Virus record (IMG/VR): IMGVR_UViG_3300025108_000128
Span: 1 to 40,777 of that record
Length of the DNA stretch: 40,777 bases
Reading direction: 5' to 3' (one strand)
DNA from: a virus
This document shows, piece by piece, positions 1 through 40,777 of this stretch. The translations under genes were made by a program, and so were the position numbers. The notes under the pieces were generated by a model, which did no database searches, had not been told where the DNA came from, and worked only from the letters and a program-made list of their open reading frames with translations. Positions within the stretch are counted from its first letter, which is position 1. Each line of letters begins with the position of its first letter.

Positions 1-1685
1 TTCTTGCGGCTACCGTTCTCGCGCTGCAGCTGCTCAAGCACATCGCTGTACGGCGCCACTTCGCTCTCGCGGCGAGCCTGCTCCTGACGACGCGCCCGAT
101 TCTCTTCCACCAGGCGCTGCACGGTACCGGAGGGCTGAGCAGCTTCCGGCTCATTCGCCCCGCCCAGGGAAAGGCCGCGCTCTTGCATGATCTGAGCGGG
201 ACCGCGATATTCTGTGGATGATGAGGACTCCTGACCTTGGGAGCTGCGGCCGTACTGCTCTTTCAGGGAATCCAGAAGCGTCTTGCGGCGAGGCTGCACA
301 GCGGCCTCGTTTTGCTGCGGCGTCCACTCTGGCACTTTTGCTGGCTCGACACCGTGCGCACGAAGAATGTCATCAAGGGAAGTCAGCTGCCGCTCAGGCT
401 CGACAGGCTCCGCTTGCGCGGTTTCAGTATCGTTCAGCGTGTCCAGCTGCTCAGAAATGTCCGGCACCTGTTCTGGGTCCGGGCCGCCGTCTGGCGCCAA
501 GCCCTGCCGGTACCGACTCAATCCTGCCCGGCCAATCTCAATGCCGGCAGCCTGGCCGCCACCTGCCATCATCCCCAAGGCCGCATCACTGCCGCGCTCA
601 GACAAATCCAGCGGGTTAATGCTGTCATCAACCATTGACTTGGCAAAGTCGGTCGCAGCGCCTTCCGCAGGCTCCTGAATGCCCTCAGAGAGGATTTCAC
701 CACCCACGCGACGAGCACCCGCCATAACACCTTTCTGGCCATCGCCAACCACAAGGCCGGCAATGCGGGATCCATCGCCCAAATACTTGCTAATCAGCAT
801 CGTAGAAGCGCCAGCAATGCTTGCAGCAACCGGAGCCAGACGGTCAGCCATTACCTCACGGGCGCCCGCTTCGCCATGTTCTTGCTCAAGGGCCTCAAAC
901 TCCGGATTCTCCCGTAGGGCTTCGATTGGCACCTGCTGCATAAAGCCACGGACATCCACACCCGCTGCGCCGCCGGCCTGCACACCCTCAAAAGCCGTTG
1001 CGGTTCCGCTTGCCGCCTTTGCCCCAGCAGCAGAAATTAGCCCCTGGGCAGCCTTGGCTGAAAGCCCCATCTGCAGCATGGTCGGCAAAGCCTGTTCAGA
1101 TACCACAGACATAATGACGCCCGGGTTATCGACAGCCGCGCCCATTGTGCCAAGAAAGCCATCTGCATCATGTACAAGACGCTCCTGTTCCTGCAGGCCA
1201 GCGCTCTTTGAGTCCTGCCAGTATTCAGAGGCCGGGGCCAGATAATCGCGCTCAAGCGTATCCTGCGCATCAGGCTCGTTATCACCAAGCATCAACCCTT
1301 GAATCCGTCCTGCAGGGGTGTACCGGGAAATTTCATTTGCGCCGCGGGCAAATTCAACCCCGCCCTTTGCCACAGCAACACCAGTATCCTGTGCTGCTTC
1401 GCCCCATGTCCGGTACCCAGGATCTTCCTGATTGTCGTTAGTGCCGCTCAACAACTCACCCGCCACCTGGCCAACAACCCCCGGCGAGTGCTTTAAACCA
1501 CCGCCCACAAACTTCGCGGCCTTATCGAGGGCAGCATCAATAATGCCTCCCCCTTGATGCTGCTCTTCAACAGGAACAGCCCCCATCTTCCGGGCATCGA
1601 ATCCAGGGGAAACTGTCAGCCCCTGATCTTTCCCTGCACTTTCATCGGCCGGCACAGCACCAAGTTTGCGGGCATCAAATACCAT
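1..1685 (-). CDS. Probable internal virion (DNA ejection) protein, C-terminus cut by window edge
   Basis: An open frame of 561 codons runs from an ATG at 1685 off the left edge. A GGAG box lies seven bases upstream, and the gap to the preceding gene is 22 bases. The N-terminus holds a duplicated decapeptide (FDARKLGAVP near residue 3, FDARKMGAVP near residue 29). The middle is rich in Ala and Gly with long helical, partly hydrophobic stretches around residues 180-290. The last visible part is Gln/Glu/Arg-rich and looks coiled-coil. It is the third of three consecutive large proteins after the tail genes, where short-tailed phages place ejection proteins. No catalytic domain is visible in the part seen, but a lytic transglycosylase or other enzyme domain could lie beyond the edge. 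The role comes from position and composition, not from a recognised family. Confidence 0.72.
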   Translation of the reverse strand, partial: MVFDARKLGAVPADESAGKDQGLTVSPGFDARKMGAVPVEEQHQGGGIIDAALDKAAKFVGGGLKHSPGVVGQVAGELLSGTNDNQEDPGYRTWGEAAQDTGVAVAKGGVEFARGANEISRYTPAGRIQGLMLGDNEPDAQDTLERDYLAPASEYWQDSKSAGLQEQERLVHDADGFLGTMGAAVDNPGVIMSVVSEQALPTMLQMGLSAKAAQGLISAAGAKAASGTATAFEGVQAGGAAGVDVRGFMQQVPIEALRENPEFEALEQEHGEAGAREVMADRLAPVAASIAGASTMLISKYLGDGSRIAGLVVGDGQKGVMAGARRVGGEILSEGIQEPAEGAATDFAKSMVDDSINPLDLSERGSDAALGMMAGGGQAAGIEIGRAGLSRYRQGLAPDGGPDPEQVPDISEQLDTLNDTETAQAEPVEPERQLTSLDDILRAHGVEPAKVPEWTPQQNEAAVQPRRKTLLDSLKEQYGRSSQGQESSSSTEYRGPAQIMQERGLSLGGANEPEAAQPSGTVQRLVEENRARRQEQARRESEVAPYSDVLEQLQRENGSRK

Positions 1686-1707
1686 TACTGTCTCCAGTCA
1701 GACGCGA

Positions 1708-3162
1708 TCAGGGCTTAACGTAGGTTTTGCCATCGGCGGGATTAACGAACTGGGCACCAGAAGGAAGGGCCTCATAGTCGGCTTCGCTCTCAATCAGCGG
1801 GGGTTGTTGCGGGGTGTTGCGGGCAGCAGATCCGGGGCCGTTCGCACTGGCCGCAGTCTGTGGTGCCTGCATGCTGAGCCCCTGGGTTGGAGCAGGCTGG
1901 CCGCCACCAAGGGCGCTGTCATAGCCGCCGCCGGTCAACTGCTGGTAAATCTGTGCGGCTTGCTGGCTTTCAGCCTGAATCTCTGCGGCAAGCTGACGCA
2001 CCTCGGATTCGCTCGGGCGAGCATCCATCAGGCCCCGGCCTTCCATCAGCTCTTCCTCAGCCTCCTGAATAGCGTCCTCGTCACTCAGGGGGCCAGAGAT
2101 AGACAGTGCGGCATAGTTCACCGCTGTCTGCAGGGGGATGCCTCTCTCTGACATCTCAATAGCCCGTTGCTGGGTCAGCAGGTAACTGTCCCGAGCATCC
2201 TCTGGGACCATAAAAGCACCTTCCGCATTCAGGTTGCCCCAATACTGTCTGGACATCCGCTCAACCAGGCTTTGTCCTGAATCTGTCAAGCCGCCCCCGG
2301 CGCCACCAGCACCACGCGCCCCGGCATTTTTTGTGTTAATCGGGTTCCATTTGTTGTCTGGCCCCAGCTGGCCATAACCAACACCATCCCTGTACTCAAC
2401 GTCTGAGTAATTACCGTTTGGGCTCAATGCTCGATCAATTACAACCTGCGGGTTTGCAAGCTCTGCGGTGCGCTTGATAACGGCATCCAGGGGAACAACT
2501 TGATCCTGTCCGTTTGCCCGGTACACAACCATTCCCGGCTCATTTGAAGGCAAAACCATGGGAGCATCTGGGTTATCCGGGTTGGTTGCTGCAGAGAATT
2601 CATTCAGGGCATTAATATCCCCTTGCAGCGCTCGTTGAACAGCCTGCTGAGCTTGAAATGAGACACCCTGCGCCCACGCCATCTGTTCACCCTGCACATC
2701 CTGCCGCTGCAGCGCTCGCTGTTCGTAGGGCTGACGAAACTCCGCGTTATCCAGACTGAGCGCATTCATGTCATTGCCAGTCTGCATGCCTTCGACCCGA
2801 AGAGGGTGCAATTCTGCATTCTGGTTAATGGACTGCCTGGAGGCCTGATTGCCCAACTGCATTCCTTCCAGTCGCTCCGGGAAAAGCTGAGCATTTTGGT
2901 CGATAGATTGGCTGGCTGCTTGGTTGCCAAGGCCCAAACTTTCCGTGCGCAACCCTTGTTGCTCAAGCTGCCCGGGAAATAGCTCACCACGCTGGCTGTA
3001 GTCCTGCTCACCGCGGCGCATAGAAAGGTCGTGCCGCTGCGCATCCCTTGCCAGCTGATCACGCCGTTGCTCGTCCTGTTCGTCTTCGCGACTATGCCGG
3101 CGGTAAAGCTCAAGGCCCTGCATCATGCCCTGCCCCAACCCAAGCGTTGCTCGACTATCCAT
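1708..3162 (-). CDS. Probable internal virion protein, Gln-rich
   Basis: This is a 484-residue protein starting at the ATG at 3162. Residues 20-170 are very rich in Gln, Arg and Glu. They contain an imperfect repeat, seen as ELFPGQLE near residue 60, QLFPERLEGMQLGN near 92 and ELHPLRVEGMQTGN near 117, probably an extended helical or coiled-coil stalk. The middle (about 190-300) is more globular, a Gly/Ala-rich linker lies near 285, and the tail is Pro/Gln/Ala-rich and low in complexity. No signal peptide or membrane segment is seen. It lies 8 bases after the 277-residue gene and 22 bases before the next large one, as expected for a set of co-packaged ejection proteins. The family is not recognised, and the function is inferred from order. 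Confidence 0.7.
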   Translation of the reverse strand: MDSRATLGLGQGMMQGLELYRRHSREDEQDEQRRDQLARDAQRHDLSMRRGEQDYSQRGELFPGQLEQQGLRTESLGLGNQAASQSIDQNAQLFPERLEGMQLGNQASRQSINQNAELHPLRVEGMQTGNDMNALSLDNAEFRQPYEQRALQRQDVQGEQMAWAQGVSFQAQQAVQRALQGDINALNEFSAATNPDNPDAPMVLPSNEPGMVVYRANGQDQVVPLDAVIKRTAELANPQVVIDRALSPNGNYSDVEYRDGVGYGQLGPDNKWNPINTKNAGARGAGGAGGGLTDSGQSLVERMSRQYWGNLNAEGAFMVPEDARDSYLLTQQRAIEMSERGIPLQTAVNYAALSISGPLSDEDAIQEAEEELMEGRGLMDARPSESEVRQLAAEIQAESQQAAQIYQQLTGGGYDSALGGGQPAPTQGLSMQAPQTAASANGPGSAARNTPQQPPLIESEADYEALPSGAQFVNPADGKTYVKP

Positions 3163-3170
3163 AACTGACC

Positions 3171-4004
3171 TCAGTATTGCTGGTTGGTGTAGAGACCTTG
3201 CTGGCCTGTACCAAACATCGCGCTATCGCCCATTCCCGCATCCCAATATCCAGCCGAATTGCCATAACCAAATTCAGAAGCGACATTCGGGCTAATGGAC
3301 GGGCCACCAGAAGGGCCATAGTTAAGAAATTGCGAAGGGCCACCATCACTGTCGGGCGGCCTGTTGTTCATCCAGTCGCCAAACTGCATAGCCCCGTACA
3401 TTCCCATCTGCCCTGCTTGGGCAAAAAGGTTCCCAGACAGGCTGCTGTAGGTGTTGGCATTTTCCCCATGCATATTCCCCATGTTCTGCATCGCCTGCTG
3501 GACACCCTGGCCAGCATCTCTAATCAAACCCGCACCCATGGAGCCAACAGACTGTCGGCGCTGCCACGTCTCGCTTTGAGACTGTCGACGCTCAGCGTTC
3601 CGGGCTGAATTGATGCCCTGGGCCTTCGCTGTGGCCAGGTCCAGCCCTGCTTGCCGGTCGGTAGACTGATAACGGCCAGAACTTGGGTCCAAGCCAAAGG
3701 CCTGCATCTGGCGACGCTGACGGTCAATCTGATTATCAAACTGACCCTCAATGTCAGAGGCGGCACGGGAGGTCACCCCAGCATAGTCAGCCTTAACACC
3801 CTCCATGGCGTCGGCCACCATCATCTTCTCTACGTCGCCGTAAGTGTCCGTGTAATGCGTCCATTGCTGTTTGGCAAATTTCAGCTGATCACGCTGCAGT
3901 TTTCGCCAGGCCCGCATTTCGCGCCGCATTTTTTTGGCGTCCGATTTACCGCCGAAATAGCTTGCGGCAGACCCGACAACCATGGCCCCTGCTACAAATG
4001 GCAT
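3171..4004 (-). CDS. Probable internal virion protein (gp14-like size and layout)
   Basis: This 277-residue protein begins at the ATG at 4004, three bases after the stop of the cupin-like gene. It starts with a short hydrophobic Gly/Ala/Val stretch (residues 1-17, ending near AASYFGG) and a strongly basic segment rich in Lys, Arg and Trp (20-45). A long polar helical region follows (50-150), and the C-terminus is rich in Gly, Ser, Asn and Met. A hydrophobic N-terminus followed by a basic helix and a disordered tail resembles the small ejection proteins of T7-like and related podoviruses. That similarity is one of architecture, so the assignment is an inference. The next two genes are the larger candidates of the same set. 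Confidence 0.7.
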   Translation of the reverse strand: MPFVAGAMVVGSAASYFGGKSDAKKMRREMRAWRKLQRDQLKFAKQQWTHYTDTYGDVEKMMVADAMEGVKADYAGVTSRAASDIEGQFDNQIDRQRRQMQAFGLDPSSGRYQSTDRQAGLDLATAKAQGINSARNAERRQSQSETWQRRQSVGSMGAGLIRDAGQGVQQAMQNMGNMHGENANTYSSLSGNLFAQAGQMGMYGAMQFGDWMNNRPPDSDGGPSQFLNYGPSGGPSISPNVASEFGYGNSAGYWDAGMGDSAMFGTGQQGLYTNQQY

Positions 4005-4007
4005 GGC

Positions 4008-4385
4008 TTAACCCTCCCCATCCTGAATTAGAATCCTGTCAACCCGCTCCGGATCCTTCTCGTCCGTGGCATGGATGCAGAACCAGACCGCATCCTCGAT
4101 GGCTCGGATGGCGTGATTCACCCCCGCCCTGATTTCAATGCAGACAGGCGCCTGATACCGAACCGGAGGCTGGTCATCCGCATAAAGATGCACCACGCCC
4201 TGCGCCAGAATCGAAAGGTGCGAGTAGGCGTGCTTATGGCTGACAATCTCGGAACCAGCCGGGAAAAAGGCCTGCTTCGCGTACAGCTGGTCAGCGAAGT
4301 GGTGACGAATTTGAGGGTCAAAGTCCCATCGCCCAGCCCTTTCCTTCGCTTTTCCCTCTACCGATTGCGGTGATCGGGTTGCCAT
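4008..4385 (-). CDS. Cupin-like small protein in the tail gene cluster
   Basis: This is a 125-residue protein. The ATG at 4385 is chosen because GGAG lies six bases upstream; an upstream TTG at 4403 lacks a site. Residues 38-107 read as a cupin barrel. Motif 1 has Gly44, His50, His52 and His56 followed by a turn Gly63, and motif 2 has Gly88 and His91. These histidines could bind a metal. Cupins include enzymes, sugar-binding and structural folds, so the activity is unknown. The gene sits between the DUF1983 fibre gene and the ejection proteins, behind two tandem terminators, so it may be a virion or assembly component. Presence of the cupin motifs is fairly clear; role in the phage is unknown. 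Confidence 0.72.
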   Translation of the reverse strand: MATRSPQSVEGKAKERAGRWDFDPQIRHHFADQLYAKQAFFPAGSEIVSHKHAYSHLSILAQGVVHLYADDQPPVRYQAPVCIEIRAGVNHAIRAIEDAVWFCIHATDEKDPERVDRILIQDGEG

Positions 4386-4401
4386 TGGGTGCTCCAGATA
4401 C

Positions 4402-4427
4402 AAAAAAGCCCCAGCAATTGCCGGGGC
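4402..4427 (-). terminator. Rho-independent terminator (second of a tandem pair)
   Basis: Read leftward, a GC-rich hairpin (GCCCCGGC / GCTGGGGC around an AATT loop) is followed by six T. It lies directly before the Shine-Dalgarno site of the cupin-like gene, so transcripts reaching the cupin and ejection genes from upstream must read through it. Confidence 0.8.
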
Positions 4428-4436
4428 CAGAAACAG

Positions 4437-4460
4437 AAAAACCGCCTCAGTGGGCGGTTT
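4437..4460 (-). terminator. Rho-independent terminator (first of a tandem pair)
   Basis: Read leftward, ACCGCC and GGCGGT form a stem around a six-base loop, followed by a run of T. It lies about 60 bases after the stop of the DUF1983 fibre gene and just ahead of the second terminator. Confidence 0.8.
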
Positions 4461-4522
4461 GGGGAATTGTCCTAATTTAGAAAAATCCTACCACAAGGGT
4501 GTAGGAATCGCACCACTTGCCC

Positions 4523-6292
4523 TCATCTGAGGGAGGTTTCTTCTGGGTAAAAATCCACAGAAAGACGCAGCTTTCTACCGAACACTCTTGGTGTTGGCTT
4601 GTGGTTTCCAAATATAGCTGGTTGATAGCCTGCCCTTAACTGGATTAACTCCCCAGGCTTTACCGCCACATCAATGTCCTGCACCCGGTACCAGCCATTA
4701 CCAATCCATTCCGGGATACCATTGTGCAGGCCTGTCAGTAAATGCAAGAAAACGACTGTTCCATCGACACGCTGCAAAACCAAAAAGGCCAGCCCGCTGC
4801 CTTTAAAGCCTGCACCGCTCTCCGGATCGAACTCATACGAAACTCTCACGATCCCTTCCCGAGTAACCACAGTAGATTTAACCACGGGAAGCTGAGCAAG
4901 AAGTGTCGGGGAGATTGTTCTTGGATCCCAATATCCCCCCAGGCTGAAACTTGGCACCTGGACAGCTACAGCCGAAGCCGTAGAATCATTCGCATGCAAA
5001 GGGATGTCACCCGGCGAATAGTTCCGCAACAGCACATCCCCTCGAATTCTAAGAATTCGGCGCCCTACAGCAGGCTCGTATTTGAAAGAAATGAAGTTAC
5101 TGGCCTGAACATCCCCCAGGACAAACTCACCTTCTTGCCCGGCATCCGCGCTGAAATCAATATATGCCTGCCCCGAAACGCTCTGGAGGCGAGCCCGCAA
5201 CGTCAACTCATTGAATTCCGCGCTGCCATTCCTGTTGATTTTCCAGCCGCGAACGCCCTGAGAATAGTTATCGCTCTGGATATAATTCTGCACCAAGGCG
5301 TTGAAGATGTTGGCGATATTGATGTTGGCTTCACCCAGCGACCCTTTGGCTGCAGTCATGTTGTCGAGAAAAGCATTCTCGACCTGCAAGGTTTTTATGG
5401 TCGCCTCACGAATCCCCGCCTCGTTAATCCAGACCTTCCCGTCTTGGATAACGAAAGGAATCAGCTGATCAGCCTCCGAATAATCCACACCGGGAGCAGC
5501 CACCCAGAAGCGATCTGCCAGCACGCCGAAATCAATGGTGCCAGGCCCGTCACTGTCTGGACCATTGGCGGCCAGGCCAATTCCCCCCACCACGGTTTGT
5601 CCATCCACTGTGGTGGCTACCTTCACAGTCCACTGTTCGGCCAAGCCCGCCACACCGAGATTGGTTTGCAGTTCATCCCAAAGGGATGATTCTGTGATGT
5701 CGCCGGTCAGCTGCTCCAGAATCCATTCTGGGTTATCCGGGGTGCTGGCCTGCAAGCTTTGAGACCATGCCCCCTTCACTCCTGCAGTGCTGACGTGACG
5801 CACCCAGTAGAACCCCTCGAACGAACCGCCTACGGTGTCCGTATGCATTCGGGCCGGCTGCAACCCCACGGTCACCGCCTGGCTAATGTCGTCCACGCTT
5901 GCTCTGGCCACTTCCGTGTAGGCATGATTCCCGTAGTTGGGGGCGTTCCACGACAGCATGATGACGCTGAAAGCACCGGCGGCTTGAAAGCCGCTAACAG
6001 CTGGAGGCACAGTCATTACAGGCCGGCCATTGTCGCTACCAGTTCCAGAACGGGTATCGGCTCCGGCCTCTACGCCAGACTCAACAATGGTTTTCGCCAA
6101 GCCTGCATCTTCCAAATCCCGGCGCGTCACCATCTGGTCACGCTGATCCCCTCGCAAACCACGCATCTGCTCTACGGTTTCTTTCAGCGCGTCGAGAAAG
6201 CCAGGATCATTTGCTGGGGGAAGCGCCGGCAGCTTGGTCCGTCGCGCACCAGGGTAGTTGCCACGCGAACCGCGCTGATTAGCGAATGTCAT
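4523..6292 (-). CDS. Tail fibre/tip protein with lambda J-like DUF1983 domain
   Basis: This 589-residue protein starts at the ATG at 6292, overlapping the preceding stop by four bases (ATGA). Residues 1-60 are basic and Pro-rich. Residues about 95-190 look like a fibronectin type III domain (VPPAVSGFQAAGA, later YWVRHVSTAG). Residues about 215-330 match the central straight-fibre domain of lambda-type J proteins: WTVKVATTVDGQTVVGGIGL, then a GVLADRFWV segment, then PFVIQDGKVWINEAGIREATI. Beyond that lie a coiled region and a beta-rich C-terminal half, possibly receptor-facing. J is normally the large tip protein of long-tailed phages. Here only the tip-distal part is present, within a short-tail gene set, so it probably forms a central or side fibre. 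Confidence 0.8.
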   Translation of the reverse strand: MTFANQRGSRGNYPGARRTKLPALPPANDPGFLDALKETVEQMRGLRGDQRDQMVTRRDLEDAGLAKTIVESGVEAGADTRSGTGSDNGRPVMTVPPAVSGFQAAGAFSVIMLSWNAPNYGNHAYTEVARASVDDISQAVTVGLQPARMHTDTVGGSFEGFYWVRHVSTAGVKGAWSQSLQASTPDNPEWILEQLTGDITESSLWDELQTNLGVAGLAEQWTVKVATTVDGQTVVGGIGLAANGPDSDGPGTIDFGVLADRFWVAAPGVDYSEADQLIPFVIQDGKVWINEAGIREATIKTLQVENAFLDNMTAAKGSLGEANINIANIFNALVQNYIQSDNYSQGVRGWKINRNGSAEFNELTLRARLQSVSGQAYIDFSADAGQEGEFVLGDVQASNFISFKYEPAVGRRILRIRGDVLLRNYSPGDIPLHANDSTASAVAVQVPSFSLGGYWDPRTISPTLLAQLPVVKSTVVTREGIVRVSYEFDPESGAGFKGSGLAFLVLQRVDGTVVFLHLLTGLHNGIPEWIGNGWYRVQDIDVAVKPGELIQLRAGYQPAIFGNHKPTPRVFGRKLRLSVDFYPEETSLR

Positions 6293-8184
6293 TCCAGCTC
6301 TCCGTAAGAATCGGCCACCTGAAAGTCTTGTAGGTTAGCCGTGCCCTCGAATTCAAAATGCCAGTTCCGGGCAAGATAACCTGCAGGCAAGACAAAGGGA
6401 TCCGGTGCCGTGATCTGCTTCTCGTGCCGCAGCACCCCATCACCATAAAGTCGAAAGGTTATGGGGTAGTTGTCCGCAGATAACTTGGCTGCACTCAAGC
6501 TGCTTGGCCGCTGGGTGACAAACTCCTTTGACCGCCATTGCATTGGCTGCAGGTCTTCACCAGGGTCATCCCAGCGCATGATGTCATTGCCATCAGTCAG
6601 CAGATACAGGTATCGCTCACGCACATCTGTAAAGCAGCTCTTCGCCCAGAAGCCCAAATCAACGATGCCGATGTCAGGATTGCGGGGGTCGAAGATAAAG
6701 CCCCCCTTCTTTCCAGAGCCAGCGTCATAAAAGCCGATGTACCTGCCCTGATGGGCGTAGGCATGAATCGTTTCAGGGGCGTATTCAGCCCATTCCAGCT
6801 CAGTAAAGGCACCTTCGGTAATAAGCCTCGCCTGCCCTGCCCCTACATAGACAAGACCTTCTGTGGACGCATAGACGGCCGCATATCCCATGGATACCAT
6901 TGAGCGCTTCGAGACACAGGCATAGTTACTCTCAAGGCGTCGAGGCATCATGCTCCGCGGCTCGATACCCTGGATGAGATACGGACGGCCCGTGGTGCCC
7001 ACGACCACACCGTTATCAACGACCTCCACAGCAACCACGTCATAATCCAGTGCCAGCTGATAACTGGTTGGCCAGGCATGGACCATGTAGGGCTCTGAAA
7101 ACGCCACCTTGTTATTGAAGAAGCCCACGGCAAAGCCCTGCGCCGCCAGTCTCAAGCCTTTCAGGTCGGAGTCCGGCGCATCCCACTGGGTGCTCTCTAT
7201 CGGCTCCCCCAAATCAACGGTAGCCACTTCATCCCTATAAGTGTCTTCTGCAATGTCCAGCTCTGCCACAAACTGGAACTGGGAGAAACGATTCCCGGTA
7301 GCGGTCCGGTAGATCCGGCGCTTTGTGATAAGTCGCCCTTGAGCGTCAGTGGGCTCAAGCACAGGAAGGGTGAGCGTGACCTTCTGAGTCGGGCCTAACT
7401 CGACTGACTCTGACGGTTCGGATGGGGGGCCTTCCTCACTTAATTCAGTCACATAGGTATGCACATAGAACCGCGTACTCAGAAACCCAGGATCAAAATA
7501 CTGGGTGAATGTCCCGGCAGTGAAAGCGCTGTAATCGATATTAAACGCATCAGTGTTGTCCAGGGTGTATTCGTCTTCCCCAGTCACCGTAATTTGGAAA
7601 TCATTGCCATTGAGGAATTCGGCCAGATCATTAACGTCTGCAGCGGACGCCTCTGCCTCAACATCGAATCTAACCAGTTCACCGGTTTCCAGCCCATGGG
7701 CAGCCTCTGTGGTTACCCGGATAGGTCGCTCGTTGGCTATTTCGGAAACATTGCCTGTGATTTCTGGCTCTGCATCGATCACCAGCTGGGTAGCAGGCGC
7801 CGGCACGCCCAGTTTATAGCTGACATTGGGCATCGCCCCGCCACCAGTCTGGATAGGCCCGGTGTAGCTCATGCGAGGCTCGTCGTACCGGCCGTCACCG
7901 GTCCAGTAGATACGCTGCCAAACATCATCAGCGGTCGGCCCACGGATTACATCAACATCGCCGGGGAACTGGAGCCAGTGGCCTGTGCCATCCTCTTCGT
8001 ACCACCGGTAAAAAGATTGCCAGTTACCAGCTCCAATTGCCTGAACCAGGGCAGATTTCCGGAAAGGCCTAATTTCTCCAGACCGCATATCACAGCCCGT
8101 GGCGATGGTGGCATTAGCTTCCGGAATTGCTCGGTCCGATACCTTGGGAATGCGACCACGAAACGGCCCCAGGCTAATCCGCAT
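6289..8184 (-). CDS. Tail nozzle-like protein of short-tailed phages
   Basis: This is a 631-residue protein from the ATG at 8184. It begins with a short segment resembling the start of podovirus nozzle proteins: a phosphate-site-like FRGRIPKVSDRAIPE followed by AT.A.GCDMRSGEIRPF. The rest is beta-rich with repeated Trp/Tyr/Gly patterns, including IYWTGDGRYDEPRM near 105-118, consistent with a propeller-like nozzle fold of the T7 gp12 kind. Residues around 135-250 carry an inserted beta domain. The gene overlaps the Rz stop by 11 bases and the next gene by four. Position after the adaptor and fibre genes supports a tail hub or nozzle. Assignment rests on pattern and place, not on an alignment. 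Confidence 0.65.
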   Translation of the reverse strand: MRISLGPFRGRIPKVSDRAIPEANATIATGCDMRSGEIRPFRKSALVQAIGAGNWQSFYRWYEEDGTGHWLQFPGDVDVIRGPTADDVWQRIYWTGDGRYDEPRMSYTGPIQTGGGAMPNVSYKLGVPAPATQLVIDAEPEITGNVSEIANERPIRVTTEAAHGLETGELVRFDVEAEASAADVNDLAEFLNGNDFQITVTGEDEYTLDNTDAFNIDYSAFTAGTFTQYFDPGFLSTRFYVHTYVTELSEEGPPSEPSESVELGPTQKVTLTLPVLEPTDAQGRLITKRRIYRTATGNRFSQFQFVAELDIAEDTYRDEVATVDLGEPIESTQWDAPDSDLKGLRLAAQGFAVGFFNNKVAFSEPYMVHAWPTSYQLALDYDVVAVEVVDNGVVVGTTGRPYLIQGIEPRSMMPRRLESNYACVSKRSMVSMGYAAVYASTEGLVYVGAGQARLITEGAFTELEWAEYAPETIHAYAHQGRYIGFYDAGSGKKGGFIFDPRNPDIGIVDLGFWAKSCFTDVRERYLYLLTDGNDIMRWDDPGEDLQPMQWRSKEFVTQRPSSLSAAKLSADNYPITFRLYGDGVLRHEKQITAPDPFVLPAGYLARNWHFEFEGTANLQDFQVADSYGELE

Positions 8185-8680
8185 TGAATGTCTCCCGATA
8201 CCATTTCTGCCAGCCCTTCACTTGGACAATAGCTTCTCTGCACATCTGGTAGTTGTCTGTGACGACTATCAGCGCCTCAATGTCTGTAACTCGCCCGGGG
8301 GCTTCATCATCTCCGGAGGCGGCGCCGGAATTGCTGCTGGTTCCGCCGGCTGCAACGTCATGTGTTTGCACCCAGCCATCAGGCATATCGCACTGGCCAG
8401 CATCAGGACTTTCCACATACTCAATCACCCTTTTCACTACCACCCGGCCGGTGGCACGCTCCAGTTCCATTTCCGCCAGCACGGCATCAGCTACTGCATC
8501 ACTAGCCTTCTGCCGGGCCTGCTCTTCCGTCCTGGCTGACTGCTCCGCATCCATCTGTGCGCTGGCAATATCCAGTTTCAGGTCGCGAATTGTGTTTCCG
8601 CTACGCCAGTGCTCCACCGCTACCCCAAACAAAAAAGCGGCCACTAGGGCCGCTGCTGCGATATAGGCTTTTGCTTGCAT
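8174..8680 (-). CDS. Rz: Rz-like inner-membrane spanin (i-spanin)
   Basis: This 168-residue protein starts at the ATG at 8680, two bases after the preceding stop; longer upstream frames have no good start. Residues 4-21 (AYIAAAALVAAFLFGVAV) form one N-terminal membrane segment. A long Ala/Glu/Gln-rich coiled coil in the periplasm follows (30-85). The C-terminus carries NYQMCREAIVQVKGWQKWY, a pattern common in Rz proteins of pseudomonad and related phages. Rz spans the periplasm with Rz1 to fuse inner and outer membranes at the end of lysis. The gene lies among tail genes, about 13 kb from the holin-endolysin, so the lysis functions are split. A complete Rz1 reading frame is nested inside it. 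Confidence 0.85.
   Translation of the reverse strand: MQAKAYIAAAALVAAFLFGVAVEHWRSGNTIRDLKLDIASAQMDAEQSARTEEQARQKASDAVADAVLAEMELERATGRVVVKRVIEYVESPDAGQCDMPDGWVQTHDVAAGGTSSNSGAASGDDEAPGRVTDIEALIVVTDNYQMCREAIVQVKGWQKWYRETFNAD
8269..8418 (-). CDS. Rz1: Rz1-like outer-membrane lipoprotein spanin (o-spanin), nested in Rz
   Basis: A 49-codon frame lies wholly inside the Rz gene in another leftward frame, starting at the ATG at 8418 and ending with TGA at 8269. It reads MWKVLMLASAICLMAG then Cys17: a short signal peptide with lipobox LMAGC. The mature part is short and proline-rich (PAEPAAIPAPPPEMMKPPGE). These are the hallmarks of Rz1-type o-spanins, which are commonly embedded out of frame in Rz. 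The mature lipoprotein would sit in the outer membrane and bind the Rz C-terminus. The frame is too short for most gene finders. The combined lipobox, proline content and nesting make a chance frame unlikely. Confidence 0.85.
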   Translation of the reverse strand: MWKVLMLASAICLMAGCKHMTLQPAEPAAIPAPPPEMMKPPGELQTLRR

Positions 8681-8682
8681 TG

Positions 8683-9708
8683 CTAATCCCAAGAATAAGT
8701 TATCGATACCTGCAAGTCTGAGATCTTCTGCCCGCCATGAATAGGCACCTGCTCCGGCCACCGGATATAAATAAGATCTTCATTTGGGAATGTTTTGCTA
8801 GATCGGTTGCCACCCAAATGAATCCCGTAGTAGTCGTCAGTTTCTGCAGCATTGCCATTGTGCGGCCTTATCATGCCGCTGGTGAATTCCATATCATATT
8901 TTACTGATTTAGCTGTCGGCCATGTAATGACCGTTGCCACGCTTCCGTTGCCAAAAAAATCGCTCGTGCTGGATGCGGGACTGCTGTTTGTAAAGCCGCA
9001 AACTCTCATTCCGGTCTGCAGCGGCCTCGTTAGAGAGGCGTCATCATCATTTCTCGTAACTTCTGCACATCTCAGCTCCCAAGTGACGTCCGTGCCGTCA
9101 ACGACAGAGCTATTTAATTGGCGGCGCTTGGTTGTAAGCGTGCCCGTCCCGGCAACAGCCCGCGATGCCCAGTCATTCCCGCCATCGGTGGATCTATGCC
9201 AAAACACATCATATTCCACATAAAGCGCATGTTGCGCGTCAATCTCATAAGAGACAGGATTACCCCCTTCATCCTTGATTAACTGCCCTGCACAAAGAAC
9301 AGAAGAGGATCCAACGCCGATCTTGCGAACAGTGAACGGCACCGTGCCCACGGAAACTTGCGCGGGCTGTATATATGCCCGTGTATGCGTCCTTATGTAG
9401 TGCTCGCCGCTAATAAGCTCTCTGTACCCCAATGACCCATACTGCGATGTTTTGTTTTGGTTCCCGCCTAATGTGGTATCTCCCGCGACAGCTTCCACGG
9501 CGTTATCTGAAAAATAGAGATAATCGCCAGCGGCCTCGGTATTTTCGCTATTCCCAAAGAAGTCACCATAAATAAACTCCATGCCCTGATCGAACACGAC
9601 ATTCTGGCATTTGCTCTCTGCCACCACCTTGCCGCTTGAAACCTCCACCTTCTTAACGGTGTATCGACCAAAAGCACGCTTGTAGTGGACGTTTGCGTTC
9701 AGCTTCAT
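8683..9708 (-). CDS. Virion protein of unknown family, probably tail or fibre associated
   Basis: This 341-residue protein has its ATG at 9708, with an AGAGGA site eight bases upstream and a four-base overlap with the preceding gene. It is beta-rich, with many Thr, Ser, Gly and Asn residues and few charged clusters. There is no signal peptide or membrane segment. Parts such as YTVKKVEVSSGKVV near the start and the closing QISDLQVSITYSWD-like strand pattern suggest beta-sandwich or jelly-roll modules. It follows the repeat-bearing fibre gene and an acidic 269-residue protein, so all three probably form an adhesion or fibre module. I do not recognise the family. Confidence 0.65.
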   Translation of the reverse strand: MKLNANVHYKRAFGRYTVKKVEVSSGKVVAESKCQNVVFDQGMEFIYGDFFGNSENTEAAGDYLYFSDNAVEAVAGDTTLGGNQNKTSQYGSLGYRELISGEHYIRTHTRAYIQPAQVSVGTVPFTVRKIGVGSSSVLCAGQLIKDEGGNPVSYEIDAQHALYVEYDVFWHRSTDGGNDWASRAVAGTGTLTTKRRQLNSSVVDGTDVTWELRCAEVTRNDDDASLTRPLQTGMRVCGFTNSSPASSTSDFFGNGSVATVITWPTAKSVKYDMEFTSGMIRPHNGNAAETDDYYGIHLGGNRSSKTFPNEDLIYIRWPEQVPIHGGQKISDLQVSITYSWD

Positions 9709-10514
9709 GCGGGTTCCTCTACTGTTTCAATTTCCAGATACTCCAAGGCGCCTGTAATGCCTACGTTTGGCGTCGTATTTTCCGGCAGGGTAGTGTCCAC
9801 CTGCACCACGTCCTCGATTTCCAAATAATCCAGCGAGCCAACAATGGATACGTCATCAGCCACATTCTCTGGCTTGGCAATGGGGATCTCGTTGCCGCAC
9901 CAGTCAGAGCTGCCTGAATCTAGGGTTTCCGGGTTGATGGCGCTGGCGGAACTGTAAATCGCCCCCGCAAACTCGTCGCCTGAAATGCTATTTTCGCCAT
10001 CCCAACTGATAAGCCCGCCAAATGGGACGCCGTTGAACATGCCGCCCTGGCTCGCCACCACCTCATCACCAACCATGGCAACCGCATCACCAGTAGCGCC
10101 ATGCACCTTGAATGTGACAATTGACGTCCATGAACTCGCCGAGCTGTTCTGCTCTACGCCGTCCACCAATCCCGCCCAATCACCACTCGCGCCGTCATAA
10201 ACAACGTCGATGGAGCTGGTATAGTCGATGTTTCGTATGCCAAAGCGGACGACGCCAGAATCAACCCGGTTTATCACCATCTGGACTATGCGCCAGCCGT
10301 CCCATCCATCCTCTGCTGTCGAATACAAATATGCATCTGGAGTGGCGGCGAACCATACCGGGTATTGCGGATCGACCATTGGGTAAACCGCGCCAACCTC
10401 TTGGCGCCGGCTATCCACGGTCAATGGCCGGAACGCCGGACTATTCACCCCTTCCAGCGCGAAAAGGCAGGTCGGGCCGGCCCCGCTGCTGGCGATAATG
10501 CCGCGGCGCATCAT
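9705..10514 (-). CDS. Virion-associated protein with lectin-like region, unknown family
   Basis: This 269-residue protein starts at the ATG at 10514, which shares its A with the TAA stop of the fibre gene. It is acidic. Residues about 45-200 form a beta-rich region with Trp and Asp/Gly turns (WDGWRIVQMVINRV, SWTSIVTFKVHG, FGGLISWDGENSISGDEFAGAIYS). This resembles the concanavalin/laminin-G-like fold often used for sugar binding. The C-terminal 60 residues hold an imperfect duplication: SIVGSLDYLEIEDV and GITGALEYLEIETV. Coupled to the fibre gene, it is probably a fibre accessory or receptor-binding protein. The family is not identified. Confidence 0.62.
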   Translation of the reverse strand: MMRRGIIASSGAGPTCLFALEGVNSPAFRPLTVDSRRQEVGAVYPMVDPQYPVWFAATPDAYLYSTAEDGWDGWRIVQMVINRVDSGVVRFGIRNIDYTSSIDVVYDGASGDWAGLVDGVEQNSSASSWTSIVTFKVHGATGDAVAMVGDEVVASQGGMFNGVPFGGLISWDGENSISGDEFAGAIYSSASAINPETLDSGSSDWCGNEIPIAKPENVADDVSIVGSLDYLEIEDVVQVDTTLPENTTPNVGITGALEYLEIETVEEPA

Positions 10515-12451
10515 TACGACACCACCTTGAGCCCACCGGCCAACGCCCACTTACCGGAAGCCATCTTCATTGCCGTGGCCCAGCCCCCGTCATTTGCGAT
10601 TGCGTTACCATTCCCTTCGGACTCCAGCGCGTCACCTGCCTCTACAGCAAAAAGAACGTCATCAGCGGTTCGCCGCTGAATTTCCACCCAGAACCCTACT
10701 GGCAAGTTGTCAGTTGCATCATTTGGGAATGTGAGTGTTGCGCCTGCTGTTACCCGAAGCGGAAGGCCCAAGTGCGAGAAACCCACAGTCGTGTCGCCAT
10801 TAATCACAACAGGCTCTTGCACTCGCATCTTGTACTGAGGGTGCGGGTTTGCTCGCCCTTCATGCTCAGTTACGGCCGCCGATCCCTCGGCCCCTCCCAT
10901 TCTTGCCCACCACACGGTAGAAGCTTTTTTGAATAGGACAGCAGACGAACCCTTTCGGTTTGTTCTCGCAGGATTAACCGGGGACACCAACGTATCTGAG
11001 CCCAGGGGCTCAATGGTGACGGGCATATTCCCGCCTTGCACAATCACCACAAAATAGCCTGGCTCCAGCGCAAAGGTTGCATCATCCGGAGCGAAAACGG
11101 TTACCGCTTGGGTGTTATTGGTGCACCAGATAACCTTGCCTTTGTGCGAGGCATTGAGAATCAGGCTGTTGCCGGCGTAGTCGAGGAACTTTGAGCCATG
11201 GCCGTACAGGTTGCCCTGGGGATCAATAAACACCCCGGCATCAGCCAACAGCTTGCCGGTAGCATCATCAAAGACCGGTACCGCCCGGGCAGCGGCCCCT
11301 GCGGGGCCTGAAACGTCGCCACGGGCACTTTCAGGGAGTTGTGCCGCCGGCACATGCCCGCCGGCATCCAGTGAGGCCACACCATCAGCCTGCCCTTTCG
11401 TGTTCTCTTCCACATACTGATTATGCGGATTCACTGCGGCGCCATGGTTCGCCATTACCTGGTCGGCATGATCCTTTGCCGCCTGCTCCGCCGCCGCCGC
11501 ACTCCCTTGCGGATCCGCACCGGCCTGAGCGGCCGTGACACCATGGGGGTTGTCCGTGCGCCCACTGTGCGAATCTTGAGCCCCGCCCGTGGCATATTGC
11601 GGGTGAGGGTTGGCGGCAGACTTATGCTGTTGCATACCGTCATCTGCATGCTGCTGAGCGTTGGACTGGGCCTGGTTGGCAGCATTATCGGCATGATCTT
11701 TCGCGGCCTGCTCTGCCGCTGCCGCACTGCCTGCGGGGTCTGCACCTGCTTGCGCTGCAGTCACGCCATGGGGGTTGTCCGTGCGGCCAGAATGGGTGTC
11801 CTGTGCGCCCCCAGTTGCATACTGGGGATGCGGGTTGGCGGCAGCCTCATGGTCTGACAGCTCCTGCGAAGCGCCACCGGCAGCCACTGACACCTGCTGG
11901 TCTGTGTAATCGTTCGCCGCCTGCACAGCAGCCGCTGCGCTGCCGGCAGGATCCGCACCAGCCTGAGCGGCTGTGACGCCGTGGGGGTTATCATTCCGCC
12001 CGCTGTGCGAGTCCTGGGCGCCACCGGTAGCATATTGAGGGTGCGGATTGGGTTTGGCCTCATGCTCTGCCACTGCAGTATCGCCGTCGCCACCGCCACC
12101 GGCCCCGCCCGGCACCGTGCAGTCTGGGCCACCACAAGACACGTCCTCCGAAATGTCTTCCAGCATAGATCCATCGACATCCGGTACCGTAGCCCAGACA
12201 TCGAACAACAACTTGCCATTGGTGCTTGTGGCGGTTACCCGGTACCGGCTCCCCTTGCTGCCCAGGGCGTTCGGCCATAACTGCAGCACGGCATCGCCAC
12301 TGGAATCCGACCGAAAGGTCTGCTGCGTGGGCACCACATAACCATCATTCGGATCAAGGTCAGTCCGATCCAGAACGGCGGTAATTATGGCATCGGGGTA
12401 AGGAACGCCACTCTGGTCTTCGACCGTGACGTTAACAGTGCGAGTAGTCAT
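10514..12451 (-). CDS. Tail fibre protein with repeated NPHPQY / DNPHGVTAAQAGA units
   Basis: This 645-residue protein starts at the ATG at 12451, with AGAGGG six bases before it. Residues 1-95 look like an Ig-like or regulatory beta domain, probably the virion-attachment end. A Gly-rich hinge follows at about 115-124. Then come three near-identical units of about 70-75 residues, each with NPHPQYATGGAQD and DNPHGVTAAQAGADP; NPHPQY falls at about 135, 206 and 281. A degenerate NPHNQY lies near 341 and a further NPHPQY near 548. Such motifs are typical of trimeric long fibre shafts. Residues 360-540 form a beta-rich domain, and the C-terminus is a second Gly/Trp-containing module. It acts in host attachment. 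Confidence 0.85.
   Translation of the reverse strand: MTTRTVNVTVEDQSGVPYPDAIITAVLDRTDLDPNDGYVVPTQQTFRSDSSGDAVLQLWPNALGSKGSRYRVTATSTNGKLLFDVWATVPDVDGSMLEDISEDVSCGGPDCTVPGGAGGGGDGDTAVAEHEAKPNPHPQYATGGAQDSHSGRNDNPHGVTAAQAGADPAGSAAAAVQAANDYTDQQVSVAAGGASQELSDHEAAANPHPQYATGGAQDTHSGRTDNPHGVTAAQAGADPAGSAAAAEQAAKDHADNAANQAQSNAQQHADDGMQQHKSAANPHPQYATGGAQDSHSGRTDNPHGVTAAQAGADPQGSAAAAEQAAKDHADQVMANHGAAVNPHNQYVEENTKGQADGVASLDAGGHVPAAQLPESARGDVSGPAGAAARAVPVFDDATGKLLADAGVFIDPQGNLYGHGSKFLDYAGNSLILNASHKGKVIWCTNNTQAVTVFAPDDATFALEPGYFVVIVQGGNMPVTIEPLGSDTLVSPVNPARTNRKGSSAVLFKKASTVWWARMGGAEGSAAVTEHEGRANPHPQYKMRVQEPVVINGDTTVGFSHLGLPLRVTAGATLTFPNDATDNLPVGFWVEIQRRTADDVLFAVEAGDALESEGNGNAIANDGGWATAMKMASGKWALAGGLKVVS
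11533..12065 (-). repeat. Three-copy DNA repeat in the fibre gene
   Basis: Three direct copies of a roughly 90-base segment encode the NPHPQYATGGAQD...DNPHGVTAAQAGADP unit. Their left ends lie near 11535, 11760 and 11973, so they are spaced about 225 and 213 bases apart. The copies differ mainly at third codon positions. Copy number could change by recombination and alter shaft length. Confidence 0.8.
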
Positions 12452-12460
12452 GGCGCCCTC

Positions 12461-13042
12461 TTAAAGGAATGGCTGAGGCTTCACGCGCATATCCCCGGTT
12501 CGGTTACCGGTGTTCAGCGCGTTGCGGGTGTTTTGAATGGCAAGTCGAAACAAGCTGCGGTGATTTTCCGCGTCCTGCGGGGAGTACCAAGGCGTTCCCA
12601 CCTGCAGTCGCAGGTACCAAAGAGCGCCATGCGACCAGTCATGGATCCAGCGCGGAGCATGTTCACAGGGAACGCCGAGGGCTCCAAAGGATGGCTGCAA
12701 CACTGCTTTCGGGGCCAGGGTAACGCCGTCCTTGGGCTCATCATCGAATACAATTTCTCGGGACGGCTCAAACACCCAGTGGTTATCAGCGAATGTCTTC
12801 CCCTTTTCCGTCAGCAGGGAATCCATTGCCAGGATGGTGGCGCACTGTGGCGGGGTAACCAGATAAGCAATAACGCCCGGCTCAGTGGTAAAGGTGGGTA
12901 GCTTCTCGCGCCAGGCATAAGTGTCTCGATACCAGTCACGCGCTGCCTTGGCCAAAGCTTTTTGCGCGATGATGCTGGGGCAGCTCGGCAGCTCAAGCAG
13001 AACCTCATCAAGCAGATCTGAATACAGAACGATGCCGCTCAT
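12461..13042 (-). CDS. Head-tail adaptor / tail tube protein
   Basis: This is a 193-residue protein with an ATG at 13042, overlapping the preceding stop by four bases. It begins with SDLLDEVLLELPSCPSIIAQKALAKAARDWYRDTYAWRE, a helical opening like that of podovirus adaptor proteins. A beta-rich middle (TFTTEPGVIAYLVTPPQCATILAMD) and a C-terminal helical segment (about 150-175) with Trp/Tyr follow. With the neighbouring 214-residue protein it forms a two-gene adaptor set between the capsid genes and the fibre. The pair probably builds the ring between portal and nozzle. The family match is by pattern only. Confidence 0.65.
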   Translation of the reverse strand: MSGIVLYSDLLDEVLLELPSCPSIIAQKALAKAARDWYRDTYAWREKLPTFTTEPGVIAYLVTPPQCATILAMDSLLTEKGKTFADNHWVFEPSREIVFDDEPKDGVTLAPKAVLQPSFGALGVPCEHAPRWIHDWSHGALWYLRLQVGTPWYSPQDAENHRSLFRLAIQNTRNALNTGNRTGDMRVKPQPFL

Positions 13043-13683
13043 ACGTCATTACCCGGTTCGTTTTCAGTTCGTCCCTGCACTTCTACACCCAGAGAGTGGT
13101 AGAAATAGGCCGACCACGTTTGCGCCTTAGGGGCTGAACCCGCTCCGGTATCCTGCATATAGGCCCGGTACAGCATCCATGCCTCAACTGATTGAGCGTA
13201 CTGATCAAGCAGAGGGAACGGGTCATAAACAGGATTGCTCGAACTGGCGGGAACGGAAACCGGCACAGGCCTCTCGCAGATAGAGCATTCCAGCTTTGAG
13301 GTTTCCCGGGCAGGCGGATACACCCAGAACGTGCGAGGCTCCCGCTGATCCCAGCCATACTCAGCCACATCATCGGCTCGCGGCATGCTGTGCCAATGTG
13401 GCAGCACAGCATCAAGTATTTCAGTTGCCACCATGCGAACCGCACGGCCGCTGGGAACATTGCGGATAACGCGGATCAACTGCAGGTCATTTGGCCGTAT
13501 CTCTTGGCGCGTCCCCTGGGTCAGGTTGAGCACCACGCTCTTTTCATTGGCCTCCGGCCGTACCCGGCAGACTTCCATACAGCCTGCATTCAGCCACGCC
13601 ACCAGATCCTCAAGCGTCCAGCGCACATGCTCTGGATCATTCAGGGTTCTGGCGACATTGCGAATCAGTTGTCCGCTATCCAT
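13039..13683 (-). CDS. Phage adaptor (head-tail connector) protein, DUF6682-like
   Basis: This is a 214-residue protein with an ATG at 13683 and AGGAG nine bases upstream. The start VARTLNDPEHVRWTLEDLVAWLNAG is typical of podovirus adaptor proteins, in which an opening helix is followed by 'lnD....RWs..eLl.wln.g'. A strand-rich middle follows (RQEIRPNDLQLIRVIRNV), and FWVYPPA near residues 118-125 is a further common feature. The C-terminal third is helical with many Tyr residues and an acidic end. Such proteins bind the portal and the tail nozzle (T7 gp11-like role). It is translationally coupled to the next adaptor gene by a four-base overlap. Confidence 0.75.
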   Translation of the reverse strand: MDSGQLIRNVARTLNDPEHVRWTLEDLVAWLNAGCMEVCRVRPEANEKSVVLNLTQGTRQEIRPNDLQLIRVIRNVPSGRAVRMVATEILDAVLPHWHSMPRADDVAEYGWDQREPRTFWVYPPARETSKLECSICERPVPVSVPASSSNPVYDPFPLLDQYAQSVEAWMLYRAYMQDTGAGSAPKAQTWSAYFYHSLGVEVQGRTENEPGNDV

Positions 13684-13689
13684 CTGGCG

Positions 13690-14163
13690 TTACTCCTGCT
13701 CTTCCAGGAGTGAAGCCAGCTTCTTGCGCATGGTTTCTTCACCGGAACGCTTGTCCAGCTTCTCACCGAAGGCAGCCTGGGCAAACTCAACCATCTGGTC
13801 TTTGGAGGCCTCAGCCAGCGGGACTTCACCAATCATCAGCGCTTCGTCATTGGGCTGACCGTTACCGGCACCTTCGTCATTGCCGGCGTCGCCACCAGCA
13901 TCACCAGAACCGGCTTGCGGATCACCACCTGCCGGCGGTTTGCCATCCAGACTTGGCGCGGAGCCATCACCGGTACCAACACCCGCAATATTCGGGCTGG
14001 TACCCACGGGCGCATGATTCACGTCCACGTCCACTTGCTCAAACGCGGGCTCGCCATCGTTGTCGCCACAAGGCACCAGCTTCGGATTGCGCTTGGCCAG
14101 GTGGTCGTTGTAAGGGAACTTGGCACCAGTTTTCGGGTTTCGCAAAAACTTGGGTTTTGCCAT
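13690..14163 (-). CDS. Small capsid-region protein with HeH/LEM-like C-terminus
   Basis: This 157-residue protein starts at the ATG at 14163, nine bases after an AGAGG site. The N-terminus (1-35) is basic and short. Residues 50-110 are a flexible Gly/Asp/Pro/Asn linker. The C-terminal 45 residues (KDQMVEFAQAAFGEKLDKRS...MRKKLASLLEE) form a helix-extended-helix pattern of the HeH/LEM or Rho-N kind, seen in several small phage structural proteins. It lies between the capsid gene and the adaptors, behind a strong terminator. It could be a head completion or decoration protein. The function is not established. Confidence 0.6.
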   Translation of the reverse strand: MAKPKFLRNPKTGAKFPYNDHLAKRNPKLVPCGDNDGEPAFEQVDVDVNHAPVGTSPNIAGVGTGDGSAPSLDGKPPAGGDPQAGSGDAGGDAGNDEGAGNGQPNDEALMIGEVPLAEASKDQMVEFAQAAFGEKLDKRSGEETMRKKLASLLEEQE

Positions 14164-14190
14164 GGGGAAATACCTCTTGAAGAGAGATTG

Positions 14191-14216
14191 AAAAAGGGGC
14201 GCCGAAGCGCCCCTTT
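14191..14216 (-). terminator. Strong rho-independent terminator after the capsid gene
   Basis: A perfect ten-base stem (AAAGGGGCGC with its complement) closes a four-base loop. On the leftward strand it ends in a T run. It starts 17 bases after the capsid gene stop and lies 28 bases before the next start. It may reduce expression of downstream genes relative to the capsid protein. Confidence 0.85.
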
Positions 14217-14232
14217 CTACTCGTTACTACCT

Positions 14233-15171
14233 TTAGCCTTTGTAGGCATACAGGTGAGAAACGGACTCGGGCTTCACCATCTCGTAACCGTAGACGTTCA
14301 GGCCACGCACCAGATCACCGAAGCGTTTCGGGTTGCGCAGCGTTTCCATCTTGGTCATCTGAGACGCGAAGGTGAGGCCAGACTTGTGTCCAGCCATGAT
14401 GTGGTAAGACTCACCGGCCGTTTCGGTGTCATGCGCCAGCAGGTTGGACTTGTAGACCTTGAACCGGTCAATTTCACCCAACAGGCCGTTACGCACGATG
14501 GAAGTCGCATCACCCGCCAGACTTGCGTCTTTCAGGTCAGACTTCTTCACCATGCCGCATGCCCAGGATGGCAACAGCAACCAGCGGCCTTCTTCCGGCA
14601 CATCCTGCTCATCGAGAACAGTGCCCAGATCGACAATGTAATCAATGATGTTGGCCTTGGTCAGCGCGACCGGCGCCGCAGCTTCACCCAGATTGAATGC
14701 GCCAGAGATAGCACCAGCAGTGGTGCCCTGGTTTTCAGCTGCCACATCCGCGTAGATCGAGCCGAGCACGTCACGGTCCATCGCAATCTTCATCTGCTCG
14801 GATGCGTCGGTGCTCCAGTTGTCCAGCAAGGCCAGATCAGACTGCATGGCATCAACGTCATCGGCGGTGAAGTTGAAGTGCTTACCCTTGTCGATCAGCA
14901 GTTCGACGTTCGGGCTTTCCGGCGTGTCGTAGACCAGATCCTTACCTTTTTCGTAATCGTAGATCTGGATGTCCGGCACGGTGCGGATGTAAACCTTGTC
15001 GCCGTAGCTGGTAATCTCACCTTCGTAATCGGTGTTGGAAATGGCAGCCAGCACAGTGGCTGAGTAGAACTTTTCCAGCAGCTTGCTGGACCACAACTCC
15101 GGAATGAACTTGGAGTCGTTGTTGGCGCCCGAGTTGGAATAGTTCGGGCCGTTCGCGATTGGCAAACTCAT
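14233..15171 (-). CDS. Major capsid protein (HK97 fold expected)
   Basis: This is a 312-residue protein from the ATG at 15171, with GGAGAA seven bases upstream. After a short N-arm it reads FIPELWSSKLLEKFYSATVLAAISNTDYEGEI, the usual opening of many podovirus and related coat proteins. GDKVYIRTVPDIQIYDYEKG and a long helix region follow (about 90-140, FTADDVDAMQSDL). The C-terminal part contains RWLLLPSWACGMV, VYKSNLL and HKSGLTFASQMTKMETLRNPKRFGDLVRGLNVYGYEMVKP. This order is typical of HK97-fold coat proteins of about 310-340 residues. The upstream scaffold gene and downstream strong terminator fit a highly expressed capsid gene. Confidence 0.88.
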   Translation of the reverse strand: MSLPIANGPNYSNSGANNDSKFIPELWSSKLLEKFYSATVLAAISNTDYEGEITSYGDKVYIRTVPDIQIYDYEKGKDLVYDTPESPNVELLIDKGKHFNFTADDVDAMQSDLALLDNWSTDASEQMKIAMDRDVLGSIYADVAAENQGTTAGAISGAFNLGEAAAPVALTKANIIDYIVDLGTVLDEQDVPEEGRWLLLPSWACGMVKKSDLKDASLAGDATSIVRNGLLGEIDRFKVYKSNLLAHDTETAGESYHIMAGHKSGLTFASQMTKMETLRNPKRFGDLVRGLNVYGYEMVKPESVSHLYAYKG

Positions 15172-15224
15172 ATCAATTCTCCAGATATGTCATTGCCGGC
15201 TCAGATCACAAACGGCCCCTTGGG

Positions 15225-16154
15225 CTACGTTTGGCTTTGACCTGTAAGCGCGGCATGGATTTTTTGTTCCAATGCCCGCGCTTCCACCTCACGTCCTCGC
15301 CACTTGCCCATTGCAATGTCCTGCTGCAGTTTCGCGAAGTCCTTTGCCGTATAAGCAGGTTCGGCCTTGGCGTGCTGCTGAGGGTTGCGCCGGTCGGGGG
15401 CGAGTTGGTTTTCAGGGGCGTTAGCGTCGGGCTGTTTCGCTTTTGCCTGTGCGCCCTTAAACGCCCGCACGATTTCCACAACTGCCAACACATCCAGGTC
15501 GTTGCCCGCTTCATTCAGCTCTTGCTGGTAGCTCAAGCCGGTTTTTTCAGACGGGTGCTGGAGCCATTGCACAAACTCGGGGCTGCGATTCACGGCCTCG
15601 AAGTCAGGCACCTGCCGAAGCAGAGAGCGCCAGAAACGATCCTGTGCCGAACCACCTTCTTGCTGAGCGGGCTGGTGAGTGTCCTGCTGCTGGCTAGTAG
15701 CGGCGGCTACGCTTTCAAACGCATTCGCCAGGTCATCGCCGTATTCCTCTCGCACTTTGGCCAGATGCTCGTTGAGCTTTTCCTTGGCCTCACTTGCTTT
15801 GCTTTCCGCTGCAGATGCCTGCTTCTGCGCGTCTGCCAACTTCTCGTTGGCCTCACGCAGCTGCTGGGTCAGGCGGGGAACTTCGGCGTTGTACTTGCCT
15901 TGCAGGGCTCGATGAGCCTGCTCAAGCTTCCGGTGTTGCTCTTCCAGATCAGCGTAGGCATCGGCCTTGGCTGGCTCCGGTTGTGCAGCCGGTTCTTGAG
16001 GGGTACCGGGGTTGTTGGGTTGGTTATCGTGCTGGTTGTCATCGCCAGGGGCCGGTTCGGCACCGGTATCCTTGGGTTGCGTGTCGTATTGCTGCTTTCG
16101 CAGTTCTTCGGCTCGCTCGACTTGTTTGCGCACAGAGTTAGGTACGGTTTCCAT
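15225..16154 (-). CDS. Capsid assembly scaffolding protein
   Basis: This is a 309-residue protein from the ATG at 16154, with AGGAGGG eight bases upstream. The first 70 residues are Gln/Pro/Asp-rich and disordered. Residues 70-145 are an almost uninterrupted coiled coil (LEEQHRKLEQAHRALQ, KLADAQKQASAAESKASEAKEKL). The last third is helical, with a basic and Gln-rich C-terminus able to bind coat protein. Acidic, helical proteins of this size directly before the coat gene are the usual scaffold in short-tailed and other phages. It would be released or degraded during maturation. No protease motif is seen. Confidence 0.82.
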   Translation of the reverse strand: METVPNSVRKQVERAEELRKQQYDTQPKDTGAEPAPGDDNQHDNQPNNPGTPQEPAAQPEPAKADAYADLEEQHRKLEQAHRALQGKYNAEVPRLTQQLREANEKLADAQKQASAAESKASEAKEKLNEHLAKVREEYGDDLANAFESVAAATSQQQDTHQPAQQEGGSAQDRFWRSLLRQVPDFEAVNRSPEFVQWLQHPSEKTGLSYQQELNEAGNDLDVLAVVEIVRAFKGAQAKAKQPDANAPENQLAPDRRNPQQHAKAEPAYTAKDFAKLQQDIAMGKWRGREVEARALEQKIHAALTGQSQT

Positions 16155-16240
16155 TGCGGCCCTCCTGGGTATCGCGGTGTATTTCCAGCGGCCCGACCGT
16201 TAACGGGTGTCACTGGCTTGGTTGCCCGTAGCCCGGGCAT

Positions 16241-16263
16241 AAAAAAACCGCCCATTGGGCGGT
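16241..16263 (-). terminator. Rho-independent terminator before the scaffold gene
   Basis: Read leftward, ACCGCCC and GGGCGGT pair around a short AAT loop, followed by seven T. It lies about 35 bases after the 77-residue gene stop and 86 bases before the scaffold start. The 144-base gap may also hold a promoter for the scaffold-capsid pair, but I see no convincing one. Confidence 0.82.
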
Positions 16264-16298
16264 CCGTTGCAGGCCTGAATCAGGTGTCTGCGGAATTC

Positions 16299-16532
16299 TT
16301 ATCTATTCTGGTTGATCAGCTGTCGGGCTTCGGCCGCATGCTTGAGGATTTCTGTCAGGTCGCGTCCTGCTCCCTGCAGGCGACGGGTTTCAACCTCATC
16401 GCGTTCTTCAATCAAGCGTGCCTCAGTGTCCAACTTCGACTCGTTCAACCACTCCACGATGTCTTGGAAGTGGCCGTTGTGCTCCAGCATGGCCAGAGCC
16501 TCAATAACTCGCTTATCGGGTGTCTTAATCAC
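16299..16532 (-). CDS. Small helical protein between portal and scaffold, unknown
   Basis: This is a 77-residue protein with an ATG at 16532, overlapping the portal stop by four bases (ATGA), so it is probably translated by coupling. It is entirely polar and helical (HFQDIVEWLNESKLDTEARLIEERDEVETRRLQGAGRDLTEILK). No cysteine, signal peptide or membrane segment is seen. Small acidic helical proteins at this site occur in other short-tailed phages, without a fixed function. I do not recognise the family. Confidence 0.7.
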   Translation of the reverse strand: MIKTPDKRVIEALAMLEHNGHFQDIVEWLNESKLDTEARLIEERDEVETRRLQGAGRDLTEILKHAAEARQLINQNR

Positions 16533-18556
16533 TGCGGGCGCCCCATGGGTTGGCCTGCAGGATTCAGCGTTGCTGGATTCTGTTGTGGGGCTTGCTGCAT
16601 CTGCTGCTGTTGGGCCTGCTGAGATTGCTGCATCAGCATCTGCTGCAGCTCATCCTCAGAGGGAATAACCTCATCACCGCCCACATCAACACCCTGGAGC
16701 GCACGGCGCAGCATCTTCGCTCTGCCCGGGATGCCCATGATCTGCATATCCAACGGGTTGGCGGTCTGCTGCAGCAATTCCTGCACTCGCATTTGGTTCT
16801 GTTCCTTCGCCACCAGGCTGAGAGCGCCACGCGCTACCACTTGGGCGTCACCTTTAATGCTGTTGTCCGGATGCCAGAGCATGTTCCAGCAATAGAACAT
16901 ATCGATGGTCTGCTGCAGGATGCCTGAATCCACATGACGGATGACGTTCTTAATGGCCTTGCTGGCTGCGTTCATCAGCATGGATAGGCCGCTGGCAGTC
17001 TTCGCCGCGCCACCGATATTGGCTGAGCCATAGGTGTAGGCCGGAATACCGCTGTACTCATCGGCCAACTGGCTGAATTTCTCGAATACTTTCATCAGCC
17101 CTTCGGTCATGGGGCTGGGCTGGAAGAAGTCGATGGGCGGACGGCTACTGGCACCAGTCTTGCTGTAATCCAGCTGCCAGATTTTCCATGGGAAAATGTT
17201 TGTCACGTTCTGCCCCGGCGGGACAGAGGCGGTATTCACCGCTACTTGCGGCCCTGACGCGATACCCATGTTGGCCACCATCGCCCTGGCTGAGGCATTA
17301 CAGACATCCTGACAGTCCTCGATCAGCTCAGGCACACCTTTCCCCCAGAATGAACCGGGGATGTCGTCAAAGCAGGCCTTAGAATATGGCTTACGGCCCA
17401 GCGGCTCAGGGTTGAATCGCACGCAGATGACGTGCCGGCCGACAAGCACGGCCATGATGTCGTACATGGCTTCCGGATCAGGCGCCTGCTCTACCGACAT
17501 GCCCCAGTCCTGCAGCATCTTCCCTTTCACTGAGCCCCAGAACTCGACGGCACCAATCTTGCCATCTTCGTTGTGAGCCCCAACGTACTCGCCACGGGCC
17601 TGCATCTGCTGGGAGGACAGTGAACCGCGGCTCCAGTCCTGCAGCCCTCCCTCATAATCATTCAGTGCCTGACGGATCCGGGTTTCCTCATACCCCGGCA
17701 GGCCAATCAGGTCGAACAGGTCATCAGCGCTGTATTCGTGGTATTCGAAGCAGTCACCGTCATTCGGCTCAACAACCCCTACTCCAGGGTAGAAATTGAA
17801 CGGACTAACACGCTCCACTTCCGGACCAATCTTATTCTCTACTGTGGCCCGGCCGCTTTGCGGATCCCACGACAACTTCTTACGGCGACGTACCACAGGG
17901 CCTTTGAGAATGGCAGCGGGGAAATCAACAACATCAGAAATGACATCATCAAACTCCCGATTCCAGCCACCCTCAACCAGCTGGTCCTCAATGTGATCAG
18001 CCATTCGCTCCATGCGGCTGGCGGCGTCCTTGTCCAGCTGCTGTTTAACCTTCTTCTCCAGCTTGCTGGCCACGTCCTGCATCATGCCTGGGGTAATGGG
18101 CTGGCCTGTCGCCTGCATAAACTCCTGAGCGTCATTTTCAACACGCATACGAATGCGCTGCGCCACGTCTGACGGCAATGACGGCACCGGTGTCGCCTTG
18201 AGTGACCAAGGGCGATCCCCGGCCGGCATAAGCACGTCGCGGATCCAGCTCTTCGCGGCCCGGCACTTCACGCTGGTTAGCGACATATAGATCAGCGGCA
18301 ACCCCTGGGCCTTGATGGCCTTGGCCTTCTCGTCGCTGTAACGGCTGTTAATCTGGCGCACACTCTTGAGCATCCGCTTCTCAACAGGATCCTTGAGACG
18401 CTTGGCCAGCTCGAACTGGCGGGCGATATAGCCTGCCAGCTGGCTGTTCACCAGCTCCTGCTGGCGCTGTTCCGCTTCATGCTGCTGCTCAACGCGCTGC
18501 AGCTCTTCCTTCTGCAAGTCTGCATTGCTGCGAACCAGTACCAGCCCCTGTTGCAT
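16529..18556 (-). CDS. Portal protein
   Basis: This is a 675-residue protein with an ATG at 18556, coupled to the preceding gene by ATGA. It shows the podovirus portal layout: a long N-terminal helix region rich in Gln/Glu (10-60), a conserved region around LIYMSLTSVKCRAAKSWIRDVLMP, and a stem and wing region (about 170-430) with GDCFEYHEYSADDLFDLI. YTYGSANIGGAAKTASGLSMLMNAASKAIK near 500-530 is a common portal segment ahead of the helical barrel. The C-terminus is a long Gln-rich tail. Portals form the twelve-subunit ring through which DNA enters and leaves. Length, order and position after the terminase support the call. Confidence 0.88.
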   Translation of the reverse strand: MQQGLVLVRSNADLQKEELQRVEQQHEAEQRQQELVNSQLAGYIARQFELAKRLKDPVEKRMLKSVRQINSRYSDEKAKAIKAQGLPLIYMSLTSVKCRAAKSWIRDVLMPAGDRPWSLKATPVPSLPSDVAQRIRMRVENDAQEFMQATGQPITPGMMQDVASKLEKKVKQQLDKDAASRMERMADHIEDQLVEGGWNREFDDVISDVVDFPAAILKGPVVRRRKKLSWDPQSGRATVENKIGPEVERVSPFNFYPGVGVVEPNDGDCFEYHEYSADDLFDLIGLPGYEETRIRQALNDYEGGLQDWSRGSLSSQQMQARGEYVGAHNEDGKIGAVEFWGSVKGKMLQDWGMSVEQAPDPEAMYDIMAVLVGRHVICVRFNPEPLGRKPYSKACFDDIPGSFWGKGVPELIEDCQDVCNASARAMVANMGIASGPQVAVNTASVPPGQNVTNIFPWKIWQLDYSKTGASSRPPIDFFQPSPMTEGLMKVFEKFSQLADEYSGIPAYTYGSANIGGAAKTASGLSMLMNAASKAIKNVIRHVDSGILQQTIDMFYCWNMLWHPDNSIKGDAQVVARGALSLVAKEQNQMRVQELLQQTANPLDMQIMGIPGRAKMLRRALQGVDVGGDEVIPSEDELQQMLMQQSQQAQQQQMQQAPQQNPATLNPAGQPMGRPQ

Positions 18557-18915
18557 CAGTGAGCGCTCCCTTGAGTAATAGCCCGCGCCAGAGAGGCATT
18601 CGGGATTTCAATGACGTGCTTCGACCGCTCCTGGCGCTTTTCCTGAATGTGTCGCTTCACACCGCCGACCATCCCCAACAGATACTCCCGGCTGGTTTGA
18701 TTCAGGTCGAAGACAATTTGAACGCTGATCTTGTCGGCAGTGTGGAACACGAACGCAATCTTGCTGCGATCCTTGGTGTTGTACTTCACCAGCACCCCGG
18801 TGCGCTTGCAGGCCTTCTCGTCGGCCAGCTCCTTGGACGCAAAGCGGGCCAGCAGGTCTTTGATCTTCTCGATCAATTCCCCAACTGCTTGGTGCTGCTG
18901 CTTGTTCAGTGTCAC
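18556..18915 (-). CDS. Small protein between terminase and portal, unknown
   Basis: The GTG at 18915 is preferred, giving 119 residues. GGGAG lies seven bases upstream and the GTGA overlaps the terminase stop. A GTG two codons earlier lies too close to that site. The protein is basic and helical at the start (KQQHQAVGELIEKIKDLLARFASKELADEK). A strand pair follows (KIAFVFHTADKISVQIVFDL), then a helical C-terminal half with SREYLLGMVGGVKRHIQEKRQ. The family is not recognised. A head or packaging accessory role is possible from position alone. Confidence 0.65.
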   Translation of the reverse strand: MTLNKQQHQAVGELIEKIKDLLARFASKELADEKACKRTGVLVKYNTKDRSKIAFVFHTADKISVQIVFDLNQTSREYLLGMVGGVKRHIQEKRQERSKHVIEIPNASLARAITQGSAH

Positions 18916-20438
18916 GTCCACGCTCCCATGCCAGCGCCGGACTGAACCGGTCTGGCGGCCTGATATTGATTGCCGAAAATTGGTGCCCGCGCCAATGTCT
19001 CAAAGGCCTTTGCCCCGTGGCTGGCCCAGTCATGGCGAGGCTGGTTGCTGTAGGTGCCCCGGTTGGCAAGCCACTCGCGCTTGTAGTTCTCCAGGGTCTT
19101 GATGCCGAATTCGCACCGCTCTTCATCGAAGACGCAAAGCGGCAGCCGTTGGCGCACTGCCTCCCGCCCTTCCCGCATATCGCTAATGCGCGGGATAACC
19201 TCGAAGGCAATGCCGTAATCCTGCAGGGCGATTTCACGCCGGGTGCGGGTTTCGTCGCCACCACCAAATAGCTCCCGGACTTCCAGATCATGCGGCCCGA
19301 AGTGCCGGCCGTAGCTGTAGCCCTTCTCTGTCAGCATCTTCGCGTAGTGCGACAGGCTGGCATCGCTGTGCTCGTAGTAGTCGATGACCCGGATTTCCCG
19401 GCCAGTCACCTGGAAGAACCAGATGGCCGTTGCGTCATTCATCCCCAGATCCCAAGCGGTATGGACCTGCAAGTGCTCACTGATCGGCACCGTGGTGATC
19501 CGGCCTCCTTGGCGCAGCTCGCGAATCAGACCGGAGTAGTAAGCGCCCTCGATGGCGACCTCAAAGGCTTCATCGGGATGCGACGGGTATTCCCGGTGCA
19601 TATCCTCAGTGCCTTGGTCAGCCTCTTTCAGGACGTACCATGCCTTCTGGCCAGGCATCAGCTTGATGCCGTGCTCTTTCTTGAGCTTGTCGAAATACTC
19701 CCGCAGGCGATGCGGGATGGTGATGCCGGTCGGGTCCGTCATGTAGCCCGGATCCATCCACCACGCGAAAAAATGAAACTTCCACTCCAGCTTGCGCAGA
19801 TCCCGGCCTTCGGCATTGGCCCTGTCTGTATGCTCCCTGGCCACCTGAACCCGGTCGAAAAACTCCCCTTCGTTCCCTTCTGCCGTGGATTCCACGTCAA
19901 TCAGGTTGCCCTCGGCCACCGTGTTGAACGCACCAGTGCGAATCTCACGGGCCTTCTGGGGGTACTTGGCAGCAATCTTGCCCAGCTCGGACACATGCAA
20001 CTGCTGAAATGTCCCGCCCCGAAGGCTGGTACCCACCGTCACACTGGATCCGTTGGCAAATTTCAGCTTGCGGGCGTTGTCCTGCTTGGTGGCAAACTTC
20101 GCCAGAAGCGGAGCCGGCAGGCTCTCAAACGCAAATTTCAGCTTGTTCTCGAAGATGTCACCGGCCGTATCCAGATCCTGGGCGATGACGCCGGCACTCC
20201 AGTTGTTGTTGAACAGACAGCGATCCAGCATGTCCACCTGAATCACGGTGGAGAAGCCCATTTGCCTGGCCTTCAACTCCACGTTCAGGTAGTGGCGGTT
20301 CTGCAGGTACCACGTCTGCGCCCGGTTGGGCCTGAACAGCACCTTTTCCCCGTACTTGTCGAGGATGTAGTACAGGTTATTCAGCCGCCACCAGCGATTA
20401 CTGAAGTGCTTTTTAAGATCATTCGCCGTCAGCGTCAT
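18912..20438 (-). CDS. terL: Terminase large subunit (packaging ATPase and nuclease)
   Basis: The ATG at 20438 gives 508 residues; a TTG nine bases upstream is possible but has a poorer context. A Walker A-like ARQMGFST lies near residues 57-64, preceded by helical packing segments. A Walker B-like QLHVSELGKI lies near 145. The C-terminal nuclease half begins at AWDLGMNDATAIWFFQ, with acidic residues for metal binding. HFGPHDLEV follows, and RHDWASHGAKAFETLA closes the domain. The protein translocates DNA into the prohead and cuts it. It overlaps the small subunit gene by 20 bases. The type of packaging (headful or site-specific) cannot be told from this alone. Confidence 0.92.
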   Translation of the reverse strand: MTLTANDLKKHFSNRWWRLNNLYYILDKYGEKVLFRPNRAQTWYLQNRHYLNVELKARQMGFSTVIQVDMLDRCLFNNNWSAGVIAQDLDTAGDIFENKLKFAFESLPAPLLAKFATKQDNARKLKFANGSSVTVGTSLRGGTFQQLHVSELGKIAAKYPQKAREIRTGAFNTVAEGNLIDVESTAEGNEGEFFDRVQVAREHTDRANAEGRDLRKLEWKFHFFAWWMDPGYMTDPTGITIPHRLREYFDKLKKEHGIKLMPGQKAWYVLKEADQGTEDMHREYPSHPDEAFEVAIEGAYYSGLIRELRQGGRITTVPISEHLQVHTAWDLGMNDATAIWFFQVTGREIRVIDYYEHSDASLSHYAKMLTEKGYSYGRHFGPHDLEVRELFGGGDETRTRREIALQDYGIAFEVIPRISDMREGREAVRQRLPLCVFDEERCEFGIKTLENYKREWLANRGTYSNQPRHDWASHGAKAFETLARAPIFGNQYQAARPVQSGAGMGAWT

Positions 20439-21063
20439 AACCGCCAACGCCCCGCGAACTGTCCATCACGGAATCAAGCAACTCATCCAGCGGATCTTTC
20501 TCGCTTGGCTGCTCATCCAGGTTGAACGCAGTGCGCTCCAGCCCCTGCAGCACCTTCATGCTGTTGGCCATATCCCGCATCACACCAGCTCGTGACTGCA
20601 GAGAGACAGCTCGCCGAGCTGCAGCCCTGGCTTTGCCATCCCACTCTTCATCATCGGCCTGCTTCTCGAGGACATCACCAATGGTTTCGTTGTGAACTGT
20701 GCTGTCACGCAGCTCAGTCATCAGCAGCCCACAGATACCGCGAGCATCATTGATGTCCCGGCGGTGAGTCCGAATGATTTCAGCCCCACGCTCAGCAGCC
20801 TCTTCAACAATGGCTGAGTCTTCCTGCGCGTTAGGGGTGCGAAGTTCAGTGCGAAGTAATTTATCTTTTGTCCGCTTCTGAACGTCCTGAGTCAGGTCAC
20901 GGGACCAGCCTTCCTTCTTCGCTTTCTGGCGAATGGCTGAATCAGTCGGGCCATGCTTCTTGCCAATCTCACGAATGCTCAGCTGACCAGCACGATACTC
21001 ACGCTCAATAGCTTCCCAGTCGTACTTCTTCCGGGTTGTCTTGGCTTTCGTGCTCTTAGTCAT
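20419..21063 (-). CDS. terS: Terminase small subunit
   Basis: This is a 214-residue protein from the ATG at 21063 (ATGA overlap). Residues 14-55 form a helix-turn-helix: YDWEAIEREYRAGQLSIREIGKKHG, then TDSAIRQKAKKEGW. This is the common DNA-recognition module of small terminases. Helical oligomerisation segments occupy residues 75-175, and the C-terminus is acidic (DPLDELLDSVMDS). It would bind the packaging site and hand DNA to the large subunit, whose gene follows with an overlap. Confidence 0.85.
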   Translation of the reverse strand: MTKSTKAKTTRKKYDWEAIEREYRAGQLSIREIGKKHGPTDSAIRQKAKKEGWSRDLTQDVQKRTKDKLLRTELRTPNAQEDSAIVEEAAERGAEIIRTHRRDINDARGICGLLMTELRDSTVHNETIGDVLEKQADDEEWDGKARAAARRAVSLQSRAGVMRDMANSMKVLQGLERTAFNLDEQPSEKDPLDELLDSVMDSSRGVGGYDADGE

Positions 21064-21368
21064 AACTGCAGGTCATCCCAAGAATGCAGCACCCCACAGC
21101 CAATGCACTGCGCACCTTCGCGGCGAACAGTGAACACTTGGCAGTCACAGGCGCTGCAGGTGAATCGTTCTACGCCATCATCCGGCGTCACATGCTGGGT
21201 GAAGTATCCACGGGAAGAATCACAGCCCGGGCAATCCAGACCGGCATACTGTCCTACCGGGGCAACTGCTAGCCACTCACGTTTGCAGTGCTGGCAACGG
21301 GCTGGGCCGCTCAAGTGTGGCTGGCGCTCCGCTCTTGCCTGAGCCAGATCCGCCACATCCCCTGTCAT
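21060..21368 (-). CDS. Small zinc-ribbon protein, unknown
   Basis: This is a 102-residue protein whose ATG at 21368 overlaps the preceding TAA. It carries four cysteine pairs: CQHCK near residue 25, CPGC near 46, CSACDC near 71 and CIGC near 88. This suggests two zinc ribbons. Such proteins bind nucleic acid or stabilise partners. It lies directly before the terminase small subunit, so a packaging accessory role is possible, but no family name is supported. Confidence 0.68.
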   Translation of the reverse strand: MTGDVADLAQARAERQPHLSGPARCQHCKREWLAVAPVGQYAGLDCPGCDSSRGYFTQHVTPDDGVERFTCSACDCQVFTVRREGAQCIGCGVLHSWDDLQL

Positions 21369-21919
21369 TACTCGTCCCCACCCATGGACTTGCGCAGCTC
21401 TTCCTCGTTTACCGGGGTAAAGCCGTCAATGTGGCACAAGGGCTGGTACTCCCCGTCCTCCCGATACAGAAGGTACATGCCGATCCATTCTTGAGGTGGT
21501 AGGACAGAAGCATGCCGCTCGCTTATTTCCGCCTCAAACCCACCTGTGAGGCGAACATCAACACCAGGCTTCATGTGTGACTTCATCAAGTCCACGATGC
21601 GGGCAACCCGAACCAGCTTGCCAGAGTTGTCCCGATACAATGGCCACTCCCCCGGGGGAATCTCTTCAGGCGCATTGGTGGGGCTCTCTTCCTTCAAGCG
21701 GAAGGCGATCAGCTCTTCCACCTTGCCCATGGCGATCTTCAACGCCTCTACCCGGCCGATTTCCTCATCGAATGAGGCGGGGTTCGCGCAATGAGACTGG
21801 CCAACCACCTCGTGGCCGTTATCCATCTGGATGACGCACAGAGTGGTAACCGCGCCCAAGCGGCCGTATTCGATGTTGGTGATGGCTTTCTCGGCCAGGT
21901 CAGGGATATTTGGCGCCAT
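21368..21919 (-). CDS. Phage Gp49/66-like family protein
   Basis: The ATG at 21919 (GAGG five bases upstream) gives 183 residues. Residues 20-85 match the pattern of the Gp49/gp66 family: TLCVIQMDNGHEVVGQSHCANP, then FDEEIGRVEALKIAM. These are small proteins of unknown function that are frequent in tailed phages. The C-terminal half is separate, with two short beta-rich segments (PGVDVRLTGGFEAEIS, MYLLYREDGEYQPLCHI), and may be a fused second module. It is the first gene after the lysis gene, the tRNA and a terminator. Confidence 0.72.
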   Translation of the reverse strand: MAPNIPDLAEKAITNIEYGRLGAVTTLCVIQMDNGHEVVGQSHCANPASFDEEIGRVEALKIAMGKVEELIAFRLKEESPTNAPEEIPPGEWPLYRDNSGKLVRVARIVDLMKSHMKPGVDVRLTGGFEAEISERHASVLPPQEWIGMYLLYREDGEYQPLCHIDGFTPVNEEELRKSMGGDE

Positions 21920-21932
21920 GGGTACCTCAAAT

Positions 21933-21956
21933 AAAAAAGCCCGCACTTGGCGGGCT
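21933..21956 (-). terminator. Rho-independent terminator after the tRNA
   Basis: A seven-base stem (AGCCCGC and its complement) with a five-base loop is followed by six T on the leftward strand. It begins 23 bases after the tRNA 3' end and lies just upstream of the start of the next gene, so late transcription of terminase and head genes must read through it. Confidence 0.88.
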
Positions 21957-21978
21957 GGCTTCGGGTGAGGAAGCTAAA

Positions 21979-22055
21979 TGGTTGCAGGGGCTGGACTCGA
22001 ACCAGCGACCTCCGAGCTATGAACCCGGCGAACTACCAGACTGTTCCACCCTGCG
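21979..22055 (-). tRNA. Initiator-type tRNA-Met (CAT anticodon)
   Basis: A complete 77-base cloverleaf with encoded CCA reads leftward. Base 1 is C and base 72 is A, so the first acceptor pair is open; the other six pair. The D stem GAAC/GTTC includes A11:T24. The anticodon loop is TTCATAG with anticodon CAT. The anticodon stem is CCGGG/CTCGG, with G:C, G:T, G:C at the three inner pairs. The T arm is GCTGG-TTCGAGT-CCAGC. The open 1:72 pair, A11:T24 and near-complete GGG/CCC anticodon stem are hallmarks of bacterial initiator tRNA rather than elongator Met or Ile-lysidine tRNA. Its 5' half covers the last codons and the TAG stop of the lysis gene. Confidence 0.93.
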
Positions 22056-22854
22056 ATTGATCCGGTTTATCTGGGGTCAGGCATAGCTCCATTTCCGCCA
22101 GCCTTCGTTTATGTAGACCCAAGACATAAGCGCCCCCTACATACGACCAGTTGGCCGCTCCGTTCGGCTTCCAGGCTAACGCCCTGCACCCATCAGCCAG
22201 CCTGCCATCGTTAATCAGTCTTACGCTGTAACTGCCACAGGTCTTCGGCCAACCAAAGTTATGGGCATGAGAGCTGAGGGCGTCGAACGTGTTCTGCGAA
22301 ACCTCAACTGAAAGGCATTCATCCAGGTATATCTGGGTCTGCTCCACAATGCGCCGCTCTTCCTGCTCGCACTCTTCATCAGTCCAGACATCACCGACCG
22401 CCATGGGCTTGCTCGATGTGTAGGGCGTGATGCCCTTGCAGACCGTGGGTAACCCACCGGCCAGCTTGTCGGCGTAGACGGTGTTCTGGCCCTCTCCTTC
22501 CCACAGACCAAGGAACGCCAAAAGCGAGGCCGAAGCTAGAGTGAGCCCGCCCAACACCTTGATCTTGGCAACACCGCCCTGCCTTCGCCCTTGGCGAGCC
22601 TTGCGCCGCTTCGCCTTGGACGATCTCCAGGTCTTGAATCTTTCCCAGGCAGCACATAGCGCCAAAAAGTGCTTGCAGAACTGGTGAATCAACAAACCCA
22701 CCAGATAAATCAAGGTCAGGGTGGTTACCCACTGCTCGGGGGTGAGGCCAAGCCACATGGCACCAGACAGGCCCACAGGTAGAGCCACCTTCGCGCCTTC
22801 AACACCAAGATCATGCGCAGGGCTCATGCGGCCCCCTTGTGGTTGTCCGTACAT
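22033..22854 (-). CDS. Holin-endolysin fusion (GH24-type lysozyme with two membrane segments)
   Basis: The ATG at 22854 (GGAGG nine bases upstream) gives 273 residues; a TTG six bases earlier is less likely. Residues about 20-60 resemble a small holin: AKVALPVGLSGAMWLG, then TLTLIYLVGLLIHQF, with a basic tail to residue 95 (RSSKAKRRKARQGRRQ). A second hydrophobic stretch at 98-117 looks like the signal-anchor of a SAR endolysin. Residues 118-260 are a GH24 lysozyme: catalytic Glu119 or Glu121, Asp129 and Thr137 in YADKLAGGLPTVCKG, then SSHAHNFG near 195-201. No start codon lies between the two parts, and the frame is continuous. The last codons and TAG stop lie inside the tRNA gene. Confidence 0.85.
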   Translation of the reverse strand: MYGQPQGGRMSPAHDLGVEGAKVALPVGLSGAMWLGLTPEQWVTTLTLIYLVGLLIHQFCKHFLALCAAWERFKTWRSSKAKRRKARQGRRQGGVAKIKVLGGLTLASASLLAFLGLWEGEGQNTVYADKLAGGLPTVCKGITPYTSSKPMAVGDVWTDEECEQEERRIVEQTQIYLDECLSVEVSQNTFDALSSHAHNFGWPKTCGSYSVRLINDGRLADGCRALAWKPNGAANWSYVGGAYVLGLHKRRLAEMELCLTPDKPDQSQGGTVW

Positions 22855-22915
22855 ACCCAATAGCCTCCACTTGTTGGCCCTCCCCCGTTGCAGCAGCCCA
22901 GTCCCCGAGCCAGAA

Positions 22916-22949
22916 ACAAAAAAGCCCCGCCGAGAGAACCCGGCAGGGC
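22916..22949 (-). terminator. Rho-independent terminator upstream of the lysis gene
   Basis: Read leftward, a nine-pair stem (GCCCTGCCG with CGGCGGGGC) is followed by six T. It lies about 60 bases before the lysis gene start and after a second similar hairpin. A terminator pair here resembles the tR' site used by late antiterminators. Confidence 0.85.
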
Positions 22950-22957
22950 CTGAAACG

Positions 22958-22988
22958 AAAAAGCCCCGGCGGTGAGGCCAAGGCTTTT
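22958..22988 (-). terminator. Rho-independent terminator, probably two-way
   Basis: A stem of about ten pairs (AAGCCTTGGC with GCCGGGGCTT) closes a six-base loop. T-rich ends lie on both strands, so it may work in either direction. It is the first of two hairpins between the 71-residue gene and the lysis gene. Confidence 0.75.
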
Positions 22989-23021
22989 AGACAGTTATCC
23001 AACTATGGGGAAATAGTGCCA

Positions 23022-23237
23022 TTAGGGTGTAGGAAGATCAACCATAACTGGCGGCGGTCCAGCCCTCATTGCAATGTCAGTCGCGATATTGCGCACTTCT
23101 TCTGCTGTTATTGATGCCGCAACCAGGCCCTCAGTCAGGGCCTCAATAGGATTGTGACCAGCACGGAGAGCACTAACAACGCGATTGCAGATCGGGCATA
23201 CCCGAGAACGCTCCAACAATTCCTGATCAATCTCCAT
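23022..23237 (-). CDS. Small CxxC protein, unknown
   Basis: This is a 71-residue protein with an ATG at 23237 and AAGGA just upstream. It has one CPIC pair near residue 14 and then a mainly helical region (PIEALTEGLVAASITAEEVRNIATDIAM). It ends with a Pro-rich tail. It stands apart from the neighbouring genes by a 97-base gap upstream and two terminators downstream, and may be transcribed from its own promoter. The family is not recognised. Confidence 0.55.
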   Translation of the reverse strand: MEIDQELLERSRVCPICNRVVSALRAGHNPIEALTEGLVAASITAEEVRNIATDIAMRAGPPPVMVDLPTP

Positions 23238-23334
23238 TTTCCTTCCCCAATTATCGGTGATGTATTACATACAGTGTCGCCGGCAACATGAATACTGGAT
23301 CCCCCGTTGCAGGTACATACCAGCGACTGTAGTG

Positions 23335-23970
23335 TCAGCGATACGCAGCGGGATCCCAGCTGCCGAACGATCCTGCTCCAGCGCTCATCCCAAAATGAGA
23401 CACAGGCGGATGAACCCCAGAAAGCCCGGCCACATGAGGCCACGCCAATCCGAACATGAAGCACATCCCATTCAGCCTGTCACCAATTGCCTGCTGGCGC
23501 TCCCGATCTCGATCCATGAGAGCTTTCATCGCAGCCCCGTGCCTTTCCTGCTCCAGCTGCTCCGCTTCTTCCGCCTTGCGCCTGGCTTCAACCTTCAACT
23601 CAATATCATGCCGGCGGATCACCTTCTCTACCGCATTCCGCACAGCATCCCAGTCCGGTTCCTGCAGGTACTGGACCGGCTCGCGCTCACCTTCTCGCAA
23701 CCAATGCACCCGCACCAATTCCCCGGAATCATCGCGAACCAGTATCGCCCGGTACTCAGGAACCCTGGCCCCGAACTCGACCGGGGAAAAATGCGGACTA
23801 ACACCGTAGTAAACAGCCTTCCCCGCATGCAGGTAACTTTCAATGTGCATCGGGATGAAATCGGCGAATATGGCCTGTGCTTCATCAACAGTGAGCCCGG
23901 CACCACGGCCTATGGACACCTCAAAAGAGCCCCGGCGTTTGTCCGGCGTGTTCAGTAATAGTTGCGACAT
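23335..23970 (-). CDS. Hypothetical protein, unknown
   Basis: This is a 211-residue protein with an ATG at 23970, two bases before the preceding stop. The N-terminal half is globular (VDEAQAIFADFIPMHIESYLHAGKAVYYG, later AILVRDDSGELVRVHWL). A helical, Glu/Arg/Lys-rich coiled coil follows (about 110-160, EARRKAEEAEQLEQERHG). The C-terminal tail is rich in Gly, Ser and Phe. No membrane segment or known motif stands out. It is the last gene of the tight leftward early cluster before the lysis region, where late regulators commonly sit, but nothing in it identifies a regulator. Confidence 0.6.
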   Translation of the reverse strand: MSQLLLNTPDKRRGSFEVSIGRGAGLTVDEAQAIFADFIPMHIESYLHAGKAVYYGVSPHFSPVEFGARVPEYRAILVRDDSGELVRVHWLREGEREPVQYLQEPDWDAVRNAVEKVIRRHDIELKVEARRKAEEAEQLEQERHGAAMKALMDRDRERQQAIGDRLNGMCFMFGLAWPHVAGLSGVHPPVSHFGMSAGAGSFGSWDPAAYR

Positions 23971-23972
23971 AA

Positions 23973-24560
23973 TCAGACTCCCAATACACCCAGAGGCTCA
24001 ATTGCATTCCTCGCCAAATTTTTGCCACGCCGCAGCACCTGCAGTACGGCATCCTCGGCGTTGGCTATCACAGCCATCCACTCCCCGTCATAGAGTGACG
24101 GCCTCTTGATACCCAGGGCGCGCGCGTACCACTCTTTGCCGAACGCAGCCCGGTGCTGGGCCAGCCCCCGAGCATTTATTACTGCCACCTCGCCCACCCT
24201 TCGCAGCTGGCTGTAGTTTTTCTTGGGGTGGCGATCCATTAATGACTCGCCAACCAGTCCACCCAGGCTATGCAGCCGCTCACCAGCATCCCCGTAAACG
24301 TACCGGAACATTTCACGGGGGAATGGCTCAGGGATTACCGCTACGGCAGCAAGGATGCTGTGCGCAAGATCCCGATAGTCCTCACCTGTCCAGCCAGAAA
24401 CCCCTCCGCCAATGATGTTCCCCACCATGGCGTTCGCCAGAACGCCCGCTGGACTTCGGTAATCAGGGCGACTGGCCGTTTCTTCTGCCCACCGGAACGC
24501 AGCGGTGGGCGTCGCCCAACGCAGTGGCGGTAGATCACTACTCCCCAGTGCTATCCCCAT
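23973..24560 (-). CDS. Hypothetical protein; positional candidate for late regulator
   Basis: The ATG at 24560 is chosen because GGGAGGTGATC lies directly upstream, an excellent ribosome site. It gives 195 residues. The protein is helical with conserved-looking Trp and aromatic residues (PPLRWATPTAAFRWAEETASR). A basic C-terminal region follows (KRPSLYDGEWMAVIANAEDAVLQVLRRGKN). The placement is that of lambda Q: after the nin-like genes and before a terminator pair and the lysis gene. I see no zinc-binding cysteines or other clear antiterminator signature. The regulator role is therefore a guess from position. Confidence 0.6.
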   Translation of the reverse strand: MGIALGSSDLPPLRWATPTAAFRWAEETASRPDYRSPAGVLANAMVGNIIGGGVSGWTGEDYRDLAHSILAAVAVIPEPFPREMFRYVYGDAGERLHSLGGLVGESLMDRHPKKNYSQLRRVGEVAVINARGLAQHRAAFGKEWYARALGIKRPSLYDGEWMAVIANAEDAVLQVLRRGKNLARNAIEPLGVLGV

Positions 24561-24562
24561 GA

Positions 24563-24766
24563 TCACCTCCCATTGCGGGTATCGTGGAATTCCTGACAGC
24601 AAATGCAGCGCTTCACGCCACCCACCGCCCGGCGCTTTTCCGGTATCTCGTCGTCACAATCGATGCAGTACTTCAGCGATGAACCCGCCATCTTGGGCCT
24701 GTTCGCCAGGCACCCTGCCGTGAAGTTGTCCATGTACTCGCTTGCCAAATCACCCGAATCAGCCAC
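24563..24766 (-). CDS. TraR/DksA-type C4 zinc finger protein
   Basis: This is a 67-residue protein from a GTG at 24766 with GGAGAA seven bases upstream. Its C-terminal part has two cysteine pairs, CIDC near residue 34 and CICC near 54, flanking IPEKRRAVGGVKR. This is the usual layout of the TraR/DksA finger. A short helical N-terminus is present (ASEYMDNFTAGCLAN). TraR-like proteins bind the secondary channel of RNA polymerase and mimic DksA with ppGpp. Many phages carry such genes in their nin-like regions. Confidence 0.85.
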   Translation of the reverse strand: MADSGDLASEYMDNFTAGCLANRPKMAGSSLKYCIDCDDEIPEKRRAVGGVKRCICCQEFHDTRNGR

Positions 24767-24767
24767 T

Positions 24768-24965
24768 CTATTTCTCCATCCAGTCGTTTTTTGTTTTCCA
24801 CTGCTCTCGCATTTCCCGGTAAAGCCGGTCCCATGCTTCTTTCCCGCGCTTGCTGGTTATCAGCTTGCCCAGGTCTTTCACCTTTGCGTCCGTGGTGTAA
24901 CCACGTCGCAGCCAATCACGGGCCTCATAAACCAGCCGAAGCCCTTCTGTTTCGTCAGCCGGCAT
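24768..24965 (-). CDS. Small hypothetical protein
   Basis: The start is uncertain: ATG at 24971 or 24965 are both in frame, and the ribosome site is weak. The shorter form has 65 residues. It is polar and helical, with LVYEARDWLRRGYTTDAKVKDLGKLITSKRGKEAWDRLYREM spanning most of its length in two helical blocks. The overlap with the RusA-like gene suggests translational coupling. No family is recognised. Confidence 0.6.
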   Translation of the reverse strand: MPADETEGLRLVYEARDWLRRGYTTDAKVKDLGKLITSKRGKEAWDRLYREMREQWKTKNDWMEK

Positions 24966-25329
24966 CAGCATCAACCGTTATTCGTATTCGCACCTCTGCA
25001 GGGCTCCGCGTTTCACCCTTGATGCATGGGTGAGGAACGAACCGGCTGTCATCCACGCCCATGGCCATGGCTATACCGTCAAGCTGCGCCTTGAGACTGG
25101 CCAAAAAGCCGTCATGGTCCCGGCGCCGACGGTCCTTTGCGTAACCATCAATCCAGACATGCAGCCGACCATCGGGCCATTCCGCCTTGTCCCAGCCCGC
25201 TGACTTAGCCACCAGAAACGCATCACGCTTCGCAGCCTTCTTTGCCTTGGCCAATGGAGCCCAGTGCACTCGGCTGTTCGGGTGCAGCTTCCGATCTGGC
25301 CACGGCAGCACGATTTCTTCAGACGGCAT
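24955..25329 (-). CDS. rusA: RusA-like Holliday junction resolvase
   Basis: This is a 124-residue protein from the ATG at 25329. It follows the RusA pattern. The N-terminal PWPDRKLHPNSRVHW corresponds to the usual 'PpPPSvN' segment. A beta strand GRLHVWIDGY follows, then the signature RRRRDHDGFLASLKAQLDG with its aspartates, then a GVDDSRF acidic pair used for metal binding. A final strand ends in VRIRITVD. RusA resolves four-way junctions formed in phage recombination and replication before packaging. It overlaps both neighbours in the nin-like cluster. Confidence 0.85.
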   Translation of the reverse strand: MPSEEIVLPWPDRKLHPNSRVHWAPLAKAKKAAKRDAFLVAKSAGWDKAEWPDGRLHVWIDGYAKDRRRRDHDGFLASLKAQLDGIAMAMGVDDSRFVPHPCIKGETRSPAEVRIRITVDADAG

Positions 25330-25741
25330 GAATCAGACCCTCTTTCTCGTACTCCACCAGCGTTCGGCAATGCGCCTCATGGACATAGAGCGTCAGTTCC
25401 GCGGTGCTCAGGTGTGGTGCTTTGGCCCTGCCATCAATAACTGCATGGCAGGCGTCGCAGGCACGGACGGTCAGCAAGTCGCTGGGCTTTATGCCGGTGC
25501 CACAGGTGCCCGCAATGCGCAGATGCGCGGCAATGACCGTCTCCGGGTTGTGACTGCACACCCCTGGCAACCTGAGTTCGCACCCTTTTCCCTTCGCGCT
25601 CTGCCTGATCTTGCTGGCTCGGGCTGCTTTCGCTTTCTTTGTTGCCGGCGGGCGCTTTCGGGCACCCTCACCAGGCTGAGACGGTTTGATACGGCTCTTT
25701 GCCTTGAGCGGCGTTTTTCTCTGCAGTGGTGTTCTTTTCAT
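25319..25741 (-). CDS. YbcO-like HNH-type nuclease (DUF1364 family)
   Basis: This is a 140-residue protein with an ATG at 25741, coupled by ATGA. The first 45 residues are a basic Lys/Arg/Pro/Ala tail. The core reads IRQSAKGKGCELRLPGVCSHNPETVIAAHLRI, then CDACHAVIDGR. The cysteine pairs and His fit the DUF1364/YbcO HNH-like nucleases of lambdoid nin regions. Those proteins cut branched or single-stranded DNA in some studied members. It lies next to the RusA-like and NinB genes as expected. Confidence 0.82.
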   Translation of the reverse strand: MKRTPLQRKTPLKAKSRIKPSQPGEGARKRPPATKKAKAARASKIRQSAKGKGCELRLPGVCSHNPETVIAAHLRIAGTCGTGIKPSDLLTVRACDACHAVIDGRAKAPHLSTAELTLYVHEAHCRTLVEYEKEGLIHAV

Positions 25742-25893
25742 GCCGCCACCACCGACCGCTCGTTGGGCTTAACGTCTGAGTCACGCCAGTGAGAGCGGGC
25801 AAACAGCAACGCCGTTTCTCGGTCTTTCGGGTGGCCAACCATGGTGGCGAAGCGCTTCCCTTGCCTGTAAACCAGCCAGCTCCGGTATTTCAT
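25738..25893 (-). CDS. Small basic protein between NinB and the YbcO-like gene
   Basis: This is a 51-codon frame from the ATG at 25893 to TGA at 25738. It overlaps NinB and the next gene by four bases on each side (ATGA at both ends), a strong sign that it is real. It reads MKYRSWLVYRQGKRFATMVG and is basic and Trp/Arg-rich, with the end RSHWRDSDVKPNERSVVAA. A small beta-hairpin DNA-binding fold is possible. The family is not recognised. Confidence 0.72.
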   Translation of the reverse strand: MKYRSWLVYRQGKRFATMVGHPKDRETALLFARSHWRDSDVKPNERSVVAA

Positions 25894-26351
25894 GCCATCT
25901 CCCGCGCATAAAGCTGGTATAGCCCACCGTCCGTATCTGTCAGATGGAACCCCTGACCCGTCCAGTGAACAAAAACCGCATCCAGAAACTGCTTCTTCTG
26001 GACTGTTGTCATTAGTCGGGTAACCGGGAAGTCGAATGGCTCGGCCATCAGCTCCAGCTTCTGCTCGTAATCCAGAGGCTTGATGATCCGGTCATACTTT
26101 TCCCGGAATTCGGCATCCTCATCCCGAAGAATCGGCACACCGAAATGCAGCTTGTTGTGCGCCCGGTACTCTTCGGCGGTCATGTCGCCCTGCTCCGCCA
26201 GCTCATTGCCCCAGCGTCGCTGCAGTTTGTTCTGCTTGTTGCTCCGTTTGGCTCCCTTCAGCACCGATACAGTTACCGGCATAGGACGCATATCCAGATA
26301 GCGCTTGAAGTTTTCCCGGTCCTGGTCGGTTCTCAAGATGTGCTGAGTCAT
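25890..26351 (-). CDS. ninB: NinB-like recombination protein
   Basis: This is a 153-residue protein from the ATG at 26351. It matches the NinB family in length and layout: a basic RSNKQNKLQRRWGNELAEQG segment near 36-55 (a common NinB feature), a helical middle with LHFGVPILRDED, and a TTVQKKQFLDAVFVHWTGQGF segment near the end. NinB (lambda Orf) binds single-stranded DNA and SSB and acts as a recombination mediator with the RecFOR type pathway. It starts the nin-like block with RusA and the YbcO-like nuclease. Confidence 0.82.
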   Translation of the reverse strand: MTQHILRTDQDRENFKRYLDMRPMPVTVSVLKGAKRSNKQNKLQRRWGNELAEQGDMTAEEYRAHNKLHFGVPILRDEDAEFREKYDRIIKPLDYEQKLELMAEPFDFPVTRLMTTVQKKQFLDAVFVHWTGQGFHLTDTDGGLYQLYAREMA

Positions 26352-26611
26352 AGAGGCCTCCCCATCAGGTAACGGCTTGCAGCCGTCTGTTCATGCTGAG
26401 CAACCAGATCCCAGACTTGGCTTGGCTCATGGCCTGGCAAGCACCACTGGGCATAACGCTTGTCTCCCAGCTTCTGAATAAGTCCCTTGCTGTGCATATT
26501 CCCCAGTACGGCCGTGGCCTTTTTCGGGGGCAGCCCAGTGCACAGGCAGATTTCTTTGCGAGTCATGGCCCCGTCTTCCAGCAGGGCGAGAATGCGGTTG
26601 GTATCAGTCAC
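26348..26611 (-). CDS. Small winged-helix protein
   Basis: This is an 87-residue protein from a GTG at 26611 that overlaps the preceding stop (GTGA). Residues 4-52 read as a winged helix: ILALLEDGAMTRKEICLCTG, then PKKATAVLGNMHSKGLIQKLG. The C-terminus is polar. It may act as a regulator or a replication accessory. It is similar in design to the following 107-residue protein and lies directly after the replication gene. Confidence 0.7.
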   Translation of the reverse strand: MTDTNRILALLEDGAMTRKEICLCTGLPPKKATAVLGNMHSKGLIQKLGDKRYAQWCLPGHEPSQVWDLVAQHEQTAASRYLMGRPL

Positions 26612-26931
26612 GCCGCCACCTCACCTTTCTCAGCAATCCGCACCAGATACACACTACGGCCAGTAACTGGGCACGGTGACTGCGTTTCTTGCTCTTCCAG
26701 AATTCCACAGCGCAGCAGGCCATTAACGCGACCGGTGACGGCGTTGATTCTCAGCTGGTCATAGCGTCCAAAAAGATCTACCGAGACTTCGCTGATCTGC
26801 GTGCGACTTGCCCAGCCACCGCCCAGGTGCTTCATCACCACCAGAACCTTGGCTTGCTGAGCAGCCAGCCCAGAAGCCACCAACTCGCCGTAGTAAGCAT
26901 CCAGGCTGCTGTTGCGAACATTCGTCTTCAT
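26608..26931 (-). CDS. Winged-helix DNA-binding protein
   Basis: This is a 107-residue protein with an ATG at 26931 (ATGA overlap with the replication gene). The segment from about 45 to 100 looks like a winged helix: RTQISEVSVDLFGRYDQLRINAVTGRVNGLLRCGIL, then a hairpin with VTGRSVYLVRI. A role in regulation or in loading the replication complex is possible. The exact family is not known to me. Confidence 0.65.
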   Translation of the reverse strand: MKTNVRNSSLDAYYGELVASGLAAQQAKVLVVMKHLGGGWASRTQISEVSVDLFGRYDQLRINAVTGRVNGLLRCGILEEQETQSPCPVTGRSVYLVRIAEKGEVAA

Positions 26932-27884
26932 CAGGATCCACCTCGCAGATTGCTCAGCTGCTGGCGCAGAGAAGCCTGGCGAGCCATAAGCTCGTCCGGC
27001 ACCTGCTGGCCAAGTCGCTCAAGGGTTTTGATTTCTGAATGGATGTCCTGCAGTTTCCCGCTCAGGTTACGGATCTGCTCTTGATTCTGGGGAGGCACAG
27101 GCTTCGCTGAACCGCCGCGCTGGAGGTCAGGTCGGATACCTTTGTTGGTCAACCACTCCAGTTCCAGCCCTTTCCAGTTACCCAGGCAAGCTTCGGAAAG
27201 GCATAGGTTCACGCTGTACCCAGCAGCAAGGCACTGCTTGAGTTTGGTGCCCATGCGGTTGATAGCTGTCTGACTGGCCGCCGCCTTCAAGCGCTTACGC
27301 ATGGCGATCCAGTCATCCATAATTTGCTGGTCCGGCAATGCCGGCCACGAAGAAAAATCTAGTTTCGGTTTCCTAACTGACGGTTCTTTGACGGTTCCTG
27401 ATGATTCGGGTGCAATAGCTGTTGCACCCTTTTGTGTCGTGGGTTGCACCCTTTGTGTTTCAGGTTGCACCCTTTCTGAACCTGAAGGGTGCAATTCTTG
27501 CGCCCTTTTCCCATCATTAAAGGGTGCAGTGTTTGCACCCTTATCACCGTTAAACGGTGCAGCATTTGCGCCCTTTGGATTTTTCCCTATGGGTGCAATA
27601 TCTGCACCCTTTAGCCAATCTGGATTTACCCTGTACTGGCGAGCCCTGCCACGACCACCCCCCTCATGCGCAACCAGCTGCAACCATCCGATGTCTTCCA
27701 TTTTTCGCAACTGGTACTGAATAGTCCGCTTGGACTGGCGCGTCTTCCGTGACAGGCTTTCCACGCCTGGGTAGATATTCTCGCCGTCATCATCGGCGTG
27801 GTCGGCCAAAGCCAGAGCAAGCAGCAGTTCTCCCCCACCATTCGGGTACCGCTCCCAACAAGCTGTCATGACCTTTATGCTCAT
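26931..27884 (-). CDS. Replication initiation protein (lambda O-like) containing the origin
   Basis: The ATG at 27884 (GGGAG five bases upstream, ATGA overlap with cII) gives 317 residues; a GTG further upstream has no ribosome site. Residues 1-75 form a HTH_36-type winged helix: ALADHADDDGENIYPGVESLSRKT, then SKRTIQYQLRKMEDIGWLQL. Residues about 95-165 are a repeat-rich linker with KGANAAPF-like units, encoded by the iterons. Residues 180-250 are a helical domain, and the C-terminus is a coiled coil (IRNLSGKLQDIHSEIKTLERL). The order cro-cII-O and iterons inside the gene match lambda. No helicase loader or DnaB-like gene is obvious next to it. Confidence 0.82.
   Translation of the reverse strand: MSIKVMTACWERYPNGGGELLLALALADHADDDGENIYPGVESLSRKTRQSKRTIQYQLRKMEDIGWLQLVAHEGGGRGRARQYRVNPDWLKGADIAPIGKNPKGANAAPFNGDKGANTAPFNDGKRAQELHPSGSERVQPETQRVQPTTQKGATAIAPESSGTVKEPSVRKPKLDFSSWPALPDQQIMDDWIAMRKRLKAAASQTAINRMGTKLKQCLAAGYSVNLCLSEACLGNWKGLELEWLTNKGIRPDLQRGGSAKPVPPQNQEQIRNLSGKLQDIHSEIKTLERLGQQVPDELMARQASLRQQLSNLRGGS
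27408..27612 (-). repeat. Iteron array, probable origin of replication
   Basis: About twelve copies of the motif TTGCACCCTTT or its complement lie inside the replication gene. They begin near 27408, 27422, 27444, 27465, 27485, 27498, 27519, 27533, 27552, 27566, 27591 and 27602. Two carry G for A (TTGCGCCC) and one is more degenerate. They appear in both orientations, mostly 11-25 bases apart. The layout resembles the O-binding iterons of lambda, inside the O gene. An AT-rich unwinding element is not obvious beside it. Confidence 0.85.
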
Positions 27885-28198
27885 TCGTACTCCCACAACT
27901 GCTCAGCTGACTCGACGTGCCGAAGCCAGTTTTTTGCCTGATGTAAAATTGCGTCGATGTCTTTGGGGTTAAAGCACTTCATATCCGCAGGTACGACCTT
28001 GAGGCCCAAGACCTCCATGAGCTTGGAAAACCGCTCAATATCGCCATCCTTTTTCATTCGGCTGATGGTGCTCTCACTGGTATCTAGTTCTTTGGCAACG
28101 GCGCACTGCCCTACACTTGAAAGGCGCTGCAAGATGAGAGATTCAAACTTGCGAGCCCTTCCACCGCCTCCTTGCGATAGTGTTTTCATGATTTCCAT
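27881..28198 (-). CDS. cII: CII-like transcription activator
   Basis: This is a 105-residue protein from the ATG at 28198, with GGAG seven bases upstream. It matches phage CII proteins: RARKFESLILQRLSSVGQCAVAKEL, then TSESTISRMKKDGDIERFSKLMEVLGLKVVP, with the helix-turn-helix at 31-49. The C-terminal helical part would form the tetramer. CII activates repressor synthesis from a PRE-type promoter during lysogenic choice. I could not find a classic TTGC-N6-TTGC site near the 5' end, so the binding sequence may differ. Confidence 0.9.
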   Translation of the reverse strand: MEIMKTLSQGGGGRARKFESLILQRLSSVGQCAVAKELDTSESTISRMKKDGDIERFSKLMEVLGLKVVPADMKCFNPKDIDAILHQAKNWLRHVESAEQLWEYE

Positions 28199-28300
28199 GA
28201 GGACGCTCCATGAAAGACCTAATTGCCCAGACCAACCTGCTTTACATGCGAGCCATCGTTGAAGACTGGCCCCTGCGCCGGCTGTACTGGCGCCTATTGG

Positions 28301-28516
28301 TTACGCACTTGCGGCTTGCCCTTTCTCTGGTTCGTTTTTCTCCAACCATTGAGCCAAAGAGCTAACGCTATCCCAGCGTGGGTTTTTCGTTTTGCCGGAT
28401 GCGATCTTGCTGAGCGTGAAATAAGGCACTCCAGATTCACTGGAAATTTGCTGCCAGATACCTCGCCGCTCTTTCAGCCCCTTCCGGACATCTGTGAGTA
28501 AATCTTTGGTCGCCAT
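28301..28516 (-). CDS. cro: Cro-like repressor
   Basis: The ATG at 28516 (GGAG eight bases upstream) gives 71 residues. The core WQQISSESGVPYFTLSKIASGKTKNPRWDSVSSLAQWL is a helix-turn-helix with the recognition helix near residues 31-40. The protein ends in a short polar tail. It is the first gene of the leftward transcript and lies face to face with cI across an operator region, as in lambda. It would bind the same operators and reduce cI and early transcription. Confidence 0.88.
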   Translation of the reverse strand: MATKDLLTDVRKGLKERRGIWQQISSESGVPYFTLSKIASGKTKNPRWDSVSSLAQWLEKNEPEKGQAASA

Positions 28517-28532
28517 ACATGAGTCTCCGTTC

Positions 28533-28592
28533 ACGGCTAAACTTTAGCCGTTTATGGCTATAACGGTCAAGCCACAAATGGTTAGCCATTTA
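28533..28592. promoter_or_regulatory. Operator region between cro and cI (OR-like)
   Basis: A perfect 19-base palindrome (ACGGCTAAACTTTAGCCGT) lies at 28533-28551. A looser inverted pair TGGCT...AGCCA lies at 28555-28574. A near-palindrome AAATGGTTAGCCATTT lies at 28576-28591. They cover the PR-like promoter and the region ahead of cI. The shared core TGGCTA/TAGCCA also occurs in the region downstream of cI. Confidence 0.75.
28541..28570 (-). promoter_or_regulatory. Leftward promoter, PR-like, for cro and early left arm
   Basis: On the leftward strand TTGACC (28570-28565) and TAAAGT (28546-28541) are spaced 18 bases. The -35 match is good and the -10 is moderate. It overlaps the operator palindromes and points to cro, whose start is 25 bases on. 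Confidence 0.6.
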
Positions 28593-28595
28593 CGG

Positions 28596-28608
28596 CATTA
28601 TTTGAGAA
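28596..28608 (+). promoter_or_regulatory. Possible PRM-like -10 element giving a leaderless cI mRNA
   Basis: CATTAT at 28596-28601 matches the -10 consensus at four of six positions. Transcription would start near 28608, the first base of the cI ATG, as for lambda PRM. No good -35 is seen, which fits a promoter needing activation by CI. Confidence 0.35.
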
Positions 28609-29324
28609 TGAACATGAAACTCCGTGAAAAAATCGCTCTACAGCTGAAACTGGCTATGGAATCGCACCCCACCCTGCACACCCAGAAAGCCCTTGAGGCC
28701 AAGAGTGGAGTAGGCCAGGCCACTATTGGCCGGGTTTTGCGAGCCGAAGTTGACGTCAGAACTGATAGCCTGCAGGCGCTTGCTAACGCGCTCGGGAAGC
28801 CCGTTGGCTACTTCTTCACGGGCAACGAGAAGAAAGCCATCCAAGGGAACGCTGAATGGGTTGGCGATCTTGATCCTTGGGATGATGGAACCCCTTTGGG
28901 AGAAGAAGAGGTTGAAGTGCCCCTATTTAGAGAGGTAGCCCTTGCCGCGGGGATGGGCGCAGAAGTTGTGCGCGAATCTGACGGCGCGAAGTTGCGCTTT
29001 TCTAAACACACTCTTCGAAAAGCCGGTGTTGATGCTGGCGCTACAGCATGTGCAAAAGTTTCAGGCAACAGCATGGAGCCTGTATTGCTCGACGGCACCA
29101 CCGTTGGTATCGACACCAGCAAGACCCAGATAAAAGATGGGGATCTGTACGCCATCGACCATGGCGGGCTTCTCCGCATCAAGCTGCTGTACCGAATGCC
29201 CGCAAACGGACTGCGCATTGTCAGCTACAACCGTGACGAATGGCCTGACGAATATCTGGATGAAGAAAAATCCAGGGAAGTAAGAATCATCGGCCGTGTA
29301 TTCTGGTGGTCTACACTGCGATAA
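28608..29324 (+). CDS. cI: CI-like repressor (LexA/S24 peptidase fold)
   Basis: The ATG at 28608 gives 238 residues; an ATG at 28614 is the alternative, and neither has more than a weak GAG site. Residues 1-70 are a helix-turn-helix domain (LEAKSGVGQATIGRVLRAEVDV). Residues 105-238 are an S24 peptidase. The putative cleavage site is Ala114-Gly115. The catalytic Ser155 lies in VSGNSMEPVL and Lys192 in LLRIKLLY. RecA-promoted self-cleavage would induce the prophage. The gene is flanked by operators on both sides and ends at a strong terminator, as a repressor of a lambda-like switch. Confidence 0.9.
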   Translation: MNMKLREKIALQLKLAMESHPTLHTQKALEAKSGVGQATIGRVLRAEVDVRTDSLQALANALGKPVGYFFTGNEKKAIQGNAEWVGDLDPWDDGTPLGEEEVEVPLFREVALAAGMGAEVVRESDGAKLRFSKHTLRKAGVDAGATACAKVSGNSMEPVLLDGTTVGIDTSKTQIKDGDLYAIDHGGLLRIKLLYRMPANGLRIVSYNRDEWPDEYLDEEKSREVRIIGRVFWWSTLR

Positions 29325-29348
29325 CCCCCACTCATCCCCCTCAAGAAA

Positions 29349-29370
29349 AGCCCTAGCCAGGGCTTTTTTT
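29349..29370 (+). terminator. Terminator of the cI gene
   Basis: A six-base stem AGCCCT/AGGGCT with a four-base loop is followed by seven T. It lies 25 bases after the cI stop and before the next operator cluster. Confidence 0.88.
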
Positions 29371-29397
29371 ATGCTTGCCCGCCAAAAATAATCATGC

Positions 29398-29472
29398 ATG
29401 GCTTAAACTTATAAGTTTTAGCCATTTGTGGCTTGACTAGAATTTGGTTCAATCCTAATATGGCTAGCCATA
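29398..29472. promoter_or_regulatory. Operator region downstream of cI (OL-like)
   Basis: A near-perfect 28-base palindrome centred in 29398-29425 has the core ACTTATAAGT and one mismatched pair. AGCCATTTGTGGCT overlaps its right end at 29420-29433. A perfect 14-base palindrome TATGGCTAGCCATA lies at 29459-29472, at the promoter -10. The block CCATTTGTGGCTTGAC occurs here and, in inverse orientation, in the region ahead of cI. The shared sequence suggests the same protein binds both. Confidence 0.75.
29433..29461 (+). promoter_or_regulatory. Rightward promoter, PL-like
   Basis: TTGACT at 29433-29438 and TAATAT at 29456-29461 are spaced by exactly 17 bases, a strong sigma-70 promoter. Operator palindromes overlap both elements. 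It drives the rightward early arm beginning at 29502. Confidence 0.85.
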
Positions 29473-29501
29473 AATGGTTATTCATGTAGGGCGAGACCGA
29501 A

Positions 29502-29990
29502 ATGTCACAGTCACTGGCAGTCAAAACAGGGCGCACCCAAGCAAGCAGCACTAACTTTTTAGAGTGGTGTGAAACCCATCTGGAATCTGCACTGGCTGAT
29601 GACGCGGTTTTAACCCATCAGTTCTGCTGGGAAAAAGAAAAGGATCGCACCCTGTGCCTCTGTCTAGCTTTTCATGGCAGCAATTATTTGCCGTCTTCCC
29701 TCGACACCTTTAACCGCATGTGTGCGGCTTCACCGGATGTGGTTGATGCCCTGGAAAAAGGGCAGGTAATCACTGATGCCGTGATCGAAGAGGCCCTTTT
29801 CTCTCCAGATTCAGTTCGCGACCGCATGCCTCTTGAGATTCGGGAATCCTGCGACCGCTACCGCAACCACATTCTTGAAGCCGCCCAGTCATGGGAATGG
29901 GTATTCGGAATTTACGAAGAGCATGAAGCCAAACACGAAATGCAGCGGCGCTGTAGCTGCCGCTTTCGTGGCGGCTGTGTCTGCGATTAA
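29502..29990 (+). CDS. First gene of the rightward early arm, unknown
   Basis: This is a 162-residue protein with an ATG at 29502, about 35 bases after the expected transcription start. It is helical and acidic overall (FLEWCETHLESALADDAVLTHQFC, RESCDRYRNHILEAAQSWEWVFGIYEEHEAK). The C-terminus is basic and Cys/Arg-rich (MQRRCSCRFRGGCVCD). The position matches that of N in lambda, but the protein lacks the Arg-rich N-terminal peptide of N. I do not recognise the family. Confidence 0.62.
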   Translation: MSQSLAVKTGRTQASSTNFLEWCETHLESALADDAVLTHQFCWEKEKDRTLCLCLAFHGSNYLPSSLDTFNRMCAASPDVVDALEKGQVITDAVIEEALFSPDSVRDRMPLEIRESCDRYRNHILEAAQSWEWVFGIYEEHEAKHEMQRRCSCRFRGGCVCD

Positions 29991-30000
29991 GGAGAAGAAC

Positions 30001-30156
30001 ATGAAAGCTATCAAAACCACAGGCCGCGTTACCGGCAAGCCGTTCTGGATCGTTCAGAGCGTTCACAACGGCAAGGTTCTCACCGGTTTTGGGCGCACAT
30101 GGAGCGCAGCGGCCATGCGTATCGCTACGCGCTTTCAAGAAGGCGCAGGTATTTAA
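30001..30156 (+). CDS. Small basic protein, unknown
   Basis: This is a 51-residue frame from the ATG at 30001, with GGAG eight bases upstream. It reads MKAIKTTGRVTGKPFWIVQS, then NGKVLTGFGRTWSAAAMRIATRF, probably two strands and a helix. It lies ten bases after the previous gene and before a terminator. Small and basic, it may bind nucleic acid, but no family is known to me. Confidence 0.68.
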   Translation: MKAIKTTGRVTGKPFWIVQSVHNGKVLTGFGRTWSAAAMRIATRFQEGAGI

Positions 30157-30183
30157 GACAACAGCGCTGATCTGTTGTTTTAC

Positions 30184-30206
30184 GGGCCTCCCCCGGCCCT
30201 TTTTTA
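30184..30206 (+). terminator. Terminator inside the rightward early arm
   Basis: GGGCC and GGCCC form a stem around a short C-rich loop, followed by seven T. It separates the first two genes from the recombination genes. Readthrough or antitermination would be needed to express the genes beyond it from PL. Confidence 0.85.
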
Positions 30207-30227
30207 TTCACCACTGAGGTAGGCGTT

Positions 30228-31025
30228 ATGACCGAAGCAGCACTGAAAGAAGCCGAGCAGATGCCGCTGATCCAACAACCGGGTCAGTCTGGCGCCATGC
30301 AGGCATTTACCCCTGCACAAATGATCCAGGTTGCACTGGAGAAAGAAGCTGGCATGGAAACCATTGAGCGCCTTCTTGCTGTTCAAGAGCGATGGGAGGC
30401 CGGCGAAGCCCGGAAAGCATTCGTCCGCGCCATGGCCAACTTCAAAGCGAGCGCACCAAGCATCAGCAAGAATCGAAAGGTTCGCTACGAAAACCGCAAT
30501 AACGGAGTTACCTCTTACGACCATGCCAGCTTAGATCACATCCTGGATACCGTTAGCCCTGAAATGAGTCGAGCTGGCCTTTCCCACTCATGGCGTACCG
30601 AGCAGCGTGACAACCTCATTCATGTCACTTGCCGTCTGACTCATGAGCTTGGCCACTTTGAAGAAACCACCCTGTTCGGGATGCCGGATAACTCTGGCGG
30701 AAAGAACGCAGTGCAAGCGGTCGGATCCACAGTCTCCTATCTGCAGCGCTACACCTTCCTCGCTGTTACCGGCCTTGCAACTGGTGACATGGATGATGAC
30801 GGCCAGGGCGCGGCACCTACCGTAGAGGCACAGGAACAAGGACAGGCAGAGCCGGAGACCTACCCAGAAGAAGCCTTTAAGGCGAATTTCCCAAAATGGA
30901 AAAAGCTCGTGGAGTCTGGAAAGAAAACCCCCAACGCCATTCTGGTAACCATTGGCTCAAAGGCCAAGGTCTCTGAAACGCAGCGCCAGCAAATCCTCAA
31001 TCTTGGAGAAGGAAGCAGCCAATGA
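30228..31025 (+). CDS. erf: Erf-family single-strand annealing protein
   Basis: This is a 265-residue protein from the ATG at 30228, with GAGGTAGG upstream. It matches the Erf superfamily: a polar N-terminal helix region, ISKNRKVRYENRNNGVTSYDHASLDHILDTV near 84-114, and the family signature GGKNAVQAVGSTVSYLQRYTF near 163-183. The C-terminus is Gln/Glu-rich and flexible. Erf proteins anneal complementary single strands and work with a 5' to 3' exonuclease, here the next gene, with which it overlaps by four bases. Confidence 0.9.
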   Translation: MTEAALKEAEQMPLIQQPGQSGAMQAFTPAQMIQVALEKEAGMETIERLLAVQERWEAGEARKAFVRAMANFKASAPSISKNRKVRYENRNNGVTSYDHASLDHILDTVSPEMSRAGLSHSWRTEQRDNLIHVTCRLTHELGHFEETTLFGMPDNSGGKNAVQAVGSTVSYLQRYTFLAVTGLATGDMDDDGQGAAPTVEAQEQGQAEPETYPEEAFKANFPKWKKLVESGKKTPNAILVTIGSKAKVSETQRQQILNLGEGSSQ

Positions 31026-32656
31026 AGATCCTCGACCTAAAACACGGCACCCCCCCATGGAAAGCCGACCGCAAGAATCGGCTAAACGCTTCCGAAGCGG
31101 GAATGATGATGGGCGTTCACCCCAACGTCACCCGTAATGAGCTGCTGGAAATGAAAGCCACCGGTACCGAACAGGAATTTACTGAGTGGTTCGAGAAGAA
31201 CGTACTGGATAAGGGGCATCGGGTTGAAGAAGCGGCCCGACCGCATGCCGAAGCCATTGTTGGTGACGAGCTTTTCCCGATTATTGCTTCCGACGACGAC
31301 AACTGGCTGGGCGCCAGCTATGACGGCCAGACCATGGATGAGTCCGTGAACTGGGAGTGCAAGCAGTGGAACGGGAAGAAGGCAGAAGAAGTCCGCAACG
31401 GCAAGGTGCCTGCTGCTGACTACTGGCAGGTGCTGCAGGGGCTGCACATCAACCGTGGCAGCAAGACCCTGTATATGGTCACTGACGGCACCCCGGAAAA
31501 GATGGAATGCATCTGGGTGGAGCTCAATGAAGACGACGCCGAAACCCTGCAGGTGGCATGGCGTCAATTCGAGAATGACGTGGCCAACTACGTTGCCACC
31601 GATGCACCTGTTGTTGTCCAGGGTAAAGCACCGGACGCCCTGCCAGCTCTGCATATTGAGCTGACCGGGATGGTGAAGGCAAGCAACCTGCCAGAATTCG
31701 AGGCCCATGCTCTGGAGGTGCTGGACAACATCAACCGCGACCTGCAGACCGATGAAGACTTTGCTAACGCTGCTCAGACCGTCAAGTGGGCACAGGACGT
31801 GGAAGACCGTCTGGCCGCAGCCAAGCAACACGCGCTCAGCCAAACCGCCAGCATTGACGAGCTGTTCCGCACCATCGACAAGGTGAGCGAGGAAACCCGC
31901 CGCGTCCGCCTGGATCTGGACAAGCTGGTTACTGCCCGCAAGAAAGCCATCAAACAGGAAATCGCCCTAGCCTCGAAGACCGGTTTGGATCAGCACATTG
32001 CTGAGGTTAACGCTGGCCTGAAAGGCGTCCAGCTGCCGCAGATCCCTGCCGACTTCAATACCGCCATGAAGGGCAAGCGCACCGTTGCCACCCTGCAGTC
32101 AGCAGCAGAAAACGAGGCAGCCCGCGCCAAGGTGGAAGCCACCAAGCTGAGTGAACGGATCCAGAAGAACCTGCAGCAGCTGGACGCCACCGGCAAGGAC
32201 TTCCTGTTCAGCGACCGTCAGCAGCTGGTGCTCAAGGATCCGGAAGACCTGCAGGCATTCATTGCTGCCCGCCTTGCCCAGTACGAAGCGGAAGAGCGCC
32301 AGCGCCAAGAGGAAGAGCGCGAACGGATCCGCCGCGAAGAGCAGGCCAAGGCGGAAGCCGAAGCCAAGCGCAAGGCCGACGAGGAAGCTGAGGCGCAGCG
32401 CCAGCAGCAGGCAGAAGCAGAGCGGCAGACCACCCAGGCCCAACCGCAGAAAAGCAGCGGCGCCGTTCGTCCCCAGCCAGTGCAGGCGGAAGCGAAAAGC
32501 GAAGAGCCCGCCCGGTACGCCACAACCGAGCGCCCCACTGATAACCAGATCCTGGCTGTCATCAGTGCGGAATGGGGCGTGAGCATGGAGGTCGCCGCCG
32601 ACTGGGTGCTGAACATGAACCCAGAACATTTGGAAGCTCTGTGCAAGGCAGCCTAA
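31022..32656 (+). CDS. YqaJ-type exonuclease with long C-terminal coiled coil
   Basis: This is a 544-residue protein with an ATG at 31022 (ATGA overlap). Residues 1-200 are a YqaJ/lambda exonuclease domain: NASEAGMMMGVHPNVTRNEL, GHRVEEAARPHAE, LGASYDGQ with its aspartate, WECKQW with the Glu-x-Lys pair, then YWQVLQGLHI. The remaining 340 residues resemble the extra helical region seen with DUF1351-like proteins (NINRDLQTDEDFANAAQTV). A strongly charged coiled coil follows (residues about 425-475), then a short C-terminal domain. It processes double-strand ends for Erf. The length is well beyond a minimal exonuclease. Confidence 0.85.
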   Translation: MKILDLKHGTPPWKADRKNRLNASEAGMMMGVHPNVTRNELLEMKATGTEQEFTEWFEKNVLDKGHRVEEAARPHAEAIVGDELFPIIASDDDNWLGASYDGQTMDESVNWECKQWNGKKAEEVRNGKVPAADYWQVLQGLHINRGSKTLYMVTDGTPEKMECIWVELNEDDAETLQVAWRQFENDVANYVATDAPVVVQGKAPDALPALHIELTGMVKASNLPEFEAHALEVLDNINRDLQTDEDFANAAQTVKWAQDVEDRLAAAKQHALSQTASIDELFRTIDKVSEETRRVRLDLDKLVTARKKAIKQEIALASKTGLDQHIAEVNAGLKGVQLPQIPADFNTAMKGKRTVATLQSAAENEAARAKVEATKLSERIQKNLQQLDATGKDFLFSDRQQLVLKDPEDLQAFIAARLAQYEAEERQRQEEERERIRREEQAKAEAEAKRKADEEAEAQRQQQAEAERQTTQAQPQKSSGAVRPQPVQAEAKSEEPARYATTERPTDNQILAVISAEWGVSMEVAADWVLNMNPEHLEALCKAA

Positions 32657-33112
32657 CCAGTTTTCTTGAGACCCCAGCCAGCGGTGGGGACTAATAACCG
32701 GCCCAGCTACCGGGGGCGTACTGGCAACCAAGGCAGCCACTCCTACGGCCGCTCTTAACCATCCAGGGGATGGGGATAGCTACGGCGCGAGCGGAACAAA
32801 AACGCCGGCTGTGACTTGGCGGACAGCATGGAAAGACAGCCGACTGGCCGGCGTAACCGGCCCACCTTATCGGGGTGTGATTTACAGGCATAGCCCACTG
32901 CGAAAAGCCATTCCGGGTAATGCCGATTGTGTGATTGCCTCAGTGCGACGCTTTAGATCACACCACCGATGCGGCGAATGTCCAGGCTGATGGACGAGAA
33001 AACGCGGCCCTAAAACGGCCAGAAGGAATCCCCGCGGTAGCGTGAAAACGCCCCGGGTCGCATGCCGGGATCAGCTCCGGCCACCGCATCCATTCAGACA
33101 ACGGAGAGATAT
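32657..33112 (+). other. Non-coding, hairpin-rich stretch before rdgC
   Basis: This 456-base interval lies in an otherwise tightly packed arm. No reading frame with a good start and ribosome site is seen; the best is a 21-codon frame near 32829. It holds many possible hairpins, such as GTGTGAT with ATCACAC at 32929-32963, and GCCGG with CCGGC near 32860. A GC-rich stretch lies close to 33000-33060. It could be a structured leader of rdgC, a small RNA, or remains of a deleted gene. Confidence 0.5.
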
Positions 33113-34018
33113 ATGTGGATTAAGAACCTGATTGTGTTCGTTGGTGGTGATGATTTTGCCATTTCAGCATCGTCGCTCGATGAGGCACTGCACGACAACC
33201 AATGCCAGCCGTGCGGCTCCCAGTCTCTGCGCACAGAAGGCTTTGTGCCGCCAGTTAAAGGCCGCGAGGAAATGGTTTATCAGGTGGACGGTTTCATTCT
33301 GTTCACCTATCAGGAAACCGCCCGCCTTCTGCCCGGCCCTGTCGTCAAGGAAATGCTGGACGAAAAGGTGGAGCAGATTCAGGAGGAGGAAGGCCGCAAG
33401 GTGGGTCGCAAGGAAAAGGCTGACCTGAAGGAGCAGATCATCTTCGAGCTGATACCTCGCGCTTTTACTCGCTCCCGCCGCACCAGTGTTGTTGTCGACA
33501 CGGATCGTCGCCGCTTAATGGTTGATAGCGCCTCAGCGAACCGCGCCGAGGAAGTGGTGGCCTGCCTGCGCAAAGCGCTTGGCTCTCTCCCCGTGGCATA
33601 TCCAGCCCCCGCCTGTGCGCCCTACACCAGTTTCAGCAACTGGCTTCGCGATACCAAGCTATTGCCGGAAGGCTTCACCTTGGGCGACCGCTGCGAGCTG
33701 AAAGGCACAAAGGATGAAGGCTCAGCCCTGAAATTCATTTCAGTAGATCTTGGCCAAGAAGAGTACCTGGCTCACCTGGAAACCGGAATGGTTGCCACCC
33801 GAGTGAATCTGTCCTTCCAGGATCATCTGGAGCTGGACGTGAACGACCGGCTGGAGATTAAGCGCATTCAGCCACTGGACCTGCTGCAAGAGAATATCGA
33901 TGCCTTGGATGCTGATGACGCAGTGGAAGAGCTTCAAGCCCGTATCAGCCTGCAAGGAAAGGTTATCCGCGAAACATTAGACAGCCTTTATGGCTATTTC
34001 AGCACAGCCCCTGAATAA
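33113..34018 (+). CDS. rdgC: RdgC-like recombination-associated protein
   Basis: The ATG at 33113 (GGAGAG six bases upstream) gives 301 residues, the normal RdgC length. It begins MWIKNLIVFVGG, close to the usual RdgC start. The characteristic segments follow: FAISASSLDEALHDNQCQPCG, QSLRTEGFVPP, and later LLPGPVVKEMLDEKVEQIQEEEGRKVGRKEKADLKEQI. RdgC is a ring-shaped DNA-binding protein that limits RecA access to DNA. A phage copy next to Erf, exonuclease and SSB would tune recombination or resist RecA-mediated processes. It is preceded by a long non-coding stretch. Confidence 0.9.
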   Translation: MWIKNLIVFVGGDDFAISASSLDEALHDNQCQPCGSQSLRTEGFVPPVKGREEMVYQVDGFILFTYQETARLLPGPVVKEMLDEKVEQIQEEEGRKVGRKEKADLKEQIIFELIPRAFTRSRRTSVVVDTDRRRLMVDSASANRAEEVVACLRKALGSLPVAYPAPACAPYTSFSNWLRDTKLLPEGFTLGDRCELKGTKDEGSALKFISVDLGQEEYLAHLETGMVATRVNLSFQDHLELDVNDRLEIKRIQPLDLLQENIDALDADDAVEELQARISLQGKVIRETLDSLYGYFSTAPE

Positions 34019-34029
34019 GCTTCAGACGT

Positions 34030-34045
34030 GCCGGGTTCGCCCGGC
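34030..34045 (+). other. Stable UUCG-type hairpin after rdgC
   Basis: GCCGGG and CCCGGC pair around TTCG, a very stable tetraloop hairpin. There is no T run, so it is not a typical terminator. It may protect the mRNA 3' end or form part of a regulatory element in the gap 34019-34167. Confidence 0.55.
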
Positions 34046-34167
34046 CACATTGGAGTGTGACTTTTGACATCAACACCTTCGAGCGCCGGCAAAGAGGTCA
34101 TAGATGACAGCAATGTCACAGCCCAATGTGATGAGCTACACATTTTTTGGCATAAGGCGAATAAGAA

Positions 34168-34473
34168 ATGAGCAGTATTTTTGAACGAGTTATCGACCAC
34201 AGCACCAGTCACATCGAAAGGAACATCCAGGTCCCGCGCTATGTGATGACTGATGCTGATTTGGTTGAGTTTGCGGCCCTTGTTGTTCAAAGCCAGCTAA
34301 TAGGGACACCACCTTCTCTGGCTTTAAGGAAGCTGCCCGAACACCCAACCAGCACCGTTCTTCTCAATCGCGTTGCAGAAGAGGTTTCCGGCGTCTTTTT
34401 CATGGGTGTTCCGCTGGTGGCAAAACGCCTTTTAACCACCGTAAAACACCGCCCCTTATATCGTTACTGCTAG
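34168..34473 (+). CDS. Hypothetical protein before ssb
   Basis: This is a 101-residue protein from the ATG at 34168; its ribosome site is poor, so the start is uncertain. It is helical with some hydrophobic stretches (DADLVEFAALVVQSQLIG, RVAEEVSGVFFMGVPLVAKRLL). No motif is recognised. It lies ten bases before ssb and is likely part of the same transcript. Confidence 0.55.
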   Translation: MSSIFERVIDHSTSHIERNIQVPRYVMTDADLVEFAALVVQSQLIGTPPSLALRKLPEHPTSTVLLNRVAEEVSGVFFMGVPLVAKRLLTTVKHRPLYRYC

Positions 34474-34482
34474 GAGATAGAC

Positions 34483-34971
34483 ATGGCACGAGGCGTTAAC
34501 AAAGTAATTCTGATCGGCAATCTGGGCGCCGCCCCTGAAACCCGGTTTACGCCCAGTGGCGGAGCGGTGACAAACATCCGCTTGGCCACCAGTGAAAGCT
34601 GGAAAGACCGCCAGAGCGGCCAGATGCAAGAGCGCACCGAATGGCACCGGGTGATTTTCTTCAACAAGTTGGGGGAGATTGCCGGTGAGTACCTGAAAAA
34701 GGGCTCCAAGATTTACGTCGAGGGCTCTATTCGTACCCGCAAGTGGCAGGGCCAGGACGGGCAGGACCGTTACACCACCGAGATTGTGGCCGGGGAACTG
34801 CAGATGTTGGACGGTCGCAGCTCCAACCCGGACGGCGGCCAGAGCTACCAACCGAGCACAGCAGCCGGCGATTACCAAGGTAACGGCGGCTACGGCAACG
34901 CTCCGCAGCAAAACGATGGCAGCGGCTTCACCGGGTCAGCTGACGACTTTGACGACGACATCCCATTCTGA
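34483..34971 (+). CDS. ssb: Single-stranded DNA-binding protein
   Basis: This is a 162-residue protein from the ATG at 34483 with AGGAG upstream. Residues 1-110 are the OB fold ([51 protein letters not shown]). A Gly/Gln/Asn-rich linker follows (about 112-152). The C-terminus is the canonical acidic tip DFDDDIPF used to bind partner proteins. It coats single strands during phage replication and recombination, in the same cluster as Erf and the exonuclease. Confidence 0.95.
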
Positions 34972-34981
34972 GGACCGACAC

Positions 34982-35581
34982 ATGAATACAGCTATTTTTT
35001 ACGACACCGAAACCACGGGCCTGCCTGACTGGAAATCCCCCTCAGATGCGGAGCAACAGCCGCACCTTGTGCAGCTTGGCGCCCACCTTGTTGATATGGA
35101 TTCCCGTGAAATCCTGAAAACCCTGGACGTGATTATCAAGCCTGACGGCTGGGTGATCCCTGATGAAGTGACCCAAGTCCACGGCATCACCACCGAAATG
35201 GCCCAAGAACAGGGTATCTCAGAGGCAGACGCCATTGAGCAGTTCATCACCATGTGGTCCGGTGCCAGCCGGATTGGCCACAACGAAAACTTTGATGCCC
35301 GGATTATCCGCATCGCTACCAAGCGCTATCTGGATGAAGAGATCCAGGGCGACTGGAAGACATGCAAGGGCCAGTGCACGGCTCGCCTTTCCACCAAGCC
35401 GGTGAACCTGCCACCCACCGAAAAAATGAAAGCGGCAGGTCGGTTCCACGCGAAAACCCCGACTCTGGCCGAAGCATACCGCCACTTTTTTGGCCACGAC
35501 TTCGATGGCGCACATACCGCCATCGGTGATGTGAACGCCTGCATGGCTGTGTACTGGGCCATTCAGGACGCCACCGCTTAA
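34982..35581 (+). CDS. DnaQ-like 3'-5' exonuclease
   Basis: This is a 199-residue protein from the ATG at 34982. It has the DEDDh exonuclease pattern: motif I YDTETTGLP with Asp8 and Glu10, motif II RIGHNENFDARI, and motif III HTAIGDVNAC with the closing His and Asp. VHGITTEMAQEQGIS near 65-80 is common in this family. It may proofread or degrade DNA during recombination, and follows ssb after ten bases. The exact substrate is unknown. Confidence 0.87.
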   Translation: MNTAIFYDTETTGLPDWKSPSDAEQQPHLVQLGAHLVDMDSREILKTLDVIIKPDGWVIPDEVTQVHGITTEMAQEQGISEADAIEQFITMWSGASRIGHNENFDARIIRIATKRYLDEEIQGDWKTCKGQCTARLSTKPVNLPPTEKMKAAGRFHAKTPTLAEAYRHFFGHDFDGAHTAIGDVNACMAVYWAIQDATA

Positions 35582-35594
35582 TTTGGGGATTACG

Positions 35595-37409
35595 ATGCAG
35601 ACAGTTGAATTCAAGCACTTCCACCTTTTCTGTGGTCTTGGCGGCGGCGCTGCCGGCTTCAACAAAGGCCATGCCCGGGTTGGTTCTCTTGAGGCGGAAT
35701 TCCGCTGCATTGGTGGCGTGGACGTAGACGCTGGCGCCATCAATGACTTCAAGACGCTTGCCGGCGTGCCTGGCACCGTTCTGGATATGTTCGACCGTGA
35801 GCAATACACCATCTTTCACGGCGAAGAGCCGCCGAAAGGCTGGACGGAAGCCTCCCCTGCGGACATCCGTGCAGCAGCCGGCGGAGAGAGCCCCAACATC
35901 GTATTCTTGTCCGCTCCGTGCAAAGGGTTCAGCGGTCTGCTTTCCCAGAGCAAGAGTGCAACCCCGAAGTACCAGGCACTGAACGGCCTGACCTTGCGAG
36001 GCATCTGGCTCACACTGGAAGCCTTCAAGAATGACCCGGCAGAAATGCTGATCTTTGAGAATGTCCCCCGGATTGCTAACCGTGGCCGGCCTCTTCTGGA
36101 TCAAATCTGCGCCCTGCTGCAGGCCTACGGCTATGCGGTGGCAGAAACCACCCATGATTGCGGCGAGCTGGGCGGGCTGGCCCAGAGCCGCAAGCGCTTC
36201 CTGCTGGTGGCCCGCCACCAGGAGAAGGTGCCGGCATTCCTGTACGAGCCGGTGAAGCGCCCGCTGCGCGCTGTGGGCGACATCTTGGGCGATATGCTCA
36301 TGCCCGGTGATGATCTGGCCGGGCCGATGCACCGCATCCCCCGCCTTCAGTGGAAAACGTGGGTTCGGCTGGCCTTTGTTGAGGCCGGCAGCGACTGGCG
36401 CAGCTTGAACAAGCTGGCGGTCGAGGACGGCAATCTAAGCGATTACCTGATTGTCCCCGAATACCGGGCCGGGTACTTGGGCGTGAACGATTGGGATCAG
36501 TCCATGGGTACCGTGGCTGGCCGTAACACCCCCAGCAACGGCAGTTTCTCCGTGGCCGACCCGCGCTTTGCAGTGAGCGGCAAATGGAAGGACGGCCAGG
36601 CTTACGGCGTCCGCCGTTGGGAAGACCCCACCGGCACCGTCACTGGCCAGCAGTCAGCCGGCCAAGGCGCGTTCAGCGTGGCTGACCCCCGCCACCATGG
36701 CCCGGACAAACATAGCAACTGTTTCCGGGTGGTGCCGTGGGAGCGCGAATGCGGCGCCGTCACCTCTGCCCACGGCAGTGGCCAGTGTGTAGCCGACCCC
36801 CGCGGCAACAGCTTCACCGGCAAGTACCGGGTGACCGACTTCAACGGCCCGGCCGGCACCGTGATTTCTGGCAGCACCACCGGTCAGGGCGCCTTTGCCG
36901 TGGCGGATCCGCGCCCGGGCATTCAGCGCCAGCGTGGTGACCACTACCTGACCGGCGGCCACTACGGCGTTGTGCCCTGGGCAGCCAACTGCGGCGCAGT
37001 GTCCGGCTTTGCCAGTCACGACAATGGCCGGTGGTCAGTAGCCGACCCGCGTTTTACAGAAAGCGATGAAAATTATTCCGAAATTATTCCGGCGCAGACC
37101 GACCGGCTTGTCGCGATGATCCGCGCCCTCGACGGCACCTGGCACCGCCCCTTCACCACCTTGGAGCTGGCAGCCCTGCAGGGGCTGGTGGATCCGGTAG
37201 AAAAATTGGAGCTGGACGGCCTCAGCGATTCCGCATGGCGGGAGCGTATCGGTAACGCGGTGCCGCCGCCGGCGGCCCAAGCAATCGCTTCCATGATGGG
37301 CGAAACCATGCTGCTGGCCATGACCGGTGAAACCTTCGTACTCAGCAGCACACCGGTATGGGTGCGGGATATTGCGACAGCTATCGCACTGCCCGGCGGT
37401 GCCTCCTGA
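35595..37409 (+). CDS. C5 cytosine DNA methyltransferase with VADPR repeats
   Basis: The ATG at 35595 (GGGG upstream) gives 604 residues; an upstream TTG is less likely. Motif I is FCGLGGGAAGF (12-22). The catalytic Cys109 lies in SAPCKGFS. Motif VI is FENVPRI (154-160), and motif VIII is QSRKRFLL (197-204). Motifs IX-X lie in LQGLVDP and IGNAVPPP (near 553-559). Between them a region of about 200 residues carries five units ending in VADPR at about 320, 362, 399, 436 and 482. Each has an aromatic and W/G-TV pattern. This lies where the target recognition domain sits. It could protect phage DNA from restriction. The repeats are unusual for this family. Confidence 0.92.
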   Translation: MQTVEFKHFHLFCGLGGGAAGFNKGHARVGSLEAEFRCIGGVDVDAGAINDFKTLAGVPGTVLDMFDREQYTIFHGEEPPKGWTEASPADIRAAAGGESPNIVFLSAPCKGFSGLLSQSKSATPKYQALNGLTLRGIWLTLEAFKNDPAEMLIFENVPRIANRGRPLLDQICALLQAYGYAVAETTHDCGELGGLAQSRKRFLLVARHQEKVPAFLYEPVKRPLRAVGDILGDMLMPGDDLAGPMHRIPRLQWKTWVRLAFVEAGSDWRSLNKLAVEDGNLSDYLIVPEYRAGYLGVNDWDQSMGTVAGRNTPSNGSFSVADPRFAVSGKWKDGQAYGVRRWEDPTGTVTGQQSAGQGAFSVADPRHHGPDKHSNCFRVVPWERECGAVTSAHGSGQCVADPRGNSFTGKYRVTDFNGPAGTVISGSTTGQGAFAVADPRPGIQRQRGDHYLTGGHYGVVPWAANCGAVSGFASHDNGRWSVADPRFTESDENYSEIIPAQTDRLVAMIRALDGTWHRPFTTLELAALQGLVDPVEKLELDGLSDSAWRERIGNAVPPPAAQAIASMMGETMLLAMTGETFVLSSTPVWVRDIATAIALPGGAS

Positions 37410-37666
37410 TGCTGGTAGCCGGCCACTCAATCCAGAACGGGGCACCCTGGATCCGGCCACGGATGTCAGCCCTGCAACGAGGCAAGTGGCTGATCCGGCT
37501 GTATGCCCAGAACGAAGAGTTTCGTCACCACAGAGACATTCACCACAAACAGCAGTGCACGCTGTTCGATCTGATGCAGGTGGCCGATAAGGCCACCAAA
37601 GAAATGCTGAAAAAGCTGGACTGGGAAGTAACTGATGCCGGCTTTCAAGTTATCAAGCTGAGATAA
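37409..37666 (+). CDS. Small hypothetical protein after the methyltransferase
   Basis: The ATG at 37409 overlaps the methyltransferase stop (TGATG) and gives 85 residues. An internal ATG at 37463 is a possible alternative. The core IRLYAQNEEFRHHRDIHHKQQ, LFDLMQVADKATKEMLKKLDWEVTDAGFQVIKL is mainly helical with a His-rich stretch. No family is recognised. Confidence 0.62.
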   Translation: MLVAGHSIQNGAPWIRPRMSALQRGKWLIRLYAQNEEFRHHRDIHHKQQCTLFDLMQVADKATKEMLKKLDWEVTDAGFQVIKLR

Positions 37667-37679
37667 GGGACAGGAAACC

Positions 37680-38306
37680 ATGAGCGTATCAGCCTACCCA
37701 CTGAGCTGGCCTTTGCAGGTTCAGCGCAAGCCGAACCCTGCCCGGGCCCGGTTCTCTCAAGACGGCAAGCCCCTGAGCATTGCATCTGCCCGGCGCCGAC
37801 TGCTTGAGGAAATCGACAAGATCACCAAATACGGCCGGCCGTACCGCGTTGATCCGGACAAGGTAGTCATCAGCACCAATGTCCGGACCCGCAATGATGG
37901 CCTGCCCTACTCCAATGTTCGGGAGCCGGAAGACTCGGCCGTGGCCGTGTACTTCGATCTGGACGGCGTACCTCACTGTTTGCCCTGTGACGCCTGGGAC
38001 CGGGTAGCGGACAACCTTGCCGCTATTGCTGCCCATATCGGCGCCATGCGCGGCATGGAGCGCTGGGGAGTGGCTGACATCCGGCAGGCGTTCAGTGGCT
38101 TTCAGGCCCTGCCCTCTTCTGCCAGCAGCAACCCCGGCGCTTGGTGGGCCGTTCTCGGTGTAACCCAGGGCGCTGACTTCGACACCGTGCGAGCCGCTTA
38201 CCAGCAAAAGCGCAAAGCCACCCACCCGGACTATGGCGGTACCGCCGGACAGTTCCAAGTCGTGCAGCAGGCATGGCGCCAGTTTCAGGAGCAATACGAT
38301 GAGTGA
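37680..38306 (+). CDS. Phage J-domain protein
   Basis: This is a 208-residue protein from the ATG at 37680. The N-terminal 140 residues are an unassigned globular part (RARFSQDGKPLSIASARRRL, VAVYFDLDGVPHCLPCDAW). The last 55 residues read as a J domain: WWAVLGVTQGADFDTVRAAYQQ, then RKATHPDYGG with the HPD motif, then FQVVQQAWRQFQ. J domains activate Hsp70 chaperones. In phages they are thought to recruit DnaK to viral complexes. It overlaps the next gene by eight bases. Confidence 0.82.
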   Translation: MSVSAYPLSWPLQVQRKPNPARARFSQDGKPLSIASARRRLLEEIDKITKYGRPYRVDPDKVVISTNVRTRNDGLPYSNVREPEDSAVAVYFDLDGVPHCLPCDAWDRVADNLAAIAAHIGAMRGMERWGVADIRQAFSGFQALPSSASSNPGAWWAVLGVTQGADFDTVRAAYQQKRKATHPDYGGTAGQFQVVQQAWRQFQEQYDE

Positions 38307-39447
38307 TATTCGAGAGGCGTTTGAGGCGCTGAACAAGTACCGAAAAGCCTACGACGAAATGTATCAAATGCTAGGCATATTCCTCGACGCAGACGAGGGG
38401 CTGGAAAAGCCGGACATTGACGAAGCCTGGGCGGCATTCAATCTAGCTCCCGGCCCTGTTTACTGGAAGGCCATCGAAGCCGCCCTTAGCGCCAATGGTG
38501 GGGAGGAGGCGCCGGTGGGGTATACGGGATCGGGATCTCTTGATGCCATGAAGCAAGGAGCAGAGGGCCACATTTTCCCATCGCCCGCACCGTCACATCC
38601 TATCCCGCTGTACCTGGGCCCAACTGTCAAGGAATCCTTGACAGTCCAGAGCGAGCCCATTGGGTATGCAGACCCAGACACACTCGCTGACTATCGGGCA
38701 GGTGACAGGTTGCACATGCCCGTTTATCGCCCGGATGCGTCGGAAGAATGGCAATCTGGCATCCCTGTGTATCTCCACCCCGCCCCGCCATCTGTTGCGG
38801 TGCCGGAGGGCAAGCGTGTGGCTCGCTGGTTAAAGAGAGCGTTGCGGCTGATGCGCACAATGGGTGTTCATTCCGGGTGGCATGAGGAGGCATCGGAGGG
38901 TGAGGAAATCCTCGCCATGCTCACCGCCGCCCCATCCCCCGACCATTCCGGTGACGCCAACAAAGTGGTGGACGTTGAGTGCTGTTGCGAAAACTGCGCA
39001 CAGGACGATGGCCGCGACCATATTGCCGACGCCGGGAAGGTGGCGACTATCCCGCTGGACCCGCGTTACCAAGAGCACCGCCCGCTAATCACCAATGCAA
39101 TGAAGGCGGCGCACATTGGCGAGTACAGCGTTGATGTGGAATACCCGGAAGTGGATGAGGATGGTGAGCTGACAGGCCTGTCAGTTGATTCTGGTGTAAC
39201 TATCCCCTGGGACACCTGCAAACGGATTTACAGGGAAATGGCGAAAACCGCGATGACCGTGGGCTCTGCCACCCCCTCTGTGCCGGAGAACGAGATTAAG
39301 GCAAAAGGTATCGAGGAGGCTATCGAAGAGTGCAACACGATATTCCGCCTGCATAACGGAACAAAGCGTTCAGGGTGCTTTACAGCAGAGCTTTCACGAT
39401 ATGCCGCCCGCCTCCGCACCGCTGGCGACGAGGGGGAGGAGGCATGA
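38299..39447 (+). CDS. Large accessory protein, Ea-like mosaic, unknown
   Basis: The ATG at 38299 (AGGAG upstream) gives 382 residues. The start is helical (DIREAFEALNKYRKAYDEMYQML). A Pro/Gly-rich middle carries segments such as EPIGYADPDTLADYRAGDRLHMPVY and YLHPAPP, which are common in phage Ea22-like mosaic proteins. A Cys-rich patch (VVDVECCCENCA) follows, then a beta-rich part (YSVDVEYPEVDEDGELTGL) and a helical end (EAIEECNTIFRLHNG). It appears to be assembled from modules of several accessory proteins. Its function is unknown. Confidence 0.62.
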   Translation: MSDIREAFEALNKYRKAYDEMYQMLGIFLDADEGLEKPDIDEAWAAFNLAPGPVYWKAIEAALSANGGEEAPVGYTGSGSLDAMKQGAEGHIFPSPAPSHPIPLYLGPTVKESLTVQSEPIGYADPDTLADYRAGDRLHMPVYRPDASEEWQSGIPVYLHPAPPSVAVPEGKRVARWLKRALRLMRTMGVHSGWHEEASEGEEILAMLTAAPSPDHSGDANKVVDVECCCENCAQDDGRDHIADAGKVATIPLDPRYQEHRPLITNAMKAAHIGEYSVDVEYPEVDEDGELTGLSVDSGVTIPWDTCKRIYREMAKTAMTVGSATPSVPENEIKAKGIEEAIEECNTIFRLHNGTKRSGCFTAELSRYAARLRTAGDEGEEA

Positions 39448-39644
39448 GCAATTGGCATAAAGCGCCACGCTGGCGGAAACGCATCGAGGGATTTTTCTGC
39501 TATCAGTTTGCCGCTTTTCTATCACTGATAAACCCGGAACGGGCCGACCTTGCCATTTACTTAGTGCTGCGGGATCAGTTCGCTTTGATTGAAGAATCTC
39601 TGCCCAGCCGACCCACCCATAACGGAAGCGAGAACGATGGATAA
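39444..39644 (+). CDS. Small hypothetical protein
   Basis: The ATG at 39444 overlaps the previous stop (ATGA), with a very strong GGGGGAGGAGG site upstream. It gives 66 residues. The protein has a basic start and a hydrophobic patch (FFCYQFAAFLSLI, LAIYLVL) that may be buried in a small globular fold. It is one of four short, overlapping accessory genes. The family is not recognised. Confidence 0.66.
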   Translation: MSNWHKAPRWRKRIEGFFCYQFAAFLSLINPERADLAIYLVLRDQFALIEESLPSRPTHNGSENDG

Positions 39645-39984
39645 GCCCTGCAAGTACGCCCGTGATTACTATGGCATCCCTGCCGAGATTGGCCGCCGCG
39701 TCATCGTCAATGGCAAGCCGGGAGTGATCGCCGAGGATGGCGGCCACTACATTGGTGTTCTGTTCGATGAGGATGCGCCAGGCACCGTATATCCCTGTCA
39801 CCCGACTTGGCGCGTGGAATATCAGGGCATGGGGCCGGTGCGCCAGTTGCCTGCCCGCAAACGGCGAGCAAAAGAGCGTTACCAGCGATACCGTGAATAC
39901 GGGGATGGATTCGATAATTTCCGGCAGTTCCTCACATGGGACGCAGACCCGGAGCGCTCATGGAACGGAGGCTGCCATGGATAA
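39637..39984 (+). CDS. Small hypothetical protein, SH3-like start
   Basis: The ATG at 39637 (eight-base overlap) gives 115 residues. Residues 15-60 look like a small beta barrel (IGRRVIVNGKPGVIAEDGGHYIGVLFDEDAPG, TVYPCHPTWRVEY), similar to SH3-like modules seen in small phage proteins. The C-terminus is basic and Tyr/Arg-rich. No named family is claimed. Confidence 0.66.
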   Translation: MDKPCKYARDYYGIPAEIGRRVIVNGKPGVIAEDGGHYIGVLFDEDAPGTVYPCHPTWRVEYQGMGPVRQLPARKRRAKERYQRYREYGDGFDNFRQFLTWDADPERSWNGGCHG

Positions 39985-40282
39985 GCAGAAGCCCCTATTC
40001 ATCCCCCTGAAGGCCGAGCACTACGACGCCTTTGACGATGGCAGCAAGGTAAACGAATACCGCCTGTATGGGCCGCGCTGGAACGAAAAGAACTGCTATC
40101 CCGGTCGCCCGGCCACCCTCTCCCGTGGGTATGGCAAGAAACACCGCCTGAGCAGCACTGTGCGGGATTTCAGCCGCCAGCCTGTCAGCCAGCTCCCAGA
40201 GTCAGTGCAGGCCACCATGCTGGCGCTGTACGGCCCTGGTCAGCATGACATTGCGGTTATCGGGATTGATGTGCATGGCTGA
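39977..40282 (+). CDS. ASCH-like domain protein
   Basis: This is a 101-residue protein from the ATG at 39977, eight bases before the end of the preceding gene. FIPLKAEHYDAFDDGSKVNEYRLYGPRW matches the common ASCH opening 'plK.eyfdaI.sG.K..EyR'. GRPATLSRGYG fits the next strand. ASCH domains bind RNA or modified bases. With a methyltransferase in the same arm a modified-nucleotide link is conceivable, but that is speculation. Confidence 0.68.
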   Translation: MDKQKPLFIPLKAEHYDAFDDGSKVNEYRLYGPRWNEKNCYPGRPATLSRGYGKKHRLSSTVRDFSRQPVSQLPESVQATMLALYGPGQHDIAVIGIDVHG

Positions 40283-40559
40283 GCATCATCACGTCATGCA
40301 CGTCCTGTCCGAACTGAGGACCGCGGTACCCAGTGCGGTACCGCTTTTCACTAAGGGCGGCTGCCACCGGCTCTACCTGATACTGCGGGCCATCTGGCCC
40401 GAGGCAGAGGCCTGGTATGACAGCGATCACGTTATCACCCGGATAGGTGACCGGTATTACGACATCACCGGAGAAGTAACCCCTGACAGGCACCAGCCTT
40501 TGGATCTGGAGCCACGGATAGCCAGGGACGCATTTAGCTGGAAGCCACTGAAAGACTAG
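40275..40559 (+). CDS. Small hypothetical protein
   Basis: The ATG at 40275 gives 94 residues, with GGGA nine bases upstream; an ATG at 40269 is also possible. It starts MAEHHHVMHVLSELRTA, then CHRLYLILRAIWPEAEAWYDSDHVITRIGDRYYDITGEV. This looks like a small alpha/beta protein with several His and Trp residues. Proteins with a 'cH.l......fp.a..yyd..Hv...i.g..YDi.G' layout occur often in phages and are unassigned. Confidence 0.66.
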   Translation: MAEHHHVMHVLSELRTAVPSAVPLFTKGGCHRLYLILRAIWPEAEAWYDSDHVITRIGDRYYDITGEVTPDRHQPLDLEPRIARDAFSWKPLKD

Positions 40560-40600
40560 GACGATTGTCTTTCGTGCCCTTGCATAGATGGAGGCCCACA

Positions 40601-40777
40601 ATGGCCGGAGAGATTGAAATACTGAGCAAGAAAGAACTGCAGCAGCTGTGCGGCGCCACTCACACCCGCAAGCAGCGCGAGGCCTTGAAGGCAATGGGTA
40701 TCCCGTTCATTACCCGGCCCAATGGATTCCCGGTGGTGGAGCGCAGCCACGCCCGCAAAATGTTGGGCAACTCAGCT
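40601..40777 (+). CDS. DUF4224-like excisionase-region protein, cut by window edge
   Basis: The ATG at 40601 with GGAGG six bases upstream opens 59 codons to the right edge. It reads EILSKKELQQLCGATHTRKQREALKAMGIPF and TRPNGFPVVERSHAR. This fits the DUF4224 pattern, in which a small N-terminal DNA-binding-like domain lies near phage integrases. It may be a stand-alone excisionase-like protein or the start of a longer one. An integrase gene and an attachment site probably lie just beyond the edge. Confidence 0.75.
   Translation, partial: MAGEIEILSKKELQQLCGATHTRKQREALKAMGIPFITRPNGFPVVERSHARKMLGNSA

Follow-up and report, generated by a model that had tools for sequence, protein, structure and literature searches.

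An initiator-type tRNA gene between lysis and packaging genes

The window analysed here is a 40,777-base stretch of viral DNA that makes up a whole IMG/VR virus record. ARAGORN identified a single tRNA in it, a tRNA-Met(cat) on the minus strand, which also carries the lysis and structural genes, and the tRNA gene (CGCAGGGTGGAACAGTCTGGTAGTTCGCCGGGTTCATAGCTCGGAGGTCGCTGGTTCGAGTCCAGCCCCTGCAACCA) matched Rfam RF00005 over its full length (55.5 bits, E = 1.9e-9). Read along the minus strand, the locus contains the following features.

22922..22979, minus: terminator-like hairpins, two in tandem, preceding the lysis gene (z = -5.6)
22033..22860, minus: lysis gene, a holin-like N-terminal part and a phage lysozyme (PF00959) in one frame
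21979..22055, minus: tRNA-Met(CAU), initiator-type, 77 nt with CCA encoded (ARAGORN, Rfam RF00005, identity elements)
21938..21956, minus: intrinsic terminator, 7-bp stem and T run, 22 nt downstream of the tRNA (z = -2.9)
21368..21946, minus: Phage_gp49_66 family gene (PF13876), the first after the tRNA terminator
20419..21063, minus: terminase small subunit
18912..20447, minus: terminase large subunit

The minus strand carries CII-like, O-like, NinB-like, YbcO-like nuclease and RusA-like genes and several unrecognised frames, and continues through the hairpins, the holin-like/lysozyme frame, the tRNA, its terminator, the gp49_66-family gene and the terminase subunits to the portal and head genes. 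A CI-like repressor, an Erf-like annealing protein, a RecE-like exonuclease, an SSB and a cytosine methylase are encoded on the plus strand. The predicted gene layout of this uncultured virus is that of a temperate lambdoid-type phage, and the tandem hairpins occupy a position reminiscent of the tR' in lambdoid late leaders. Fragments of this phage, 100% identical, are present in other viral contigs (L002, L003 and L010), which may not be independent samples. No near DNA match was found among deposited phages, and a search of genomes for prophage relatives returned none via the portal and two distant ones via the terminase.

The tRNA gene is complete and embedded in phage gene order, from lysozyme to terminase, which supports its original description as phage-encoded. 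Since it lies on the late strand between these genes, it is also likely to be expressed with the late genes, as had been proposed, a timing suggested by gene order. A scan of 21300-24700 detected no sigma-70-like promoter for the minus strand, so that co-transcription of the tRNA with the lysozyme would be the simplest reading. No Q-like antiterminator or late regulator was recognised in 23135-24602; the two larger frames of this interval bear no similarity to the gene preceding the tRNA of Pseudomonas phage D3, and one of them bears none to the PHB09 gene.

Several neighbouring frames have features of their own. Within the uninterrupted lysis frame, residues 16-65 are holin-like (phrog_920, E = 4e-8) and residues 123-256 correspond to the phage lysozyme, so it represents either a holin-lysozyme fusion or two genes without an intervening stop. 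On the plus strand, 35583-37409 encodes a 608-residue cytosine-specific DNA methylase in which a long insert splits the conserved blocks (matches at ~10-280 and 497-577), and 37680-38306 encodes a phrog_9210 family protein with a weak C-terminal DnaJ-like match just below the Pfam cut-off.

Twenty of the 21 cloverleaf pairs of the tRNA are formed, far beyond chance, the sole exception being 1:72, where C1 and A72 make no Watson-Crick pair. A mismatch at this position is a hallmark of bacterial initiator tRNAs. Position 11:24 is A11:U24, purine:pyrimidine as in the E. coli initiator, and the anticodon stem consists of G29:C41, G30:U40 and G31:C39, its middle pair being G:U rather than G:C. The single-strand folding energy (z = -1.2) is not decisive. 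All features listed in the original prediction (encoded CCA, C1/A72, A11:U24, CAU and a GGG/CCC stem with G30:U40 in the middle) are present and were correctly stated; it missed, however, the G38 that replaces A38 in the anticodon loop (UUCAUAG, also with U32), and did not name the strand, which is minus. G30:U40 is a weakened form of a conserved initiator feature and counts against function; mutating all three anticodon-stem G:C pairs inactivates the E. coli initiator (PMC10486304).

Relatives in phages and cells

Initiator and elongator type was judged by identity counts, with E. coli K-12 genes taken from NC_000913.3. The tRNA shares 62/77 identities with the initiator gene metZ, compared with 44/77 for the elongator gene metT and 48 aligned identities for ileX. 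Among CAU tRNAs taken from phage loci, those with the most identities, at 66, 65 and 65, are of the initiator type, the second of them being the host-derived Y6 gene, and 16 others reach at most 58. Among 369 sampled gammaproteobacterial genomes the twelve best matches are all initiators, led by L173 with 65/77 identities (84%), although these genomes are a sample and a closer host gene may exist. These matches in phages and cells bear out the initiator type originally assigned; the comparison proposed for refuting it, a search for a best match to an elongator Met or Ile-CAU tRNA, was run and gave initiators.

Three of the phage loci were set aside. The match in Pseudomonas phage Y6 (L014, OQ572408.1, 'UNVERIFIED') was rejected as a phage tRNA: with RimP and NusA beside tRNA-Leu and tRNA-Met, this stretch is bacterial chromosome, probably contamination. 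The two tRNAs at 58 identities, from PHB09 (L017 3486-3560) and PfAn1 (L019 3489-3564), combine a GGG/CCC anticodon stem with elongator-like C11:G24 and C38; as possible hybrids or elongator-like tRNAs, they were rejected as further examples.

With E. coli fMet as the query, at least 294 of 50,697 phage records matched at E <= 1e-5, some of them host contamination, and an initiator pattern search returned at least 119 viral-contig stretches. From the fMet-query, pattern and other loci, 120 distinct CAU tRNAs were collected among the matches listed, 106 of which have G29:C41 and G31:C39 and mostly A11:U24; some of the genes counted are host contamination (phage Y6) or probably attachment sites, with serine recombinases next to them. 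Contrary to the rarity implied at the outset, initiator-type tRNAs appear to be fairly common in phages, and the window gene would be one more of an existing class. The D3 gene is already annotated as tRNA-Met in its record, so the kind exists in databases, and L008 carries an initiator-like tRNA upstream of its terminase. A late-junction position was rejected as a rule for the class, the nearest genes being diverse (terminase, integrase, recombinase, Q-like). A search covering few subscription papers found none that treats phage initiator tRNAs as a class, and the word 'initiator' is absent from PMC6409571.

The tRNA differs from its nearest host initiator, L173, at 12 positions, all of them transitions and none breaking a pair. 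Six form three compensatory double changes (4:69, 12:23 and 27:43), one turned 30:40 into a wobble, another turned the 50:64 wobble into a Watson-Crick pair, and four lie in loops (32, 38, 57 and 59). When 12 transitions were placed at random, 0.15% of trials kept every pair and included three or more double changes; for 12 arbitrary substitutions the figure was 0.004%. L173 is not the true ancestor, which makes these percentages indicative only. Such pair-preserving differences with compensatory doubles point to a phage gene that is old and under selection, not to one freshly captured or to a decaying relic.

Of the origins initially considered, capture of a host gene would thus have to be ancient, since the closest host gene found already differs at 12 positions. 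Another is an attachment relic or att fragment. Viral contigs do exist in which an fMet-type tRNA stands beside a serine recombinase (in L084 and L153 it adjoins a large one of the Ccr/XisF kind), a sign that some phages use fMet genes to integrate; a tRNA useless to the phage might in this way have been picked up when the phage integrated into, or excised imprecisely from, a host fMet gene. The window gene, however, is complete with its CCA, and the record, which may be incomplete, contains no match to tyrosine (PF00589) or serine (PF00239) integrases, no partial or duplicated tRNA end and no second copy or fragment of the tRNA longer than 12 nt. With compensatory changes in the stems and no near-identical host gene in the 369 sampled genomes, the relic reading is already weakened, and we regard it as very improbable.

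The lysozyme overlap and position 38

Two local details of the gene are unusual: the lysozyme ends inside the tRNA, and G38 lies at the bond cut by an enteric VapC. The lysozyme frame enters the tRNA by 23 nt and stops at the TAG of the D-loop GGTAG, so that its last 8 codons, stop included, fall within the tRNA 5' end and D-loop. Related lysozymes at four loci end about ten residues earlier; no tRNA is present at three of these loci, and at the fourth (L052) a tRNA-Gly was called on the opposite strand. The window tRNA thus appears to have arrived where the lysozyme gene ends and to have supplied its stop codon, and an RNase P cut at the tRNA 5' end would then leave the lysozyme message without one.

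This arrangement could point to an RNA-processing device, in which the tRNA fold would chiefly provide the lysis transcript with a cleavage site or a 3' end, with decoding secondary, and RNase P would lower lysozyme output by removing the stop. The stop 23 nt inside the tRNA and the earlier ends of the related lysozymes fit such a device, but a processing signal needs none of C1/A72, A11:U24 and the G-rich anticodon stem, yet all are kept. Nor are overlaps enriched: frames of at least 100 residues end inside 4 of the 106 phage initiator-like tRNAs among the matches listed, against 7.8% of random places, and upstream-frame overlap was rejected as a feature of the class. We consider the device improbable. 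Still less probable is a functional overlap in which each transcript yields lysozyme or initiator tRNA, not both, because maturation by RNase P strips the lysozyme stop codon; tRNA supply would then be coupled to lysis timing, with G38 resisting fMet-cutting toxins.

An enteric VapC cuts initiator tRNA between A38 and C39 (PMC4105405), and G38 is a base change at this very bond. Among the matches listed, A38 is kept in 103 of the 106 initiator-like phage tRNAs, two others being hybrid-like tRNAs with C38, and G30:U40 occurs in 4 of the 106; most of the survey came from a pattern that permitted G38 as well as G30:U40, so the pattern did not produce their rarity. Phage tRNAs with anticodon-loop changes at nuclease sites have been proposed as escape variants (PMC10264068), an idea that the G38 tRNA fits, and nuclease escape by it is plausible. 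The gene might even be kept mainly because host VapC-type toxins cut fMet tRNA, with G38, together with U32 and G30:U40, hindering cutting of the phage copy. Against this, there is a single sequence, and A38 persists in nearly all other phage initiators, which means that escape cannot account for the class in general. As the main reason for this gene we judge it unlikely; it is a sharper form of the explanation preferred below, not its opposite.

Proposed function and comparison with known systems

We favour, with a probability of roughly two-thirds, a functional, long-resident phage initiator tRNA that shares a transcript with the lysis gene and provides fMet-tRNA for translating phage messages. 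The initiator elements are present, the anticodon stem with G:U as its middle pair, and the closest sequences are initiators in phages and cells; the pair-keeping differences, encoded CCA, directly downstream terminator and same-strand position between lysozyme and terminase lend further support. The reading is weakened by G30:U40, by the lack of a promoter-like site on the minus strand and of a recognised late regulator in the intervals searched, and by a position that is not conserved in the class.

We infer a late benefit to the phage by the following route. The tRNA would form the 3' part of a minus-strand lysozyme-tRNA-terminator transcript, from which host RNase P and 3' nucleases would free it. 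MetRS would charge it, the 1:72 mismatch would let transformylase formylate it, and through its G-rich anticodon stem it would be accepted by IF2 and the 30S P site, so that it could top up or replace host fMet-tRNA during translation of phage mRNAs. The usual explanation of phage tRNAs, codon compensation, does not suit an initiator tRNA well. If phage initiator tRNAs work, they make it simple to test whether infection is limited by initiation capacity and whether fMet-cutting toxins act as phage defence.

The tRNA-Met genes of Pseudomonas phage D3 (NC_002484) and of phage Haboob resemble the window tRNA (63/77) in A11:U24, the outer pairs of the GGG/CCC stem and a 1:72 mismatch, theirs being C1/U72. 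They follow NinG-region genes and precede a holin or terminase, placing the D3 gene near the same early/late junction. In contrast to the window tRNA, which stands alone, follows and overlaps the lysozyme and has G38 and G30:U40, they overlap no gene, are followed by three elongator tRNAs and retain A38 and a full G:C stem.

E. coli metZ, metW and metV share with the window tRNA its length, CCA, C1/A72, A11:U24, CAU and the outer pairs of the GGG/CCC stem; the 15 changes between them, among which the window has G30:U40, U32 and G38, break no pair. In the late leader of Shiga-toxin-converting lambdoid phages, tRNA genes lie between the late regulator and the genes for lysis or packaging. Those are elongators that precede the lysis genes, whereas the window has one initiator after the lysozyme.

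The anticodon-nuclease-resistant phage tRNAs of PMC10264068 likewise carry a changed base at the bond that an anticodon-loop nuclease cuts. The phages described there differ in having generally avoided tRNA-fMet where VapC targets it, an avoidance that contrasts with the initiator-type genes found in many phages.
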